Below, piece by piece: positions 1 through 64,000 of a stretch of 64,000 nt of DNA (positions within the stretch are counted from its first letter, which is position 1; each line of letters starts with the position of its first letter). Made by a program: the position numbers and the translations under genes. This DNA comes from Streptomyces sp. NBC_01498 (lineage in GTDB: Bacteria; Actinomycetota; Actinomycetes; Streptomycetales; Streptomycetaceae), in assembly GCF_036327775.1 (NCBI RefSeq), contig NZ_CP109598.1, positions 4,216,001-4,280,000 of the forward strand, in the 5' to 3' direction. Under the pieces are notes generated by a model, which was not told where the DNA came from, searched no databases, and was given only the letters and a program-made list of their open reading frames with translations.

Positions 1-308
1 AGTCGGGGGCCCGTGCCTTCGTGCTCGTCGACGATCCCGCCGTCCCCGAGGCCGTGTTCGACGGTGGGTCGCTGCCGGGTCTCTTCGCTCACGCGATTGG
101 CCTGTTTCCGTACGATCCCAGGCAGACGGTGGCCGGATATCTACGGCGGCACGGTTTCGCGACCCACGAAGCGACCGACGGACGACACGTCCACGGGGAA
201 CGCGACGAGGCGACGGTCGCCGTGCGTTTCACGGAGGACGGCCTGATCGCGGCCGTGTCTCACGGTGCCCGGCCGGGGGCGCAGAGTGCGCGCGCCGTGT
301 CCGAATAG
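1..308 (+). CDS. C-terminal part of an unknown protein (partial at left edge)
   Basis: The frame is open from base 3 to a TAG stop at 306-308, giving about 101 residues that begin before the window. The protein is acidic and soluble, with no membrane segment and no motif I recognise. It contains two short beta-rich stretches (around AFVLVDDPAV and EATVAVRFTEDG). Codon third positions are GC-rich like those of the neighbours, so it is probably real coding sequence, but no function can be given. Confidence 0.55.
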   Translation, partial: SGARAFVLVDDPAVPEAVFDGGSLPGLFAHAIGLFPYDPRQTVAGYLRRHGFATHEATDGRHVHGERDEATVAVRFTEDGLIAAVSHGARPGAQSARAVSE

Positions 309-652
309 GCCGCAAACGTCTCTTGGCGTGATTCATGCCGTCGCGCGTGATCGCTCGTGCGTCGGCCGGGGGTCGTTTGCCGTTCGGATGGAACTACACC
401 TGCACGCGGCCAAAACGTGAGAAAGGCCGGATTGGCACAGAGTCAGGCGGACACGGGGCGTAGTCGTCGCAGTAAACGACCCACAAACGACCCCGGTCCG
501 GTGCTGCAACGAGAGCGGGAAATCGTCAGGGTGTAAGGGCGCCTTCCGCCGGTAGGGCACGTTCCGGTTTCACCGACAAGCTGAGAGCACTGACCAGTTC
601 TAACCATGTTGACAGTTGACAGATGTCTCATTCGAGAGGGCTGCACAGGCGC
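309..652. other. Intergenic region upstream of the acyl-CoA dehydrogenase gene
   Basis: No convincing gene is seen in these roughly 340 bases. Two overlapping TTGACA-like hexamers at about 607-620 resemble a -35 element ahead of the acyl-CoA dehydrogenase gene. An ATG at 623 is in frame with that gene but lacks a ribosome binding site, so this stretch is taken as leader. Confidence 0.4.
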
Positions 653-1855
653 ATGAGTGGCTATTTCACCACGGAATTCCATGAACGGCTCCGGGCCCAG
701 GTCCGGGCCTTCGCCGAGTCCGAAGTCCGTCCCCGCATACCCGAGATGGAGGCGTCCAAGTCCGTCCAGCACGAGCTGTCGCAGCTCATCGCCTGGCAGG
801 GCTGGCTCGGCGTCACCATCGATCCCGCGTACGGCGGCATGGGCGCCGGCCACGTCGCGAAGACGATCATCATCGAGGAGCTGGCGCGGGTCAGCGGGGC
901 CATGGGCGCCATGGTGCAGGCGTCACAGCTCGGCGTCGCGAAGATCATCCACTTCGGCAGCGACAGCCAGAAGAAGACCTGGCTCCCCGAGATCGCGGCC
1001 GGCGGCTGTCTGCCCACCATCGCCGTGACCGAGGCCGGTTCCGGCGGCCACGTCCTGGGCATGGAGGCCACCGCCCACCGCGACGGCGACGACTACATCC
1101 TCAACGGCTCGAAGGTCTTCGTCGGCAACTCGCACGTCGGGGATCTGCACGGTGTCGTGGTGCGCACCGGACCGGGCAGCAAGGGCCTCTCCGCGTTCCT
1201 CGTGGAGGCGGACCGCCCCGGCTTCTCGCTCGCCCCGCACCGGCCCGCGATGGGCCTGCACGGCTTCTCCTTCGGTGAGCTGATCTTCAACAACTGCCGG
1301 GTGCCCGCGGCGAATCTGCTGGGCAACGAGGGCGACGGGCTGCCCGTCGCGTACTCCTCCAGCATCCTGTACGGGCGGGCCAACCTCACCGCCGTCGCGC
1401 TGGGCATCCACCGGGCGATCCTGGAGGAGACGGTCAAGTTCGCCACCAGCCGCCAGCGCTACGGTGCTCCGCTCTCCGAACTCCCGACGATCAAGCAGAA
1501 GTTGGGGAAGATGCAGTCGCAGCTCATGACGGCGCGGCTGGCGGCCTACCACGCGGTGCATCTGCTGGACCAGGGACTGCCCTGCGACGCCGAGCTGATG
1601 AACGCCAAGCTGGTGAACGTCGAGTCGGCGATGGACTCCGCCCGTACGGCGATGGAGATCCACGCGGGCATCGGCCTGTCGGCGGACCGCCCGATCGAGC
1701 GCTACACGCGCGACGCGTTCCACATCTTCGCCCCGGCCGGCACCTCCGACATCCAGCTCCAGCGGCTGGCGGAGACGGCGCTGGGCACGTCCAAGGGCGA
1801 CTGGTCACGACGACTGGCCGCCCACACCGGAGTGGGGGCGGCCGTCCCGGTCTGA
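653..1855 (+). CDS. Acyl-CoA dehydrogenase family protein, catalytic Glu apparently replaced
   Basis: This 400-residue protein has the acyl-CoA dehydrogenase fold: an N-terminal helical domain, the flavin-binding segment TEAGSGGHVLGMEA in the middle, and a C-terminal helical domain ending in AGTSDIQLQR. The family normally oxidises the alpha-beta bond of an acyl-CoA using FAD and a catalytic Glu in the C-terminal YEGT motif. Here that motif reads APAGTS, with Ala at about residue 362, and I see no obvious replacement Glu in the helix used by isovaleryl-CoA-type enzymes. It may therefore act on an unusual substrate, by another mechanism, or not as a dehydrogenase. The ATG at 653 is preferred because it matches normal family N-termini; an in-frame ATG at 623 would add 10 residues. 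The gene stands alone. Confidence 0.85.
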   Translation: MSGYFTTEFHERLRAQVRAFAESEVRPRIPEMEASKSVQHELSQLIAWQGWLGVTIDPAYGGMGAGHVAKTIIIEELARVSGAMGAMVQASQLGVAKIIHFGSDSQKKTWLPEIAAGGCLPTIAVTEAGSGGHVLGMEATAHRDGDDYILNGSKVFVGNSHVGDLHGVVVRTGPGSKGLSAFLVEADRPGFSLAPHRPAMGLHGFSFGELIFNNCRVPAANLLGNEGDGLPVAYSSSILYGRANLTAVALGIHRAILEETVKFATSRQRYGAPLSELPTIKQKLGKMQSQLMTARLAAYHAVHLLDQGLPCDAELMNAKLVNVESAMDSARTAMEIHAGIGLSADRPIERYTRDAFHIFAPAGTSDIQLQRLAETALGTSKGDWSRRLAAHTGVGAAVPV

Positions 1856-1949
1856 CGGATCGTCAGACCGCGTGATGCTGTGTCGGTGACAAGCCGAGTG
1901 ACGTCGTGTCAGGTCCTGTCCGTGCGGACGGGGCCTGGTTCGCTGCACG

Positions 1950-2068
1950 ACGTGAAGGTTCCTTCACCGTGAGGTTCTCCTCGCCGCGAAGGTTTCCACG
2001 GCGTGAGCGTCTCCTGGACGTGAAGGTGCCCTCGTCGCGAAGGTCTCCTCGTCGTGAGGGTCGCCTCG
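1950..2068. repeat. Seven tandem 17-bp repeats between convergent genes
   Basis: Seven head-to-tail 17-bp units begin at 1950, 1967, 1984, 2001, 2018, 2035 and 2052. The approximate consensus is NCGYGARGGTNYCCTCG. They fill most of the space between the ends of the acyl-CoA dehydrogenase and GAF genes, which converge. Each unit is partly self-complementary (GAAGG against CCTC), so transcripts from either strand could fold. Copies differ by several substitutions, so the array is not recent. Confidence 0.85.
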
Positions 2069-2103
2069 CGGACGTCACCCGGTGAAGCGAGCGGGCCCGC
2101 CCG

Positions 2104-2682
2104 TCAGCGCGGGCCGCCGCCGGTACGCCGGTAGATGAGGTTCATCAGCTGGTCGCGGCTCTCCTTGATGAGCTGGAGGGTGTCGCGGCCCGTCTCCTTG
2201 CCGCGCGGGTCGGTCCCGACGAAGCAGACCGTGCCCAGCACCGTGTCCGTACGCTCGTCGATGAGCGGAGCGCCCGCGTACGTACGGATACCGATCAGGT
2301 CGACCACCTCGTTCGAGGCGAAGCGCGGGTACGCGTACACGTCCGGAAGTACCAGCGCCTTGCGGCGGTTGAGCACGTCCGGGCAGTACCCGTGGTCGCG
2401 GGACATGATCCGGCTCACCTCGGGCGCGCTGCTCGCCTCCGGTCCGGACGGGCCCGCCGGGGACGCGGACGGGGTGTGCAGCCCGGCGAAGAACTGGTGG
2501 CCGGTGATGAAGTTGACCATCGCGTACGGCGCGCCCGCCGCCTGCGCGAGCTGGGTCGCGAAGGCGTCGAACTCGGCGTCCGGCACATCGCCCAGGCCCA
2601 GTTCACGCAGCCGGGCCTCCCGCCGCGCCAATTCCGTGTCGGGCGCCGGGAGATGCAGGCCCGCTTCGCTGTCGTACGTCAT
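2104..2682 (-). CDS. GAF domain protein, last gene of the conservon
   Basis: The 192-residue protein is a single GAF-type domain (about residues 30-180), a small-molecule or cofactor sensing fold; the stretch YAGAPLIDER...LGTVCFVGTDPRG is typical of its second half. The start ATG overlaps the stop of the GTPase gene by four bases (ATGA), so it is translationally coupled to the conservon. Some Streptomyces conservons carry an extra fifth gene, often a cytochrome P450; here that position is held by a GAF protein. It is likely to modulate, or be read by, the CvnA-D membrane complex, but this is inference from position. No signal peptide or membrane segment is seen. Confidence 0.8.
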   Translation of the reverse strand: MTYDSEAGLHLPAPDTELARREARLRELGLGDVPDAEFDAFATQLAQAAGAPYAMVNFITGHQFFAGLHTPSASPAGPSGPEASSAPEVSRIMSRDHGYCPDVLNRRKALVLPDVYAYPRFASNEVVDLIGIRTYAGAPLIDERTDTVLGTVCFVGTDPRGKETGRDTLQLIKESRDQLMNLIYRRTGGGPR

Positions 2683-3329
2683 GAGGTGGCTCCCAGATCG
2701 CTGGAGTGCTGAAGGGGGGGTGCGGCGGGCGCGGCCCGGACGGCCTGCTCCCGCGCGCGGCGGAGCGAGACCGTGTGCGCGTACGAGACGAGTGAGACCA
2801 GTACGTGCTTCGCGGACCCGGGGTCGCGCGCGTCGCAGAGCAACACCGGTACGTCCGCCTTGAGTTCGAGCGCCTCACGGACCTCTTCCGAGCTGTACCG
2901 GTAGGCGTCCTCCGCGTCGAACTCGTTGACGGCGACGACGAACGGCACGTCGCGGCTCTCGAAGTACTCGACGGCGGCGAAGCAGTCGAGCAGCCGGCGG
3001 GTGTCGGCCAGGACGACGGCCCCGATGGCGCCCAGCGACAGGTCGTCCCAGGTGAACCAGAAACGCTGCTGGCCGGGAGTGCCGAAGAGCAGCAGCACCA
3101 TGTTCTGCTTCTGGAGGGTGATCCTGCCGAAGTCCAGGGCCACCGTGGTGGTGTCCTTCGACTCGATGCCCTCCAGCCGGTCCGTACCGGTACGGCTGCT
3201 CGCGGAGGTCAGGGTCTCCTCCGTCGACAGCGGTTTGATCTCGCTGACCGCGCCGATCATGGTGGTCTTGCCTACGCCGAAGCCGCCCCCGACCACTATC
3301 TTCAGGGCGATGGGATCGTCAGACGACAT
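2679..3329 (-). CDS. cvnD: Conservon GTPase CvnD (MglA/Ras-like)
   Basis: This 216-residue small GTPase carries the P-loop GGGFGVGKTT at residues 14-23, the G3 region FGTPGQQRF at 82-90 and a NEFD motif (variant of NKxD) at 135-138. In characterised conservons the D protein is a soluble GTPase that cycles nucleotide at the membrane with the A, B and C partners, resembling eukaryotic G-protein signalling. The ATG at 3329 is chosen over an upstream in-frame start at 3347 because the P-loop then has the usual family spacing and GGGG lies upstream. It overlaps the DUF742 gene by 11 bases and the GAF gene by four. Confidence 0.92.
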   Translation of the reverse strand: MSSDDPIALKIVVGGGFGVGKTTMIGAVSEIKPLSTEETLTSASSRTGTDRLEGIESKDTTTVALDFGRITLQKQNMVLLLFGTPGQQRFWFTWDDLSLGAIGAVVLADTRRLLDCFAAVEYFESRDVPFVVAVNEFDAEDAYRYSSEEVREALELKADVPVLLCDARDPGSAKHVLVSLVSYAHTVSLRRAREQAVRAAPAAPPLQHSSDLGATS

Positions 3330-3693
3330 AGGTTCGTAGCCCCTCAAGCACTGCCTCCAGCAGGTTCGGATCTTTCGGGTCGGCCGTACGCGTCGGCATG
3401 GCCATGATGAGCGCGCCCGCGTCCAGCAGATCGGAGAGCAGGATCTTCGCCACCTGGACCGGCTGGCCCAGGGTGGCGGCGACCTCCGCGACCGACCGTG
3501 CCTCGCCGCGGCAGAGCGCGAGACAGTGTGCCGCCTCCGGACTGAGGTAGCCCTCCGGCGCGGTGGCGCGCGCCTTGAGGAGCGACGACAGACTCATCTC
3601 GTTCGTGGGCCTGGTGCGCCCACCCGTCAGGGCGTACGGACGGAGCTCGTGCTCGTCGTCGTCGACCCAGGGGGTGCCGTCTAAAGCCGACAT
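3319..3693 (-). CDS. cvnC: DUF742 protein CvnC
   Basis: The 124-residue protein matches the DUF742 component of conservons: an N-terminal WVDDDEHELRPYALTGGRTRP segment, then a winged-helix-like core (LSPEAAHCLALCRGEARSVAEVAATL...VAKILLSDLLDAGAL). It is the C component of the CvnABCD complex and probably bridges the roadblock protein and the GTPase. It starts two bases from the end of cvnB and overlaps cvnD, so the genes are tightly coupled. No catalytic residues are expected in this family. Confidence 0.9.
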   Translation of the reverse strand: MSALDGTPWVDDDEHELRPYALTGGRTRPTNEMSLSSLLKARATAPEGYLSPEAAHCLALCRGEARSVAEVAATLGQPVQVAKILLSDLLDAGALIMAMPTRTADPKDPNLLEAVLEGLRTYVV

Positions 3694-3694
3694 G

Positions 3695-4132
3695 TCAGAG
3701 TGCCCGGTCGTCGGAGGCGGGCTGCCTGAGCCGTGGCGGCGTACTCAGGTGTTCGGGCACGCTCTTGACGAGCTGACCCATCTCGAAACCGACCGCGCCC
3801 AGGTCGGCGCTGTCGGAGGCCAGCACGCCCAGGACGGCGCCGGGGCCGGCCATGGACACGAAGAGCAGTCCGTTGTCGTGCTCCACCACCACCTGCCTGA
3901 CCCGGCCGTCGGCGGGACCCTTGATGTCACGGACGCCGCCGGCCAGGGAACAGAGCGCGGTGCTGATCGCACTGAGCTTGTCCGCCGAGTCGATGCTCAG
4001 ACCGTAGGAATGCTTGCGCACTCCGTCGCTGGAAGCCAGGACAGCGCCTTCGGTACCGGGGACGCGCCTGATGAAATCAGCCATCAACCAGTCCAGATCG
4101 GGCTGCTGGGCCGAAAAAACTTCGTTTGGCAA
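3695..4132 (-). CDS. cvnB: Roadblock/LC7 domain protein CvnB
   Basis: This 145-residue roadblock/LC7 domain protein (LDWLMADFIRRVPGTEGAVLASSDG..., then LCSLAGGVRDI and a C-terminal MAGPGAVLGVLAS strand pair) is the B subunit of a conservon. Such proteins regulate the nucleotide state of MglA/CvnD-type GTPases. The start is a TTG at 4132 with GGAG about eight bases upstream. It lies 43 bases after cvnA. Confidence 0.9.
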   Translation of the reverse strand: MPNEVFSAQQPDLDWLMADFIRRVPGTEGAVLASSDGVRKHSYGLSIDSADKLSAISTALCSLAGGVRDIKGPADGRVRQVVVEHDNGLLFVSMAGPGAVLGVLASDSADLGAVGFEMGQLVKSVPEHLSTPPRLRQPASDDRAL

Positions 4133-4175
4133 GGGAGTGACTCCGTAAGTGGTTGGGCGACCGCCGAAGGCAGCG

Positions 4176-6509
4176 TCAGCTCGTCTGGTCGGGGGGCCCC
4201 TGCGGGCCGTCTTCCGAACTGGCGAGCCTGATGCCGGAGGCGAAACGAGCCATCAGATCCGGATTCGGGGCGACGACCTGCCGGTCGGCGTCGGCGAGCC
4301 GCGGGAACTCGGGTCCGCGGTACGTCTCGCTCCGCCGGGGCAGCGTGGGCCGACGACCGGGGGAAGCGCCGGCGTCGCTGGGGGGTGAGGCCGGGGTGGA
4401 TCGGGGGACCTCGGGGGGTATGTCGGCAGAGCCGGTGGTGGAGCGGCCGGCACTGGATGGGCCGGGGTTGGGGTGGGCGGTGGCGGGGGGTCGGCCGCCA
4501 CCCTGGTGACCGGAGTCCTGGTGGTTTCCGGTGAGGTACGGGGAGTCCGAGCGGCTCCCCGCGTGGGCGCCGCCGCTGTGGGCGGTGCTCGCGGCGTAGG
4601 CGGACTTCCGCTGGGGGAGCGGGAGTTCACCGTTGCCGCCGGTTCCGTTGCTGCTGCCGTTGGCGCTGTTGCCGCCGTTCGATCCGGCAGCCGCCGCGGC
4701 AGCCGCGGCGTGGGCCGCGGGGGAGCCTATGCGGCGTACGGACGTGGACGACTCGCCGTGCGAACCGCGGCCGTTGCGGGAGCCGCGGGCGCCCGCCTCG
4801 GCCGGGAGCGAGCCGCGGTGGTCGGCGCCGCCGGACGCGTGCTGGGGGACTCCGTACGGCGACTGGTGGGGCGTCTGGGGTGCTTGGGGGGTCTGGTGTG
4901 TCTGGGGTGTCTCGTACGTCGAGTGGGTCGTCTGGTGCGACTCGTACGTCTGGTGAGCTGTCGAGGGGGTGGGGTGGGAGGCCGACGCGTGGGGCTGGTG
5001 CGCCTGGTGAGTCGTCTGGTGGTCCGGGAGGAACTGCGACGCGGCCGGGGAGCCGGTCGTGGCGGACGTCGGCTGCGGGTGCGGCCAGGCGCCGTCCGAC
5101 GGGGACTCGGGGGTCTGCTGCGTACGCGGCGTGTGCTCCGGCGCGTGCTCCTGCTGCCGGGACCGCCCCTGCTCCTGGCCCTGACGCTGGGCGGGCGCGG
5201 GCGCCGCGGAGTCGAGCAGCGCGCTCGGCAGGACGACGACGGCCTGCGTACCGCCGTAGATGTTCCGCCGCAGCGCCACGTCGATGTCGTGCCTGCGCGC
5301 GATCTGCGCGACCACGAACAGACCGATCCGGCCGTCCTCCAGCTGCGCGCGGATGTCGAACTGGTCCGGCCGGGTGAGCAGCCGGTTCATCCGCTCCAGC
5401 TTGTCGGGCGCCATCGGCAGACCGCGGTCGTCGATCTCGATCGCGAGACCGGCCGGGACACGCTCGGCGCGCAGCGTCACCTGGGTCTCGGGGGCGGAGA
5501 ACCGGGCCGCGTTCTCGACGAGTTCGGCCAGCAGGTGGATGACCTCGGCCGCCGCGTAGCCGGGCAGCGTGCCCTCGGGCGGCTGGATGACACGTACGCG
5601 CGCGTACTGCTCGATCTCGGCGACACCCTGGCGCAGCACGGTCGGCAGCGGCACGGGCTTGTTGATACGGCGGGGGACCGCGCCGCCCATCACGGCCAGG
5701 CTCTCCACCTGGCGGCGGAACTGGGTGACCAGGTGGTCGACACCGAACAGGCCGCCGAGCAGGTCCGGGTCCTCGACCTCGCTCTCCAGATTGTCCAGCC
5801 GGGCCAGCGCGCGGTTGACCAGCGCGTGCAGCCGCTGCGCGATGTTGACGAACACGTCGACCTGCTGGCGGGCGCCCGCCTCGGCGACGGCGGCCAGCGC
5901 CTGGTGCTGCGCGAGACGCAGGGTCTGTTCCAGGTCCGCGAACGGGTTGCCCTGGCTGACCGGGTGCGGCAGCGCCTCGGGCAGCTGGGGGCGCTCGCCG
6001 CGGCTGATCTGCTCCAGCAGCTGGGCGATGCTCTTCTGCCCCTCGGCGGTCACGGCCTCGAAGCGCTCGACCCACTGGCGGGCCGACGTGGCGTTCGTGA
6101 CCCGCTGTTCGTGCACGGCGGCGGCGACGGCGGCGGCCTTGCGGGCCGCGTTGACCGTCATGGCCAGGCCGATCACGGCGGCGGCGCCGGAGACGGACCA
6201 GGTCTCCACGGAGTTCCCGGCGTAGTGCCACATGGACCCGGAGCCGGCGGCCAGCACCATGACGGAGGCCACGGGCGTCACGACGAGCGAGCGGATCCGC
6301 TTGCGCAGACCCTTCTCGGTGGCCAGATTCCGGCCGGCCTTGACCGGGGCGGCGGGCCCCGTCTGGGACTGGACGTGGTTCTGAGCCTGGATCTGGGCCT
6401 GGTTCTGAGGCTGGGCCTGGTCGGCGGACCGGCTGTTCCGTGCGGAACGTCCGCGCCGCCGGCCGTTACGACGGTCGGCGGGGGCGGCGTGCGGGGAGAG
6501 TTCAGGCAT
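4176..6509 (-). CDS. cvnA: Sensor histidine-kinase-like protein CvnA
   Basis: The 777-residue protein is the membrane sensor of the conservon. After a basic N-terminus there are two membrane segments (roughly residues 65-120), a dimerisation-like region (LFGVDHLVTQFRRQVES) and a HATPase domain (LAELVENAARFSAP, IEIDDRGLPM, DGRIGLFVVAQIA) up to about residue 430. The remaining 350 residues are low complexity, with a His/Gln/Thr/Pro-rich stretch and long Ala, Gly and Asn runs, and are probably disordered. The ATG at 6509 is preferred because GAGGA lies five bases upstream; an open frame extends further 5-prime to 6800. Conservon A proteins recruit the B, C and D partners to the membrane; whether this one phosphorylates anything is unclear. 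Confidence 0.9.
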   Translation of the reverse strand: MPELSPHAAPADRRNGRRRGRSARNSRSADQAQPQNQAQIQAQNHVQSQTGPAAPVKAGRNLATEKGLRKRIRSLVVTPVASVMVLAAGSGSMWHYAGNSVETWSVSGAAAVIGLAMTVNAARKAAAVAAAVHEQRVTNATSARQWVERFEAVTAEGQKSIAQLLEQISRGERPQLPEALPHPVSQGNPFADLEQTLRLAQHQALAAVAEAGARQQVDVFVNIAQRLHALVNRALARLDNLESEVEDPDLLGGLFGVDHLVTQFRRQVESLAVMGGAVPRRINKPVPLPTVLRQGVAEIEQYARVRVIQPPEGTLPGYAAAEVIHLLAELVENAARFSAPETQVTLRAERVPAGLAIEIDDRGLPMAPDKLERMNRLLTRPDQFDIRAQLEDGRIGLFVVAQIARRHDIDVALRRNIYGGTQAVVVLPSALLDSAAPAPAQRQGQEQGRSRQQEHAPEHTPRTQQTPESPSDGAWPHPQPTSATTGSPAASQFLPDHQTTHQAHQPHASASHPTPSTAHQTYESHQTTHSTYETPQTHQTPQAPQTPHQSPYGVPQHASGGADHRGSLPAEAGARGSRNGRGSHGESSTSVRRIGSPAAHAAAAAAAAGSNGGNSANGSSNGTGGNGELPLPQRKSAYAASTAHSGGAHAGSRSDSPYLTGNHQDSGHQGGGRPPATAHPNPGPSSAGRSTTGSADIPPEVPRSTPASPPSDAGASPGRRPTLPRRSETYRGPEFPRLADADRQVVAPNPDLMARFASGIRLASSEDGPQGPPDQTS

Positions 6510-7200
6510 AAATGTCCTCGGTACGACGGGGACCGGCGGATGAAGGTGAAGGGGCCGCGCTTCGGCGCCGGCTGGGGGCTCCGGATACGTGTGCCGGGCG
6601 TCGTCGGCCGGACCGGGCAGCCAGGGGACGCCCCGGCTCACCGTCCCGGGCGCCGCCCTCGGGAGCTGCCGCGTCGGCCGGTCGGCACGTCCGGGCCGGC
6701 GGGGCGAGCGTGAGGAAGCGGACCATGGGGATAAGGAGCCTTCACAGACGGGCAGTTGGACGGGGCAGGCACATGCCAGCGTCATTAGGAGCCATAACAA
6801 GCTTGGTAGCTGGGCGCGTTCGCCGCCACGGGCGGAGGGGGTCGTTCAGTGGTCGTTTGACCCTCGGGGCGTCGCCCGGTGAACCGCGCAAAAGCGGCTA
6901 TTCACTTGAATACTCACTCGAACGCAAAGGCGCCGTCGGTGTGATCCGACGCGGAAACGACCGCCAAACGATCGAAATCGCGGACTGGCGCGATCGGCGG
7001 AGGTTCGCGATTGAGGAGAAGGTAAGAAGAAATTGAGGAGGCGCTCTCGGCGCGCACGCGACAATCTTCTATCCAACTCTCCCCGGTGGCAAGGCACTTG
7101 AAACATGATCGACCTCCACGACGGGGAGAATCGGTGGAGTGGGAGTGGGCGCGGGAGTTCTGTGTGGGTGTGGGAGTTCCGCGTGGGCGTGCGCGCGGGC
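6510..7200. other. Intergenic region upstream of the conservon
   Basis: About 690 bases precede cvnA. Bases 6510-6880 are GC-rich with no convincing gene. Bases 6885-7085 are less GC-rich than the surroundings, which fits promoter DNA for the conservon or for an unannotated transcript. No clear promoter consensus or terminator was found. Confidence 0.4.
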
Positions 7201-7508
7201 GTGGAGGTGGGCGGGCGCGTGGGCGTGTGCCGCGCGTGGAGGTGGGCGTGCGCGTGGGCGTGTGCCGCGCGTGGAGGTGGGCGGGCGCGTGGGCGTGTGC
7301 CGCGCGTGGAGGTGGGCGGGCGCGTGGGCGTGTGCCGCGCGTGGAGGTGGGCGTGCGCGTGGGCGTGTGCCGCGCGTGGAGGTGGGCGGGCGCGTGGGCG
7401 TGTGCCGCGCGTGGAGGTGGGCGTGCGCGTGGGCGTGTGCCGCGCGTGGAGGTGGGCGTGCGCGTGGGCGTGTGCCGCGCGTGGAGGTGGGCGTACGCCT
7501 GGGCGTGG
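7201..7508. repeat. 35-bp minisatellite, 8 full copies plus a partial
   Basis: Units of 35 bp start at 7201, 7236, 7271, 7306, 7341, 7376, 7411 and 7446, with a diverged partial copy at 7481. Each unit begins GTGGAGGTGGGCG and ends GTGTGCCGCGC. Copies are almost identical; the main variable site is base 14 of the unit, which reads G,T,G,G,T,G,T,T through the eight copies. Because 35 is not a multiple of three and the unit has no stops, every frame stays open across it, producing long spurious reading frames. The plus strand has several GGG runs per unit, enough for G-quadruplex formation. There are no unique spacers, so it is not a CRISPR array. Confidence 0.93.
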
Positions 7509-7722
7509 TCACGGACGCGGGCCGTGGGCGCACGGCGCACGGGGTGCGTGATCGCGGGAGTCGGCCGAGGCGGCGGTGAGGTGGCGGCGAGGCCGGGCGG
7601 GGAGTCGCGTCGCTGGGGCCGCGTCGTTGTGGCCGCCCGCCGGGCACCGCCCGGCTCGCTCATCCGTCCCCTCCGCTCCTCCGTCTCTCCGTCCCGCCGT
7701 CCCGCGCATTTCCCTCGGCGCC

Positions 7723-9345
7723 TCACTTCGGGGCGAGTTCACCGACGAACCGCAGGACCTCGTCGAGCTGGTCCATGCTGAGCAGCCGACTGCGCGGCCG
7801 GAGCATGCCGGAGCTTCCGTACGCTCCCAACTCCGCGCAACGGCCCAGCAGCCAGGGCCAGTCGATCGCCAAATAGTCCGCCAGGGAACGCAGTCGGCGC
7901 GCCGAGGTGGCTCCCTCGATCACACTGTTCGCGCGCGCGTGGTCGATCGCCTGGGTGTACGTACGGACCTGGGACCGCTGATCCGTAATTCCGACCCGCC
8001 AAATACCGTCGGAACGAAGCCAGTTGGCCACGATCACCCGGTCGTCGGGAGCCAGTACGAATTCGTCGATCTGCGAGTACTCCTCTTCCGCGCAGACCCA
8101 TGCGGTCAGCCCGTGCATCTCCATCAGGGCGACGGTGAGAAAGAGCAGGATGCGCTCGTAGGGCTCGCTGTCCTTGACGGACTGTTCCGGAATGCAGAAG
8201 GCGTGCCCCGGCCGTACCGACGAATCGGCGTGCCGGGCCACCGTACGGGCCAGATGCTCGTGCTTGTGCCGGAAGAACAGCCAGGCCGCGCCTTCCTCAC
8301 CGGTCTGCTCGCGCGTCCAGTGGAAAGGCGGCTCGGTCACCTCGCCGAGATGGCGCTCGATGTGCAGCGCGCAGAAGTACGAGCCCAGCCAGGCGGCGCC
8401 CACCCGCGACAACTCGGGAACCGCCGAATGCGCCACCGCCGAGCGCGGCATCGCTAAATGGCTTTCCAGCTCCCGCTGTTCGCTGTCGAGGATGTGGTCG
8501 TCGGCGAGGAGGCTGTCCTCCAGATTGAGCATGGCCCACAGGACGCCGAAGGTCAGATCGTCCAGCCGGTACGGCTTCGGGATCGGCAGCGTGCCGCGCG
8601 GGTCGGCGTCCAACTGGTAGCGCGCGCGGGCGGAATCGAGCACGAACAGACCCTCGCCGCCGCTCGCGCCGAGCGAGGCCAGCAACAGGGCGCGGCGCGC
8701 GGGCTGTACGAACGCGCGCAGATGGGGGTTCTCCTCGACGGCGACGGAGACCACCTCGTCCTGCGACGTCGCCTCGTACATCTGGGCGGGCACCGCCGTA
8801 CCGTCGAAGATCCGCAGACCGTCCAGATACCAGAGCCCGCCGGTGCCGGCCGCGGCCTCGGAGGGGGAGAGCGAGGAACTCGACCACAGGGCGTCCATCG
8901 AGCGGGCGGCGGCGAGCGACGACCCGTGCGGCAGCCGGGCGGGCACCACCTCGCGGCTGGGCACGCGCTGGAGCAGCAGATCGACCTCGACGCCGAGCAT
9001 GTACGCGAGGACGGTGGCCGCATCGCCCTGGGGGGACTGGGTGCCGGCCAGCCAGCGCTTGAAGGTGATGCGGGAGACGGAGACGTTGCCGACGCGGCTG
9101 TTGCCGTACTCCTTGGCCGCGCGCCGGGCGGCGAGGCTGAACTGCACGTCGAAGACGGCGAACTTGGCCCAGTTGAGCCGCTCCAGCAGCACCCGCAGGA
9201 GGGTCGGCGGACGCTGGTCGGGATGGGCGAGTGCCCGGTCGGCTGCCCGGTCGCCCGCCCGCTCGACCACCACCCGCCCGGCGGCCTTCTGGACGGCCTT
9301 CTCGGTGGCGGTGACGACGGGGTACCCGTTCTCGTCAGGGGTCAC
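7723..9345 (-). CDS. Large putative HTH regulator of unknown function
   Basis: The 540-residue soluble protein has a helix-turn-helix-like segment near residues 75-120 (SRITFKRWLAGTQSPQGDAATVLAYMLGVEVDLLL), of the kind seen in XRE-type Streptomyces regulators. The remaining about 400 residues form a large mixed domain that I cannot assign; it includes an aromatic-rich region WLGSYFCALHIERHLGEV and a C-terminal YLAIDWPWLLGRCAELG segment. The start is a GTG at 9345 with a G-rich ribosome binding site. The gene is transcribed alone, away from the glutaredoxin-like gene. A role as a transcription factor with a ligand or partner-binding C-terminal region is inferred only. Confidence 0.75.
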   Translation of the reverse strand: MTPDENGYPVVTATEKAVQKAAGRVVVERAGDRAADRALAHPDQRPPTLLRVLLERLNWAKFAVFDVQFSLAARRAAKEYGNSRVGNVSVSRITFKRWLAGTQSPQGDAATVLAYMLGVEVDLLLQRVPSREVVPARLPHGSSLAAARSMDALWSSSSLSPSEAAAGTGGLWYLDGLRIFDGTAVPAQMYEATSQDEVVSVAVEENPHLRAFVQPARRALLLASLGASGGEGLFVLDSARARYQLDADPRGTLPIPKPYRLDDLTFGVLWAMLNLEDSLLADDHILDSEQRELESHLAMPRSAVAHSAVPELSRVGAAWLGSYFCALHIERHLGEVTEPPFHWTREQTGEEGAAWLFFRHKHEHLARTVARHADSSVRPGHAFCIPEQSVKDSEPYERILLFLTVALMEMHGLTAWVCAEEEYSQIDEFVLAPDDRVIVANWLRSDGIWRVGITDQRSQVRTYTQAIDHARANSVIEGATSARRLRSLADYLAIDWPWLLGRCAELGAYGSSGMLRPRSRLLSMDQLDEVLRFVGELAPK

Positions 9346-9675
9346 GAGCCGAGCCCCCCTCGGGAAACCGGAGCGGCGTGGTCAGATAGTCGAAGCGGAA
9401 TTGCCATCCAGCTGACTCATCCTCACGGTGTCGTACGCACGGTCTCGCATGCCGACTCGCATGCCAAATCTGTTGTCCCAGCGCACACATGATCACTCCG
9501 AGCGCGCGCCGCTGTCCAGCAGAACCCTGGCCAGAGGTTCGACGGATAGTCAACAGCCTTCACTAATACCGCAGTTGATATCCGCACGGTGCAGGGTCCG
9601 CGACGACGACCCCGTCGTCGCACGCGCGAAGCGGAACGACGACCGCCCGGCGCGCCACCCCTCGCGCGGGGGACC
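9346..9675. other. Intergenic region, no gene seen
   Basis: These 330 bases separate the start of the large regulator gene from the end of the glutaredoxin-like gene. Base composition is a little less GC-rich around 9420-9590, consistent with promoter sequence for the regulator. No hairpin, repeat or convincing short gene was found. Confidence 0.35.
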
Positions 9676-10113
9676 TCACCGCGTACGGGAGAGCTGTTCG
9701 CGTACCCACGCCGGATCGGGGTTCACATGCGCCCGACCCGCGACAACGACGGTCGGCACCGTCTCGTCACCCCCGTTGGCGGCCCGCACGGCGGCGGCCC
9801 CGGCGGGGTCGCGCCAGATGTCGACCCAGTGCAACTCCCGCGCCCGACGGCCCAACCGGAAGCGCAGCCGGAGGCAGTACGTACACCCCGGCCGCCAGAA
9901 CACCACGGGCCGCCCGTCGGCATCCCCGAGCCGCCGTGCCTCCTCAACCCCGACGGACCTCGGAAACACCAGCGGCGAGTTGACCCAGGCAAGCACCCCG
10001 AACACCACGAGAAACCCGACGCCCGCCCCGGGACTCCCGCCGTACACCAGCCCGGCCGCGGCGACGCCCCCGCAGAACACCAGCACGACGGCCAAACCCC
10101 AGACACGTGTCAT
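9676..10113 (-). CDS. Membrane-anchored glutaredoxin-like (mycoredoxin-type) protein
   Basis: This 145-residue protein has two N-terminal membrane helices (about residues 5-23 and 30-47) followed by a cytoplasmic glutaredoxin domain: FWRPGCTYC with the redox pair C77 and C80, then TVP at 118-120, which fits the cis-proline loop of thioredoxin folds. Proteins of this type in Actinobacteria reduce mycothiol-mixed disulfides or other protein disulfides; the membrane anchor suggests a membrane or envelope client. The ATG at 10113 is preferred over a much longer upstream frame because the hydrophobic N-terminus begins directly after it. It is a single gene. Confidence 0.85.
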   Translation of the reverse strand: MTRVWGLAVVLVFCGGVAAAGLVYGGSPGAGVGFLVVFGVLAWVNSPLVFPRSVGVEEARRLGDADGRPVVFWRPGCTYCLRLRFRLGRRARELHWVDIWRDPAGAAAVRAANGGDETVPTVVVAGRAHVNPDPAWVREQLSRTR

Positions 10114-10428
10114 GGGGCGGCAGGCTACTCCCGGCGGGGCCCGCCTGTGGCGGACCCCGGGGGGAGGAACGGAAACGGGATCGGGAACAGGGCGGGGGCC
10201 CGGGTTCTGCGGCCTCGACCGGGGCCAGGCTTCAGCAAGATCAATTGGGGGCGAAATGGGGGCCGCTCGGTTCTCACGTCTTCGAGTGAGGCTTCCCGTC
10301 CTCTGTATGTGCCGAATCCGTTCCGGCTGGGCCGGAGACAGCGACCTTCCCGGCTGTGCTGAGGTGGCAGCGCGATCTGAGGAGGTGTAGCGCCGAGGTC
10401 CGCGGCAGCTTGCGGTACGCATTCTGAG

Positions 10429-10438
10429 GCATATGCCG
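10429..10438. promoter_or_regulatory. Palindrome GGCATATGCC just upstream of the toxin remnant
   Basis: A perfect 10-bp palindrome ends eight bases before the toxin start codon, within a less GC-rich promoter-like stretch. Toxin-antitoxin operons are usually autoregulated at such sites by the antitoxin or the complex, so this is a candidate operator. It is supported by position and symmetry only. Confidence 0.45.
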
Positions 10439-10446
10439 TTGGTTGC

Positions 10447-10810
10447 ATGATGGAGCGGTGGCAGATCGAGATCGAGCCTGAGGTGCGGGATCGGCTGGAG
10501 CTCCTTCCGTCTCTACCGGCGGGTCGAGGACAAGACGGACCGACTGTTGGACGAGCCGACGACCCTCGGCGAGCCGTACTCACGGCATCTGGGAGGCAAG
10601 CTCCGTGAGCTCCGCTTTGACTTGGACGGTGAGGCCGTACGCATTCCGTACTGGCCGGCGACGGGACAACGGATCGTGCTGCTGACGGTCTTCCGCAGGA
10701 CGAGGATGCGTGGAGCGGCGGAAGTCGAGCGTGCGCACCAGGTCCGGAAGATTTGCGAGGCCGAGCACGGCCATGCCCAGCACACGTACGAACGGCGCAA
10801 GGAGAGCTGA
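10447..10810 (+). pseudogene. Frameshifted RelE/HigB-like (Gp49-type) toxin
   Basis: Translation from ATG 10447 gives MMERWQIEIEPEVRDRLELLPS and then loses homology. From about 10514 a frame shifted by one continues with YRRVEDKTDRLLDEPTTLG, then RHLGGKLRELRFDLDG and IVLLTVFRRTRM, the body of a phage Gp49/HigB-type mRNA interferase of about 120 residues. The break lies at 10508-10514 and the missing length is not a multiple of three. The last codon overlaps the antitoxin start (TGATG). In its present form no full-length toxin can be made without recoding. A sequencing error is possible, but the partner gene is also broken. Confidence 0.8.
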
Positions 10811-11132
10811 TGAACCACAGCACGTGGCGTACGCGCCGAACCCGGCAACTCGCGGGGGAGGCGGTGGAGTACGGCCAGGAGTACGTCGACGCCGCCTGGC
10901 CGGCGACCTCGGCCAGGCGGTCTACGACCGTCGCATCGAGCTCGGCCTGTCCCAGACGGAGCTCGCGGAGCGGGCCGGGATGACGCAGCCCCAGGTCTCC
11001 CTGATGGAGGGCGGCGACACCGTGCCGACTCTTCCGCTGCTGCGGCGCTTGGCCAAGGCCCTGGACGGCACTCTCAACCTGACGATCGACGAAGGCGACT
11101 CGCATGTCACCTTCACCCCGCACGCCGCCTGA
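10810..11132 (+). pseudogene. Frameshifted XRE-family antitoxin
   Basis: The ATG at 10810 begins MNHSTWRTRRTRQLAGEAVE and runs to EYVDA. The rest of the protein, RLAGDLGQAVYDRRIELGLS followed by the HTH QTELAERAGMTQPQVSLMEG and VPTLPLLRRLAKALDG, is in another frame. Restoring one base at about 10891-10895 (GCCGCC, expected GCCCGCC) rejoins the two parts into a normal antitoxin of about 107 residues. The HTH half is intact but has no good start of its own. Pairing with the upstream toxin remnant in toxin-first order matches HigBA-like modules. Confidence 0.8.
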
Positions 11133-11139
11133 GTCGCCG

Positions 11140-11172
11140 AAGGGCACCCACGGAGTCCGTAGGTGCCCTTTT
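11140..11172. terminator. Rho-independent terminator between antitoxin remnant and tRNA-Arg
   Basis: AAGGGCACC at 11140-11148 pairs perfectly with GGTGCCCTT at 11162-11170, with an inner ACGG/CCGT stem, and is followed by TT. It sits just after the antitoxin stop and just beyond the 3-prime end of the tRNA gene, so it can serve both strands. Confidence 0.8.
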
Positions 11173-11175
11173 CTG

Positions 11176-11248
11176 TGCCCCCGGCAGGATTCGAACCTGC
11201 GACACCCGCTTTAGGAGAGCGGTGCTCTATCCCCTGAGCTACGGAGGC
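11176..11248 (-). tRNA. tRNA-Arg (anticodon CCT)
   Basis: On the minus strand 73 bases fold into a complete cloverleaf: acceptor GCCTCCG with CGGGGGC, D arm GCTC/GAGC, anticodon arm CCGCT-CTCCTAA-AGCGG, T arm GCAGG-TTCGAAT-CCTGC and discriminator A. The anticodon CCT reads AGG arginine codons. CCA is not encoded. A degenerate copy of the whole gene lies 4 kb away at 15263-15335. Confidence 0.96.
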
Positions 11249-11702
11249 GGGGCTGGTGGATATCGCGCCGACAACCCGGAAGGCGATCGACACTCGGCCA
11301 CTTCAAAGTCCCAGGTCAGGTGGGCTTCCCCGGCGCCCCGTGGTCGCCGTGGAAGCGACGGCTGGGCGTGCGGGGTGGAGCTCCTGACCTGAGACAGGGT
11401 AGCGGATTCGAGGGCGGAGGGTGGCTGTCGGCTGGGCGCACCAGCTGGGATCTCGTCGGGAAGGGGATTCGCGAGGTGGGCATGGGTTGCGGCGGCTCGG
11501 CTGCGGGGTTGGCGACCGGACATCGGGCGCCGCATCGCCGTGGGAGGCGGGGGCCGGTGAGTCGGCCGGGAGGTGGCCGACGCCCGTCAGGCGCCCAATG
11601 GGGCGCCCCCTGGAACCACTTGGGACGACGAGGGCGTCTCCTCACATGATCGGGCGGTTTTGCTGGGACTGTTCTGGCCGTGGCGAAGGGGGCTTTCGCG
11701 TC
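11249..11702. other. Intergenic region upstream of the polymorphic toxin gene
   Basis: About 450 bases lie between the 5-prime end of tRNA-Arg and the toxin start. An open frame runs through most of it in phase with the toxin gene, but the translated sequence looks random and non-conserved, so it is taken as leader plus promoter region. No integrase or other mobility gene is present. Confidence 0.4.
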
Positions 11703-13385
11703 GTGGGTTACACCATTCCCGAAGGCGTCGACACGATGCTCGATGTGATCGGTGTGGGCTGGCCGAACGTCGATGAGGACGCCTACCGTGACATGGCGGA
11801 CGCGTTACGGGAGTTCGCGGATGACGCGGACGACGACGGGCACGCCGCGCACCGGCACATCCAGCGACTGCTTTCCAGCGGGCAGAGCGAGTCCCTGACC
11901 GCTCTGGACGCCCACTGGTCCAAGGTGCAGGGCAAGCACAAGGATCTGGCGAAGGCGGCCCGGATCATCGCGGGCGCGCTCGACCGTGTCGCTGATCTCA
12001 TCGTGGCCCGGAAGATGGCCGCGGTCGGTGAACTCGCCGATCTGTGCGCCACGGTGGGGATCACGCTCGCCTTCGCTCCGTTGACGGCCGGGCTGTCGAC
12101 GCTCCTGGCGGGTGCGAAGATCGCGGCCACCCGGATCGCGTTCAAGAGAATCCTCAAGGAGATGGCGGAGGCAGCCGTCGCGGAGATCGTCGCCACTCTC
12201 ACGGAACCGGCGGTCGCCGCGATCGAGAACGTCGTGGCGGACCTGGCGATCCAGGCGGCGCTGAACGTCGTCGGCGTACAGAACGGCATCGACACCGACC
12301 GGACGGTGCAGGCCGGCAAGGACGGACTCCAGCTCAACTCCGCCCCGGGAGCGGGCGGTCCGGGCCCCGGCGGCGGACCGGTCATTGACCACGACGCGCA
12401 CGGGGACACCGGCACACACCTGGCCGGTGTCCAGGTCTCCATGCGGGACAAGACCGGCGGCAAACTCACCAAGGCCAAGAGCCACCACGGCCGCGCCAAG
12501 GGCAAGGACTCGCTGACCGCCGTCCTCGACACGACCATCGAAGGCGTGACCGAGAAACTCGGCAAGGCACTGGGGGACCTCGGCGACCACGTCGGCAAGA
12601 CTCTGCCCAACTCCATCACCGCGAGCTCGAAGACTCACAAGGACGCCGACCAGGACGTCCGCGACGGAGTGAGGAGTGTCAAGTCCCCGCCGGGAAAGGA
12701 CAAGGGCGTCCCCGGTGGTGGGGGCGGTGGCGGTGGCGGGGGGAACGGCGGGGGCCCGTCCGGCGGAGGTCCCAACGGGAAGCCCCTGAGCCCCCAACCC
12801 GGCTGGCACGGGAAGAGCGCCGGCAAGATGAAGCACCACCGACGCGACGCACTTGACGTGAATCATCTGAGTGAGGAGCAGCAGCGGGCCGCCCTTGTCC
12901 GGGAGACGCGCGACCTAGCCGACAGTGCCCGTGACCAGGAGGCGGGGCACAATCCGCCCGGCAAGGACCGTCTGGTGAAGTCGTGCGCGGGAGGGCTGCT
13001 GCACGAGGGGACACTGACGAGCCACTCGAGCTCCACCAAACGGCACGGACAAACGCTCCTCGACACCCACCCCGCGCTCAAGAGCGTCGTGGATCAGGTG
13101 GAGAAGGACATTCGCGCGGACAACGAGAACCCGGGCGCGGGGCATGGCAAGTGCGCCGAGATCGCGCTTGTATCCGACCGGCTCCATGGTATAGAAGAAA
13201 GAGACAACGCAACGATCAGCACGCCAGAAGATATTCGCCGAGTGATGAGCGGAGCACTTGTCTACTCCCTGCAAATCGGAGAACAGGACTCGCCCACCGG
13301 GTTGAAAGAGCACGGCGATTACAAAGAGCCGTGTCGCTCGTGCTCAAGAATTCTTCCGCTGATCGGTGTCGAGGCACACAGTTAG
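11703..13385 (+). CDS. Polymorphic toxin: WXG100-like N-terminus with YwqJ-type deaminase C-terminus
   Basis: The 560-residue protein begins GYTIPEGVDTMLDVIGVGWP, a helical WXG100-like export module seen in actinobacterial type VII-associated toxins (residues 1-110), followed by hydrophobic helices to about 220, a linker with a Gly run at 338-358, and a C-terminal domain from about 420. That domain carries the deaminase signature: GGLLHEG, the zinc and proton-shuttle motif C484-A-E486, and P-C544-R-S-C547. YwqJ-like domains are predicted nucleic-acid or nucleotide deaminases used as effectors against competitors. The GTG at 11703 follows AAGGGGG and is preferred over upstream ATGs at 11421 and 11646. 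The region from about 13170 has visibly lower GC than the rest, suggesting the toxic tip was exchanged. Two SUKH-3 immunity genes follow. Confidence 0.82.
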   Translation: MGYTIPEGVDTMLDVIGVGWPNVDEDAYRDMADALREFADDADDDGHAAHRHIQRLLSSGQSESLTALDAHWSKVQGKHKDLAKAARIIAGALDRVADLIVARKMAAVGELADLCATVGITLAFAPLTAGLSTLLAGAKIAATRIAFKRILKEMAEAAVAEIVATLTEPAVAAIENVVADLAIQAALNVVGVQNGIDTDRTVQAGKDGLQLNSAPGAGGPGPGGGPVIDHDAHGDTGTHLAGVQVSMRDKTGGKLTKAKSHHGRAKGKDSLTAVLDTTIEGVTEKLGKALGDLGDHVGKTLPNSITASSKTHKDADQDVRDGVRSVKSPPGKDKGVPGGGGGGGGGGNGGGPSGGGPNGKPLSPQPGWHGKSAGKMKHHRRDALDVNHLSEEQQRAALVRETRDLADSARDQEAGHNPPGKDRLVKSCAGGLLHEGTLTSHSSSTKRHGQTLLDTHPALKSVVDQVEKDIRADNENPGAGHGKCAEIALVSDRLHGIEERDNATISTPEDIRRVMSGALVYSLQIGEQDSPTGLKEHGDYKEPCRSCSRILPLIGVEAHS

Positions 13386-13398
13386 ATTGGGGGCGACG

Positions 13399-13872
13399 AT
13401 GCCGATACTTTCCACAGCCGAAGAAGTCGACGCGTGGCTGACGGAAGCCGGCTGGTACCCGGGCCGTGACGTCGGTGAGGAGGCGTCCGACGCGATCGCG
13501 GCCGTGGTCGAGCGATACCGTTCCTACGGCGTGGACATCGAGCCTTCCGCACCTGCCCGCGCTTTCATCAGGGAGCACGCTTTCCTTCTGGCTGTCATCG
13601 ACACCGCTCCGGAGAACTTCGCGGTTTTCACGCCGCATCTCGTCTTCAAGGGAGACGCCGAGGAAATCTCCGAGCTGGCCGGAGACCTCGGTGTGAAACT
13701 CTTTCCGGTCGGATACGACACGTACGACGGCTCCACCATCCTCATGGACGACACCGGTCGGTTCTTCTTTTCGCACCACACCGGGGCGTATTATCTGGGG
13801 CGCGAAAAATACGAGGCGTTGATGAGCCTGATGAGCAGTGATATGGAAGATGCGGAGGACTACTTTGTCTGA
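13399..13872 (+). CDS. SUKH-3 family immunity protein
   Basis: This 157-residue acidic protein shows the SUKH-3 pattern: AWLTEAGWYPGRDVG at the start, AIAAVVERYRSYG, and the strand pair LGVKLFPVGYDTYDGSTILMDDTGRFFFS. SUKH proteins are cytoplasmic immunity factors that bind and block secreted nuclease or deaminase toxins. It begins 13 bases after the toxin stop, with GGGGG upstream of ATG 13399, and overlaps the next gene by eight bases. It is therefore the likely cognate immunity protein for the deaminase toxin at 11703-13385. Confidence 0.83.
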   Translation: MPILSTAEEVDAWLTEAGWYPGRDVGEEASDAIAAVVERYRSYGVDIEPSAPARAFIREHAFLLAVIDTAPENFAVFTPHLVFKGDAEEISELAGDLGVKLFPVGYDTYDGSTILMDDTGRFFFSHHTGAYYLGREKYEALMSLMSSDMEDAEDYFV

Positions 13873-14254
13873 CCTCGTTCCGGGTGTGGCCGCGTCACTG
13901 CTCGTCCACGGCCGGATCTTCAGCCACACCAGTCTCGGCGGCGACGAGCAGCCCGATCTCCACCCCGCCGTGCTGGAATTCTTCGACGAACTGCCCGTGG
14001 AGCAGCGCGAGTCCTTCATCGGATACTGCGCCGAGTCCGCTCTCGTCTCGGACCAGTTGTGGGCGCTCGACCGCCTGCGCGCCGACGGGGGGACGACGAC
14101 TCTTGACGAGGCCGCCACGCATCTCACCGCCGCGGCCCTTGTCGCACAGAAGATTCGCGGCCACGGCGATCCCGAGCACGGCACTCCCGCACAGGTGTGC
14201 CGCTCCTGCTCGGCACTGCTCGACCGGCTCGGCATCGACGTCATCGACTCATGA
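13865..14254 (+). CDS. Free-standing YwqJ-type deaminase domain
   Basis: The 129-residue protein consists of little more than a deaminase domain homologous to the end of the upstream toxin: VAASLLVHGRIFSHTSLGG aligns with the toxin segment beginning AGGLLHEG, then C55-A-E57-SALVSDQ and C112-R-S-C115. All recognisable catalytic positions are kept, so it may be active. It lacks any export or WXG100-like region. A TTG at 13865 is chosen because GGAGGA lies five bases upstream; ATG 13850 and GTG 13838 are alternatives. It overlaps the SUKH-3 genes on both sides (eight and four bases), so it is part of the operon. It could be an orphan toxin tip that recombines onto the upstream gene, or a co-opted accessory enzyme. 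Confidence 0.75.
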   Translation: MSDLVPGVAASLLVHGRIFSHTSLGGDEQPDLHPAVLEFFDELPVEQRESFIGYCAESALVSDQLWALDRLRADGGTTTLDEAATHLTAAALVAQKIRGHGDPEHGTPAQVCRSCSALLDRLGIDVIDS

Positions 14255-15198
14255 CACGGGGCGTGGACGCGCTGACGACCGCCGGCTGGTACGAGGGCCG
14301 TGATGTCAGGGACAACGCCCTGTCGGCTGTCCTCAGGACTGTCGCACTCGTCGAGCCGGTGGCCGACGGAGCGGCGTGGGTGCTGTTCCCGGCCGCCGAA
14401 CGGGCCTTGCGTGAGTTCCATGGGCTGCGCCTGCCCCCTGACGGACCAGGCCGCGATGTGGCGGCCACGGGATGCGTGATCGACCCCACGGAGGCCCGGC
14501 ACGCGCTGCGCCCGTTCCTGCTTCTCGGTGAGGCGACGGGCTCCCGGCTGTTTCCCTTCGGCCGTACGGACACGGACGCGCTGCTCGCGGTCGACGAGGA
14601 AGGCCGTCTCTTCGCGGTCGACCACGGCGGGCGCTGGCAGCTGGGTGACACCGTGCGTGAGGGCGTCGCCGCGCTGACGGAGGGACGCGCCCCGCACCGT
14701 GTCGCCGCTCGGCGGTGGGCCTGGGACATCCCGCCGATGGAGGACGGAAAGCCGCTGGTCAACGCCGTACGTACCGCGCTGGTGGCCGTGTACGTCCTGC
14801 ACCACCGGCGGGTTTTCAGCGCCCGCGAGCTGCGGCTGACCGTCACGACCCTGCGCGGCATCGGAGGGGAGGCGGTGGACCGCGCCGTACCTCTGCCGGG
14901 CGGCACGCTGGAGGAGAACGCCGCGCCGCTCGCGGCCACGATGGAGGAACTGATAGAGGCCCGGGGCGCCACCACGACGGGCGCCGAACTCAAGCTCACC
15001 GTACGCGCTCCGCGGAACGCCACCGTCCCGCTGTCGTCCGTCAGCTGCGCCGTGCGCACAGGGCATTCCGCGAGGGCCCCGGCGATGACGGAACTCTCCC
15101 TCTCCGCAGGCGCGGGCGCCTCGGTCGGCCGGGCCCGGGAGGCCGTCCGGTCCTGTTCCGAGGATCTGTCGCGATACGCCGGAAATCCGTCGCCGTGA
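14251..15198 (+). CDS. Second SUKH-3 family immunity protein, long form
   Basis: This 315-residue protein starts with a SUKH-3 domain: LTTAGWYEGRDV, VLFPAAERALREFHGLRLP and LFPFGRTDTDALLAVDEEGRLF over residues 1-150. The second half, from about residue 165 (WDIPPMEDGKPLVNAVRTAL), is a separate region I cannot assign. The start ATG overlaps the stop of the deaminase gene (ATGA). It is probably the immunity protein for the free-standing deaminase. The extra C-terminal region is unusual for the family and may reflect fusion to another immunity or adaptor domain. Confidence 0.75.
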   Translation: MTRGVDALTTAGWYEGRDVRDNALSAVLRTVALVEPVADGAAWVLFPAAERALREFHGLRLPPDGPGRDVAATGCVIDPTEARHALRPFLLLGEATGSRLFPFGRTDTDALLAVDEEGRLFAVDHGGRWQLGDTVREGVAALTEGRAPHRVAARRWAWDIPPMEDGKPLVNAVRTALVAVYVLHHRRVFSARELRLTVTTLRGIGGEAVDRAVPLPGGTLEENAAPLAATMEELIEARGATTTGAELKLTVRAPRNATVPLSSVSCAVRTGHSARAPAMTELSLSAGAGASVGRAREAVRSCSEDLSRYAGNPSP

Positions 15199-15682
15199 CG
15201 GTTTCCCGGTAGTCGGATTCCCGGTTGTCGGGTCTCCTGGCGGGTACAGGGGCGGCGTCCGGTGTACCCGGCGGTATGCGAACCTGCGACACCCTCTTTA
15301 GGAGAGCGGTGCTCCATCCTCTGGGCTGGAGGGCGGAGGCGCGGCTTCCGGGGCGCCGACAGGGGTCGGGTGGGGCGGCGGCATTTCAACTCGCTTGTCA
15401 GGATCGAGCCCTGTGTAAGGATGAGCCCGTCGCGCGGCAATGGGCCGCGCGCCCGTATGTTTCCCTCTCCTGGATGGCCTTGGATGCAGAGCTCTCAGCG
15501 TCGTATCGTCCGAACCGCGCCTCTTTCCGGCTCGGACGAGTCCGTTTCGCGGCCGCAGCACAGTGGTCTCTTCCTGGAGGCCCAGTACACCGTCGACCTG
15601 CCCCCGCTGGACGACGAGGCGGAATTCGAGACCGGACCCGACGCGCACCCGCAACCGCACGCCCACCGCGCAGGGCGCTCGC
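15199..15682. other. Intergenic region between the toxin locus and ppk2
   Basis: This stretch contains the tRNA-Arg pseudogene and little else. A possible short reading frame from ATG 15484 to 15696 (70 residues, acidic middle LPPLDDEAEFETGPD, His-rich end) overlaps the ppk2 start; I cannot tell whether it is translated. No terminator was found after the last SUKH-3 gene. Confidence 0.4.
15263..15335 (-). pseudogene. Degenerate copy of tRNA-Arg(CCT)
   Basis: Seventy-three bases align end to end with the tRNA-Arg gene at 11176-11248, in the same orientation. The core from the T stem through the anticodon arm and D arm is nearly identical, but the anticodon stem has a mismatch, the T loop reads TTCGCAT and the acceptor stem no longer pairs. 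It cannot be a working tRNA. Together with the intact gene it brackets the toxin locus. It may be a relic of tRNA-targeted integration or an old tandem tRNA duplication. Confidence 0.8.
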
Positions 15683-16699
15683 ATGTCGGGGGATGAGCAC
15701 GACGCGGACGTCGAGGCGAGCGTCCTGCTCGACGGGCTGACCGTCGACGACCGGAAACCCGAGCAGCCCGTCCTCCTCGACGAGGACGGCCACCCCATAC
15801 AGACATGGCGGCAGAACTACCCGTACGACAAGAAGATACGGCGCCGTGAGTACGAGCGGACCAAGCGCGTCCTCCAGATCGAACTGCTCAAGTTCCAGCG
15901 CTGGGTTAGGGAGACCGGCCAGCGCGTCGTCGTGGTCTGCGAGGGCCGGGACGCGGCGGGCAAGGGCGGCACGATCCAGCGGTTCACCGAGCGGCTCAAC
16001 CCGCGCGGCGCCCGCGTGGTGGCCCTGGAGAAGCCCACCGAGCGCGAGGCGGGGCAGTGGTACTTCCAGCGGTACGTGGCGCATCTGCCGTCCGCCGGGG
16101 AGATCGTCTTCTTCGACCGGTCCTGGTACAACCGGGCCGGGGTCGAGCGGGTGATGGGCTTCTGCACCCCGGAGGAGTACGAGCACTTCCTCCGCCAGGC
16201 CCCCCAGTTCGAGCGGATGCTCACGGACGACGGCATCCTGCTGGTGAAGTTCTGGTTCTCCGTCTCGCACGACGAACAGCGCACCCGGTTCGCGATCCGC
16301 CAGATCGACCCCGTACGGCAGTGGAAGCTCTCACCCACCGACCTCGCGTCGCTCGACCTCTGGGACGCGTACACCGCCGCGAAGGTCGACATGTTCCGCG
16401 CCACGGACACCGCGCACGCGCCCTGGACCGTGGTCAAGAACAACGACAAGAAGCGGGGCCGGCTGGAGGCCATGCGCAGCCTGCTGTGGCGGACGGACTA
16501 CGACCAGAAGGACGAGACGCTCCTCGGAGCGCCCGATCCGCTCATCGTGGGCCCGGCGGACACCCTGCTCGAAGCGGGCGAGGAGTCCACCGACCTGTCC
16601 CCGACACCGCTGGCCCCCCGCGCGGAGGGCCCCGGCGACCATCCGGCGGAGCCGGGACACCCCGTACGGCCGGAGCGCCCGGCGGAGCCGGGGGACTGA
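15683..16699 (+). CDS. ppk2: Polyphosphate kinase 2 family protein
   Basis: The 338-residue protein has the PPK2 core: Walker A GRDAAGKGGT at residues 88-97, lid and Walker B region FFDRSWYNRAG at 143-153, and the conserved WKLSPTD and WTVVKNNDKKR segments. PPK2 enzymes transfer phosphate between polyphosphate and nucleotides. The core ends near residue 275; the last 60 residues are a Pro/Glu/Gly-rich tail. ATG 15683 places the family N-terminus (TWRQNYPYDKKIRRREYE) at the usual position; longer frames upstream do not look like protein. It converges with the phospholipase-D-like gene. Confidence 0.93.
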   Translation: MSGDEHDADVEASVLLDGLTVDDRKPEQPVLLDEDGHPIQTWRQNYPYDKKIRRREYERTKRVLQIELLKFQRWVRETGQRVVVVCEGRDAAGKGGTIQRFTERLNPRGARVVALEKPTEREAGQWYFQRYVAHLPSAGEIVFFDRSWYNRAGVERVMGFCTPEEYEHFLRQAPQFERMLTDDGILLVKFWFSVSHDEQRTRFAIRQIDPVRQWKLSPTDLASLDLWDAYTAAKVDMFRATDTAHAPWTVVKNNDKKRGRLEAMRSLLWRTDYDQKDETLLGAPDPLIVGPADTLLEAGEESTDLSPTPLAPRAEGPGDHPAEPGHPVRPERPAEPGD

Positions 16700-16714
16700 G
16701 CGCGCGCGGGCGGT

Positions 16715-18079
16715 TCACAGGTAGCGGCGGATCGGCACCACGGACGCCTCACGGACCCGCTGCGCCAGCGAGCGGCGCTTCCAGCGGCGCGGGCAGATCG
16801 GCTCGCTGACGGTCAGGTCCTCCTCGAAGTGCCGGTCCAGTTCGGCCGTGAGGGACTCGTCCAGCACGGCGAGCATGACCTCCTCGTCGTGGTCCAGCGA
16901 GCGCCGGTTGAAGTTCGTGGACCCGATCAGCGAGGCGATCGAGTCGACGGTGATGACCTTCGCGTGCATCATCGTCGGCTGGTACTGGTAGATCTTCACC
17001 CCGCACGCCGTCAGATCCTCGTAGTAGCGCTGGCCGGCCAGCAGACAGACCCGCTTGTCGGTGTGCGGCCCCGGGAGCAGGATCTCCACCGAGACCCCGC
17101 GCCGGGCCGTCGCGCACAGCAGCTCCACGAAGTACGCGTCGGGCGCGAAGTACGCCGTCGCCAGCCGTACGCGCTCCTCCGCCGACTCCAGCATGACCCG
17201 GATCAGGGTCTGCATGTCCTGCCAGCCGAAGCTCGCCGACCCGCGCACGACCTGGACGATCGCCTCGCCGTGCGCGTCCTGCTCGACGAACCGGTCCCGG
17301 TCGTCGAACATCTCCGTGTGGCACTCCGCCCAGTTCTGCGTGAACGCGGCGGCGATCCCGTCCACCGCGGCCCCGCGCACCCGTACGTGCGTGTCACGCC
17401 ACTCGTGCTCGTTCCGCGCGTCACCGCACCACTCCTCGGCGATGCCCACACCGCCGGTGAACGCGGTCTGCTCGTCCACCACCAGCACCTTGCGGTGGCA
17501 GCGGTGGTTCTGCTTGAGCGGCGAGAGGTACAACGGCTTGCGGAACCAGGCCACATGCACCCCGGCCCGCTCCATCTCCTCCAGCTGGTCCTTCTCGATC
17601 AGCCGGCTGCCGAAGCCGTCCAGCAGCAGGCGCACCCGTACTCCGGCGCGCGCCCGCTCGCTGAGCGCCTGCGCGAACTCGTTGGCTATGTCACCGCGCC
17701 AGTAGACGAACGTCATCATGTCGACGGTGTGTTCGGCGCCCCGGATGCTCTCCAGCATCCCGGCGAAGATCTCGTCGCCGTTGCGCAGCGGGACGAGCGA
17801 GTTGCCCGTGGTCATGGCGATGCCGATCAGCCGCTCCAGGCGCCGCCGTATGCGCTGGATCTTCTCCGGGGACGCGGTGGGAGCGGTGGGTTCCCTGGGT
17901 GCTGTCGATTCTGTGGCCTCTGTGGCCTCTGTCGACTCTGCCGTGCCTGCCGGGTTTGTCGCGTCTGTCGAGTCCGTCGCGTCCGTGGACTTCGTGGACT
18001 CGGCGGACTCCTCCGTCTCCGCGGACGGTGCGGGCTCCGCGTTCGGGGCCGGCGTCATTCTGTGCTGCGAGGGGAGCAA
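16715..18079 (-). CDS. Phospholipase D / cardiolipin-synthase-like protein
   Basis: This 454-residue protein contains two HKD motifs, HRKVLVVD at 195-202 and HAKVITVD at 372-379, which together form the PLD active site. Layout and spacing match bacterial cardiolipin synthases, although the usual N-terminal membrane helices are missing. Instead there is a 70-residue tail rich in Ser, Thr, Glu and Ala with repeated STDAT/ESTEAT units. A TTG at 18079 has GAGAGG upstream; ATG 18058 is the alternative. Likely role: phosphatidyl transfer or phospholipid cleavage at the inner face of the membrane. It is a single gene upstream of nothing on its strand except trpF 90 bases away. Confidence 0.88.
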   Translation of the reverse strand: MLPSQHRMTPAPNAEPAPSAETEESAESTKSTDATDSTDATNPAGTAESTEATEATESTAPREPTAPTASPEKIQRIRRRLERLIGIAMTTGNSLVPLRNGDEIFAGMLESIRGAEHTVDMMTFVYWRGDIANEFAQALSERARAGVRVRLLLDGFGSRLIEKDQLEEMERAGVHVAWFRKPLYLSPLKQNHRCHRKVLVVDEQTAFTGGVGIAEEWCGDARNEHEWRDTHVRVRGAAVDGIAAAFTQNWAECHTEMFDDRDRFVEQDAHGEAIVQVVRGSASFGWQDMQTLIRVMLESAEERVRLATAYFAPDAYFVELLCATARRGVSVEILLPGPHTDKRVCLLAGQRYYEDLTACGVKIYQYQPTMMHAKVITVDSIASLIGSTNFNRRSLDHDEEVMLAVLDESLTAELDRHFEEDLTVSEPICPRRWKRRSLAQRVREASVVPIRRYL

Positions 18080-18169
18080 GACGGAAACCTCTCTCGGGTC
18101 GCGGCCGGTCCCTCGGGTCGGAATCGGTCCCTGTCCCGGATTCCCCCCACGCGGCGCGTCACTCTGTGA

Positions 18170-18781
18170 TCAGGAGGACATTCCGCGCGCGGCGGCGAGG
18201 AACTCCCGGATGAGTCCGACGTCCTTCACCCCCCGGGCGCGCTCCACCCCACTCGACACGTCGACCCCCCACGGCCGCAGCGCCGCCACGGCGTCCACGA
18301 CGTTGTCCGGGGAGAGCCCGCCCGACAGCACCCACGACCCCGTCGGCCGCTCCGGAAGCGACTCCGGCGACCAGCGTTCGCCGGACCCGGGCCGGGGCGA
18401 GTCGATGATGAGCGCGTCCTCGCCGTACGCGCCCGCCGTCAGGGGCGCGCCGGAGCGGGGCGAGGTGGCGCGGATGAGCCGGTACCCGTCGGCGCGCAGC
18501 GCCGCGTACGCCTCGGGCGGCTCCCCGCCGTGCAGCTGGACCGTGTCCACGCCCGCCTCGGCCGCCGCCCGGCGCACCTCCTCCAGCGGCTCGCCCCGGA
18601 ACACCGCGACCCGGGCCACGCCCGGTGGGACGAGCGCGGCGAGCGGGCGGGCCCCGGCGGCGGACAGCTGCCGGGGGCTCGCGGTCAGGACGAACCCGAC
18701 GGCGGACGCCCCGCCCGCCACGGCCGCCTCGACCTCGCCGGGATTCCGCAGACCGCAGACCTTGACGTACAAGTGGTGCAA
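18170..18781 (-). CDS. trpF: Phosphoribosylanthranilate isomerase
   Basis: TrpF converts N-(5-phosphoribosyl)anthranilate to CdRP in tryptophan biosynthesis. The 203-residue protein shows the beta/alpha-barrel signatures KVCGL with the catalytic Cys near the N-terminus, VQLHGGEPPE, LSGGLSPDNV and GVDVSSGVE at the phosphate-binding end. A TTG start at 18781 is supported by AGGAG six bases upstream. No other trp genes lie next to it. In many Streptomyces the main isomerase activity comes from bifunctional PriA, so a separate TrpF is worth noting, but family assignment is clear. Confidence 0.92.
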   Translation of the reverse strand: MHHLYVKVCGLRNPGEVEAAVAGGASAVGFVLTASPRQLSAAGARPLAALVPPGVARVAVFRGEPLEEVRRAAAEAGVDTVQLHGGEPPEAYAALRADGYRLIRATSPRSGAPLTAGAYGEDALIIDSPRPGSGERWSPESLPERPTGSWVLSGGLSPDNVVDAVAALRPWGVDVSSGVERARGVKDVGLIREFLAAARGMSS

Positions 18782-18811
18782 CAGAAGCTCCTCGCTCGAT
18801 GGCCGGCGGCC

Positions 18812-18924
18812 CGACCGCCGGTGAGTCCGACCGTCATTGGGTTCGGCCGCCGGTGGGCCCGACCGTCATTGGGTCCGACGGCCGGTGGGGTCCGACAGCC
18901 GGTGGGTTCGACCGCCGGTGGGTC
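18812..18924. repeat. Seven tandem 16-bp repeats in a divergent promoter region
   Basis: Units of 16 bp (one of 17) start at 18812, 18828, 18844, 18860, 18876, 18893 and 18909. Two subtypes are interleaved, CGACCGCCGGTGGGTC and CGACCGTCATTGGGTC. The array sits between the divergent starts of trpF and the AMP-binding gene, so it occupies promoter space for one or both. Regular copies of this kind could bind a protein repeatedly or be neutral slippage products. Confidence 0.8.
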
Positions 18925-18987
18925 CGCCGGGCCGTCCGACGTAACCTGCGTACTCACTGCGAGAGTACGAAGAAAGCGAGACGCCCG

Positions 18988-20010
18988 GTGCCGGATCCCG
19001 CCGCCCTGACCGCCCCCGGGGCGCCCTTCGAGGTCGTACGCACCGAGAACGGCTCGCTCCTGTACGCCGACGGGCCGCGCACCCTGCGGGAGTTCGCGGA
19101 GACGACCTGGGCGTACGGGGACCGGCCCTTCCTCGTCGGCGGCGACGGGGACCACCTCCTTACGTACGGCGACTTCTTCGCCGCCGCGACCGTGCTGGCC
19201 AACCGGTTCGTGGACAGCTACGGCCTGCGGCCGGGCGACCGGGCCGCCGTCCTGATGGAGGACCGTCCCGAGTGGCCGGTCGCCTTCTGGGCGGCGCAGC
19301 TCGCCGGGCTCGTCGCCGTACCGCTGGACGCCGGGTGGACCGGGGAGGAAGGGAGCGCCGTGCTGGAGCACTGCGATCCGCGCGTGCTGCTCGTGGACGG
19401 CGCGTGGCTGCCCGGCGTCAGGGCGTGGGCGGGGCGTACGCGGGCGCGCGTGGTGGTCGTCGGCGCGACGGCCGGCGAAGCCCCGGGGGCGCCCGTCGAA
19501 CGGTACGAGGATCTGCCCGCCCCCGACCGCTACGCGGCGCCGCCCGACATCGAGATCCGGGCGGAGGACGACGCGACGATCCTCTACGCCTCGGACGGTG
19601 CCCCGCTCAGGGGCGCCGTCTCCACCCAGCTCGCGCAGGCGGGCGCGACGATGGACGTCCGCTTCCGGGCCGCCGCCGACGCGCTGGAACGGGGCGACCT
19701 GCCGGGGCTGGGGCCGGCTCCGGCCGTCCGCCTGGACGGCTCCTTCACCGGGCCGGCCGCGCTCGCACAGATGTACGGCGCGATGGCGTCGGGCGGCACG
19801 CTGGTCCTGGGGGAGCCCGGGTCCGGAGCCGGGCCGGTGCCCGCGCACGCCCCGGCCGCCCCTGCCGCCTCGCCCGCCGTCGAGTCACGCGTCGCCCCCG
19901 GGACCGGCGAGGTGTGGCTGCGCGGCCAGTCGCTCCCGTACGCCTACTGGCGCGACGAGCGGGCGACGGCCGAGTCGTTCACCGCGGACGGCTGGTTCAG
20001 GGCGGGTTGA
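18988..20010 (+). CDS. Truncated, degenerate AMP-dependent acyl-CoA synthetase
   Basis: The 340-residue protein begins like an acyl-CoA synthetase (LTYGDFFAAATVLANRF, PGDRAAVLMEDRPEWPVAFWAAQLAGLVAVPLDAGWT). The nucleotide-binding loop that should read YTSGTTGxPKG is YASDGAPLRG. About 100 residues between it and the later GEVWLRGQSLPYAYW motif are missing, and the protein stops at TADGWFRAG, exactly where the hinge and C-terminal domain should begin. It therefore lacks the catalytic Lys of that domain. The GTG at 18988 is chosen by family alignment. It is probably a decayed gene or an inactive relative. The stop lies in the first unit of a 222-bp tandem duplication. Confidence 0.75.
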   Translation: MPDPAALTAPGAPFEVVRTENGSLLYADGPRTLREFAETTWAYGDRPFLVGGDGDHLLTYGDFFAAATVLANRFVDSYGLRPGDRAAVLMEDRPEWPVAFWAAQLAGLVAVPLDAGWTGEEGSAVLEHCDPRVLLVDGAWLPGVRAWAGRTRARVVVVGATAGEAPGAPVERYEDLPAPDRYAAPPDIEIRAEDDATILYASDGAPLRGAVSTQLAQAGATMDVRFRAAADALERGDLPGLGPAPAVRLDGSFTGPAALAQMYGAMASGGTLVLGEPGSGAGPVPAHAPAAPAASPAVESRVAPGTGEVWLRGQSLPYAYWRDERATAESFTADGWFRAG

Positions 20011-20392
20011 TCCGGTCAGCCGGGTACGGGAGCGGGTGGGGGAGCGGGTGGGGCGGTGCGACCGGTCCCGCCGGGCCGGGATCCGGGTGGACGGTTGGCT
20101 TGGTCAGGCTGATCCGGGCCCGCCCGTCGGCTGGTCCGCTCGTCCTACTCGGGCGTCCCGTCAGCGCCCGTTCGCGACGAGCGGCGACCGTCGCGTCGTT
20201 CACCGCGGACGGTTGGTTCTGGGCGGGTTGATCCGGTCAGCCGGGGAGGGAGCGGGGTGGGGGAGCGGGTGGGGCGGCTCATCGGGTCCCGCCGGGCCGG
20301 GATCCGGGTGGACGGTTGGCTTGGTCAGGCTGATCCGGGCCCGCCCGTCGGCCGGTCCGCCCGCGCTCGGCCGGCCCTCCGTCAGCGCCCGC
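19951..20392. repeat. Tandem duplication of about 222 bp spanning two gene ends
   Basis: Unit 1 (about 19951-20171) and unit 2 (about 20173-20392) are near-identical direct repeats. Each starts in the last 20 codons of the AMP-binding gene (CGCGACGAGCGG...), includes its stop and the following intergenic DNA, and ends in the last codons of the oppositely oriented protease gene (GTCAGCGCCCG). The AMP-binding gene uses unit 1 and the protease gene uses unit 2, so each unit also holds a dead copy of the other end. Differences are scattered substitutions and short indels. Confidence 0.85.
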
Positions 20393-21710
20393 TGACCCGC
20401 TCCGCGTGATCGGGTCGGCTGATCCGGATCCGGTAGCCCTCGTCCCCGGTCTTCCGGAGCACCGTGACGCTGATCCCGCTCTCGCGGTCCCGGAACGTCT
20501 CGCCGGGGCCGTACGGCGCGTCCGACAGCTCCGCGTGGACGTTGGGGCGTCGCGTACAACCGCCGCTGCGCTCCGCGCTGTCGGAGACCGTCACCGGTCC
20601 GCGCCCGGTGTCGACATCGGTCTCGACCCGGTAGACCAGCACGCCCGGCTTGCAGACGGCCTCGTCGTTGCCCGCGCGGGTGCGGACCTCGACCGCGAAA
20701 CCGGAGTGTTCGGAGACCGGCACGAAGGCCAGTTTGTGACCGCCCGCGGTGGCCAGGGGGGTCAGGTCGTGTTCGCTCTCGCCGGCCGTCGCCGCGCAGT
20801 TGACCTGTTCGTCGTCGAGCCAGCCGAGCTTCCACTTGTGCCAGCCCAGCAGATCGTTGTTGGCCCCCCAGTCCTCGGACATGATGTCCCAGTGCCCGAC
20901 CGCGCCGCCGCCCTGTGTGGTGTAGAGGTCGGGGAGGCCGAAGACATGGCCGTTCTCGTGCGGCAGGACACGGAAGCCGGTGCGCGCGTACGACCCCGAG
21001 CCGTCGTCCTGCCTGCTGTAGACGAAGGACGTGTTGGCGAGCGGGACGCCGTCCGCCTCCGGGGCCTCACCGTTGCCGGAGAACGTCACGGACAGCACGG
21101 TGTCGAGCGCCGAGGGGCCCGCGTTGGGCGTGACGAGGACGTTGACCAGGTCGTACGCGCTGAAGTCCACCTCGTCGTCGGCGAGCGTCACGATGTCCTG
21201 GACGAGTCGCCGGTAGCCCGGCTCGTACGCGGCGCCGCGCTCTATCCCGTAGTCGGCGAACGGCAGCGGCATCCGCAGCCAGTCCTTCAGGGGGGCCTCG
21301 GGGCGGTAGTCGAGCCGGCCGTACGAGCTGGTGCGGAACCACCCCGAGGTCTGCGGGAAGAACTCGCCGAGCCGGTCGGCGGCGCTGCCGGGGCCCGGCG
21401 CGTCCGAGAAGTCGACCATCAGGTTGAGGGCGCGGACGGTGCCGGTGGAGCGGGAGTAGCCGGTGGGGGTGGGCACGCCCTCGGACATCTGGACTCCGGT
21501 GGCGGACGCGATACGGCACGGGCGGACGCCTCCGTCGCGCGGGACGGCGACCGGCCCGGCGGAGGCCCGGGTGGGCAGCGGAAGGGTCGCGCTGGCGGTG
21601 GCGAGGGCGGCGAGGGTCAGGGCGGCGAGAGCGGCGAGCGTGCCGACCCGGCGCGGTCGGGCATGGCTGCCGCGGCCCGCGCCTCCGGGTATCCGACGAG
21701 TGTGCTTCAT
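20382..21710 (-). CDS. Secreted M6 family metalloprotease
   Basis: This 442-residue protein has a basic N-terminus and a long hydrophobic signal segment (about residues 22-50, cleavage near RASA), then a protease domain. The zinc motif HENGHVFGLPDLY has H251, E252 and H255, the arrangement of M6 (immune inhibitor A-type) peptidases; ALNLMVDFSD and IMSEDWGANNDLLGWHKWKLGW are also typical. It is probably an extracellular protease. The 3-prime end lies inside the tandem duplication shared with the convergent AMP-binding gene. It is divergent from the TetR gene about 400 bases away. Confidence 0.9.
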   Translation of the reverse strand: MKHTRRIPGGAGRGSHARPRRVGTLAALAALTLAALATASATLPLPTRASAGPVAVPRDGGVRPCRIASATGVQMSEGVPTPTGYSRSTGTVRALNLMVDFSDAPGPGSAADRLGEFFPQTSGWFRTSSYGRLDYRPEAPLKDWLRMPLPFADYGIERGAAYEPGYRRLVQDIVTLADDEVDFSAYDLVNVLVTPNAGPSALDTVLSVTFSGNGEAPEADGVPLANTSFVYSRQDDGSGSYARTGFRVLPHENGHVFGLPDLYTTQGGGAVGHWDIMSEDWGANNDLLGWHKWKLGWLDDEQVNCAATAGESEHDLTPLATAGGHKLAFVPVSEHSGFAVEVRTRAGNDEAVCKPGVLVYRVETDVDTGRGPVTVSDSAERSGGCTRRPNVHAELSDAPYGPGETFRDRESGISVTVLRKTGDEGYRIRISRPDHAERVSGR

Positions 21711-22031
21711 CGGCCGCCTTCGGGGTCAGCGGCAGTCGCCCGTGCTGACTGCACTCCGTTCGATCACCCTGCGACGGGCGGCGTGTCGGCGCTCGCTGGG
21801 TGCGCCGATCGTGGGTTCTTCGCCCGGTTTTCGCGGGGCCGTCCCGGGGGTGGGCGCGGGGCCGGCGCGGGATCGTCGGGAGGTCTTCGCGGGGGTCGGC
21901 ACGGGGGCCGTTGCGGTGTTCTCGCGGGGGTCGGCACGGTGGGGGCCGGGGCTGCGGATGCGGGGGGCCGGGCACCGTGGCCCGGCCCCCGGACGCTGTG
22001 TGACCCAGCTCACCGCGCGCCGCGAAATAAC
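21711..22031. other. Divergent intergenic region between protease and TetR genes
   Basis: These bases upstream of both genes are GC-rich and hold no convincing gene. The part next to the TetR start contains two palindromes, listed separately. An open frame in phase with the TetR gene runs through the region but its translation is not protein-like. Confidence 0.4.
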
Positions 22032-22086
22032 CGGGGAGGACTTCCCCGTTTGCACCCGTGTCAAGGAAACGGGGACCAGCTCCCCG
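22032..22086. promoter_or_regulatory. Paired operator-like palindromes upstream of the TetR gene
   Basis: Two copies of the inverted repeat CGGGGA-N5-TCCCCG lie at 22032-22048 and 22070-22086. Between them CCCCGTTT and AAACGGGG form a further inverted repeat. They end 28 bases before the TetR start codon. Repeated identical dyads of this size in this position are what TetR autoregulation typically needs, so these are strong candidates for its own binding sites. Confidence 0.65.
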
Positions 22087-22113
22087 CTTCCGGGAGTCGA
22101 GGAAGGGCCCGCC

Positions 22114-22764
22114 GTGACCACCGTTGCCGAATGCGAGACGCGTCGTACACCCCGCCCGCGGGCCGACGCCCTGCGCAACAGGGAGCGCATCGTGGCGGCG
22201 GCCCGCGAGATCCTCGTGGAGTCGGGCCCCGACGTGCCGCTCGACGAGATCGCCCGCCGCGCCGGAGTCGGCAACGCGACCCTCTACCGCCACTTCCCCG
22301 ACCGCGCCGCGCTCGTCCTGGAGGTGGTGCTCTGCGTCATGGCGCGCACCGCCGACCAGGCGGAGCGGGCCGCGGCCGAGGAGGCCGACGTGTTCGTGGC
22401 GCTCAGCCGCTTCGTGCACGCGGCCGCCGACGAGCGGATCGGTGCCCTGTGTCCGCTCCTCTCCGGCAGTTTCGACGGAGAACTTCCCCAGCTGCGCGCG
22501 GAGCGCGAGCGGCTCGAAACGGCTGTGGAAGATCTCATGGAGAAGGCGCGCGCGGCCGGCCGGCTGCGTACCGACGTCGCCGTCGGTGACCTGATGGTCG
22601 CCCTCTCCCAGCTCACCCGTCCGCTCCCCGGTACCGGCTGTCTGAACATCGACCGCTTCACGCACCGGCATCTACAGCTGTTCCTCGACGGCCTGGAGGC
22701 GCCCGCGCGCTCCGTGCTGCCGGGCGCGGCGGCCACTCTGGAGGATCTGCGCCACAGTCGATGA
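22114..22764 (+). CDS. TetR family transcriptional regulator
   Basis: The 216-residue protein has the TetR DNA-binding domain at about residues 25-70 (RERIVAAAREILVESGPDVP, LDEIARRAGVGNATLYRHFP) and a helical ligand-binding domain behind it. The GTG at 22114 is preceded by GAGGAAGG. It lies 400 bases upstream of a DHA2-type efflux pump on the same strand, the usual partner of such regulators, so it probably represses the pump and itself and releases DNA on binding a toxic compound. Confidence 0.92.
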   Translation: MTTVAECETRRTPRPRADALRNRERIVAAAREILVESGPDVPLDEIARRAGVGNATLYRHFPDRAALVLEVVLCVMARTADQAERAAAEEADVFVALSRFVHAAADERIGALCPLLSGSFDGELPQLRAERERLETAVEDLMEKARAAGRLRTDVAVGDLMVALSQLTRPLPGTGCLNIDRFTHRHLQLFLDGLEAPARSVLPGAAATLEDLRHSR

Positions 22765-23166
22765 CGACAGGCGGCGCGCCCCCGGACCACGAACCCCCGG
22801 ACCTCGAACCCCGGGCCATGAACCTCTGTCCACCACGTACTCGCCGGTCCAGGTCCACCCGTATTCCGGTTCGCGTCACGCACGCGAACGGGCGTGGGTG
22901 AACCCCGGAAGCGGCCACGCGTCCCACGTGAACACACGTCGGCAGACGTGAGCACGCGCGTAACACCCAGGTACGCGTCAGCACACGCAGGACCGGAACA
23001 ATCACCGACACCGGCGGCCGTCGACCAGGCCGACCGGGCTCGCCCCGGACCCGGGGTCCCCGCGTCACGGGACCCGTGGTCCGACACCAACTGACCCGTG
23101 CGCAGGGCCGACCAGTGCGTCCCCGCGTCCGTTTTGAACTCTTCGTACGCATAGGCGGCCACACCC
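22765..23166. other. Intergenic region between TetR gene and efflux pump gene
   Basis: About 400 bases with no convincing gene. A perfect inverted repeat CACGTC-GGCA-GACGTG is at 22935-22950, within a stretch rich in ACGTG-like words. The sequence around it is slightly less GC-rich and could be the pump promoter. Confidence 0.4.
22935..22950. promoter_or_regulatory. Inverted repeat CACGTC-GGCA-GACGTG upstream of efflux pump
   Basis: The six-base arms are perfect with a four-base spacer, 217 bases before the pump start codon. It differs from the two palindromes ahead of the TetR gene, so if it is an operator it may bind another regulator. Evidence is symmetry and position only. Confidence 0.4.
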
Positions 23167-24714
23167 ATGTCAAAAACAGCCGAGTCCCGGCTCCCGGACC
23201 CCCGCGTCCCCGACGCGGGCCCTGATCCCCAGCGCTGGAAGGCCCTGGTCTTCATCGCCCTGGCCCAGCTGATGGTCGTGCTCGACGCGACGATCGTGAA
23301 CATCGCGCTGCCCTCCGCCCAGCAGGACCTGGGCATATCGGACGGCAACCGCCAGTGGGTCATCACCGCGTACGCGCTCGCCTTCGGCGGTCTGCTGCTC
23401 TTCGGCGGACGCATCGCCGACCTGTGGGGGCGCAAGCGCACCTTCGTCGTCGGTCTGCTCGGCTTCGCCGCCGCGTCCGCCGTCGGCGGCGCCGCGACCG
23501 GCGAGGCCATGCTCCTCGGCTCGCGCGCCCTCCAGGGCGCCTTCGGCGCGCTGCTCGCGCCCGCCGCGCTCTCCCTGCTGGCCGTCACGTTCGGCGACCC
23601 GAAGGAGCGCGCCAAGGCGTTCGGCATCTTCGGCGCGATCGCCGGTGGCGGTGGCGCCGTCGGTCTGATCCTCGGCGGATTCCTCACCGAGTACCTGAAC
23701 TGGCGCTGGACCTTCTTCGTCAACATCCCCTTCGCGATCGTGGCCGCCGCCGGCGCCTACTTCGTGATCCGGGAGCCCGCGGGCGGGCGCAACCGCTCCC
23801 CGCTCGACATCCCCGGTGTGATCCTGTCGACGCTGGGCCTGGTGGCGCTGGTGTACGGCTTCACGCGCGCCGAGTCCGACGGCTGGTCGGACACGGTCAC
23901 CGTCGGCATGTTCGTCGCGTCCGCCGTGCTGCTGGCCACGTTCGTCGCGGTCGAGTCGCGGGTGAAGTCGCCGCTGCTGCCGCTGCGCGTCCTGATGGAG
24001 CGCAACCGCGCGGGTGTCTACCTGTCGCTGGGTCTCGCCATCATCGGCATGTTCGGCCTGTTCCTCTTCCTGACCTACTACCTCCAGGTCGTGAAGGGCT
24101 ACACGCCGGTCAACACCGGCTTCGCGTTCCTGCCGATGATCGTCGGCATGGTCACGGGCTCCACCCAGATCGGCGCCCGGCTGATGACCCGGGTGCCGCC
24201 GCGACTGCTGATGGGCCCCGGCTTCCTGGTCGGCGCGGTCGGCATGCTGCTGCTGACGCGGCTGGAGCTGGACACCTCCTACCCCGGGCTGATCCTGCCC
24301 GCGCTGCTGCTGCTCGGCCTGGGCATGGGTACGGCCTTCATGCCGGCCATGTCCCTCGCGACGCACGGCATCGAGCCGCGTGACGCGGGTGTCGCCTCGG
24401 CGATGGTCAACACCTCGCAGCAGGTCGGCGGCGCGATCGGTACGGCGCTGCTGAACACCGTGGCCGCCTCCGCCACCACCGCGTACGTCGCGGCGAACGC
24501 GGCCGGTGCCGGTGACCCGAAGCTGCTCCAGCTCCAGGCGATGGTGCACGGCTACGCGAGCGCCATCTGGTGGGCGGTCGGCATCCTGGCCGCCGCCGCG
24601 GCGATCGCCCTGACGCTCATCAACACCGGGCGTCCGGGCAGCACCCGGGTGGCCGGGGGCGCGGGGACCGACGCGTCTGCGGAGGACGGCAGGATCCCGG
24701 TGGTCATGCACTGA
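23167..24714 (+). CDS. DHA2 family drug efflux transporter (EmrB/QacA type)
   Basis: This 515-residue integral membrane protein has about 14 predicted membrane helices and the MFS signatures: LDATIVNIALPSAQQDL in helix 1, the loop motif GGRIADLWGRKRTF after helix 2, and LQGAFGALLAPAALSL in helix 4. The acidic residue in helix 1 (LDATIVN) is the one used for proton coupling in QacA/EmrB pumps. It is likely to export cationic or amphipathic toxins in exchange for protons. The ATG at 23167 directly precedes the cytoplasmic N-tail. A TetR gene lies upstream. Confidence 0.93.
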   Translation: MSKTAESRLPDPRVPDAGPDPQRWKALVFIALAQLMVVLDATIVNIALPSAQQDLGISDGNRQWVITAYALAFGGLLLFGGRIADLWGRKRTFVVGLLGFAAASAVGGAATGEAMLLGSRALQGAFGALLAPAALSLLAVTFGDPKERAKAFGIFGAIAGGGGAVGLILGGFLTEYLNWRWTFFVNIPFAIVAAAGAYFVIREPAGGRNRSPLDIPGVILSTLGLVALVYGFTRAESDGWSDTVTVGMFVASAVLLATFVAVESRVKSPLLPLRVLMERNRAGVYLSLGLAIIGMFGLFLFLTYYLQVVKGYTPVNTGFAFLPMIVGMVTGSTQIGARLMTRVPPRLLMGPGFLVGAVGMLLLTRLELDTSYPGLILPALLLLGLGMGTAFMPAMSLATHGIEPRDAGVASAMVNTSQQVGGAIGTALLNTVAASATTAYVAANAAGAGDPKLLQLQAMVHGYASAIWWAVGILAAAAAIALTLINTGRPGSTRVAGGAGTDASAEDGRIPVVMH

Positions 24715-24745
24715 CGGTCCGCGGTACGGGGGCCGGCCGGTTCAG

Positions 24746-24865
24746 GTACGGCCTGACGGTTCACGTAGGGCCTGACGGTCCACGTACGGCCTCACGGTTC
24801 AGGTACGGCCTGACCGTTCACGTAGGGCCTGACGGTCCACGTGCGGCCTGACGATTCACGTACGG
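24746..24865. repeat. Six tandem 19-bp repeats downstream of the efflux pump
   Basis: Units of 19 bp start at 24746, 24765, 24784, 24803, 24822 and 24841, with a partial unit to 24865. The consensus is GTACGGCCTGACGGTTCAC, and units alternate between GTACGG and GTAGGG starts and TTCAC and TCCAC ends. The rest of the 300-base gap before the MarR gene (24866-25021) shows nothing recognisable. The array lies between convergent genes. Confidence 0.88.
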
Positions 24866-25021
24866 ACCGGGTGGTCCGTACGACTGGATCGGCGGTCCGT
24901 ACGACCGATGCCGCCACCGCGACTCCGACCGCGACTCCGACCGCGACCGCGCGCGAGCTGTGGCGCGCGCGGGACGCGTGGTCCGACCCCGTCCCGCTTT
25001 CTGCCCTGGTGCCGCCGTTCC

Positions 25022-25537
25022 TCAGCGGCGCCAGGGCAGATCCGCGTCCGTACCCTCCGGCTGGAGACCCTCCGCCACCACCCGCATGATCTCGCCGAGC
25101 TGGGTCACCTGTTCCGGTGCGAGCCGGTCGAAGATCGCCTGCCGTACGGCCGCGACATGGCCGGGCGCCGACCGCCGCAGCACCGCGTCGCCGGCCTCCG
25201 TGAGCACCGCGTTCTGGCCCCGCTTGTCGGACGGGCAGTCCTCGCGGCGCACCCAGCCGTGCTTCTCCAGACGGGCTATCGCGTGCGAGAGCCGGGAGCG
25301 GGTGATCTTGGCGTCCTGGGCGAGCCGGGTCATCCGCAGCCGGCGGTGCGGGGCGCGGGCCAGATGGACCAGCAGGGCGTAGTAGATGTGGGGCATCCCC
25401 GCGTCCCGCTGCAACTGGCGGTCGAGATGGTCCTCCAGCAACGTGGTCGCCTGCACGTACGCCTGCCAGACGCCCTGTTCCTCGGCGCTGAGCCAGCGCG
25501 GCTCTCTGTCGCTCTCCATGCTTCCCACCCTAGGCAC
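25022..25537 (-). CDS. MarR family transcriptional regulator
   Basis: The 171-residue protein has the MarR winged-helix core: LRMTRLAQDAKITRSRLSHA (recognition helix region), IARLEKHGWVRREDCPSDKR (wing) and C-terminal dimerisation helices. It is transcribed away from the dioxygenase gene, and the 97-base shared region contains palindromes. Such MarR proteins generally repress the divergent gene and respond to aromatic ligands or oxidants; here the partner is an aromatic-ring dioxygenase, which fits. Confidence 0.9.
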   Translation of the reverse strand: MPRVGSMESDREPRWLSAEEQGVWQAYVQATTLLEDHLDRQLQRDAGMPHIYYALLVHLARAPHRRLRMTRLAQDAKITRSRLSHAIARLEKHGWVRREDCPSDKRGQNAVLTEAGDAVLRRSAPGHVAAVRQAIFDRLAPEQVTQLGEIMRVVAEGLQPEGTDADLPWRR

Positions 25538-25543
25538 TGCTCC

Positions 25544-25600
25544 TTGAAACTTGAACTAGACGGACGTACAGTCCGTTCCAGAGTGCTTTAAGATTCAATT
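25544..25600. promoter_or_regulatory. Divergent promoter/operator region of marR and the dioxygenase
   Basis: ACGGAC-GTACA-GTCCGT at 25560-25576 is a perfect inverted repeat with six-base arms. TTGAA words at 25544 and 25551 face a TTCAA at about 25593-25597. The region is much more AT-rich than its surroundings, as expected for two divergent promoters. The dyad is a candidate MarR site. Confidence 0.5.
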
Positions 25601-25634
25601 AACTGGGACCGCCGCCACCCGCAGGGAGCCCGTC

Positions 25635-26417
25635 ATGACCAGCACAGCGGAGCGCATGCCCGCCCTCTATCTCTCCCACGGTGCCCCGCCCCTCGCCGAC
25701 GACCCCCTCTGGCCCGGACAACTCGCCGCCTGGGCCGCCGGACTGCCGCGCCCCCGGGCGGTCCTGATCGTCTCAGCCCACTGGGAGGAGGCGCCGCTCG
25801 CCCTCGGCGCCACCGAGACCGTGCCGCTCGTGTACGACTTCTGGGGCTTCCCCGAGCACTACTACCAGGTCCGCTACCCCGCCCCCGGCGCCCCCGGCCT
25901 CGCCGACTCCGTCGAGAAACTGCTGCGCCGCCCCGGCACCCCCGTCCAGCGCGTGCCCGACCGGGGGCTCGACCACGGCGCGTACGTCCCGCTCGTCGAG
26001 ATGTTCCCCGACGCCGACATCCCCGTCCTCCAGATATCCCTCCCGACGCTCGACCCGCGCGAACTGTTCGCCGTCGGCCGCAGACTGGCCCCGCTGCGGG
26101 ACGAGGGCGTCCTCGTCGTCGGCAGCGGATTCTTCACCCACAACCTCGCCGCGCTGCGCCACACCGGCCCCGGCGTGCCCGGCTGGTCCGCCGAGTTCGA
26201 CGCCTGGGGCCGCGAGGCGCTCCTCGCGCGCGACATCGACGCGCTGCTGGACTTCGCGCACGCGTCCCCGGCCGGGCCGCTCGCCCACCCCCGTACCGAA
26301 CACTTCGCCCCGCTGTTCGTCACGCTCGGTGCCGCCGAGGACGAGCTGGACACCGTACGGAACGTGATCGACGGCTTCTGGCTGGGGCTGGCGAAACGGT
26401 CGGTGCAGTTCGGCTGA
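25635..26417 (+). CDS. LigB/DODA-type extradiol ring-cleavage dioxygenase
   Basis: This 260-residue protein belongs to the class III extradiol (LigB/DODA) family: YLSHGAPP with H15, VSAHWEEAP with H49, LDHGAYVPL with H114, GFFTHN with H169 and EHFAPL with H223. The first, second and last of these are typical metal ligands. Family members open catechol-type rings, for example DOPA to betalamic-acid precursors, using non-haem iron or zinc. ATG 25635 is preceded by AGGGAG. It is paired with a divergent MarR gene. Confidence 0.9.
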   Translation: MTSTAERMPALYLSHGAPPLADDPLWPGQLAAWAAGLPRPRAVLIVSAHWEEAPLALGATETVPLVYDFWGFPEHYYQVRYPAPGAPGLADSVEKLLRRPGTPVQRVPDRGLDHGAYVPLVEMFPDADIPVLQISLPTLDPRELFAVGRRLAPLRDEGVLVVGSGFFTHNLAALRHTGPGVPGWSAEFDAWGREALLARDIDALLDFAHASPAGPLAHPRTEHFAPLFVTLGAAEDELDTVRNVIDGFWLGLAKRSVQFG

Positions 26418-26546
26418 CCCGCCCGGTCCGCCCCGCGTACTCCACCAGTGGTCGGCCCAATGGCAGTCGGGTTCAGATCGGCAACGGTTCGACATCCGGT
26501 GACCGACGGCACTTGACCGGGGATTCCGGCCTCCGTACGTTCCTCA

Positions 26547-26558
26547 TGGTCTAGACAT
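26547..26558. promoter_or_regulatory. DasR-type (dre) site in the leader of the sugar transporter operon
   Basis: TGGTCTAGACAT matches the core of the DasR-responsive element, consensus (A)(C/G)TGGTCTAGACCA(G/C)T, at ten of twelve core positions, including the whole TGGTCTAGAC. It ends 18 bases before the start codon of the solute-binding protein gene. DasR is the GntR-family repressor of N-acetylglucosamine and chitobiose genes in Streptomyces, released by glucosamine-6-phosphate. Confidence 0.75.
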
Positions 26559-26576
26559 CCTTGTTAGGGAGCGGCC

Positions 26577-27866
26577 ATGCGGAAACACGTCATCGGGGCC
26601 CTTGTCGTCACCATGGCGCTCGGACTCACTGCCTGCGGCAGCGGGGACTCGGGCGGGGGCGGCGGCGAAACGTCGGGCAAGGGCAAGACCCTGACCGTAT
26701 GGATCATGGAGGGCACCAACCCCGACCCCAAGCCCTTCTTCAACGAGGTCGCCGCGGCCTTCAAGAAGAAGACCGGCGCCACGGTCAAGGTCGAGTACCA
26801 GCAGTGGGCCACCGCGCAGAAGAAGTTCACCACCGCGATCGAGGGCGGACCGAGCCAGGTCCCCGACGTCGCCGAGGTCGGCACCACCTGGATCCCGCAG
26901 TTCGCCGAGACCGGCGGCCTCGTGGACGTGACCGACAAGGTGAAGGAATCCGGTCTCAACGACGACCTCGTCGAGGGCCTGGCCGACGCGGGCACGCTGG
27001 ACGACAAGCAGTACGGCATGCCCTGGTACGCCGGTGTCCGCGGCCTCCTCTACCGCAAGGACATCTTCGAGAAGCACAACCTCAAGGCCCCGACCACCTG
27101 GAAGGAACTGCGCGACACCGCGCTGGTCCTGAAGGAGAAGGAGCCGGGCATGATTCCCTTCCCGGTCGCGGGCGGCGCGGAGATGTTCGCGACCCCGTTC
27201 GTCTGGGGCGCCGGGGGTGAACTGGCCGTCGAGGAGGGCGGCAAGTGGAAGTCCGGCATCAACTCCCCGGAGGCGGTCAAGGGCATCACGTACTACACCG
27301 ACCTCGCGAAGAAGGACAAGCTCTCCCCGGCGAAGGTCACCACCTGGACCGAGAAGGAGGTGGCGACCGACTTCCAGAAGGGGAAGATCGCCATGTCCCT
27401 CTCCGGCAACTGGACACCCAAGGCGTTCGTCCAGGCCGCCCCGGACCTGGAGGGCAAGCTCGCCGCGGCGCCCATCCCCGGTGAGACCGGCGGCATGAGC
27501 AAGTCCTTCCTGGGCGGCTCGTACCTCTCCACCTTCAAGGGCGAGAACCAGGACCTGGCCTGGGAGTACGTCAAGCTCGTCACCACCGGCGAGTTCGCCA
27601 CCAAGTGGGCCGAGCAGACGAACTACTTCCCCGGCCAGAACAGCCTCCTCAAGGAGGTCCAGGCGAAGAACGACCCGCTCGTGGCCCCCTTCGCCAAGCA
27701 GATGACCGAGGCCGGCGCGACCGTCCCGAAGACCCCCGCGTACGGCCAGATCCAGGCCACGCAGGTCGTCACGAAGATGGTGCAGTCCATCCTCACCGAC
27801 AAGCAGACGGTGCAGGAGGCCGCCGACCAGGCCGCCGAGGAGATGGACAAGATCTTTGCCTCCTGA
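26577..27866 (+). CDS. Sugar ABC transporter solute-binding lipoprotein (DasA-like)
   Basis: The 429-residue protein has a lipoprotein signal with lipobox LTAC and Cys at residue 20, a Gly/Ser-rich tether, then a family 1 extracellular sugar-binding domain (LTVWIMEGTNPD, PDVAEVGTTWIPQFAE, YGMPWYAGVRGLLYRKDIFE, WAEQTNYFPG). It is anchored outside the membrane and delivers sugar to the permeases encoded by the next two genes. The DasR-type site upstream and the GH3 gene downstream point to N-acetylglucosamine oligomers such as chitobiose, as in dasABC. No ATPase gene is in the operon, consistent with use of the shared MsiK ATPase. RBS AGGGAG precedes ATG 26577. Confidence 0.88.
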   Translation: MRKHVIGALVVTMALGLTACGSGDSGGGGGETSGKGKTLTVWIMEGTNPDPKPFFNEVAAAFKKKTGATVKVEYQQWATAQKKFTTAIEGGPSQVPDVAEVGTTWIPQFAETGGLVDVTDKVKESGLNDDLVEGLADAGTLDDKQYGMPWYAGVRGLLYRKDIFEKHNLKAPTTWKELRDTALVLKEKEPGMIPFPVAGGAEMFATPFVWGAGGELAVEEGGKWKSGINSPEAVKGITYYTDLAKKDKLSPAKVTTWTEKEVATDFQKGKIAMSLSGNWTPKAFVQAAPDLEGKLAAAPIPGETGGMSKSFLGGSYLSTFKGENQDLAWEYVKLVTTGEFATKWAEQTNYFPGQNSLLKEVQAKNDPLVAPFAKQMTEAGATVPKTPAYGQIQATQVVTKMVQSILTDKQTVQEAADQAAEEMDKIFAS

Positions 27867-28869
27867 GTCGCTCATCGAAGACTCGGCGCACGACGACGGC
27901 GTGGCCGCGACGACCTCCACCGTGAAGTCGCCGCGGCCACGCGCGCCCCGCCCGAGCCCGACGCTGCGCCGCAAGCAGCTCGGCCGCACCACCCGCCCCT
28001 GGCTGCTGCTCCTGCCCTCGCTCGTGGTGCTGGCGGGGCTGCTGCTGTGGCCGCTCGTCAAGGTCGGCATCCTGTCCGTCCAGGACTACGAGGTGAAGTT
28101 CGGCGGCGGCGTCGGCACGTACACCGGGTTCGACCACTACACGGACCTGCTCACCGACGGCGACCTGTGGCGCACCGTCCTGCCCAACACCGCGCTCTTC
28201 GCGGTCGCCTGCGTGGTGCTGACCGTCGCGCTCGGCACCCTCGCCGCGCTGCTGCTCCAGCGGCTCGGCACCACCTGGCGGGTCATCTGCTCCACCGCGA
28301 TCATGGCGGCCTGGGCGATGCCCGCCGTCACCGGCACCTATGTGTGGGTGTGGCTGTTCTCGGCGGGCGACGGCATGATCAGCCAGCTCGCCGGCTCGCT
28401 CGGACTGATCGACCCCGAGACGACCAACTGGTTCACCGAACGGCTCTCCTTCTACGCCATCGCCACCCTCAACGTGGTGCACCACGGATTCCCGTTCGTC
28501 GCCATCACCGTGCTCGCCGGGCTGCTGACCATCCCCCGGGAGCTGTACGAGGCCGGGATGATCGACGGCGCGAGTGCCTGGCAGCGGTTCTGGAAGATCA
28601 CCGTGCCCACCATCAAGCCGATCTTCCTGGTCGTCACGATCCTGTCGACCATCTGGGACTTCAAGGTCTTCACCCAGATCTATCTGATGCCGGGCGGCGC
28701 GGGCAGCAACGAAGAGGTCCTCAACCTGGGCGTGTGGTCCTACCAGCAGGCGTTCGCCCTGAACGACTACGGCGCGGGCGCGGCCACCGCCGTACTCCTC
28801 ACGCTGCTCCTGCTGCTGATCACCGTCGTCTACATCCGAACCCTCTTCAAGGAGAGTGACGAGCTGTGA
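27856..28869 (+). CDS. ABC transporter permease (DasB-like)
   Basis: This 337-residue permease has six predicted membrane helices after a 45-residue basic N-terminal tail, and the cytoplasmic EAA loop ELYEAGMIDGASAWQRFWKITVP that contacts the ATPase. It is a MalF-type subunit for carbohydrate uptake. The TTG at 27856 overlaps the previous gene by 11 bases; a GTG at 27901 is also possible, and the start is uncertain because the tail is not conserved. It overlaps the next permease gene by four bases. Confidence 0.88.
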   Translation: MPPESLIEDSAHDDGVAATTSTVKSPRPRAPRPSPTLRRKQLGRTTRPWLLLLPSLVVLAGLLLWPLVKVGILSVQDYEVKFGGGVGTYTGFDHYTDLLTDGDLWRTVLPNTALFAVACVVLTVALGTLAALLLQRLGTTWRVICSTAIMAAWAMPAVTGTYVWVWLFSAGDGMISQLAGSLGLIDPETTNWFTERLSFYAIATLNVVHHGFPFVAITVLAGLLTIPRELYEAGMIDGASAWQRFWKITVPTIKPIFLVVTILSTIWDFKVFTQIYLMPGGAGSNEEVLNLGVWSYQQAFALNDYGAGAATAVLLTLLLLLITVVYIRTLFKESDEL

Positions 28870-29693
28870 CGCGCACGACGACCGCCGGGCGGATCGGGCT
28901 CGCCTGCGCGGTGTTCGCGCTGCTGGTCTTCACGCTCTTCCCGGTGTACTGGATGGTCAGCACCGCGCTCGACCCGAACGCCATCACCCGCGGCGCCGAC
29001 GTCCTGCCCAGCGGGATCAGCGGCGAGCACTTCAGTTACATCTTCGACCGGGGCAACTTCGGCCAGTTCCTCGGCAACTCGCTGATCGTCGGACTCGGCA
29101 CCATCCTGATCTCCGGGCTGCTGGCGCTGTTCGCCGCCGTGGCGGTCGCGCGCTTCCGCTTCCGGTTCCGCACCTCCGTGCTGATCATGGTGCTGATCGT
29201 GCAGATGGTGCCGCTGGAGGCGCTGGTCATCCCGCTCTTCCTCCAGATGCGGGACTACGAACTGCTCAACAGCCTCATCGGGCTCACCGTCGTCTACATC
29301 GCGCTGTCGCTGCCGTTCGCGATCTGGACGCTGCGCGGCTTCGTCGCGACGGTTCCCAAGGAGGTCGAGGAGGCCGCGTACCTGGACGGCTGCTCGTGGC
29401 CCCGGATGTTCTGGTCGGTGCTGCTGCCGCTGGTCGCGCCGGGGCTCGTCGCCACCAGCGTGTTCGCCTTCATCACCGCGTGGAACGAGTTCGTCTTCGC
29501 GTACACCTTCATGAAGGACGGCTCCAAGTACACCGCCGCCGTGGGGCTGTTCCAGTTCTTCGGCGAGAACTCCACGTCCTGGGGCCCCGTCATGGCCGGC
29601 TCCACCCTCATCACCGTGCCGGTGCTGGTCTTCTTCATCATCGTGCAGCGACGGCTGGCGTCGGGCCTGGCGGCCGGGGCGGTCAAGGGGTGA
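28866..29693 (+). CDS. ABC transporter permease (DasC-like)
   Basis: The 275-residue protein is a MalG-type permease with six membrane helices and the EAA loop EVEEAAYLDGCSWPRMFWSVLLP. It pairs with the upstream permease to form the channel. Its GTG start lies in a four-base overlap with the previous stop and its own stop overlaps the GTG of the GH3 gene, so all four genes form one coupled operon. Confidence 0.9.
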   Translation: MTRTTTAGRIGLACAVFALLVFTLFPVYWMVSTALDPNAITRGADVLPSGISGEHFSYIFDRGNFGQFLGNSLIVGLGTILISGLLALFAAVAVARFRFRFRTSVLIMVLIVQMVPLEALVIPLFLQMRDYELLNSLIGLTVVYIALSLPFAIWTLRGFVATVPKEVEEAAYLDGCSWPRMFWSVLLPLVAPGLVATSVFAFITAWNEFVFAYTFMKDGSKYTAAVGLFQFFGENSTSWGPVMAGSTLITVPVLVFFIIVQRRLASGLAAGAVKG

Positions 29694-31420
29694 GCCCGGC
29701 GGGCCGGGGGACGAGCCGGGGGACGAGTGGCGCCGGGAGCGGCGCCGGGGGAGACATCGGGAGTGGCGCCAGGGGTGGCACGGGGAGCGCGGCCTCTGCC
29801 GACGCCGAGGCGCTGCGGCTGGTCAACGCCGTTCTGCTGCCCGGCTTCCACGGCACCGAGCCGCCCGCGTGGCTGCTCGACGCCGTCGACAACGGACTCG
29901 CGGGCGTCGTGTACTTCGCCCACAACGTGCCCGACCCCGAGACCGCCGCCGCCCTCTCGGCCGGCCTGCACGCCCGGCGCGCCGACCTGATCGTCGCCAG
30001 CGACGAGGAGGGCGGCGACGTCACCCGCCTGGAAGCCGCGACGGGCTCCTCCTACCCCGGCAACGGCGCCCTCGGGCGCGTCGACGACACCGGCATCACC
30101 GAGCGGATCGCCCGCGCCATCGGCCACGACCTGCGCGCGGCGGGCATCGGCCTGAACCTCGCGCCCGACGCCGACGTCAACGCCGACCCGGACAACCCGG
30201 TGATCGGCATACGCGCCTTCGGCGCCGACCCCGCACTGGTCGCCCGGCACTCCGCCGCGTACGTCACCGGCCTCCAGTCCGCCGGGGTCGCCGCCTGCGC
30301 CAAACACTTCCCCGGCCACGGCGACACGGCCGTCGACTCCCATCTCGGGCTGCCCCACCTGGACGCCGACCTCGACCTGCTGCGGCGGCGCGACCTGCCG
30401 CCGTTCCGCGCGGCCGTCGAGGCGGGCAGCCGCTGTCTGATGACCGGGCACCTCACGGCCCGCCCGTTCGGGCCCGCGCCCGCCTCGCTCAACGCCGAGG
30501 CCGCCCGGCTGGCCCGCGAGGAGCTGGGTTTCACCGGGGCCATCGTCACCGACGCCCTCGACATGGGCGCCGTCGTCGCCGAACCGGGCTACGGCCCCGC
30601 CTGCGTCCAGGCCCTGCTCGGCGGCGCCGACCTGCTCTGCCTGGGCAACCCGGCGGACGCGGACGCCGCCGCGCGCGCCTACACGACCGCGCGGGACGCG
30701 CTCCTGGGCGCCCTGGCCGACGGGGTCCTGCCCGTGGACCGGCTCGCCGACGCCGGACACCGGGCCCGTGAACTGGCCGACTGGATCGTGCGGGGCCGTG
30801 CCACGCCGTCGCCTCCCAAGGAGGACGCTCTGCCGCTCGCCGTGGCGCGGGCCGCCCTGCGGGTACGGGGCAACGTGGCCCTCGGCCCCGCGCCGTACGT
30901 GATCGACCTGCGACAGCGCGTCAACCACGCCTCCGGCAGCCGGGCGCCGCACCTGATCCGGCTGCTCACGGAGGCCCTGCCCGGCCTGACGGTCACCGGC
31001 GTACCTCCGGAGGGGCCCACGGGTGCGCGCGCGGACCATGCGCTGGGCGGGGGCGCCGCGCTGGGCGGGGGCCTCGCCAGGACCGGGGCCGACGGAGCCG
31101 CCGGGGCGGGGGCCGAAGGGTCTGCCGGTGCCGGGTCTGCCGGTGCCGGGGCCAGGGCCGCCGGGGACGGGGCGGGCGCCGGGGCTGCCGACGGCCGGCC
31201 GCTGGTCCTGATCGCGCGCGAGCCGCACCGGGACGCGGCGGAGACCGCGCTGCTCCGCGAACTGGTCACCCGCCGCCCGGACGCGGTCGTCCTCCTCACC
31301 GGCTGGCCGCACGCCGTGGACGCGCTGGCCGCCCACACGGTGGTCACGTACGGCTCCGCCCGCGTCAACGCACAGGCGGCCGTGGAGCGCCTGCTGGGCG
31401 GCACCCCGCACGGGGGCTGA
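29690..31420 (+). CDS. Glycoside hydrolase family 3 (beta-N-acetylglucosaminidase-like, DasD-like)
   Basis: This 576-residue protein carries the GH3 N-acetylglucosaminidase motif KHFPGHGDT at about residue 205 and the catalytic nucleophile Asp288 in IVTDALDMGA. No signal peptide is evident: the first 35 residues are Gly/Ser-rich and hydrophilic, so it is probably cytoplasmic and cleaves imported disaccharides. The position after the permeases mirrors dasD. A Gly/Ala-rich insert of about 55 residues (nt 31030-31195, repeated GAG units) lies before the last 75 residues and is likely a flexible linker. The GTG start overlaps the permease stop. Confidence 0.87.
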   Translation: MSPAGRGTSRGTSGAGSGAGGDIGSGARGGTGSAASADAEALRLVNAVLLPGFHGTEPPAWLLDAVDNGLAGVVYFAHNVPDPETAAALSAGLHARRADLIVASDEEGGDVTRLEAATGSSYPGNGALGRVDDTGITERIARAIGHDLRAAGIGLNLAPDADVNADPDNPVIGIRAFGADPALVARHSAAYVTGLQSAGVAACAKHFPGHGDTAVDSHLGLPHLDADLDLLRRRDLPPFRAAVEAGSRCLMTGHLTARPFGPAPASLNAEAARLAREELGFTGAIVTDALDMGAVVAEPGYGPACVQALLGGADLLCLGNPADADAAARAYTTARDALLGALADGVLPVDRLADAGHRARELADWIVRGRATPSPPKEDALPLAVARAALRVRGNVALGPAPYVIDLRQRVNHASGSRAPHLIRLLTEALPGLTVTGVPPEGPTGARADHALGGGAALGGGLARTGADGAAGAGAEGSAGAGSAGAGARAAGDGAGAGAADGRPLVLIAREPHRDAAETALLRELVTRRPDAVVLLTGWPHAVDALAAHTVVTYGSARVNAQAAVERLLGGTPHGG

Positions 31421-31457
31421 CGCGCGCGTACGACGCCCCGGGCCCCTCGGCGCGTCC

Positions 31458-31985
31458 TCAGCTCTCGTTGAGCGCCTTCTCGTACCAGGCGACGTCCCAG
31501 TACCTGCCGAACTTGCGGCCGACCTCGGCATACGTACCGATGTGGCGGAAACCGAACCGCTCGTGCAGCCGCTCCGAGGCGTCGTTGGGCTGGGCGATGC
31601 CCGCGTACGCGCGGTGCACGTCCTCGCCCTCCAGGGCCTTGAACAGCGCCTCGTAAAGAAGCGTGCCGATTCCCCGGCCCGCCGCCTCGGGCGCGCAGTA
31701 CACGGTGACCTCCACGGACGTGGAGTACGCGGGTTTCGGCCGGAAGGGCCCGCTCGTCGCGTAACCCAGTACGAGGCCGGAACGCACGTCCTGAGCAACC
31801 CGGAGGCGATGAGGGCCGTCTTCGGGGTAGGAGAGGAACCACGGGCGGCGTTGTTCGGGAGTAAAGGTACGGGTGTCGAAGGTGATCGGCGTCTCACGGA
31901 CGTAGTGGTTGTAGATGTCCGTGAGCGCGGCCAGATCGTCCTCGGTTCCGGTTCTGACCTGCGCTTCCGGCCGGCGCGGCACCAT
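31458..31985 (-). CDS. GNAT acetyltransferase (phosphinothricin acetyltransferase-like)
   Basis: The 175-residue protein matches the Pat/Bar-type GNAT family: LTDIYNHYVRETPITFDT near the N-terminus, the acetyl-CoA loop PEAAGRGIGTLLYEAL, and GRKFGRYWDVAWYEKAL at the end. Members acetylate the amino group of phosphinothricin, methionine sulfoximine or similar compounds using acetyl-CoA. ATG 31985 has GGAGG upstream; a longer open frame upstream reads into the hrdD promoter and gene and is rejected. Confidence 0.88.
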   Translation of the reverse strand: MVPRRPEAQVRTGTEDDLAALTDIYNHYVRETPITFDTRTFTPEQRRPWFLSYPEDGPHRLRVAQDVRSGLVLGYATSGPFRPKPAYSTSVEVTVYCAPEAAGRGIGTLLYEALFKALEGEDVHRAYAGIAQPNDASERLHERFGFRHIGTYAEVGRKFGRYWDVAWYEKALNES

Positions 31986-32046
31986 GTGTACCTCCTCGGT
32001 GGCGGGACAGGGTACTGCATGATCACAAAAAAGAGTGCACGGCTTG

Positions 32047-32072
32047 GGAATTCTGTCCCGATTCCAGTCGTT
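32047..32072 (+). promoter_or_regulatory. Sigma-R-type promoter upstream of hrdD
   Basis: GGAAT at 32047-32051 and GTT at 32070-32072 are separated by exactly 18 bases, matching the Streptomyces thiol-stress sigma factor consensus GGAAT-N18-GTT. It is 61 bases upstream of the hrdD start codon. Transcription of hrdD from sigma-R/sigma-E-type promoters is known in S. coelicolor, which supports the reading. Confidence 0.7.
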
Positions 32073-32133
32073 GTTTCCATCGGATGCAGGGCACCCGAGA
32101 GGGTGTCGCGACCGACTCAGTAAGGGAGCTCGC

Positions 32134-33129
32134 ATGGCAACCCGTGCCGTCGCCCGCCGTACCGCCAATGGTGGTACGAACAGGGCAAGCAGTGTTCGCG
32201 CCGTGGGCGGCGAGATCGCCGATCGCGACCTGGTCGGCATGTACCTCGACGAGATCGCGCGCACGCCGCTGCTCGACGCCGCCAAGGAGGTCGAGCTGTC
32301 GCAGACCATCGAGGCGGGTGTGTACGCCCAGCAGATAGTCGACGGAGCGGTGGAGAGCGAGGTCACCGACGCACGGCGCGAGGAGCTGGAGGCTCTTGTC
32401 GCCGCCGGTGAGCGCGCGAAGGACGTCTTCATACGCTCCAATCTCCGACTCGTCGTCGCCGTGGCCCGACGCTACCCGCGCAGTGGACTGCCCCTTCTCG
32501 ACCTCATCCAGGAAGGCAACGCCGGCCTGGTGCGCGCGGTCGAGAAGTTCGACTACGCCAAGGGATTCAAGTTCTCCACCTACGCGACCTGGTGGATCCG
32601 CCAGGCCATCACCCGGTCCATCGCGGACCAGTCCCGCACGATCAGGCTGCCCGTCCACCTCGTGGAGGAGCTCGGCCGTATCCGCAGGGTGCAGCGCGAG
32701 TTCAACCGGGAGAAGGGGCGCGACCCGGAGCCCACCGAGATCGCCGCCGAGCTCGGCTCCAACGCCGCCCGCGTCAACGACGTCCTGGACTGGGCACGCG
32801 ACCCGGTCAGTCTCAACATGTCGGTGGACGACGACGGGGACACCCAGTTCGGCGACCTCCTGGAGGACACCTCGGCGATCTCGCCCGAGCAGTCCGTCCT
32901 CACGCTGCTGCGCAGCGAGGAACTGGACGAGCTGATCGGCAGGCTCGACCACCGCACGGCCTCCATCATCAAGATGCGCTACGGCATCGAGGACGGCCGT
33001 GAGCGGACGCTCACCGAGGTGGGCAAGCAGCACGGCCTGACCCGTGAGCGGATCAGGCAGATCGAGAAGCACGCCCTTCTCGAACTCAAGAAGATGGCGC
33101 ACGACGTGGGCTTCGACGCCGCGGCGTGA
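32134..33129 (+). CDS. hrdD: Principal-like RNA polymerase sigma factor HrdD
   Basis: This 331-residue group 2 sigma-70 factor starts MATRAVARRT, then IADRDLVGMYLDEIARTPLL (region 1.2), LVRAVEKFDYAKGFKFSTYA and TWWIRQAITRSI (region 2), and ends with TLTEVGKQHGLTRERIRQIE (region 4.2). Sequence and length match HrdD rather than the essential HrdB, which has a long N-terminal extension. It directs core RNA polymerase to vegetative-type promoters in an auxiliary manner. ATG 32134 has GGGAG upstream. A sigma-R-type promoter lies in the leader and a terminator follows. Confidence 0.93.
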   Translation: MATRAVARRTANGGTNRASSVRAVGGEIADRDLVGMYLDEIARTPLLDAAKEVELSQTIEAGVYAQQIVDGAVESEVTDARREELEALVAAGERAKDVFIRSNLRLVVAVARRYPRSGLPLLDLIQEGNAGLVRAVEKFDYAKGFKFSTYATWWIRQAITRSIADQSRTIRLPVHLVEELGRIRRVQREFNREKGRDPEPTEIAAELGSNAARVNDVLDWARDPVSLNMSVDDDGDTQFGDLLEDTSAISPEQSVLTLLRSEELDELIGRLDHRTASIIKMRYGIEDGRERTLTEVGKQHGLTRERIRQIEKHALLELKKMAHDVGFDAAA

Positions 33130-33162
33130 CGCCGTCACCAGGGGCGCAGGCCCCCGCCGTAC

Positions 33163-33199
33163 GGAGTCCCGGTACCCACCCCCCCGGTGCCGGGACTCC
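33163..33199 (+). terminator. Hairpin terminator after hrdD
   Basis: GGAGTCCCGGTACC at 33163-33176 pairs with GGTGCCGGGACTCC at 33186-33199 with one wobble, around a C-rich loop. No T-tract follows, as is common for high-GC terminators. The remaining bases to 33374 hold nothing recognisable. Confidence 0.7.
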
Positions 33200-33374
33200 T
33201 CACGTCGCCACCGCCTTCGCGCGGCGCCGTACGCCACCAGCTCCGTACGCCCACCGGTAGGCACATCAGCTCTGTACGGGGTACCTCCCGCCCCGGGGAC
33301 GGGCGGTGCCGGTGCGCGCGGACGGCTCCGGTCCCGGCCCGCGGCCCCCGCACCGGTCGCGGCGGGCGAGGTGC

Positions 33375-34355
33375 TCACGAGGCCCCGGCCGCGCCCGTCG
33401 CCGCGCGGGTCAGCCGGCCGCCCAGTGCGCGTACGTGCTCGACCAGCCGCTCCGGACGGTGGACCGTGAACTCGCGGTCCACCAGCGCCAGTCGCAGCGC
33501 CAGCCACTCCAGTGAGTCGCCCGCCCGCGCCCGTAGCCGGCACGTGTCCGGTCCGGTCGGCTCCGGTATGCCGAGCGACGCCGGCAGGCGCCCCGCCACG
33601 AACTCCGCGCTCGCCGCGAACGTCACGTCCACGTCCACCCCCGGCTCCGACCGCGCCATCGAACGGGCCAGGAACTCCGCCGCGCCCCCGGCCGGCAGCT
33701 CACGCGGCGCGTAACGGGCCCCGGTCGCGAAGGGGTCGGAGACCCGGTCGACCCGGAACGTCCGCCAGTCGCCGCGCCCCACGTCGTACGCGATCAGATA
33801 CCAGCGCCGGGCCGTCGACACCAGGCGGTACGGCTCCACCTGCCGCTTGGTCCGCGCGCCGTCCCCCGCGCGGTAGTCGAACCGCAGCTGTTCCGTCCCG
33901 GCGATCGCCGAGGCGATGACCGTCAGCGTCCGCGCGTCGACGCTCCCCGCGTCCCCCGGCATGAGCATGGGCACCGTCGCGGCCTGGAGGGTGGAGACCC
34001 GGTGCCGCAGCCGTGACGGCAGCACCTGTTCCAGCTTCGCCAACGCCCTGACGGACGCTTCCTCGACGCCCTCGATGGCATGGCCCGCGCCCGCCCGCAG
34101 CCCCACCGCGATGGCCACGGCCTCCTCGTCGTCCAGCAGCAGCGGCGGCATCGCCGCGCCCGCGACCAGCCGGTAGCCGCCGACCGCGCCCCGGGTGGCC
34201 TCGACCGGGTAGCCGAGGGCGCGCAGCCGGTCGATGTCCCGGCGAATGGTGCGCGCGCTGACATCGAGACGTTCGGCCAGTTCGCTGCCCGGCCACTCGC
34301 GTGGTGTCTGGAGAAGGGACAGCAGATTCAGGAGTCGTGCCGGAGTGTCCGCCAT
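33375..34355 (-). CDS. WYL domain transcriptional regulator (YafY type)
   Basis: The 326-residue protein has an N-terminal DeoR-like winged helix (LLNLLSLLQTPREWPGSELA, LDVSARTIRRDIDRLRALG) and a central WYL domain (RQVEPYRLVSTARRWYLIAYDVGRGDWRTFRVDR) followed by the C-terminal WCX region. WYL domains bind nucleic acid or small ligands. It is divergent from a DHA2 efflux gene 63 bases away, with a palindrome between them, so it likely controls that pump. Confidence 0.9.
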   Translation of the reverse strand: MADTPARLLNLLSLLQTPREWPGSELAERLDVSARTIRRDIDRLRALGYPVEATRGAVGGYRLVAGAAMPPLLLDDEEAVAIAVGLRAGAGHAIEGVEEASVRALAKLEQVLPSRLRHRVSTLQAATVPMLMPGDAGSVDARTLTVIASAIAGTEQLRFDYRAGDGARTKRQVEPYRLVSTARRWYLIAYDVGRGDWRTFRVDRVSDPFATGARYAPRELPAGGAAEFLARSMARSEPGVDVDVTFAASAEFVAGRLPASLGIPEPTGPDTCRLRARAGDSLEWLALRLALVDREFTVHRPERLVEHVRALGGRLTRAATGAAGAS

Positions 34356-34371
34356 GTGTTCAAGACTGACA

Positions 34372-34383
34372 GTCCTCTAGGAC
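34372..34383. promoter_or_regulatory. Palindrome GTCCTCTAGGAC between WYL regulator and efflux genes
   Basis: Five-base arms GTCCT/AGGAC flank a CT centre in the only AT-rich part of this 63-base divergent region. It lies 17 bases from the regulator start and 36 from the pump start, so a protein bound here could block both promoters. Confidence 0.5.
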
Positions 34384-34418
34384 ATGAATTGGCCTACATG
34401 GTGACTATCTTTTCTTGT

Positions 34419-35948
34419 ATGACTTCTCCAGCGACTTCTCCGGTCGCCGCACCTGGCACCACCCTCGACACCGACCCTGCCTCCGGGCCGGGCGACCGCC
34501 GGCGCTGGCTGGCGCTGGCCGTGGTCATGACCGCCGCCTTCATGGACCTCGTCGACGTCACCATCGTCAACATCGCCATCCCCAGCATCGAACGGGACCT
34601 GTCGGCGAGCTTCGGCTCCATCCAGTGGATCACCGCCGGCTACGCGCTGGCCTTCGCCGCCGGGCTGATCACCGGCGGCAGGCTCGGTGACATCTACGGC
34701 CGCAAGCGGCTCTTCCTCGTCGGGATAACCGGCTTCACCCTCGCCTCCGCGCTCTGCGGCTTCGCGGTCAACTCCGAGATGCTGGTCGGCTCCCGGCTCC
34801 TCCAGGGCGCGATGGCCGCGCTGATGGTGCCCCAGGTACTCGCGATCATCCATGTCACCTTCCCCGCGCACGAACGCGGCAAGGTCTTCGGGATGTTCGG
34901 CGCCATCGTCGGACTCGGCGCGGTCTCGGGCCCGCTGCTCGGCGCGCTGCTCACCCAGTGGAACCTGTTCGGTCTGGAATGGCGCCCGATCTTCCTGATC
35001 AACCTCCCCGTCGGTATCGCCGGTGTGATCCTGGGCCGCAGGTTCATCACCGAGTCCAAGGCGCCGAATGCCCTGCGGCTCGATCTGGTCGGTGTCGTCC
35101 TGGTGACCTCCGCGCTGCTGATGCTGATCTACCCGCTCACCCGGGGCCGCGAGCTGGGCTGGCCGCTCTGGGGCCACCTCTGCATGGCGGGCAGCGTCCT
35201 GGTGTTCGCGGCGTTCGTGGCGTACGAGAGGGTGAAGACCCGCAAGGACGGGTCGCCGCTGGTGGAACTGTCCCTGTTCAAGGTCAAGAGCTTCGCCGCG
35301 GGCATCGCCGTCCAGGCGACCTTCGGGATCGGCCTCGGCATCTTCTTCCTGGTCTGGACGCTCTACATGCAGATCGGCCTCGGCTGGAGCCCGTTGCACG
35401 CCGGACTGACCGGGCTGCCGTTCTCGGTCGCCGTCTCCACGGCGGCGGCGCTCTCCGTGCAGAAGCTCGTCCCGCGCTTCGGCCGCAAGGTCCTCCAGAC
35501 GGGCGCGCTGACGATGGCGACGGGCGTGCTGCTCTACCTCTGGGAGGCCGGACAGTACGGCGCGGGCATCAGCGCCTGGCAGATGCTGCCGCCGCTGGTC
35601 GTGATGGGCCTGGGGATGGGCCTGATCGTCGCCCCGCTGACGGACGCGGTGCTGTCGGACGTGCCGCGCGAGCACGCGGGCTCGGCGTCCGGCCTGATCA
35701 ACACCGTGCAGCAGATGGGCAACGCGCTGGGACTGGGGCTGGTCTCGGTGGTCTTCTTCGGCGTGGTCGACGACGCCGCGGCGACGTCACCGGCAGCGGT
35801 GTCGGCGGCCTTCACGGACGGCTTCCAGAACGCGCTCCAGTGGGTGGCGGTGGTCCTGGTGGCCATCTTCCTGCTGATGTTCGCGCTACCGAAGCGACGC
35901 TCGGAGACGGCCCCGTCCGAACTCCCGGACCAGGTTTTGACCGGCTGA
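34419..35948 (+). CDS. DHA2 family MFS efflux transporter
   Basis: This 509-residue protein has about 14 membrane helices and DHA2 motifs: MDLVDVTIVNIAIPSIERDL in helix 1, GGRLGDIYGRKRLF after helix 2, and LLQGAMAALMVPQVLAI in helix 4. It resembles the transporter at 23167-24714 in family but differs throughout. It is divergently arranged with a WYL regulator. ATG 34419 is preferred; ATG 34398 would add seven residues and longer frames run into the regulator. Confidence 0.92.
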   Translation: MTSPATSPVAAPGTTLDTDPASGPGDRRRWLALAVVMTAAFMDLVDVTIVNIAIPSIERDLSASFGSIQWITAGYALAFAAGLITGGRLGDIYGRKRLFLVGITGFTLASALCGFAVNSEMLVGSRLLQGAMAALMVPQVLAIIHVTFPAHERGKVFGMFGAIVGLGAVSGPLLGALLTQWNLFGLEWRPIFLINLPVGIAGVILGRRFITESKAPNALRLDLVGVVLVTSALLMLIYPLTRGRELGWPLWGHLCMAGSVLVFAAFVAYERVKTRKDGSPLVELSLFKVKSFAAGIAVQATFGIGLGIFFLVWTLYMQIGLGWSPLHAGLTGLPFSVAVSTAAALSVQKLVPRFGRKVLQTGALTMATGVLLYLWEAGQYGAGISAWQMLPPLVVMGLGMGLIVAPLTDAVLSDVPREHAGSASGLINTVQQMGNALGLGLVSVVFFGVVDDAAATSPAAVSAAFTDGFQNALQWVAVVLVAIFLLMFALPKRRSETAPSELPDQVLTG

Positions 35949-36154
35949 CCGGGTCGTGGCCGTCGCGGTGAGCCGACGCGCCCGTCCCTGCCCGTCGGGA
36001 CCGGCGACCGGCCCGCCCGCCGTCGTGACCGGCCGACCGCCCGGTGCTGTGGTCACCGGCCGGGACCGTGATACCGCCGCCGCCCGGTCCGGGGGAACGT
36101 CCCGGAGGAGTGCCTCCGAGGGAACGTCTCCCGGGCCGGGCGACGCGCGTTCCG

Positions 36155-37093
36155 TCATCTCACCCGCGCGCGCAGCTCCATGGCCTGCCGTGCGGCACTC
36201 TGCGCCGCGTACACCTCGCACATGTGACGGCCGTCGGGTGTCGCGGTGTGCTCGACCTCCCACAGGCTTGTCTCCGTGCCGTCCAGCAGCAGGAACGCGT
36301 GCTCGTAGAGCGTGAAACCGGTGTCCCCGTCCTCGATGTGACTGTGTCCGCCGAAGACCTGGGTGATCTGGTGGGCGAAGGCGGCCCGCAGCGGCTCCGC
36401 GACCTCCTCGCCCGGCCGGTCCACGTTCTCCGCGCGGCGCAGCACGCGGCGGGCGTGGTCGGCGGAGTTGTCCGGGAGATACACCCGGGGCAGCGGCGTC
36501 AGCGGCGCCGCCAGCAGGCCGCTGAGCAGTTCGAGATCGGCCGCGAGGTCGGACTCGAAGCTCGGATCGAGACTGACGGCGAGATCCGGCTCGAATCGCG
36601 ACTCGAAGAGCGCGTCGGAATCGGAGACGGGATCGGAGAGGGGATCGGAGGTCCGGGGATCGGTCGGATCGGCGGCGGAGGAGTCGGGGCCGGAGCCGGA
36701 AGAGGGGCGGGAGTCGGAGTCGGAGCCGGCGGGCTCGGGGGCGGACAGGGCGGGCGCCCCGGCTCCGTTCGCCCGGCCGGGGCGGCGCAGCCGGGAGGCG
36801 GCCAGGCGCACCGCGTGTTCGTCGGTGAAGATCTCGTGCTGTTCGGCGCCGTCGCGCCCGGTGTTGTGGACCAGCTCCCAGAGGGTGAGGGCGGTGCTGT
36901 CGGCAAGCAGGTACGTATGCCGGTAGGTCTCTCGGTGCAGTCCCGCACTGTGGTGCGAGGACCGCAATGAACTGGCGTGTGCCAGAGCGGAGTCGAGCCG
37001 CTCGATCACGGTGTCGGGCAGATCGAAGGAGTTGAGTGCCCGACCCAGGAGACGCTCGATATGCGTCTCGCTTGTCTCATACGGATCGTTCAA
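36155..37093 (-). CDS. DUF6227 family protein with an internal duplication
   Basis: The 312-residue protein matches an actinomycete DUF6227 family: SETHIERLLGRALNSFDLP, SAGLHRETYRHTYLLADSTA and LTLWELVHNT. A second, related unit near the C-terminus reads HSHIEDGDTGFTLYEHAFLL, LDGTETSLWEVEHTATPDGR. The two are separated by a disordered Ser/Asp-rich stretch with repeated SDP and FES words. The fold resembles two copies of one small beta-rich domain. A TTG at 37093 is chosen because GGAG lies seven bases upstream; GTG 37117 is the longer choice. No function is known to me. Confidence 0.78.
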   Translation of the reverse strand: MNDPYETSETHIERLLGRALNSFDLPDTVIERLDSALAHASSLRSSHHSAGLHRETYRHTYLLADSTALTLWELVHNTGRDGAEQHEIFTDEHAVRLAASRLRRPGRANGAGAPALSAPEPAGSDSDSRPSSGSGPDSSAADPTDPRTSDPLSDPVSDSDALFESRFEPDLAVSLDPSFESDLAADLELLSGLLAAPLTPLPRVYLPDNSADHARRVLRRAENVDRPGEEVAEPLRAAFAHQITQVFGGHSHIEDGDTGFTLYEHAFLLLDGTETSLWEVEHTATPDGRHMCEVYAAQSAARQAMELRARVR

Positions 37094-37239
37094 GGTGGGT
37101 CTCCAGGCCGTCGCCACATGTCACTTGGTGATTGCATAACGTAGCCCCTGGGACTGACATCGTGTCCCAAGTTCGGTTAAACGATTGGGGGCGCGCGAGA
37201 AATTCCCTCAAGCCCCCCTCAACTCCCTTGCGCCGCCGG

Positions 37240-38271
37240 TCAGTCCGTGCCGTACAGATCGCGGTACGCGGGGAACGTGCCGCCCGGCCCCTCGATTCCC
37301 TCGGCGGCCACCATCGCGCGGACAATGGCCCTGGTCACGACGTCGGCGCCGGCCGCCAGCAGCTCGTTGAGCGCCAGCGGACTCCCCGGGTCGAGCGGCC
37401 GGTCGCCGGTGGCGAGCGTGAAGACCGTGTCGCCGTCGTTGAGCAGATGGACAGGACGGACGGCGCGCGCGATGCCGTCGTGCGCCGTCCCCGCGAGCTT
37501 CTGCGCCTGCGCCTTGGAGAGCACGGCGTCGGTCGCGACGACGGCGAGCGTGGTGTTGAGCGGGGGCGGCCCCTCGCGCTCGCGCACCTCGGCGAGACGG
37601 GCGAGGGCCGCCTCGTGCACACCGGCCGCCGGGTGGACCGGACGGCCCTGGACGTACCGCCCGTACAGCACGCCCGTCAGCGGATCGACCGCCGAGCCCG
37701 CCGCGTTCGCCACGACGAGCGCCGCGACGGTGATCCCGGAGGGCAGCAGCACACTCGCCGTGCCCACCCCGCCCTTCAACTGGCCGACCACCGCCCCGGT
37801 CCCGGCGCCCACCGAGCCCTCGGCGACCGGTGCCCCCGGTCCCGTACGGGCCGCCGCCTCCACCGCCGCCCGACCCGTGGCGGCGTCCGGACGGGACCGC
37901 CAGTCACCGCCCCGGCCGAGGTCGAAGACGCAGGCGGCAGGGACGACCGGCACCACCTGGGACGGGTCCGGCCCGACCCGCACACCCCGGCCCCGCTCCT
38001 CCAGCCACGCCATCACGCCGGAGGCGGAGTCCAGCCCGTACGCGCTGCCGCCCGTGAGTACGACGGCCTCCACGCGGTCCACCAGATTGCGCGGGTCCAG
38101 CGCGTCGGTCTCCCGCGTGCCCGGCCCGCCGCCCCGTACGTCCACGGCGGCGACCGCACCGCCCTCGGGGGCCAGGACCACCGTCGTACCGGTGAGCGAC
38201 CGGTCACCGGGCACCCGCGCGTGCCCGACCCGGATCCCCGCCACATCCGTCAATGCGTCATTGGTTGCCAT
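37240..38271 (-). CDS. P1 family peptidase (DmpA/NylC-like N-terminal nucleophile hydrolase)
   Basis: This 343-residue protein has the DmpA/P1 fold signatures: DVAGIRVGHA at the start, VEAVVLTGGSAYGLDSASGVM, VGAGTGA in the middle and LNTTLAVVATDA near residue 235. In the family the precursor self-cleaves before a Thr or Ser that becomes the nucleophile; the NTTL sequence here fits cleavage before the first Thr. Substrates are D- or beta-aminopeptides or cyclic amides. ATG 38271 is taken as the start. It is divergent from a small gene at 38353. Confidence 0.88.
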   Translation of the reverse strand: MATNDALTDVAGIRVGHARVPGDRSLTGTTVVLAPEGGAVAAVDVRGGGPGTRETDALDPRNLVDRVEAVVLTGGSAYGLDSASGVMAWLEERGRGVRVGPDPSQVVPVVPAACVFDLGRGGDWRSRPDAATGRAAVEAAARTGPGAPVAEGSVGAGTGAVVGQLKGGVGTASVLLPSGITVAALVVANAAGSAVDPLTGVLYGRYVQGRPVHPAAGVHEAALARLAEVREREGPPPLNTTLAVVATDAVLSKAQAQKLAGTAHDGIARAVRPVHLLNDGDTVFTLATGDRPLDPGSPLALNELLAAGADVVTRAIVRAMVAAEGIEGPGGTFPAYRDLYGTD

Positions 38272-38352
38272 GGGCCCCATGCGTACCACGCGACGGGTCC
38301 CCGCCCCGTCGGGCCGGCCCGTCCGCCGCGCCCGCCCCCGTACCCTGGACGC

Positions 38353-38619
38353 ATGAGCACCGCCCCCACCCCCGGACCGGCCGAGAGCGCCACGAGTGCC
38401 GAGACCGCCCGGCAGCCCGCTCCCGAGCGGCCCGCGCCGCCCGGCCCGGCGTCTGCGAAGCGAGGCCGGCCCAGGCCGTCGATCGTCTTCGACGACCCGC
38501 TGGACGGCCGGTCCTCCGACGACACCGACGACGGCTGGGGCGAACGGCCGGCCACGGGCGACAGCGCGGCCGCCGACCTGGCCCGCTTCCTCGACGAGAA
38601 GCCGCCCCACCACCTCTGA
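38353..38619 (+). CDS. Small Pro/Ala/Asp-rich protein of unknown function
   Basis: The 88-residue protein has a disordered Pro/Ala-rich first half, a basic patch KRGRPRPS, then an acidic segment IVFDDPLDGRSSDDTDDGWG and a C-terminal helix AADLARFLDEKPPHH. The mixture of low-complexity start and well-formed acidic end resembles small Streptomyces proteins kept between conserved genes. It stands alone between divergent peptidase and convergent mscL genes. Confidence 0.55.
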   Translation: MSTAPTPGPAESATSAETARQPAPERPAPPGPASAKRGRPRPSIVFDDPLDGRSSDDTDDGWGERPATGDSAAADLARFLDEKPPHHL

Positions 38620-38715
38620 CCGACCGGCGCCGCCCGACCGCACCGAACCGGAACGGCCCGGTGAGCCACCGCCGTAACGCGTCGCCCACGGAGCGCCGTT
38701 CCGCCGGCGGACCGG

Positions 38716-39210
38716 CTACGGAGTCGGAGTCCCGGGCCGCGCCTGCCCCGCCGTGCCGCCCTGCTGAGCCAGCAGCGCGTCCCTGATCTCCTTCAGCACC
38801 TCCAGCTCGTTCACCTCCAGGACCTCCTGCACCTCTTCCTTGGCGGCGAGCAGCCTGGCGCGCCTGGCCAGGTACTTGGCCATCGGCAGGACCATCAGGA
38901 AGTACACGACGGCGGCGGTGATCAGGAAGCTGAGCGTCGCGCTGAGCACCGTCCCCCACATGATCGGGATGCCGGACACGACCTCGCCCGCGGCGTTCGT
39001 CTCGCACGGCGCCTGGACGCACGAGGTGTAGTGGTCCAGATTCTTGGTGCCGAACGCTCCCACCACCGGATTGATGATGCCCTTCACCAGGGAATTCACC
39101 ACGTTCGTGAACGCGGCGCCGATGACGACCGCGACCGCGAGGTCGATCACGTTGCCGCGTGTCAGGAAGGCTTTGAAGCCGTCCAGCACGCTCTCTTTGT
39201 CCTTGCTCAC
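38716..39210 (-). CDS. mscL: Large-conductance mechanosensitive channel MscL
   Basis: The 164-residue protein begins VSKDKESVLDGFKAFLTRGNV, with the pore helix DLAVAVVIGAAFTNVVNSLV at about 22-41, a second membrane helix SFLITAAVVYFLMVLPMAKY near 89-108 and a cytoplasmic helix (EVLEVNELEVLKEIRDALL). MscL opens under membrane tension to release solutes during osmotic downshock. The periplasmic loop has two Cys residues (SCVQAPC), which could form a disulfide. A GTG at 39210 is preferred; ATG 39249 and others upstream are possible. Confidence 0.92.
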   Translation of the reverse strand: MSKDKESVLDGFKAFLTRGNVIDLAVAVVIGAAFTNVVNSLVKGIINPVVGAFGTKNLDHYTSCVQAPCETNAAGEVVSGIPIMWGTVLSATLSFLITAAVVYFLMVLPMAKYLARRARLLAAKEEVQEVLEVNELEVLKEIRDALLAQQGGTAGQARPGTPTP

Positions 39211-39387
39211 GAGTGAGTCCTTCGTCGTATGTGCCGTCGTGTGTGCCATGGGTGCCGCGAGGGGGGCAGCCGATCGCCTGGACACCATGGGCAACTCGCG
39301 CCTCGGCTGTCCAATCCGCCCATGCTTTCGTGTGACCAGTCTGCTCGTCAGTACGACAGCTAAAAGTGCGGACCGGCTCCGAGCGGT

Positions 39388-40095
39388 TCAGCACAGGGTC
39401 ACCGCCAGCCGTGAGTGCGTGCCCGCCCCCGCCAACTCCGCTGCCGCAGCGCGCTCGACGCGCAGCAGCACCAGCGCCCCGCCCTCGTCGATCCCTTCCG
39501 GAAGGCGCGGTACGGACTCCACCCGCACCCCCGACGCCAGCACCCGGGCGTCCGGCTCGCCCTGCCCGGGGGAGCGGGTGGCGGTGGCGATCACGTCGAC
39601 CCGGTCGCCCGCGCGCAGCAGCCGCACCGTCGCCACATCCGCGATCCGCACCGGCACCCTGACCAACTCCGGCTTCGCCGGCCCCGGCCGGGCCGCGACC
39701 CCCGCAACGGGCGCACCACCCCCGCCCGCGACCGCGCGGGCCGCCGCCTCGGCGCGCTCCTCCGCTCCGGCCGTCACCCCGGGACCGCCCGCGCCCGACG
39801 CCGCCAGGGCCGCCGCGGTCACCGCCAGCCCCGCCGCCATGGTCCGGCGCCGCCGGAGCAGCGCCCGGCGCAGCCGGTGCCCGCCCCCGTGCACCCGCAG
39901 CGGATCGAACACCGGCACCCCGCACGGGGCGGGCGCGGCGGCGACCGGCGTGGCCCCGGGCGCGGGCGGCGGGGGGAATGGCGGATCCGAGGCCCGGGAG
40001 AACGCCGGCGAAGGGGTAACGCCGGACGACGAGTCGCGTGAGGACGAGTCGCGTGAGGACGACGCTCGGGAAGAGGGAAAAGGGGAAGCGGACAT
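39388..40095 (-). CDS. SAF-domain protein related to Flp pilus assembly CpaB/RcpC
   Basis: This 235-residue protein has a Ser/Asp-rich N-tail, a basic region, one membrane helix (MAAGLAVTAAALAASGA, about 88-105) and a C-terminal domain of the RcpC/CpaB type (LVRVPVRIADVATVRLLRAG, DRVDVIATA, ARVLASGVRVESVP, ALVLLRVERAAA). CpaB proteins help assemble the Flp pilus outside the membrane. No tad pilus genes are next to it, so it may have another envelope role. ATG 40095 is chosen by the local AGGTGG. Confidence 0.75.
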   Translation of the reverse strand: MSASPFPSSRASSSRDSSSRDSSSGVTPSPAFSRASDPPFPPPPAPGATPVAAAPAPCGVPVFDPLRVHGGGHRLRRALLRRRRTMAAGLAVTAAALAASGAGGPGVTAGAEERAEAAARAVAGGGGAPVAGVAARPGPAKPELVRVPVRIADVATVRLLRAGDRVDVIATATRSPGQGEPDARVLASGVRVESVPRLPEGIDEGGALVLLRVERAAAAELAGAGTHSRLAVTLC

Positions 40096-40237
40096 GGCAA
40101 CCACCACCTGCCGTGAGGAGTCTCTGCTGGTCGCTCCTCACGATCCCCGCCCGGCCGAAATCCCGCCGAAGCCTGTGGACAACTACCCGATTGTGGATAT
40201 CTCGCTCACCCGATCGAGAGCCACGGCCGCACCGTGT

Positions 40238-41098
40238 TTACGGCAGGTCGAGTCCGGTGTCGATGCCGTCCAGCGCGTGCGAGCACAGACAGTCCCGCGT
40301 CTCACCGGCCTGGAGCGCGCCCACGGTGTCGAACAGCACCGTGCGCAGCCGGTCGACGTTGGACGCGAAGACCTTCAGCACATCCTTGTGCGAGACGCCC
40401 TCGCCCGTCTCGGCCCCCGCGTCCAGGTCCGTCACCAGCGTCAACGACGTGTAGCAGAGGGCCAGTTCACGGGCGAGCACCGCTTCGGGGTGCCCCGTCA
40501 TGCCGACCACCGACCAGCCCATCGACGCGTGCCAGCGCGACTCGGCGCGGGTCGAGAAGCGCGGCCCCTCGACGACGACCAGCGTCCCGCCGTCCACCGG
40601 CTCCCACTCGCGCCCGCGCGCGGCGGACAGGGCGGCCCTGCGCCCCTCGGGGCAGTACGGATCGGCGGGCGAGACGTGCACGACGTTCGAGGCCCGGCCG
40701 TCGGGCAGCGGCACGGCGTCGTAGTACGTCTGGGCACGTGCCTTCGTACGGTCCACGAACTGGTCCGGTACGAGCAGGGTCCCCGGCCCGAACTCCTCCC
40801 GCAGCCCGCCCACCGCGCACGGGCCGAGCACCTGCCGGACACCCAGCGACCGCAGCGCCCACAGGTTGGCCCGGTAGTTGATGCGGTGGGGCGGGATGTC
40901 GTGCGCACGCCCGTGACGCGGCAGGAACGCGACGCGCCTGCCCTCGACGTCGCCGAGGAACAGCGAGTCGCTGGGCGGTCCGTAGGGGGTGTCGACGGTG
41001 ACCTCGGTCACGTCGTCCAGGAATGAGTACAGGCCCGAGCCGCCGATGACGCCGATCTCCGCGGTCTCCGAGCCCTCTGCCTTCGCCTTGGTCACCAT
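40238..41098 (-). CDS. mtnP: S-methyl-5-thioadenosine phosphorylase
   Basis: The 286-residue protein matches PNP family 2: IGVIGGSGLYSFLDDV, LPRHGRAHDIPPHRINYRAN and SMGWSVVGMTGHPEAVLARE, which place the purine, phosphate and pentose sites. It phosphorolyses methylthioadenosine to adenine and 5-methylthioribose-1-phosphate, recycling the by-product of polyamine and related synthesis. ATG 41098 is chosen; a nearby GTG nine bases upstream is possible. Confidence 0.92.
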   Translation of the reverse strand: MVTKAKAEGSETAEIGVIGGSGLYSFLDDVTEVTVDTPYGPPSDSLFLGDVEGRRVAFLPRHGRAHDIPPHRINYRANLWALRSLGVRQVLGPCAVGGLREEFGPGTLLVPDQFVDRTKARAQTYYDAVPLPDGRASNVVHVSPADPYCPEGRRAALSAARGREWEPVDGGTLVVVEGPRFSTRAESRWHASMGWSVVGMTGHPEAVLARELALCYTSLTLVTDLDAGAETGEGVSHKDVLKVFASNVDRLRTVLFDTVGALQAGETRDCLCSHALDGIDTGLDLP

Positions 41099-41260
41099 GA
41101 CGATCACCCTAGGCCCTGTCCGGGGACGAGGACGGGGCGGCCGCGGACGTACCGGGAGCGCCCACGGGACCGCGTGGGAGAAGACGGGAGAACGCCTGCG
41201 GGTGCTCTCCCGTGAGCGGGGCTTCACCGGGGTACGCGACCGCCGCGCGGGAACGCCGAG

Positions 41261-41287
41261 GACCCCGCCGTAGTGAACGGCGGGGTC
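41261..41287 (-). terminator. Hairpin terminator after the FmdB gene
   Basis: GACCCCGCCGT at 41261-41271 pairs perfectly with ACGGCGGGGTC at 41277-41287 around AGTGA. It lies 19 bases past the stop of the FmdB gene on the minus strand and before the mtnP gene. Confidence 0.8.
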
Positions 41288-41305
41288 CCGGAGGAAGGAC
41301 TGCGA

Positions 41306-41704
41306 TCAGGCGGCGGAGGAACCGCTGGAGCCGGAGCTCCCGCTCGAAGCGCCCGACTTCGAGCCGGACGAACCCGAACCCGAACCCGACGAGGCCGAGG
41401 AACCGTTCGAGGACGACGACGAGGAGGACGACGACGCCGTCTCGGACTTGGAGTCCGACGACGAGGACGACTTCTCACCGGACCCGTTCGCCGCACCGGT
41501 CTTCGCCGGGCTGCTGCTCGACGACGAGCCGCGGCTGTCGTTCCGGTAGAAACCGGATCCCTTGAAGACGATGCCGACCGCGGAGAACACCTTCTTCAGG
41601 CGTCCTTCGCACGCGGGGCACACGGTGAGGGACTCGTCGGTGAATTTCTGCACCGCCTCGAGGCCCTCGCCGCAGTCGGTGCACTGGTACTGATAGGTCG
41701 GCAC
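41306..41704 (-). CDS. FmdB family zinc ribbon protein with a poly-Ser tail
   Basis: This 132-residue protein starts with the FmdB zinc ribbon: C8-T-D-C11 and C29-P-A-C32, then KKVFSAVGIVFKGSGFYRND. The remaining about 75 residues are almost only Ser, Gly, Ala and Lys, a disordered tail. FmdB proteins are small putative regulators of unclear role, conserved in Actinobacteria. It lies between mtnP and an MFS gene, with its own terminator. Confidence 0.9.
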   Translation of the reverse strand: MPTYQYQCTDCGEGLEAVQKFTDESLTVCPACEGRLKKVFSAVGIVFKGSGFYRNDSRGSSSSSSPAKTGAANGSGEKSSSSSDSKSETASSSSSSSSSNGSSASSGSGSGSSGSKSGASSGSSGSSGSSAA

Positions 41705-41770
41705 TTGTTCCTCCTGGCACTCTCACTCAATGAGTGCTAACGACGCTCCATAGTGACCTATTCCGCTGGA

Positions 41771-43150
41771 TCAGTCCACTGCCACCGGCACGCGGTGACC
41801 CATTCCACGCGCCGCGACCCGCCCCGGCGCCTTCGGCGCGAGCCGCGACCGCAGGGCGACGAGCGTGGCCAGCGCGAGCGCGGTGCCCACCAGCGGCACC
41901 ACGAATCCGGCGCTCGCACCGTACGCGTCGGCCAGTTGACCGGCCACGGTCACCGCCGCCGCCTGCCCCAGCGCGACCGCGCCCGTGAGCCAGGTGAACG
42001 CCTCCGTACGGATGCCGGCGGGCACCAGCGTCTCGATGAGGGTGTAGCCGCTGATCAGCGCGGGCGCGATGAAGAGTCCGACCAGCAGGCCGAGTCCGGC
42101 GAGCAGCGGCACCGAGTGCGCGGCCCACAGCCCGGAGGTGGCCAGGGTCAGACAGACGTAGCCGGTGATCAGCCGGTGCCGGGGAGCGGTCTTCCAGGCG
42201 ACGGCACCGCACACGACACCGGCGAGCATGTTGCCGGCGGCGAAGACTCCGTACAGAAGGCCGTTCGCGCCGGGACTGCCGATCTCCTCGGTGAAGGCGG
42301 TGAGCGAGACCTGCATGCCGCCGAAGACCGAACCGATGCCGAGGAAGACCAGGGCCAGCACGCGTACACCGGGAACCGACAGCGCCGAGACCCGCGCTCC
42401 TCCCGCGCCCGGTGTGCCCTTGCGCGCGGGCCTCGGCGCCGGTGCCGGCTGGGTGCGCCGCCGCGCGGCGAACAGGAGCCCGCCCACCAGGGTCAGCACG
42501 CCCTCGGCGACCAGCCCGGCCGCCGGGTGGACGCCGGTGCACAGCGCGGTCGCGAGGACCGGCCCGATGACGAAGGTGAACTCGTCCGTGACGGACTCGA
42601 AGGCGGCGGCCGTCGGCAGCAGCCGGGCGCGTTCCCCGGAGCCGCCGAGCACCGTCGCCCAGCGGGCCCGCACCATCGGCCCCACCTGGGGGACGGAGGC
42701 GCCCGTCGGTACGGCGGCGAGGAACAGCGCCCACAGCGGCGCGCCCGCCAGCGCCAGGACGGTCAGGGCGGAGACGGACGCCGTGTGCAGCAGCACGCCC
42801 GGCACCAGCACCGCCCGCTGGCCGAACCGGTCGGCGAGCCTGCCGCTGCCCGGCGCGAACAGGGCCATGGAGACCCCGGTGACGGCGGCGACGACGCCCG
42901 CGCGGCCGTACGAACCGGAGGTGTGCTGGACGAGCAGCACGATGCCGATCGTCAGCATCGCGAAGGGCTGCCGGGCGGCGAAGCCGGGAAGCAGGAACGA
43001 CCGGACGCCGGGAGTACGCAGCAACTGGCCGTATCCGGGACGGCGGGCCGGAGCCGTACCCCCGAGCCCGGACCCGGACCCGGGGCGCGAAGGGGTGCCG
43101 GTGCTGGTGCCGGGACGCCCGGCGGAGGTGATGTCGACCGTGTCGGACAC
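41771..43150 (-). CDS. MFS transporter
   Basis: The 459-residue protein has about 12 membrane helices and an MFS loop GSGRLADRFGQRAVLVPG; the central loop is Pro/Arg-rich (RRRTQPAPAPRPARKG). The family assignment is secure but the substrate is unknown. The start is uncertain: GTG 43150 begins just before a Gly/Ser/Pro-rich tail and is preferred, while ATG 43327 would add 59 residues that do not look conserved. It is a single gene on the minus strand after the antiporter gene. Confidence 0.8.
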   Translation of the reverse strand: MSDTVDITSAGRPGTSTGTPSRPGSGSGLGGTAPARRPGYGQLLRTPGVRSFLLPGFAARQPFAMLTIGIVLLVQHTSGSYGRAGVVAAVTGVSMALFAPGSGRLADRFGQRAVLVPGVLLHTASVSALTVLALAGAPLWALFLAAVPTGASVPQVGPMVRARWATVLGGSGERARLLPTAAAFESVTDEFTFVIGPVLATALCTGVHPAAGLVAEGVLTLVGGLLFAARRRTQPAPAPRPARKGTPGAGGARVSALSVPGVRVLALVFLGIGSVFGGMQVSLTAFTEEIGSPGANGLLYGVFAAGNMLAGVVCGAVAWKTAPRHRLITGYVCLTLATSGLWAAHSVPLLAGLGLLVGLFIAPALISGYTLIETLVPAGIRTEAFTWLTGAVALGQAAAVTVAGQLADAYGASAGFVVPLVGTALALATLVALRSRLAPKAPGRVAARGMGHRVPVAVD

Positions 43151-43493
43151 GGTCCTTGCCTTTCTGCCGCCTGGTGACGCCCCCGCGCGTGCCGGGGTGC
43201 CGAGAGCTGTCCTCAGTGCGCGGAACTGCGGTAGATACCCGGGTCCGCTGAAGGGGACACCACGGCCGCCATACGGTCGCGCCAGCCCTGCGTCAGGCAG
43301 AGTTGGTCGATCAATTCTGTGCGTCACGCTCAGGGACGGCCGAGAACACGACAGGCACGAACCTCACCCTACCTGGGAAATGCGGGGAAGATCCCGGCCC
43401 GTGCCTGTGATCGACGCCTCTTGGTGTCGCCGCCTTCGAATCCTCGGCGAAGCCTCTCCGGCACCCGTCCCCTCCCCGCTCCCGCCCCGGCCG
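43151..43493. other. Intergenic region between antiporter and MFS genes
   Basis: About 340 bases. The part up to 43327 could be an N-terminal extension of the MFS protein but is taken as leader. No repeat or hairpin of note was found; the 3-prime end of the antiporter gene just beyond is rich in CCGGACCCG-type repeats encoding GGS. Confidence 0.4.
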
Positions 43494-45176
43494 TCAGCCC
43501 GATCCACGGCCGACCTTGCGGACCCCGCCGCCCGGCCTCTTCCGCCCTCCGCCGGACCCGCCGGACCCGCCGGACCCGCCGGAACCCCAAGCGCCTCCGA
43601 ACCTCCCCCGCCGAGCCGCCCCGTTCACCCCGTGCGCCGTGTCCGTACCGCCCGCCGCGCCCGTCCCGCTCGTCCCCAGCCAGTCCGCCAGCTTTCCGCC
43701 CTGCCCGACCGCCCGCAGCCGCCGTTCGGCCGCGTCCCGCACCGGATCGGTCGCCACCACCAGCAGCTCGTCCCCCCGCCGCAGCACCGTCGACGGCCCC
43801 GGCACGAAGCTCTTGCCCTCACGTACGACCAGCGTCACCGCCGATCCCCGGGGCAGCCGCAGCTCACCGACCTCCACGCCGTGCATCTTCGACCGCTCCG
43901 GGATCGCCACGGACAGCAGATGACCGCGCAGCCGTTCCAGCGGCGCCGACTCGACCCCGAGGTCGGCCGCCTCCGAGGGGTCGCCGAGATGCAGTTTGCG
44001 CGCCACCCAGGGCAGCGTCGGCCCCTGGACCAGCGTGTAGACGACGACCAGCACGAACACGATGTTGAAGATCCGGTGGCTGCCCTCGATCCCCGACACC
44101 ATGGGGATGGTCGCCATGACGATGGGCACCGCGCCGCGCAGCCCCGCCCATGACATCAGCGCCTTCTCCTGCCACGCGATGCGGAACGGCGCGAGACTCA
44201 CCAGCACGGACAGGGGCCGCGCCACGGCGGTCAGCACGAGTCCGACGATCACGGCGGGCCAGAAGTCGTCGCCCAGTTCGTGCGGGGTCACCAGCAGCCC
44301 GAGCAGGACGAACATGCCGATCTGCGCCAGCCAGCCCAGCCCCTCCGCGAATCCGCGCGTCGCGGGCGCGTGCGGCAGCCTGGAGTTCCCCAGCAGCATG
44401 GACGCCAGGTAGACGGCCAGGAACCCGCTGCCGTGCGCCATGGCCCCGGCCGCGTACGCGACGACCGCGATGGCCATCACGGCGATCGGGTACAGACCGG
44501 AGGCCGGCAGCGCCACATGCCGCAGCCCGAAGGCGCCCAGCCAGCCGACGGCGAGGCCGACGGCGGCGCCGATGGCCAGTTCCAGGACGATCTCGCCCAC
44601 CAGGACGTACCAGTGCTCCACCGGTCCGACCGTCGACAGCGCCACCACCATGATCACCACGGGGGCGTCGTTGAAGCCCGACTCCGCCTCCAGCGCACCT
44701 GTCACCCTCGACGGCAGCGGAATCTTCCTCAGTACGGAGAAGACGGCGGCGGCGTCCGTGGACGAGACCACGGCGCCGATGATCAGCGCCTGCCGCCACT
44801 CCAGTCCGACGAGGTAGTGCGCGGCGGTCGCGGTGACCCCGACGCTGACGCCGACGCCGACGGTGGAGAGGGCGACGGCGGCCGGCAGCGCGGGTCTGGC
44901 CTCTTTCCACTTGGCGCCCAGGCCGCCCTCGGCGAGGATCACGACCAGGGCCGCGTAGCCGAGGACCTGGGTCAGCTCGGCGTTGTCGAACTTGACGTTG
45001 AAGATGCCGTCCTGGCCGATGACCACGCCGATGCCGAGGTAGAGCAGCAGGCTGGGCAGCCCGCTCCGGGACGAGATCCGTACCGCGGCGACCGCGATCA
45101 GCAGCACGAGTGAGCAGATGAGCAGGAGTTCATTGAGCTGGTGGACAGTCAGCGGCCGATCCTTCCCCTCGCGCAT
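43494..45176 (-). CDS. CPA1-type cation/proton antiporter with RCK C-terminal domain
   Basis: This 560-residue protein has about 12 membrane helices with the antiporter core (YLGIGVVIGQDG, LAEGGLGAKW, IIGAVVSSTDAAAVFSVLR, ALEAESGFNDAP) and a cytoplasmic TrkA-C/RCK_C domain at about 410-505 (VEVGELRLPRGSAVTLVVRE, PSTVLRRGDELLVVA). The fold matches potassium/proton antiporters of the CvrA/YcgO/CpaA type. RCK_C domains often bind c-di-AMP or nucleotides. The end is a Gly/Ser/Arg-rich tail. ATG 45176 is used. A large perfect inverted repeat lies 60 bases upstream. Confidence 0.9.
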   Translation of the reverse strand: MREGKDRPLTVHQLNELLLICSLVLLIAVAAVRISSRSGLPSLLLYLGIGVVIGQDGIFNVKFDNAELTQVLGYAALVVILAEGGLGAKWKEARPALPAAVALSTVGVGVSVGVTATAAHYLVGLEWRQALIIGAVVSSTDAAAVFSVLRKIPLPSRVTGALEAESGFNDAPVVIMVVALSTVGPVEHWYVLVGEIVLELAIGAAVGLAVGWLGAFGLRHVALPASGLYPIAVMAIAVVAYAAGAMAHGSGFLAVYLASMLLGNSRLPHAPATRGFAEGLGWLAQIGMFVLLGLLVTPHELGDDFWPAVIVGLVLTAVARPLSVLVSLAPFRIAWQEKALMSWAGLRGAVPIVMATIPMVSGIEGSHRIFNIVFVLVVVYTLVQGPTLPWVARKLHLGDPSEAADLGVESAPLERLRGHLLSVAIPERSKMHGVEVGELRLPRGSAVTLVVREGKSFVPGPSTVLRRGDELLVVATDPVRDAAERRLRAVGQGGKLADWLGTSGTGAAGGTDTAHGVNGAARRGRFGGAWGSGGSGGSGGSGGGRKRPGGGVRKVGRGSG

Positions 45177-45238
45177 GCCGGATCGTTTCCCCGGCAGTCG
45201 ACACTTCGTTACCTTACCTAATCTTTAACGTTTCCTTG

Positions 45239-45270
45239 ACGCGATCGATCGCCCGTGCGATCGATCGCGT
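45239..45270. promoter_or_regulatory. Perfect 32-base inverted repeat in a divergent promoter region
   Basis: ACGCGATCGATCGC at 45239-45252 and its exact complement GCGATCGATCGCGT at 45257-45270 flank CCGT. Each arm is itself built on the palindrome GCGATCGATCGC, so the site can be read as two tandem palindromes or as one hairpin. It lies between the divergent antiporter and penicillin acylase genes and has no T-tract. A paired operator is more likely than a terminator. Confidence 0.6.
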
Positions 45271-45399
45271 GATTTCCTGTGTGATCGTCCTAGGGGTCCC
45301 GTCGGCCATTAGTGGTGACACCGCGTCGGAACGGGTGAACGGCTGCGCCTATGGTTGCTGGAGCATTTCCAGGACCGCCCTGCCCCTCGAAGGACAGCG

Positions 45400-48246
45400 A
45401 TGCCCGCCAACTCAACGTCCCCTGCCACCAAGAAGAAGGGGCGACGCGCCCGCTTTGTCGTGATCGTCCTGGTGCTGGCCCTGGTAGCAGGTGTGGGCTA
45501 CGGCGCCTACTGGGGCGTGAGTACCGTGCGTGCCTCGCTTCCCCAGACCACCGGCACCGTCAAAGTGCCCGGACTCGACGGCAGGGTGGAGGTCAAGCGC
45601 GACCGCTACGGCATTCCGCAGATCTACGCGAACACCGACCGGGACCTGTTCCGCGCGCAGGGCTACGTCCAGGCGCAGGACCGCTTCTGGGAGATGGACG
45701 TCCGGCGCCACATGACCGCGGGCCGTCTCTCCGAGATGTTCGGCGAGGGCCAGGTCGAGACGGACGAATTCCTGCGCACGCTCGGCTGGCGGCGGGTGGC
45801 CCAGGAGGAGTACGACACCAAGCTCTCGGACGAGACGAAGAAGAACCTCCAGTCGTACGCGGACGGCGTCAACGACTACCTGAAGGGCCGCGACGGCGAG
45901 GACATCTCCGTCGAGTACGCCGCCCTGGGCTTCACCAACGACTACCGGCCCACGAAGTGGACCCCCGTCGACTCGGTGGCCTGGCTGAAGGCGATGGCCT
46001 GGGACCTGCGCGCGAACATGCAGGACGAGATCGACCGTTCCCTGCTCACCAGCAGGATGGACGAGGAGCAGATCGAGGACCTCTACCCGTCGTACCCGTA
46101 CGACAGGAACAAGCCGATCGTGACCGAGGGCGCGGTCGACCCGGGCACGGGCCGGTACGACCCCAAGGCCGAACCGGGCGACGCGACGGGCGACGGAACG
46201 GGCACGGGCGGCACCGACCCGGGTGCGGGCCTCGGCACCGGCACCGGTACGGGTACGGGCTCCGGCGCCGGCGGGACGCCCACCGGACCGGGCACCGGCA
46301 CCGGCGGGGAGACCGGCGACTCCACGGACCCGGGCGCCGTCACCGAGGGTCTTGACTCCCAGCTCGACGCCCTCTCCACGACCCTCGACGAGATCCCCGC
46401 CCTCCTCGGCCCCAGCGGCAGCGGCATCGGCTCCAACTCCTGGGTCGTCGCCGGCGAGTACACGACGACCGGCAAGCCCCTGCTCGCCAACGACCCGCAC
46501 CTGGCGCCCCAGCTGCCGTCCGTCTGGTACCAGATGGGCCTGCACTGCCGCAGCTTCACCGAGGACTGCGGGTACGACGTCGCCGGCTACACCTTCGCGG
46601 GCATGCCCGGTGTGATCATCGGTCACAACAAGGACATCGCCTGGGGCATGACCAACCTCGGCGCGGACGTGACCGACCTCTATCTGGAGAAGGTCACCGG
46701 CGACACGTACCTGTACGACAACCAGCAGAAGAAGTTCCTCACCCGCCAGGAAACGATCAAGGTCGCGGGGGGCAAGAGCCGGACCATCACCGTCCGCTCC
46801 ACCGAGCGCGGCCCGCTGGTCTCCGACCGCAACCCCGAACTGCGCCGGGTCGGCGACAAGGCCCCGGTCACCAACTCCGCCCCCGACCGCGCCGACGGCT
46901 ACGCGGTCTCCCTCCAGTGGACCGCGCTGGAACCGGGCCGCTCCATGGACGCCGTCTTCGAGATCAACAAGGCCAAGGACTTCGCGTCCTTCCGCAAGGC
47001 GGCCCGGAGCTTCGAGGTCCCCTCGCAGAACCTGATCTACGCGGACACCAAGGGCACCATCGGTTACCAGGCGCCCGGCCGGATCCCGATCCGCGCCAAG
47101 GGCGACGGCTCGGTGCCGGCGCCCGGCTGGGACCCGGCATACCGCTGGAAGGACTACATCTCCTTCGACGAGCTTCCTTATGAGGAGAACCCGGAGCGCG
47201 GCTACATCGTCACCGCCAACCAGGCCGTCATCGACGCGGGTGACTATCCGTACCCGCTGACCGAGGACTGGGGCTACGGCGCCCGGAGCCAGCGGATCAA
47301 CGACCTCATCACGTCGAAGATCAAGGACGGCGGCAAGATCTCCACGGACGACATGCGCACCATGCAGAACGACAACCGCAGCGAGATCGCCACGCAGCTC
47401 ATGCCGCACCTGCTCAAGATCGACGTGTCGGACCCGGCGATCCGCGAGGCCCAGAAGCTGCTCGAAGGCTGGGACTCCTCGCAGGAACCGGACTCGGCGG
47501 CGGCGGCGTACTTCAACGCGGTCTGGCGCAACGTCCTGAAGCTCGCCTTCGGGAACAAGCTTCCCAAGGAGATGCGTGTCCGGGGGGAGTGCCTCAACGT
47601 GCTCCCGGCCGACAGCACGGGCCCCGTGGACGACCTCACCCAACCGGTGCGGGAGTGCGGTCAGCGCTCGGTGAGCTCGGCGCAGCCGGACGGCGGCGAC
47701 CGCTGGTTCGAGATCGTCCGCAGGATCCTCAAGGACGAGGACAACGTTTGGTGGCAGTCGCCCGCGACGCGGTTCGAGGATCCCACCAAGACGCGTGACG
47801 CCCTTCTGCTGCGGGCCCTGACGGACGCGCGCTGGGAGCTGACGGCCAAGCTCGGCAAGGACGTCTCCAGCTGGAGCTGGGGCCGGCTGCACCAGCTGAA
47901 CCTGGAGAACCAGACCCTCGGTACGGAGGGCCCCGGCTTCGTCAAGACCCTGCTGAACCGCGGCCCGTGGAACCTGGGCGGCGGCGAGGCCACGGTCAAC
48001 GCCACCGGCTGGAGCGCGGCCGGCGACTACGAGGTCTCGTGGGTCCCGTCCATGCGGATGGTGGTCAACGTCGGCGAGTGGGACAAGTCCCGGTGGATCA
48101 ACCTGACGGGCGCCTCCGGGCACGCGTACAGCCCGAACTACACCGACCAGACCGAGAAGTGGACCAAGGGCGAACTGCTCGACTGGCCGTTCGGCAGCCG
48201 GGCGGTGGAGGCGAGCACGGGAGACACCCTGACGCTCGTGCCGTGA
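45400..48246 (+). CDS. Penicillin acylase family protein (Ntn-hydrolase)
   Basis: The 948-residue protein has an N-terminal membrane segment (about 19-38), an alpha chain, a disordered spacer rich in GTG-type Gly/Thr repeats (about residues 248-315), and the beta chain starting at Ser345 in GIGSNSWVVAG. In the family the precursor self-cleaves before this Ser, which becomes the nucleophile. Other signatures are NDPHLAPQLPSVWYQMGL and FNAVWRNVLKLAFG. Substrates are acyl-amides such as acyl-homoserine lactones, lipopeptides or penicillins; the true one is unknown. It should sit outside the membrane. ATG 45400 has AAGGA upstream. Confidence 0.93.
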   Translation: MPANSTSPATKKKGRRARFVVIVLVLALVAGVGYGAYWGVSTVRASLPQTTGTVKVPGLDGRVEVKRDRYGIPQIYANTDRDLFRAQGYVQAQDRFWEMDVRRHMTAGRLSEMFGEGQVETDEFLRTLGWRRVAQEEYDTKLSDETKKNLQSYADGVNDYLKGRDGEDISVEYAALGFTNDYRPTKWTPVDSVAWLKAMAWDLRANMQDEIDRSLLTSRMDEEQIEDLYPSYPYDRNKPIVTEGAVDPGTGRYDPKAEPGDATGDGTGTGGTDPGAGLGTGTGTGTGSGAGGTPTGPGTGTGGETGDSTDPGAVTEGLDSQLDALSTTLDEIPALLGPSGSGIGSNSWVVAGEYTTTGKPLLANDPHLAPQLPSVWYQMGLHCRSFTEDCGYDVAGYTFAGMPGVIIGHNKDIAWGMTNLGADVTDLYLEKVTGDTYLYDNQQKKFLTRQETIKVAGGKSRTITVRSTERGPLVSDRNPELRRVGDKAPVTNSAPDRADGYAVSLQWTALEPGRSMDAVFEINKAKDFASFRKAARSFEVPSQNLIYADTKGTIGYQAPGRIPIRAKGDGSVPAPGWDPAYRWKDYISFDELPYEENPERGYIVTANQAVIDAGDYPYPLTEDWGYGARSQRINDLITSKIKDGGKISTDDMRTMQNDNRSEIATQLMPHLLKIDVSDPAIREAQKLLEGWDSSQEPDSAAAAYFNAVWRNVLKLAFGNKLPKEMRVRGECLNVLPADSTGPVDDLTQPVRECGQRSVSSAQPDGGDRWFEIVRRILKDEDNVWWQSPATRFEDPTKTRDALLLRALTDARWELTAKLGKDVSSWSWGRLHQLNLENQTLGTEGPGFVKTLLNRGPWNLGGGEATVNATGWSAAGDYEVSWVPSMRMVVNVGEWDKSRWINLTGASGHAYSPNYTDQTEKWTKGELLDWPFGSRAVEASTGDTLTLVP

Positions 48247-48270
48247 GCCCCCGGCAGGGCCGTGCGGCAT

Positions 48271-48304
48271 GAGGTGCGGCGTTCCGTCCGGGGCGCCGCA
48301 CCTC
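48271..48304. terminator. Hairpin terminator between convergent genes
   Basis: GAGGTGCGGCG at 48271-48281 pairs perfectly with CGCCGCACCTC at 48294-48304. It lies between the stops of the penicillin acylase and cyclo-ligase genes, so it probably acts in both directions. Confidence 0.8.
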
Positions 48305-48309
48305 GCCGC

Positions 48310-48894
48310 TCACGGGCCGCCGAAGCGCGCGGTACGGCCCGGGGTCACCGCGACCCGCACGGGCCGGTCGTGCGGCTCCGCCGGGACCCGCTCCACCACC
48401 TCGTGGTCGTACAGCAGCACCGCGAGTACGGCCCCCGCCCCGGCCCCCGCCAGCCGGGCGAGGACCCGGTCGTACGACCCGCCGCCCCGCCCCAGCCGCA
48501 TCCCCCGGCCGTCCACGGCCAGGCCCGGAAGCAGCACCACCCCCGCCCCGAGCACGGCGTCGGCACCCAGCCGCGCGCCGTCCGGCTCCAGCAGCCCGCG
48601 CCCCGCGCGCACCAGCCGCTCCGCCCCCTCGTACACCGCCCAGTCGAGATCGTTGTCCGGCAGCAGCACCGGCAGGAGGACCCGCACCCCCCGCTCCCGC
48701 AGCGCGTCGAGCAACGCGCGCGTACCCGGCTCGTGTCCCACGGAGACGTACGCGGCGACGGTCGCGGCCCCGTCGAGTTCGGGAAGCTCCAGTGCCCGCC
48801 GGGCGAGAACCACCGAGGCGTTCCGGACGTCGTCGTCGGAGAGCAGGCGCCGCGAAGCGAGCAGTCGCCGCCGCACGGCGGTCTTTTCTGACAT
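48310..48894 (-). CDS. 5-formyltetrahydrofolate cyclo-ligase
   Basis: The 194-residue protein converts 5-formyl-THF to 5,10-methenyl-THF with ATP. It shows the family pattern: a basic N-terminal helix (AVRRRLLASRRLL), VAAYVSVGHEPGTRALL, and GRGGGSYDRVLARL at about 140-153. ATG 48894 is preferred by length; ATG 48963 would add 23 residues. It is divergent from galU 105 bases away. Confidence 0.9.
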   Translation of the reverse strand: MSEKTAVRRRLLASRRLLSDDDVRNASVVLARRALELPELDGAATVAAYVSVGHEPGTRALLDALRERGVRVLLPVLLPDNDLDWAVYEGAERLVRAGRGLLEPDGARLGADAVLGAGVVLLPGLAVDGRGMRLGRGGGSYDRVLARLAGAGAGAVLAVLLYDHEVVERVPAEPHDRPVRVAVTPGRTARFGGP

Positions 48895-48999
48895 GTCGTC
48901 GGTCACCGGACTTCGCAAACCTCTCCTATGTATGCGTACAGGGAGAAAGTTAACCGGATCCACATCTTCCCCTCATCCACGGCGGATATGGTGCTCGGC

Positions 49000-49902
49000 A
49001 TGACTCAGTCACCCCCCAGGATCAGCAAGGCTGTCATCCCCGCCGCCGGCCTCGGAACCCGCTTCCTGCCCGTCACCAAGGCCACTCCCAAAGAGATGCT
49101 GCCGGTCGTCGACAAGCCCGCGATCCAGTACGTCGTCGAGGAAGCCGTGATGGCGGGGCTCTCCGACGTCCTCATGGTCACCGGACGCAACAAGCGTCCT
49201 CTGGAGGACCACTTCGACCGCAACTACGAACTGGAGGAGGCGCTCACCCGCAAGGGAGACACCGAACGCCTCGCCAAGGTGCAGGAGTCGAGCGACCTCG
49301 CCACGATGCACTACGTCCGGCAGGGCGACCCCAAGGGCCTCGGCCACGCCGTCCTGTGCGCCGCCCCGCACGTCGGCGACCAGCCCTTCGCGGTGCTCCT
49401 CGGCGACGACCTGATCGATCCGCGCGACCCGCTGCTCTCCCGCATGGTCGAGATCCAGGAGCGCGAGGGCGGCAGTGTCATCGCGCTGATGGAGGTCGAG
49501 CCCGACCAGATCCACCTCTACGGATGCGCCGCCGTCGAGCCCACCGCGTACAGCGACGTGGTCAAGGTGCACGACCTGGTCGAGAAACCCGACCGCGCCG
49601 AGGCCCCCAGCAACTACGCCATCATCGGCCGCTACGTCCTCGACCCCGCCGTCTTCCAGATACTGCGGCAGACCGAGCCCGGCCGGGGCGGTGAGATCCA
49701 GCTCACCGACGCGCTCCAGCAGCTGTCCGCCGACGAGAAGGTCGGCGGCCCGGTCCACGGCGTCGTCTTCAAGGGACGCCGCTATGACACGGGCGACCGA
49801 GGCGACTATCTGCGTGCCATTGTCAGACTCGCATGCGAACGTGAGGACCTGGGACCGGACTTCCGGGCCTGGCTCCGCAGTTACGTGGACGAGGAGATGT
49901 AG
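49000..49902 (+). CDS. galU: UTP-glucose-1-phosphate uridylyltransferase
   Basis: This 300-residue protein makes UDP-glucose for envelope polymers. It has the nucleotidyltransferase signature AGLGTRFLPVTKATPKEMLP, then VDKPAIQYVVEEA, GDDLIDPRDPLL and PSNYAIIGRYVLDP. ATG 49000 (MTQSPPRISKAVIPAAGLG) matches family N-termini; ATG 48988 is four codons longer and has a better GGCGG upstream. It is the first gene of a run that continues with glp/moeA five bases after its stop. Confidence 0.93.
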   Translation: MTQSPPRISKAVIPAAGLGTRFLPVTKATPKEMLPVVDKPAIQYVVEEAVMAGLSDVLMVTGRNKRPLEDHFDRNYELEEALTRKGDTERLAKVQESSDLATMHYVRQGDPKGLGHAVLCAAPHVGDQPFAVLLGDDLIDPRDPLLSRMVEIQEREGGSVIALMEVEPDQIHLYGCAAVEPTAYSDVVKVHDLVEKPDRAEAPSNYAIIGRYVLDPAVFQILRQTEPGRGGEIQLTDALQQLSADEKVGGPVHGVVFKGRRYDTGDRGDYLRAIVRLACEREDLGPDFRAWLRSYVDEEM

Positions 49903-49906
49903 CACC

Positions 49907-51247
49907 GTGAGCGGTACGGCGACACCGGCACCCACGCCCGCCCCGGGCCACGGGCGGCTCTGGACGGTGGACGAGCATCTGGCGGACATCCTGGCCACGA
50001 TCCGCCCGCTCGACCCGATCGAGCTCCAACTGCCCGACGCCCAGGGCTGTGTCCTGGTCGAGGACGTCACGGTGCCGGTGGCCCTGCCGCCGTTCGACAA
50101 CAGCTCCATGGACGGGTACGCGGTCCGGACGGCCGACGTGTCGGGCGCCGACGAGGAGTTCCCGGCGGTCCTCACCGTCATCGGCGACGTCGCCGCGGGC
50201 GGCGACTCCGCGCTCCGCGTCGGCCCCGGCCAGGCCGCCCGCATCATGACCGGCGCGCCGCTGCCGCCCGGCGCCGAGGCCGTCGTCCCCGTCGAGTGGA
50301 CCGACGGCGGTACGGGCGGCGGGGCCGCCACCACCATGCGCCCGGCCGGCTCGGCGCCCGAGGGCGCGAGCGGCGAGGTCCGGGTCCACCGCCTCGCCGA
50401 GCCCCGCGCCCATGTCCGCGCGCGCGGCAGCGACGTCCAGGCCGGCGACCTCGCCCTGGAGGCCGGTACGGTCCTGGGCCCGCCCCAGATCGGCCTGCTG
50501 GCCGCCATCGGCCGCGCCACCGTCCGGGTCCACCCGCGCCCGCGCGTGGTCGTCCTGTCGACCGGCAGCGAACTGGTCCAGCCGGGCGAGGCGCTGGGCC
50601 AGGGCCAGATCTACGACTCCAACAGTTTCGCCCTCGCCGCCGCCGCGCGGGACGCGGGCGCCATCGCCTACCGGGTCGGCGCCGTCACCGACGACGCGGA
50701 CACCCTGCGCGCCACCATCGAGGACCAGTTGATCCGCGCCGACCTCGTCGTGACGACCGGCGGCGTCAGCGTCGGGGCGTACGACGTGGTGAAGGAGGCG
50801 CTGTCCTCCGTGGGAGACGAGGACGAACCGGGCGGCGGCGTCGACTTCCGTACCCTCGCCATGCAGCCGGGCAAGCCCCAGGGCTTCGGCTCGATCGGCG
50901 CCGAGCACACCCCGCTGCTCGCCCTCCCCGGCAATCCGGTCTCCTCCTACGTCTCCTTCGAGCTGTTCGTCCGCCCGGCGATCCGCGCGCTCATGGGCCG
51001 TCAGGACGTCCACCGGCCGACGGTCCGCGCGATCCTGAAGGCCGACAGGGCGCTGACCTCCACGGCGGGCAGGCGCCAGTTCCTGCGGGGCACGTACGAC
51101 GCCGACACGGGCTCGGCCGTCCCCGTCGGCGGCGCCGGATCCCATCTCGTCGCGGCCCTCGCCCACGCCGACGCGCTGATCGTGGTCCCCGAGGAGACCA
51201 CCTCCGTGGAACCGGGCAGCGAGGTCGACGTGGTGCTGCTCGGCTGA
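49907..51247 (+). CDS. glp: MoeA-type molybdopterin molybdotransferase, probable Glp division protein
   Basis: The 446-residue protein is a gephyrin/MoeA homologue: [74 protein letters not shown] and [13 protein letters not shown]. MoeA inserts molybdate into molybdopterin. The variant encoded beside the membrane protein GlpR/SepX in Actinobacteria has been shown in Corynebacterium to act in cell division together with that receptor. The same neighbourhood here, with a sepX gene three genes downstream, favours the Glp identity. GTG 49907 has GAGGAG upstream and follows galU by four bases. Confidence 0.88.
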
Positions 51248-51318
51248 CGCGCGCGCGGTGGCGGTACCGTGTCCTGCCAGACAGGCCCCGCCGGGCCCGG
51301 ACCGGGAGCACCACAGCG

Positions 51319-51897
51319 ATGACCGCCTTTCCCCGGGGGGACACCCCCGGACCTGCCCCACAGGACCACCTGACGCATGTCGACGAGACGGGCGCGGCCC
51401 GCATGGTCGACGTCTCCGCCAAGGAGGTCACCGCGCGCACCGCCCGCGCGAGCGGCCGGGTGCTGGTCTCGCCGCGCGTGGTCGAACTGCTGCGCGGCGA
51501 GGGCCTGCCCAAGGGCGACGCCCTGGCCACCGCCCGTATCGCCGGCATCATGGGGGCGAAACGGACACCGGACCTGATTCCGCTCTGCCATCCGCTGGCC
51601 CTCTCGGGGGTCACGCTCGACCTCGCGGTCGCGGACGACGCGGTGGACATCCGGGCGACGGTCCGGACCACGGACCGCACGGGCGTGGAGATGGAGGCCC
51701 TGACCGCCGTCTCGGTCGCGGCGCTGACGGTGGTCGACATGGTGAAGGCCGTCGACAAGGGCGCCGTCATCACGGACGTCCGGGTCGAGGAGAAGACCGG
51801 CGGCAAGTCGGGCGACTGGTCCCGTACGGAAGCGGCGAAGCCCGCGTCCGGCACCCGGCCGCCGTCGAACGGGACACCCGGGAGGGGCACGGCATGA
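51319..51897 (+). CDS. moaC: Cyclic pyranopterin monophosphate synthase
   Basis: MoaC acts with MoaA in the first step of molybdenum cofactor synthesis. The 192-residue protein has [20 protein letters not shown], the motif [16 protein letters not shown] and [11 protein letters not shown]...[11 protein letters not shown] with the catalytic Asp and Lys. The first 20 and last 30 residues are non-conserved. ATG 51319 has GGGAG upstream. It overlaps the moaB gene by four bases. moaA is not in the window. Confidence 0.93.
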
Positions 51898-52430
51898 CCG
51901 ATCCCGCCGAGAGAGACGGCACGCCCGCGCCGCGGGCGGGCGAGCCCCGCCGCGCGCTGGTCGTCACCGCGTCCAACCGCGCGGCGGCCGGGGTGTACGC
52001 CGACACCGGAGGCCCGATCCTCGCGAACGCCCTCGCGGAGCTGGGCTTCTCGGTCGACGGACCGCTGGTCGTGCCCGACGGCGACCCGGTCGGACAGGCC
52101 CTGCGCGAAGGGGTCGCCGCCTCGTACGCCGTCATCCTGACCACCGGCGGCACCGGCGTCTCGCCCACCGACCGCACCCCGGAGGCGACCCGCGCCGTCC
52201 TGGACCGCGAGATCCCCGGCATCCCGGAGGCGATCCGCGCCGAGGGCGCCCGCAAGGTCCCCACCGCCGCGCTCTCGCGCGGACTGGCGGGCGTCGCGGG
52301 CCGGACGCTGATCGTCAATCTGCCGGGCTCCTCCGGCGGTGTACGGGACGGGCTCGCCGTCCTCGGCCGGCTGCTCGTCCACGCCGTCGACCAGATCCAC
52401 GGCGGCGATCACCCCCGTACCGACGGATGA
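51894..52430 (+). CDS. MoaB/MogA family molybdopterin adenylyltransferase
   Basis: This 178-residue protein has the MogA/MoaB fold: [38 protein letters not shown] and [16 protein letters not shown]. MogA-type proteins adenylylate molybdopterin before metal insertion by MoeA. MoaB-type homologues are often inactive; the motifs here look complete. It is coupled to moaC by an ATGA overlap and to the GNAT gene by another. Confidence 0.9.
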
Positions 52431-53050
52431 ACCCCTTCTGGCCCGTGGCGCTCGTGGACGGAGACGTGGTCCTCCGCCCGATAAAGGCACGCGACCAGCG
52501 GGCCTGGCGCGAGGTGAACCGGCGCAACCGCGAGTGGCTGCGCCCCTGGGAGGCCACGATCCCGCCGCCGCCCCCGGGCGCCCCGCCCGCGCAGCGCCCG
52601 ACGTACCGGCAGATGGTCCGCCATCTGCGGTCCGAGGCGAACGCGGGGCGCATGCTGCCGTTCGTCATCGAGTACCGGGGGCGCCTGGTCGGCCAGTTGA
52701 CCGTGGCCGGGATCACCTGGGGCTCGATGTGCTCGGGGCATGTCGGCTACTGGGTGGACCGCGACGTCGCGGGGCGCGGTGTCATGCCGACGGCGGTGGC
52801 GCTCGCGGTGGACCACTGTTTCCGCGTGGTGGGGATACACCGGATCGAGGTCTGCATCCGCCCGGAGAACCGGCCGAGCCGCCGGGTCGTGGAGAAACTC
52901 GGATTGCGGGAGGAAGGCACCCGCCCCCGCTATCTGCACATCGACGGCGCCTGGCGCGACCACCTGGTCTTCGCGCTCACGGCCGAGGAGGTACCGGAAG
53001 GGCTCCTCCACCGCTGGCACCAGGCACGACCCGGAACACCACAGAAATGA
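52427..53050 (+). CDS. GNAT acetyltransferase (RimJ/RimL type)
   Basis: The 207-residue protein matches the RimJ-like GNAT family: LVDGDVVLRPIKARDQRAW, VGYWVDRDVAGRGVMPTAVA (acetyl-CoA loop), HRIEVCIRPENRPSRRVVEKLG and REEGTRPRYLHIDGAWRDHL. Such enzymes acetylate N-terminal amines of proteins or other substrates. The start overlaps the moaB stop by four bases. Its place between moaB and sepX is conserved in many Streptomyces-type gene orders, but the target is unknown. Confidence 0.9.
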   Translation: MNPFWPVALVDGDVVLRPIKARDQRAWREVNRRNREWLRPWEATIPPPPPGAPPAQRPTYRQMVRHLRSEANAGRMLPFVIEYRGRLVGQLTVAGITWGSMCSGHVGYWVDRDVAGRGVMPTAVALAVDHCFRVVGIHRIEVCIRPENRPSRRVVEKLGLREEGTRPRYLHIDGAWRDHLVFALTAEEVPEGLLHRWHQARPGTPQK

Positions 53051-53192
53051 AATAAGTGTTCGATATTAAGTCCTGTCTGACCATCAAGTGATCTGAACAA
53101 TCACAAAAAAAGTCCGTGATATCAGCCAGATCGTGCGACACACCGGCTCAATTGGCGGATCCCCTCGCGCGAACACCTCTACGGTGTGAACC

Positions 53193-54263
53193 GTGAGCAG
53201 CAGCGGCCTCATCTACGCAGTCATCGTCGGGGCCTGGGCCGCCTACTTGGTACCGATGTGGCTCCGCAGGCAGGACGAGCTCAACGAGGCCCGTCCGACG
53301 GAACGCTTCAGCACCGCCATCCGGCTGCTGTCCGGACGCGCGGCCATGGAGCGCCGGTACGCCAAGGAGTTGCAGGACCGCACCACCGAGGAGGCCGAAC
53401 CCGACGGTGTGCCGCCGGACGTGGCGGCGGAGCCGACCGGCTCCGTCGACGTCCGGTCCTTCTCCGCGCCCCCGGCCCGTACGGAGGTCCGGCTGAAGAT
53501 CCCGGCACCGTCCGCCCCCATGTCCGAGCGACGCCCCCGCCCCGACGGCGCGGCGGCCGAACGCGCCCGCCGCGCCCAGCGCTCGCAGGTGCTCGCCCGC
53601 CGCCGGCGCACCACCGTGGTCCTCTTCCTCGCCTTCACGGTCGGCGCGGTCGTCGCGGGCGTCCAGGGCCTCGCCTTCCTGTGGGCGCCCGCCGCCCCCG
53701 CCGTACTCCTCAGCGCCTACATCGTCCATCTGCGCGCCCAGGAGCGGCGCCGCTTCGTCTTCACCATGGACCGCCGCCGGGCCGAGATGGCCGCGCAGCG
53801 CCTGCGCGAGAACCGCCCCCGCCGCCACCACCACGCGGCGCCCGCCTCCCCGTCCCCGGCCCGGCCGGACGACGCCCCCGAACCCCGCCCCGCGCCCGAA
53901 CCGGCCCCGGTCTCCCCGCAGGAGGCGGGCCGCCGCGCCCTGGTCGAGCAGACGGACCACGCGGAGTGGGTCGACCAGCAGCGCGAACGCGGCCCGTCCG
54001 GCGGCGACAGCTGGGACCCGGTCCCGGTGCCGCTTCCCACGTATGTCACGGCCCCGGTCGCCCCGCGCGCCACGGGCGGCGTCAACGTCAACGACCCGGA
54101 GACCTGGAGCCCGTCCCGCTCCTCCACGGCCGACCCGACACCCCCCGACCCCGCCCCGGAACGCCACGCCCCACCACCCCCGCGCCGCACCCGCGACCGG
54201 GGCCGCACCCCCCTGTTCGACCAGTTCGACGGCGACGACCGCCCCCGCGCCGCCAACGAATGA
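53193..54263 (+). CDS. sepX: Divisome membrane protein SepX/GlpR
   Basis: This 356-residue protein starts with a membrane helix (GLIYAVIVGAWAAYLVPMWL) followed directly by RRQDELNEARPTERFSTAIR, a hallmark of SepX/GlpR. Two further membrane helices lie near 147-185 (VVLFLAFTVGAVVAGV, PAAPAVLLSAYIVHL), and the rest is a Pro/Arg-rich disordered cytoplasmic tail with a conserved-looking EWVDQQRERG segment. SepX is needed for hyphal compartmentation and sporulation septa in Streptomyces; its corynebacterial relative GlpR is the membrane receptor of Glp. The glp gene lies three genes upstream. The GTG at 53193 follows an AT-rich 140-base promoter-like region containing GTGAT-N7-ATCAC at 53088-53104. 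Confidence 0.9.
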   Translation: MSSSGLIYAVIVGAWAAYLVPMWLRRQDELNEARPTERFSTAIRLLSGRAAMERRYAKELQDRTTEEAEPDGVPPDVAAEPTGSVDVRSFSAPPARTEVRLKIPAPSAPMSERRPRPDGAAAERARRAQRSQVLARRRRTTVVLFLAFTVGAVVAGVQGLAFLWAPAAPAVLLSAYIVHLRAQERRRFVFTMDRRRAEMAAQRLRENRPRRHHHAAPASPSPARPDDAPEPRPAPEPAPVSPQEAGRRALVEQTDHAEWVDQQRERGPSGGDSWDPVPVPLPTYVTAPVAPRATGGVNVNDPETWSPSRSSTADPTPPDPAPERHAPPPPRRTRDRGRTPLFDQFDGDDRPRAANE

Positions 54264-54284
54264 CCGGCCCGGAACGGATTTCCA

Positions 54285-54304
54285 AGCACCCCGACCGGGG
54301 TGCT
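54285..54304 (+). terminator. Hairpin terminator after sepX
   Basis: AGCACCCC at 54285-54292 pairs with GGGGTGCT at 54297-54304 around GACC, followed by AAAG. It ends the sepX transcript 20 bases before the tRNA-Ala gene. Confidence 0.7.
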
Positions 54305-54323
54305 AAAGTTCCACATGTCGCAA

Positions 54324-54397
54324 GGGCCTGTGGCGCAGTCTGGTAGCGCACCTCGTTCGCATCGAGGGGGTCTGGGGTTCAAATCCCCACAGGTCCA
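54324..54397 (+). tRNA. tRNA-Ala (anticodon CGC)
   Basis: The 74 bases form a full cloverleaf: acceptor GGGCCTG with CAGGTCC, D arm GCGC/GCGC, anticodon arm CCTCG-TTCGCAT-CGAGG, T arm TGGGG-TTCAAAT-CCCCA and discriminator A. The anticodon CGC reads GCG alanine codons. CCA is not encoded. Confidence 0.96.
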
Positions 54398-54439
54398 CGG
54401 CAGAACGGTTCCCGAGTCCGCTCGGGAAGAGTTCACGAG

Positions 54440-54470
54440 ATCCCGCCCGATCCCATGGATCGGGCGGGAT
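54440..54470 (+). terminator. Strong terminator after tRNA-Ala
   Basis: ATCCCGCCCGATCC at 54440-54453 pairs perfectly with GGATCGGGCGGGAT at 54457-54470 around CAT, followed by TT. The 14-pair stem lies 43 bases past the tRNA and before the convergent DUF998 gene. Confidence 0.85.
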
Positions 54471-54594
54471 TTCCGCGTTTCCGGAGCCGGTTCGCCATGG
54501 TGTCCGGGCGAGGCAGGACCGACTCCCCGGACCTGGGAACACCCCCGTCGTCACGCTCCACACGCTCACGTTCCGGTCACGCCACGGACGGAGG

Positions 54595-55215
54595 TCACGG
54601 CTTCGCCGGTGTCCGGCCGGCCGAGGGGGACGGGTGCTGCCAGACGCGGCAGGAGATGGCCACCACCAGGGGCCAGATGGCCTGGACGAGGGTCACCACC
54701 CGTTCCGCGAGGCCCGGAGCCTTGCCGCTCTGGAGCTCGAAGACGAACCACAGCGCGCACAGGCACATCCCCACGCTCGCCGCGAGTGCCACCCGGAAAC
54801 GCAGGCCCCAGGGCATCGGCCGGTCGCGGCGGCGGGCGGCCAGGGCGGGCCAGATCGCGAGGAGGACGAAGCCGGTGGCCGCGACCGTTCCGTGGCCCAG
54901 GTTCCCGCCTCGGTACGGAGCCGGCACCAGGGTCAGGATGATCGCGGCCAGTCCGCCGCCCGCAAGGGCGATCCGCCCGAGCGGGGCCGCCTCGCGCAGT
55001 CCGTGGGCCGTGAGCATGTAGCAGGTGCCGAGCACGAGGAGTATCCCGGTCATCAGCCAGTAGGCGCGGGCGCCGTAGGACGCCAGGATGCTGAGGGTGT
55101 CCACCGCCGGGTTGTAGCCGGGCCCCTGCAACCGCTGTGCGATCAGTGAGGCGCCGATCAGAAGGAGAGGGGCGCCGCCCGAAGAGAGCAGGACCCACCA
55201 GGGGGCACGTCGCAT
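54595..55215 (-). CDS. DUF998 family membrane protein
   Basis: The 206-residue protein has six predicted membrane helices and the layout of DUF998 proteins: YNPAVDTLSILASYGARAYW in the first loop, LTAHGLREAAPLGRIALAGG, LTLVPAPYRGGNLGHGTVAA with a conserved His. The function is unknown. ATG 55215 is used. It is divergent from the winged-helix gene 110 bases away. Confidence 0.8.
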   Translation of the reverse strand: MRRAPWWVLLSSGGAPLLLIGASLIAQRLQGPGYNPAVDTLSILASYGARAYWLMTGILLVLGTCYMLTAHGLREAAPLGRIALAGGGLAAIILTLVPAPYRGGNLGHGTVAATGFVLLAIWPALAARRRDRPMPWGLRFRVALAASVGMCLCALWFVFELQSGKAPGLAERVVTLVQAIWPLVVAISCRVWQHPSPSAGRTPAKP

Positions 55216-55325
55216 CGCCCCACCGTAGACAGCACCCGCCGTCTCTTCGCGGTGACACACAGTCAGCGGCCGTAGGCTTCCCTCCGGGGACCGGGAGCGG
55301 AAGACGGCACCGAGGAGCGGACGGC

Positions 55326-56519
55326 GTGCGGCGGATCGATGTGGCGGAGCGGCGGGCCCGGCTCGGGGTGCGGCACCGGCTGGCCGTGGCGGCGCGGGCG
55401 GACGGTCCGGTCGAGGTGGCCCGGGACCTGGTCGCGCTGCACGGCACCGACCCGTCGTCCGTGTACGTCTCCGCGTGGGCCCGGATGAACGGCGGCGCCG
55501 TACGGGACGTGGAACGGGCTCTGTACGAGGACCGCTCGCTGATCCGGCTGCTGGGCATGCGCCGTACCGTCTTCGTCACCACCCTCGACGTGGCCCCCGT
55601 GATACAGGCCGCCTGCTCCGACGCGGTGGCCGTGCGGGAGCGCCGAAAGCTCCTCGGGTACCTGGCCGTGTCGGGCGTCGCCGACGATCCGGCGGGCGTA
55701 CGGCGCTGGCTGGCCGAGACCGAGGACGTCGCCGTGCGCGCGCTCGCCGCGCGGGGCGAGTCCACGGCGGCCGAACTCGCCGGGGACGACGTCCGCCTCC
55801 GTACGGAGATCGTCCTCTCGGCCGGCAAGGCGTACGAGGGCACCCAGCGGGTCGCCAGCAGGCTGCTGCTCCTGCTCGCCGCCGAGGGCCGGGTGGTACG
55901 GGGCCGGCCGCGCGGGTCGTGGACCTCGCACCAGTACCGGTGGGCGCCGCTGACCGACTGGTTCCCCGGCGGCCTCGCGCACTGGGACACCCACCGGGCG
56001 GAGGAGGAACTGGCCCGGCGCTGGCTGCGCGCCTTCGGCCCCGCCACGGCGGACGATCTGCGCTGGTGGGCCGGGTGGACCAAGACCCAGGTCAAGCGGG
56101 TGCTGACGGAACTGCGGCCGGTCGAGGCCGATCTCGGCGGCGGCGCGACCGGGCTGCTCCTGCCGGACGACCTCGACACGACCACCCCGCCGGAACCCTG
56201 GGCCGCGCTGCTCCCGGCGCTCGACCCCACACCGATGGGCTGGCACGCACGCGACTGGTTCCTCGGCGGCCACGGCCCGCGCCTCTTCGACCGGGTCGGG
56301 AACATCGGCCCCTCGCTCTGGTGGAACGGCCGCGTCGTCGGCGGCTGGGCGCAGGACCGGGACGGGCGGATCGTGTGCCGCTTCCTGGAGGACGTCGGCG
56401 CGGACGCCGAGGCGGCCGTACGCGCCGAGGCGGACCGGCTGGCCGTACCGCTGGGCGACGTGCGGCTCAGCCCCCGTACCCGGGGCCGTACCTGGCTGGA
56501 GGACGAGCTCGCGGGCTGA
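55326..56519 (+). CDS. Winged-helix DNA-binding family protein (AlkZ-related superfamily)
   Basis: This 397-residue protein matches the winged helix DNA-binding domain family that includes the DNA glycosylase AlkZ: ARLGVRHRLAVAARADGPVE, LVALHGTDPSSVYVSAWARM, MRRTVFVTTLD, WAALLPALDPTPMGWHARDW and WWNGRVVGGWAQDRDGRIVC. Members bind DNA through several winged helices and some remove bulky or crosslinked bases; I do not see the QxQ motif of AlkZ with confidence, so glycosylase activity is not claimed. GTG 55326 has AGGAG upstream. It converges with the P450 gene. Confidence 0.8.
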   Translation: MRRIDVAERRARLGVRHRLAVAARADGPVEVARDLVALHGTDPSSVYVSAWARMNGGAVRDVERALYEDRSLIRLLGMRRTVFVTTLDVAPVIQAACSDAVAVRERRKLLGYLAVSGVADDPAGVRRWLAETEDVAVRALAARGESTAAELAGDDVRLRTEIVLSAGKAYEGTQRVASRLLLLLAAEGRVVRGRPRGSWTSHQYRWAPLTDWFPGGLAHWDTHRAEEELARRWLRAFGPATADDLRWWAGWTKTQVKRVLTELRPVEADLGGGATGLLLPDDLDTTTPPEPWAALLPALDPTPMGWHARDWFLGGHGPRLFDRVGNIGPSLWWNGRVVGGWAQDRDGRIVCRFLEDVGADAEAAVRAEADRLAVPLGDVRLSPRTRGRTWLEDELAG

Positions 56520-56545
56520 GGGGCCCGGACCGGGTTCGGGCGGTC

Positions 56546-57787
56546 TCAGCGCTCTCCCGCGAACGCGCACGGCAGCGAGCGGACCCGGTTGTCGAAGTTC
56601 GACGGCACCAGCACCGGGGCGCCCACGGAACGCAGTTCGGGCAGCCGGGCGAGCAACTCCCGGAACAGCGCCTTCATCTCCTGCTTGGCCAGGAACGTGC
56701 CCAGACAGTAGTGCGGCCCGCCCCCGCCGTAACCCACATGGGGATTCGGGTCCCGGGTGATGTCGAAGCGGTCCGGGTCGGTGAAGACGGACTCGTCGCG
56801 GTTGGCGGAGGCGTAGAACAGCACCACCCGGTCGCCCCGCCGGAAGTCGTGGCCGTTCATCCGGTGGTCGCGGGTGAGCCGGCGCCGGAACTGGATGATC
56901 GGCGTCGAGTACCGCACGATCTCCTCGACGGTGCCGTCCGCGTACCGGTCGAAGTCCTCCAGCAGCAGGGCCCGTTGTTCCGGGTGCTCGGTCAGCAGGG
57001 ACAGGCCGTGGGCGATCGCGTTACGCGTGGTCTCCACTCCGGCCACCATCAACAGCGAGAAGAACGAACCGAGTTGGCGGCCGTTCAGCGACTGCCCGTC
57101 GACATCGGCGTTCACCAGCGCGGAGATGAGATCACCGGTCGGATTCCGGCGCCGCTGCCGCCCGAGCTCCGCCACCATTCCCTGCATCGACGCCAGCGCG
57201 CGAAGTCCCTTTCCGGGCACGCGAATACGCTGCCGTACCGTACGCGCCACCCCTGTTTCGACCGACGCGCGATTCACCTGTGCGAGGATCGACGGGCGTT
57301 CCTTCCCGGGGATGCCCATCAGATTGCAGATGATGTCGAACGGCATGCGCGAGGCGACCGCCGTGACGAAATCCGACGGCCGTTCCCGCAGTATGTCGTC
57401 GACAATGCGGGCGGCCACCGAACGGACGTCCTCCTCCGTCGCGGCGAGAATGCGCGGAGTGAAAGCGCGGGAGACGATCCGCCGCAATTGGGCGTGCTGC
57501 GGATCGTCGAGATTGACCAGCGACTCGCCGAACAACGCCCGTACCCAGCGGGCCGGTTCCGGTGTGGTGACCCCGGGCGCGCTGCCGAACACCCGCGCGT
57601 CCCGGCTGGCCTCCACCACGTCCGCGTGGCTGACCAGCGCGTGGAAGCCGCGCTCCGGCCGCAGCGGGCCGGCGGGCCGCTCCACGAAGTACCGTGGCGC
57701 CCCGGCCGCGCGCAACTGCGCGAAACCGGCAAGCCTTTCGGAATGCGGCAGTCTCCAGAACGAGGGATCGGCGAGATTCGGCGTCAT
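56546..57787 (-). CDS. Cytochrome P450
   Basis: The 413-residue protein has bacterial P450 features: helix I AGVETTRNA with the acid-alcohol pair altered to ET T, the ExxR pair EIVR, and the haem loop GYGGGGPHYCLGTFLAKQE with Cys361 as iron ligand. It is soluble and needs ferredoxin partners, none of which are nearby. The substrate is unknown. ATG 57787 has GGAAGGA upstream. It is divergent from the DUF5949 gene, with an imperfect dyad in the shared promoter region near 57855-57885. Confidence 0.93.
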   Translation of the reverse strand: MTPNLADPSFWRLPHSERLAGFAQLRAAGAPRYFVERPAGPLRPERGFHALVSHADVVEASRDARVFGSAPGVTTPEPARWVRALFGESLVNLDDPQHAQLRRIVSRAFTPRILAATEEDVRSVAARIVDDILRERPSDFVTAVASRMPFDIICNLMGIPGKERPSILAQVNRASVETGVARTVRQRIRVPGKGLRALASMQGMVAELGRQRRRNPTGDLISALVNADVDGQSLNGRQLGSFFSLLMVAGVETTRNAIAHGLSLLTEHPEQRALLLEDFDRYADGTVEEIVRYSTPIIQFRRRLTRDHRMNGHDFRRGDRVVLFYASANRDESVFTDPDRFDITRDPNPHVGYGGGGPHYCLGTFLAKQEMKALFRELLARLPELRSVGAPVLVPSNFDNRVRSLPCAFAGER

Positions 57788-57950
57788 TGGTCATTCCTTC
57801 CGTGGCGTCGAGCTTCCCACGGAGGACAGCACATCGGCGGGGTGTGAGAAGGGAGTTGCGGAGTCGTCCTCGTACAGAGGAACGACCACTCCGCCAGTCG
57901 GGTGACGCGAACTCACTCACGGCGCCGACGGGCCGCTACTGTGCCGAAGC

Positions 57951-58457
57951 ATGACCTCTACCAACACCGCGCAGGGAAACACGCGATACGCCCCGCTGCT
58001 CGGCACCCTCACGGTAATTCCCTGGACCGGCGAGCCCTCCGACGGCGAGCGCAACCCGCCTTTTCTGCTGGCCTATTCGCTCGGCGACGGCCGTGACGGC
58101 CCGGAGGCCGGGGAAGAGGCGATGCGCGCCGTCATCAAGGAGGTCGGTCTGACGACCGGAGCCGGTGTGACCGACGTGGCGCAGTCGCCGAACGTCCCGA
58201 TCACGCTGCTGGTGCAGGCCGGGCGGGCCGTCCTGACCATGCCGTACCTGAAGGCGCAGTGCGCCGTTCCGCCGGAATGGGAGCGGGACGCGCTCACGAC
58301 CGGCTCGGTGTACTACATCATCGCCACCCAGCCGTGGCCCGGGGGCGCCCCCGGCAGGCCGGTGGGCGAGGAGGCGCTGCGTGCCTTCGTCGGCGACGAG
58401 CAGGTGCTGGCCGGTGCCGCGCACTGTCTGGTGCCGGTGAGCAGCCTGCGCGGCTGA
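57951..58457 (+). CDS. DUF5949 family protein
   Basis: This 168-residue soluble protein resembles the actinomycete DUF5949 family: LLGTLTVIPWTGEPSDGERN, PFLLAYSLGDGRDGPEAGEE, VPITLLVQAGRAVLTMPYLK and EDALTTGSVYYIIATQPWP-like end regions. The role is unknown. The ATG at 57951 is the only reasonable start. A terminator follows directly. Confidence 0.72.
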   Translation: MTSTNTAQGNTRYAPLLGTLTVIPWTGEPSDGERNPPFLLAYSLGDGRDGPEAGEEAMRAVIKEVGLTTGAGVTDVAQSPNVPITLLVQAGRAVLTMPYLKAQCAVPPEWERDALTTGSVYYIIATQPWPGGAPGRPVGEEALRAFVGDEQVLAGAAHCLVPVSSLRG

Positions 58458-58469
58458 GGAGGGCGGCGG

Positions 58470-58496
58470 TACGGCCCCGTCCCCCGGGGCCGTACG
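58470..58496. terminator. Hairpin terminator after the DUF5949 gene
   Basis: GTACGGCCCCG at 58470-58480 pairs perfectly with CGGGGCCGTAC at 58486-58496 around TCCCC. It lies 12 bases past the DUF5949 stop and before the end of a small minus-strand gene, so it may serve both. Confidence 0.8.
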
Positions 58497-58566
58497 CCGT
58501 ACACCCGCCGATCCGCGCACGGGCCCGGGTACACACCCGTCGGCCCGCGCACGGGCCCGCGACCGC

Positions 58567-58776
58567 TCAGACGCCGCCCCGGCCGGCCCCGCCGCTCGCG
58601 GGGACCGTACGTCCCGCCGCGCCCCACTCCCGGACCAGCGCGGTGTAGATGGGGGTGGGGACCGGCAGGGCGGTGGGCGGCGGCGGGGTCGGCGGAGGGG
58701 GCGGGGGGACCGCTTCGGCACGGTGCTCGGGCACCACGGAGAGGCGCTGCCATCGGGGTGCTCGGACGGAGTTCAT
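58567..58776 (-). CDS. Small Pro-rich protein of unknown function
   Basis: The 69-residue reading frame begins MNSVRAPRWQRLSVVPEHRA, has a run of prolines and ends TPIYTALVREWGAAGRTVPA. The last segment resembles a motif in several small Streptomyces proteins that I cannot name. Coding potential is plausible but not proven. It is divergent from the VKOR gene. Confidence 0.45.
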   Translation of the reverse strand: MNSVRAPRWQRLSVVPEHRAEAVPPPPPPTPPPPTALPVPTPIYTALVREWGAAGRTVPASGGAGRGGV

Positions 58777-58881
58777 GCCCTGGCAACGCCGTACTTCGCT
58801 TCCGAGTCACTGTGTCCGGCGTGTCGAGGGGGACGGACGAAACGCTACTTCGAATACGTGATCGAACCGGTGGAGCAGACC

Positions 58882-59604
58882 ATGGCAACAGCAGTGACCG
58901 GCAAGGCGTCGTCGTCCGACGGCGACGCACCCGACGCCACCGACAAGTACGGCGGCAGGCACAGGGACAGGCGCGCGGGCGGGCACGGGGTCGGATACGA
59001 GGACGAGACCGCCGGGGACGGGCCACGCCTCCTTGGTGCGGGGTGGGGGTTGGCGTGGTTGTTGGTGGTGTCGGGTGCGGCGGGTGTGCTGGCGTCGTGG
59101 GTGATCACGCTGGACAAGTTCAGGCTGTTGGAGGATCCGGGGTTCACGCCGGGGTGCAGTCTGAATCCGGTGGTGTCGTGCGGGAACATCATGAAGAGTG
59201 CGCAGGCGTCGGTGTTCGGGTTTCCGAATCCGATGCTGGGGCTGGTGACGTTCGCGGTGGTGGGGTGTGTGGGGCTGGGGTTGCTGGCGGGGGCGCGGTA
59301 CGGGGTGTGGTTCTGGCGGGGGCTGAATGCGGGGATGCTGTTCGGTGTGGGGTTCTGTTCGTGGTTGCAGTATCAGTCGTTGTATGTGATCGGGTCGTTG
59401 TGTCTGTGGTGCTGTCTGGCGTGGGTGGCGACGATCGTGATGTTCTCGTATGTGACGGCGTTCAATGTGACGCGGGGGGTGGTGCCGGCTCCCGCGGGGG
59501 TGCGGGTGGCGCTCGGGGAGTTCCCGTGGGTGGTCCCGGTGCTGTGGACGGGGATCGTCGGGATGCTGATCCTGACCCGCTGGTGGGACTTCTGGACCAG
59601 CTGA
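58882..59604 (+). CDS. Vitamin K epoxide reductase (VKOR) family protein
   Basis: This 240-residue membrane protein has four to five helices after a 50-residue charged tail. It carries the VKOR redox centre C174-L-W-C177 (with C178 next to it) and the loop pair C92 and C100 in GCSLNPVVSCGNIM. Bacterial VKOR reoxidises periplasmic DsbA-like proteins with quinones and so drives disulfide formation in exported proteins. Codon use in the membrane core (59036 to about 59490) is unusual: third positions are mostly G, while the flanking codons and neighbours favour C. Two chaplins with a conserved Cys pair are encoded 2 kb away. ATG 58882 is preferred over a longer upstream frame. Confidence 0.9.
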   Translation: MATAVTGKASSSDGDAPDATDKYGGRHRDRRAGGHGVGYEDETAGDGPRLLGAGWGLAWLLVVSGAAGVLASWVITLDKFRLLEDPGFTPGCSLNPVVSCGNIMKSAQASVFGFPNPMLGLVTFAVVGCVGLGLLAGARYGVWFWRGLNAGMLFGVGFCSWLQYQSLYVIGSLCLWCCLAWVATIVMFSYVTAFNVTRGVVPAPAGVRVALGEFPWVVPVLWTGIVGMLILTRWWDFWTS

Positions 59605-59669
59605 CCGCAGCCGGTGAGAGCAGCGGCTGACCACGCCGGCCACCGCGCCGGTCGGCGCCGAACGACGAA

Positions 59670-59717
59670 GCGGCCGTCCCGAGTCCTCGCTTTCGCGTGA
59701 GGGCGCGGGACGGCCGC
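59670..59717. terminator. Hairpin terminator between VKOR and secreted protein genes
   Basis: GCGGCCGTCCCG at 59670-59681 pairs perfectly with CGGGACGGCCGC at 59706-59717, with further pairing inside. It lies between the ends of two convergent genes and should act in both directions. Confidence 0.8.
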
Positions 59718-59765
59718 CGGTGTACGGGGCGGCGAACGCCTCCGTCCCGCGGACCGGGCTGCGGG

Positions 59766-60116
59766 CTACCGGCCGAGCGGAATCTCGCCGAGCGGAATCC
59801 CGCCGAGCATCGCGCCACCCTTGCCGCCCTTCGCGCCCTTACCGCTCTTGCCACCCTTGGCCCCGCCGCCGAGCCCCTTCGCCACGTCGCTCACGCTGTT
59901 GACGAGCGAGCCGTTGTTGTTCGGGTCCAGCGCGTTGGTGTTCACCACGTCGGCCTGGAGCGTCTCCTGGTTGGTCACCGTTTCGAGCGCCCCGCCCAGT
60001 CCGCCGTTCAGGCTCGTCGGGAGGGCCTCGGCGGCGAACGCCGGGGCGGCGGCGCCCATCGCCATCATCGAACCGGCGACGACCGCGGCGATCTTGAGGG
60101 GCTGCATCGGCTTCAT
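59766..60116 (-). CDS. Small secreted protein with Gly/Lys-rich tail
   Basis: The 116-residue protein has a clear signal peptide (MKPMQPLKIAAVVAGSMMAM, cleavage after AFA near residue 28). The mature part has a short region VTNQETLQADVVNTNALDPN and then a Gly/Lys-rich tail with repeated KGG/KGGK units and GGIPLGEIPLG. It looks like a small extracellular or wall-associated protein; no family is recognised. AAGGA precedes ATG 60116. Confidence 0.7.
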   Translation of the reverse strand: MKPMQPLKIAAVVAGSMMAMGAAAPAFAAEALPTSLNGGLGGALETVTNQETLQADVVNTNALDPNNNGSLVNSVSDVAKGLGGGAKGGKSGKGAKGGKGGAMLGGIPLGEIPLGR

Positions 60117-60194
60117 GGTGATCCTTCTTTCGACGGGGTTCTCGCTTGCCTGGCCTCGCCCTCAGTAACGATGCCCGGCCGCCCCGGACACGAC

Positions 60195-60239
60195 GAACGG
60201 CCGTACGGGACCCGTGTTGACGGGGCCGTACGGCCGTTC
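60195..60239 (-). terminator. Hairpin terminator after the secreted Ala-rich protein gene
   Basis: GAACGGCCGTACGG at 60195-60208 pairs perfectly with CCGTACGGCCGTTC at 60226-60239. It lies 49 bases past the stop of the gene at 60288-60995. Confidence 0.75.
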
Positions 60240-60287
60240 CGGCGTACCCGGTGTCACGGCATACGCGGCGTAGCGCTGTCCGTGGGG

Positions 60288-60995
60288 TTACGGCTGCTGC
60301 GGTGTCTGCGGCGTCGTCGGTACGCCCGCGTCCGGTCGCTCCGGAGTGGGCGCGGGGGCCTCGGCGCCCGGCCGTGTCGGCATGGCGGGCATACCCGGCA
60401 GGTTCGGCGCCGGGATGTTGCCGTTCATGACCATCGCCGTCGCGAGGTTGACCAGCGCGGTCATGACGGCCTGCGAACGCTCAGCGACGGCCTTCGTGTT
60501 CTGCGAGGTGCTGGCCCTGACCAGCGCGTCCGCCGCCCTCTGTACGGAGGTGACGGCCCTGGCCGTCGCGTCGGCCGCGGCCTTCCCGTCGGGGCCCATG
60601 GCGTTCGCCGGGGCCGCCTGGTGGGCGTGGCCCGTGGTGTTCGCGGGAGCGGCCGGGGCGGCCCGAAGGGCCTGCCGCACGGTGTCCAGCGACTGCTTGA
60701 CGGCCGCCTGGTGCCGCCGGGCGTCCGTGGCGGCGATCTGGCCGTTGTCCGCCCGGAGGACGGCGTCGACCAGGCCGGTGACCGGCGTGATGGCCCCGGA
60801 CAGCGAACGCAGGGCCTGCGCCTGCCGGGTGAGGGTCTCGACGTCGGCGACGGGGGCGCGGTCAGCGTCGGCGGCGACGGCGGCCGGCGTCCGGTCGGCG
60901 GTGACGGCGACGGCGACGGCGGTACCGGTGGTGCCGAGGACGAGGGCGGCGCAGACAGCGGTGGCTGCGGCGCGTGAGGACAGCAGGGAACGCAT
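60288..60995 (-). CDS. Secreted Ala-rich helical protein of unknown function
   Basis: This 235-residue protein has a signal peptide (MRSLLSSRAAATAVCAALVL, cleavage near AVA) and a mature part predicted to be long helices rich in Ala, Thr, Gln and Asn (DVETLTRQAQALRSLSGAIT, RAADALVRASTSQNTKAVAE), ending in a Pro-rich tail with TPQTPQQP. It may be an extracellular or cell-wall helical bundle. No family is recognised. ATG 60995 has AAAGGA upstream. Confidence 0.7.
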   Translation of the reverse strand: MRSLLSSRAAATAVCAALVLGTTGTAVAVAVTADRTPAAVAADADRAPVADVETLTRQAQALRSLSGAITPVTGLVDAVLRADNGQIAATDARRHQAAVKQSLDTVRQALRAAPAAPANTTGHAHQAAPANAMGPDGKAAADATARAVTSVQRAADALVRASTSQNTKAVAERSQAVMTALVNLATAMVMNGNIPAPNLPGMPAMPTRPGAEAPAPTPERPDAGVPTTPQTPQQP

Positions 60996-61278
60996 GAAAG
61001 GGTCCTTTCGGGACACGTAGTGGGGGTTCGTGTTCACCGTGGGTCGCGGGGCCGCCGCCCGCAACCGTGGAAAGCCGCCCCCCGGTGTCCGCCGATCGGC
61101 CGTTTCCACCCCGCTGACCTGGACCGGGCCCTCATGGACCGTCACCCGTCCGGGACGGGCGCCCCCGCCGAAAGGGTGGCCCGGCCCGCCCCCGCGCGGC
61201 CGAGGAGCTGTCCGTCCTCGCGCAGTGAAGGCGCTGTCCGTCCTCGTACGGCAGGCGCTGTCCGTCCTCGTACAGCGG
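60996..61278. repeat. Intergenic region with three imperfect 25-bp repeats
   Basis: CTGTCCGTCCTCG recurs at 61208, 61233 and 61258, each time followed by similar bases, giving three imperfect 25-bp units. The rest of the interval upstream of the Ala-rich protein gene shows nothing recognisable. Confidence 0.6.
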
Positions 61279-61315
61279 AAGAGCCGCCCGCCCCTTGACG
61301 GGGAGAGCGGCTCTT
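61279..61315 (-). terminator. Hairpin terminator after the first chaplin gene
   Basis: AAGAGCCGC at 61279-61287 pairs perfectly with GCGGCTCTT at 61307-61315; CCCC and GGGG inside can also pair. It lies 35 bases past the chaplin stop. Confidence 0.75.
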
Positions 61316-61349
61316 GCCGTGGGTGACGGCAGGTGTGCTGCTGTCAGAT

Positions 61350-61589
61350 TCAGGCGTTGACGCAGGTGTTGCCGAAGGCCGGGTTGAGCAGGCCGACGAC
61401 GTTGATCGTGTTGCCGCAGACGTTCACGGGCACGTGCACGGGCACCTGGATGGCGTTGCCGGAGAGGACGCCCGGGGAACCGATGGCCGCGCCCTGGGCG
61501 CCGGCGTCGGCGAAGGCGGCACCGGAGGCGCCGACGACGGCGGCTGCCGCCGCGGAGGACAGGACGACAGCCTTGGCGATACGCGACAT
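61350..61589 (-). CDS. Short chaplin (ChpD-H type)
   Basis: This 79-residue protein is a short chaplin: signal peptide to about residue 27 (cleavage after AFA) and one chaplin domain of 52 residues with the conserved Cys pair C58 and C76 in VCGNTINVVGLLNPAFGNTC. Chaplins are secreted, assemble into amyloid-like films on aerial hyphae and lower surface tension; the two Cys form a disulfide in most members. ATG 61589 has AGGAG upstream and a terminator follows. It resembles the chaplin encoded next to it. Confidence 0.95.
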   Translation of the reverse strand: MSRIAKAVVLSSAAAAAVVGASGAAFADAGAQGAAIGSPGVLSGNAIQVPVHVPVNVCGNTINVVGLLNPAFGNTCVNA

Positions 61590-61817
61590 GGGGATGAGCT
61601 CCTCGGTCTGGAGGGAATGACCGCCGGGCGCGGTTGCCCGACTCATCGATCAACGCGGGGGGTGCTGATCGGTTGCGGTCCGAATGAGTGAAGAAACGAT
61701 CCAGGTCCGGCCGTTGCCGGTGCCGGACCCGGCCGCCCCGTCGGGGGGAGCGCTCGGGTGAGCTCCGCCGCGGGGCGGGCGCGGGTCAGGCGGGGACCCT
61801 CACGGGCGGGGCGTCGG

Positions 61818-62057
61818 TCAGGCGTTGACGCAGGTGTTGCCGAAGGCCGGGTTGAGCAGGCCGATGACGTTCACCGTGTTGCCGCAGAGGTTGATGGGGA
61901 CGTGGACCGGAACCTGGATCAGGTTGCCGGACAGGACGCCCGGGGAGTTGGCCGCCACGCCCTCGGCGCCCGCGTCCGCGGACGCCATGCCGGCGCCGGC
62001 GAGGAGGAGGGCGGTGCTCGACGTGGCCAGAACGGCTGCCTTGGCGACTCGCTTCAT
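61818..62057 (-). CDS. Short chaplin, paralogue of the previous one
   Basis: The 79-residue protein has the same layout: signal peptide to about residue 27 (cleavage after ASA) and a chaplin domain with C58 and C76. In the mature 52 residues 43 positions are identical to the neighbouring chaplin; the last 15 residues are the same in both. ATG 62057 is chosen because AAAGGA lies eight bases upstream; ATG 62063 is too close to it. The pair looks like a local duplication. Confidence 0.95.
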   Translation of the reverse strand: MKRVAKAAVLATSSTALLLAGAGMASADAGAEGVAANSPGVLSGNLIQVPVHVPINLCGNTVNVIGLLNPAFGNTCVNA

Positions 62058-62287
62058 CACCATATCCTTTCGATTTACCAATGGTGCGACAGGCTCAACG
62101 ACCGGCGGCCGTTCGGGAAACGCGAGGTCGTCCGAAGAGTTCGAAAGACCGCACGACCGGGTGCCGGGAACGGCCGCATTCCGGGAAAGAGACCGTGCTT
62201 TGGTACGGTCCGCGCGTCTCACGTGATTTTCAGTCCGCGCTCTGTAAGGGTGCACTGTCGATTCATTCTTCGGGTCGGAGAGTCTTC

Positions 62288-63463
62288 ATGCGCGATGGCG
62301 TGGTTCATGCTGTAAGGCGCGGTCTGCTGTTCGCCGTGACGGTGACGGCGACAGTCGCCGCGGCGGCGGTGGCTCCGGTCCCGGTCTCGGCCGCCCCTCC
62401 CACGAAAGGGACGGTCCCGGCGGCGCCCGCCGATCCGGGTGCGGGCGGTGCGGAAGAGGCGGTCCGCATTCCGTTCGGCGAGCGTTATCACGCCGTCCAG
62501 CGCGGCGGGATCGTCCGGGCGGCGAACTCGGCCGTCACCTGCCGGACCACGGGCCGCCACACCGTCGTCACGGCCGCCGACGCCGCCGCCTGCCGGGCCG
62601 CGCGGGAGAGCCCCACGGCGTCCAACGACCGGTTCGACATGTTCTACACGGACCTCGACGAGGACCCGAACACCTACAACGCGACACGGGGCGAGGTGCG
62701 CCTGCCCACCGGGGCGACGGTGAGCTACGCCCGGCTCTACTGGGGCGGCAACCTGCGCGTCGGCGAGCAGAAGCCGCCCCGGGACAACGGGCGGGTCCTG
62801 ATCGCCGAGGCGGGCGGCGCGTACAAGGAGGTGCTGTCCGACACGCTGGTCGGCCACCGTACGACCGTCGGCGCCGACGTCTACCACGCGTCGGCGGACA
62901 TCACGCCGCTGGTGCGCGCCGCCGGTTCCGGCATGTACACGGTGGCGCAGCTCAATGTCGCGATGGGCCGGACGGCGGCGGGCGCGTGGGGCGGCTGGAC
63001 GATGGTCGTCGCGTACGAGCGGCCCGAGGACCCGCTGCGTCATCTGGTGCTCTGGGACGGCTTCGAGGCGATGGACGAGGAGCGCCGGGAGGTACGGGCC
63101 GGGCTCGGGCGGCTGGCGGTGCCGCCCGGCGGCGCGGGCACGCTCGGGGTCGTCGCGTACGACGGGGACCCCGGTGCCGGCGGGGACTCGCTGACCGCCG
63201 GAACGGATCGCGGGAAAGCGCGTGCGATCAGCGACGCGGCCAATCCGGCGAACGATGTGATGAATTCCAGTATTTCTGACCTCGGTTCCAATCACATTAA
63301 AAGACAACCCGCCTATAAGAACACTCTTGGATATGACTCCGATGTGTTCGACTTGCGTGAAGCACTCGCCCCGGGAGGCGACACTGTGAACGTCAGTTTC
63401 CGGACCGGGCGCGACTCGGTCTGGCTCGGAGCGTTTTTCGTAGCGGTGGACGCGCGGCGCTGA
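62288..63463 (+). CDS. Secreted DUF3344-type protein
   Basis: This 391-residue protein has a signal peptide (about 1-36, cleavage near VSA) and a large beta-rich extracellular domain: YARLYWGGNLRVGEQKPPRD, VSDTLVGHRTTV-like segment, YTVAQLNVAMGRTAAGAWGG and WTMVVAYERPEDPLRHLVLW. This matches DUF3344-type proteins found in Streptomyces surface or extracellular proteins. Two Cys residues lie near the N-terminus. The segment around 63255-63345 (NSSISDLGSNHIKRQ) is clearly less GC-rich than the rest. It is divergent from the chaplins. Confidence 0.75.
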   Translation: MRDGVVHAVRRGLLFAVTVTATVAAAAVAPVPVSAAPPTKGTVPAAPADPGAGGAEEAVRIPFGERYHAVQRGGIVRAANSAVTCRTTGRHTVVTAADAAACRAARESPTASNDRFDMFYTDLDEDPNTYNATRGEVRLPTGATVSYARLYWGGNLRVGEQKPPRDNGRVLIAEAGGAYKEVLSDTLVGHRTTVGADVYHASADITPLVRAAGSGMYTVAQLNVAMGRTAAGAWGGWTMVVAYERPEDPLRHLVLWDGFEAMDEERREVRAGLGRLAVPPGGAGTLGVVAYDGDPGAGGDSLTAGTDRGKARAISDAANPANDVMNSSISDLGSNHIKRQPAYKNTLGYDSDVFDLREALAPGGDTVNVSFRTGRDSVWLGAFFVAVDARR

Positions 63464-63556
63464 TCCGGCCCATTCGTCCGCGCTTCGGCAGCGCTTTCGG
63501 GCTTACCCGATTGTCCGATCCGCGACATCAGAGACCCTGAGTGGAGTGAGTTGCGC

Positions 63557-64000
63557 GTGCGGTCGTCAAGGCACGGTCCCGATTCCGGTCCCGGTCCCGG
63601 TTCCGTTCCCCATGCGGATCCGGGTCCGGCCGCCGATACCGGTGCCGTTCCCCATGCGGGTCCCGGTCCCGGTTTCACCGTTCTCCATCTCGTCCAGCCG
63701 GTCGAGGGCGGAGTGGCCCGCGTCGTCGCCGATCTCGTCCGCGCACAGGTCGCCGCGGGCATGCGGGTCGTCGTCGCCTGCCCCGGCCGGGGACCGCTCG
63801 CGGTGGACGTGGCCGCGCTGGGCGCCGAGACCGAGACCTGGCACGTGACCCGCGACCCCGGCCCCGGACTGCCCGCCGAGATCCGCCGGGTCGCCGCGCT
63901 CGCCGGGCACGTCCGGCCCGACGTGGTGCACGCGCACAGCGCGAAAGCCGGCTTCGCCGGGCGCCTCGCCGTACGCGGACGGATCCCCACCGTGTTCCAG
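63557..64000 (+). CDS. N-terminal part of a GT4-type glycosyltransferase (runs off the window)
   Basis: From GTG 63557 the open frame continues to the window edge for 148 residues. A Gly/Pro/Ser-rich start with repeated GPGPG words (about 37 residues) is followed by a GT-B N-terminal domain: TVLHLVQPVEGGVARVVADL, AGMRVVVACPGRG and PDVVHAHSAKAGFAGRLAVR. Such enzymes transfer sugars from NDP-sugars during exopolysaccharide or capsule synthesis. GGAGTGAG lies upstream of the GTG; TTG 63551 is also possible. Confidence 0.82.
   Translation, partial: MRSSRHGPDSGPGPGSVPHADPGPAADTGAVPHAGPGPGFTVLHLVQPVEGGVARVVADLVRAQVAAGMRVVVACPGRGPLAVDVAALGAETETWHVTRDPGPGLPAEIRRVAALAGHVRPDVVHAHSAKAGFAGRLAVRGRIPTVFQ

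Follow-up and report, generated by a model that had tools for sequence, protein, structure and literature searches.

Why an operon for an export-type toxin should also encode a second deaminase and a second SUKH-3 protein is the question raised by positions 11703-15198 of the window, that is, the whole 64,000-nucleotide stretch of Streptomyces sp. NBC_01498 (contig NZ_CP109598.1) analyzed here. The gene order is that of the original prediction: a toxin with WXG100_2 and YwqJ domains, a first SUKH-3 protein (SUKH-3a), a lone YwqJ deaminase of 129 aa and a long SUKH-3 protein of 315 aa (SUKH-3b). Small-type deaminases were recovered from 27 loci in 392 Streptomyces genomes at E <= 1e-30.

Organization of the operon and its flanks

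The toxin gene (11703..13385, on the forward strand like the three genes after it; 560 aa from a GTG start) encodes a WXG100_2 export-type N-terminus (about 11754-12134), a linker and a YwqJ deaminase tip (about 12966-13358). Its N-terminus is shared by proteins with YwqJ, RHS/DUF6531 or PF14440 C-termini, which places it among the polymorphic toxins, and the presence of the WXG100_2 domain suggests putative export by a T7SS. The genome has a single match to EccD, and EccD is found close to the operon in locus L048. A query with the toxin N-terminus found no match in seven of the 27 loci (L037, L042, L045, L048, L049, L050 and L069), indicating that the toxin body differs between loci.

SUKH-3a (13399..13872; 157 aa) and SUKH-3b (14251..15198) match PF14433, the SUKH-3 family, with 84.8 and 102.5 bits against a curated cut-off of 23. 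The deaminase gene between them (13865..14254) begins with TTG and has a likely ribosome binding site of its own, as predicted from the outset: GGAGGA at 13854..13859, within the end of SUKH-3a, with a GGAG at most 20 nucleotides upstream in 22 of the 27 loci. It overlaps SUKH-3a by 8 nucleotides in 26 of the 27, and its translation would be coupled to that of the upstream SUKH-3a and, in the window's operon, also to that of the downstream SUKH-3b. SUKH-3b combines a SUKH-3 domain (residues 6-145) with a C-terminal alpha/beta region (about residues 151-312; 14701..15195), the half that had been left unassigned; it is confidently predicted to be a separate second domain, for which no clear known fold or relative was found. 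Of 199 Streptomyces genomes, 9 gave a match to this domain, and all nine also hold SUKH-3b.

Upstream of the operon lies a tRNA-Arg (CCT) gene (11175..11248, reverse strand), of which a 66-nucleotide direct repeat, 86% identical, occurs downstream (15262..15327, reverse strand) and may mark an att-like boundary. To look for an empty tRNA site, the downstream flank (window 15330-16700) was compared with 41 genomes, of which 38 gave a match; in the 29 loci returned from other genomes no tRNA-Arg was found, one of them having a tRNA-Lys, and insertion of the operon is thus conjectural.

Conservation of the stand-alone deaminase

The small protein has the deaminase fold, matching PF14431 (YwqJ-like deaminase) with 72.5 bits against a curated cut-off of 25.9. 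This match (residues 4-123) is its sole Pfam domain and it has no N-terminal trafficking domain, in line with the predicted lack of an export region. Like the toxin tip, it carries CAE and CRSC, the latter a case of CxxC, motifs which we take to be the zinc and catalytic residues of YwqJ-like deaminases. Both motifs are kept by the near-full copies in 26 of the 27 loci, and the dN/dS of the gene (0.12-0.31) indicates purifying selection.

That the gene is instead a decaying duplicate, kept by hitch-hiking only, might be read from the broken copies in L050 (frameshifted) and L051 and from the absence of CAE or CxxC in 7 of 113 homologues, which came from a protein search unable to return long toxins. 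Against this stand the intact motifs, the selection and the conserved 8-nucleotide overlap, and such decay appears largely refuted by conservation and very improbable. The small gene thus looks like a working enzyme and not debris; as originally proposed it is a maintained gene, and homologous loci do not always carry it as a truncated remnant. The hand-chosen sets A1 and A2 hold 92 of the 113 matches and 99 of 120 listed matches, respectively, and a few full-length sequences are among those omitted. We did not accept P0223, with deaminase and SUKH-3 in one protein, as a natural fusion, because the CxxC region at its junction appears to be frameshifted, and P0114, P0117 and P0229, which look like deletion products, were set aside.

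Probable pairing of deaminases with SUKH-3 proteins

The trees of the two families split alike. With fragments below 120 aa and L069_tip1 omitted, the deaminase tree (69 rows) separates the tips from the small and core deaminases with support 100/100, the latter belonging to a stand-alone pair discussed below; the SUKH tree (76 rows, omitting those below 135 aa or with stops) separates SUKH-3a from SUKH-3b and the core SUKH-3 with support 100/99. The small deaminases themselves form one clade in just 14% of bootstrap trees. Partial Mantel tests on the 19 loci having all five parts gave r 0.75 (p 0.0005) for tip and SUKH-3a given the small deaminase and SUKH-3b, and r 0.64 (p 0.0005) for the small deaminase and the SUKH-3b N-domain given tip and SUKH-3a, and cross-pair co-variation was absent in these loci (-0.16, p 0.90; 0.04, p 0.35). 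A 13-locus subset showed the same pattern. The congruent splits and within-pair co-variation together indicate two cognate pairs. By co-variation SUKH-3a would be the partner of the toxin tip and SUKH-3b probably inhibits the small deaminase; the C-terminal domain of SUKH-3b co-varies beyond the SUKH domain (partial r 0.62), which predicts that it helps to bind the small deaminase. Pfam profiles find three YwqJ and three SUKH-3 domains in the window's genome, where every deaminase has an adjoining SUKH-3. The genome_contigs scan returned three loci.

The proposal of two toxin/immunity pairs gains from these trees and co-variation, and from conservation and selection, and in its strict form it loses from the absence of SUKH-3b in 5 of the 27 loci with a small deaminase (L042, L045, L048, L049 and the frameshifted L050). 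SUKH-3b may thus be dispensable, its place may be taken by other proteins, or the small enzyme may have little toxicity. In G198 and L065, too, SUKH-3b is disrupted beside an intact small gene. Conversely, in G069 SUKH-3b follows what is left of the toxin N-terminus, with neither small deaminase, SUKH-3a nor tip found, matching the expectation for a kept immunity gene. A weak MORN-repeat (YwqK-like) match adjoins the L050 copy.

The second pair could also be a classical orphan toxin/immunity cassette, a reserve tip able to recombine onto the toxin gene, as the original prediction had allowed. Its arrangement, toxin then immunity gene, placed after a full toxin gene, matches the cassette layout that PMC3482391 outlines for polymorphic toxins, and the same toxin N-terminus does precede RHS-type or PF14440 domains elsewhere. 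Exchange of upstream tips does occur: between L039 and L068 the small gene and SUKH-3b are near-identical (dS 0.07-0.11), while the tip and the first SUKH-3a have diverged (dS 0.80 and 0.53). But no small-type deaminase among the 27 in the 392 genomes (E <= 1e-30) forms part of a toxin, each is preceded by SUKH-3a, and small deaminases and tips fall on opposite sides of the 100/100 branch. Moreover, conservation of the small gene exceeds that of the tip in 262 of the 276 locus pairs that 24 loci provide, whereas reserve cassettes should vary. A reserve tip is thereby weakened, and we regard it as improbable.

A core relative and the proposed function

The nearest relatives of the small deaminase outside this operon type form a stand-alone deaminase and SUKH-3 pair, again without an export domain. 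This core deaminase was matched in 149 of 150 Streptomycetaceae genomes and 17 of 17 genera, and a SUKH-3 gene adjoins it in all 22 loci fetched; in most loci examined a WHH-nuclease/SUKH-1 gene and an XOO_2897-deaminase/SUKH-4 gene lie alongside. Like the second pair of the operon, it has the SUKH-3 after the deaminase, and in either tree the deepest branch leaves the two pairs together. Unlike that pair, it is nearly universal in the family, and its SUKH-3 in L055 (172 aa), in contrast to SUKH-3b, is without the C-terminal domain; among the matches listed, core deaminases share 40-46% identity with the small deaminase.

Tip and small gene each occur in 16 of 295 genomes and together in 15 of each 16 (Fisher p 4e-23, counting genomes as independent and ignoring relatedness), which is consistent with a functional link to the toxin as well as with transfer as one unit. 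Deaminases are often oligomeric, and the small deaminase might be a passenger exported bound to the toxin or a hetero-oligomer partner of the tip, to which the weak residual co-variation of small deaminase and tip (r 0.22, p 0.044) would add. This co-variation is minor beside that with SUKH-3b, though, the catalytic residues of the small gene persist in loci with a split or altered tip (L042, L065, L067 and L069), and no such toxin accompanies the core paralogue, the toxin N-terminus having been sought in four Streptomyces core loci and not found. We therefore consider a passenger or partner role unlikely; a delivered effector needing a carrier, one of the options first considered, is a possibility.

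Based on these observations we propose, with a probability of roughly 60%, that the operon comprises two cognate deaminase/SUKH-3 pairs, one of toxin tip and SUKH-3a and the other of stand-alone deaminase and SUKH-3b, the latter held by its inhibitor inside the cell. In the first, a WXG100_2 polymorphic toxin with a YwqJ tip would be neutralized by SUKH-3a in the producer. The second, a paralogue of the core pair, would consist of a catalytically competent deaminase, presumably harmful if unrestrained, kept in check by the two-domain SUKH-3b. The lack of an export part and the likeness to the core pair suggest that it most likely acts within the producing cell, strengthening its reading as an enzyme needing no carrier; co-option by the host, one of the options first considered, likewise gains from the family-wide pair.

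More tentatively, and with the odds somewhat against it, a domain that once belonged to toxins may have become established in Streptomycetaceae as an intracellular core enzyme held by SUKH-3. The second pair would then be a mobile relative that has become part of an export-type toxin operon and has gained an additional inhibitor domain, and such pairs would serve not as weapons but as switches, released from their inhibitor, for nucleic-acid or nucleotide editing. The odd extra gene thus becomes a testable example of a toxin domain retained in the absence of delivery, and it draws attention to a core deaminase-inhibitor pair that is not exported in a major antibiotic-producing family of bacteria. 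Should the core pair prove active, this family possesses an editing or nucleotide-deaminating enzyme, so far little studied and controlled by an inhibitor.

Comparison with known systems

The field was reportedly founded by surveys of the deaminase fold and of SUKH proteins, both in Nucleic Acids Research in 2011. A search by title and the start of abstracts returned no paper on stand-alone YwqJ deaminases of Streptomyces, and an earlier mention of the core locus is possible. In Bacillus subtilis, according to the accessible part of PMC8321402, YwqJ-YwqK is an LXG toxin/antitoxin pair in which YwqJ induction strongly affects growth; no effect on chromosome or rRNA was seen, and small molecules were suggested as the target. 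It shares the deaminase family with the window's operon but differs in its LXG N-terminus and YwqK antitoxin, and that part of the source mentions no second stand-alone deaminase. Closer are the polymorphic toxin systems in which YwqJ-like deaminase toxins (PF14431) occur with SUKH immunity proteins (Zhang et al. 2012, PMC3482391): as far as the portion of that account drawn on here goes, they share the toxin and immunity families, the toxin-immunity order, a WXG-type N-terminus, exchangeable tips and stand-alone cassettes. The stand-alone deaminase described here differs in that it is constant in the 27 loci, falls in a clade apart from the tip, has a two-domain SUKH-3 partner in 22 of the 27 and was not encountered as a tip.

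Two deaminase and SUKH-3 pairs in one operon

The operon at window 11703..15198 lies on a 7.27-Mb chromosome, and its sequence and Pfam matches bear out the original prediction for all four genes: a toxin with a WXG100_2 N-terminus and a YwqJ deaminase tip, SUKH-3a, a stand-alone 129-residue YwqJ deaminase (the small deaminase) and SUKH-3b. Pfam profiles recover three YwqJ and three SUKH-3 domains in this genome, one pair each, the third being a core pair of Streptomycetaceae. The deaminase tree separates the tips from the small and core deaminases (100/100), and the SUKH tree likewise separates SUKH-3a from SUKH-3b and the core SUKH-3 (100/99). Across the 19 loci with every part present, to which this comparison was restricted, small deaminase distances track those of SUKH-3b and not SUKH-3a, while tip distances track SUKH-3a and not SUKH-3b. 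As the small gene borders both SUKH genes, this pair-specific co-variation is not due to adjacency alone. These observations favor the predicted two toxin/immunity pairs, but SUKH-3b is absent from 5 of the 27 loci with a small-type deaminase. In one of these (L042) the tip start reads differently, and a search for the toxin N-terminus there found none. Three others (L045, L049 and L050) encode downstream proteins of 248-265 residues, alike in look and with zero Pfam matches, and L050 also carries a gene with a weak, below cut-off MORN (YwqK-like) match (E 6e-6); in L048 a short gene and then EccD of the type VII secretion system follow close to the operon. The downstream genes of these loci may take over the immunity role. 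Elsewhere the small deaminase is intact beside a SUKH-3b interrupted by a stop (genome G198) or in frameshift pieces (L065). Conversely, G069 retains a toxin N-terminus remnant followed by SUKH-3b, and the small deaminase, SUKH-3a and tip were all not found at that locus.

The second half of SUKH-3b, previously noted as unassigned, is a separate alpha/beta domain in the predicted structure (mean pLDDT 93.4). Pfam detects SUKH-3 in 100/100 members of the SUKH-3b alignment, the other matches being weak and scattered over 1-5 members. The C-terminal domain shows its own additional co-variation (partial r 0.62). Of 199 genomes, 9 have a match to it, each of them a holder of SUKH-3b; in one deposited protein (P0229) it is instead joined to a toxin N-terminal piece.

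A core relative across Streptomycetaceae

A YwqJ match to the query (E <= 0.001) occurs in 285 of 295 Streptomyces genomes, mostly one per genome; outside this operon type identity is 40-46% among the matches listed, and those examined are stand-alone deaminases followed by SUKH-3. At a threshold of E <= 1e-8, an alignment of the core deaminase from 15 genomes (mean column identity 85%) has matches in 149 of the 150 family genomes searched, with E below 1e-40 for 145, and in 17 of 17 genera. At the class level, matches at E <= 1e-15 came from 24 of 246 genomes, of which a single one is not Streptomyces.

A core-type SUKH-3 adjoins the deaminase in all 22 fetched core loci, which include one with the deaminase in two frames (L095) and one from outside the family (L096). 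The C[AP]E and CxxC motifs are kept in the examined core deaminases save that of L096, where CxxC alone was found. WHH nuclease and SUKH-1 domains adjoin the deaminase in 19 of the 22 loci, and XOO_2897 deaminase and SUKH-4 domains lie further out in 16 (2 of the 6 misses are 4.3-kb contigs); each combination is one protein where examined (one locus each, L052 and L053). The stretch fetched includes prs and/or glmU in 13 of 22. The core pair of the window's genome (L052; C1:4392336-4393209), about 160 kb from the operon on the same chromosome, adjoins two genes, WHH nuclease/SUKH-1 and XOO_2897 deaminase/SUKH-4.

Mobility of the operon and exchange of tips

Of the 295 Streptomyces genomes above, 16 carry the tip (E <= 1e-10) and 16 the small gene (E <= 1e-30); 15 have both. 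The operon also moves as one unit: the window's flanks gave a single match (319 nt, 70%, in L071) against 31 other operon loci, and a complete four-gene operon resides on the 105-kb plasmid NZ_CP108603.1 of Streptomyces sp. NBC_01175. There the operon is preceded by a regulator and followed by an N-6 DNA methylase. In the window, a tRNA-Arg (11175-11248) and, 4.09 kb away, a 66-nt direct repeat of it at 86% (15262-15327) lie on either side of the operon, an arrangement resembling an integrated island; an empty tRNA-Arg site was sought via the downstream flank in 29 loci of other genomes, and none was found. Seven loci (L038, L039, L051, L064-L066 and L068), one with a degenerate operon, share a common chromosomal site, which implies that the operon is also vertically inherited. 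Comparison of L039 with L068 shows strong divergence of the tip and first SUKH-3a, whereas the second SUKH-3a, small deaminase and SUKH-3b are nearly identical, indicating that tips were exchanged upstream of a constant second pair.

Proposed mode of action and precedents

The genes, their conservation and their pairing are observed. The best-supported reading is that the second pair comprises an inhibitor-held deaminase attached to a toxin operon: SUKH-3b would hold the small deaminase inhibited, and the enzyme would act in the producing cell without a carrier. Our literature search, which did not extend to two founding 2011 papers of the field, found no mention of a constant stand-alone deaminase with its own two-domain SUKH-3, or of its family-wide core relative. 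In one earlier account, toxin-immunity cassettes are already described, as are runs of several SUKH genes and the association of YwqJ with SUKH (PMC3482391). For Bacillus subtilis YwqJ, passages of another report growth loss with chromosome and rRNA unaffected and propose small molecules, which offers a lead on the substrate here (PMC8321402).
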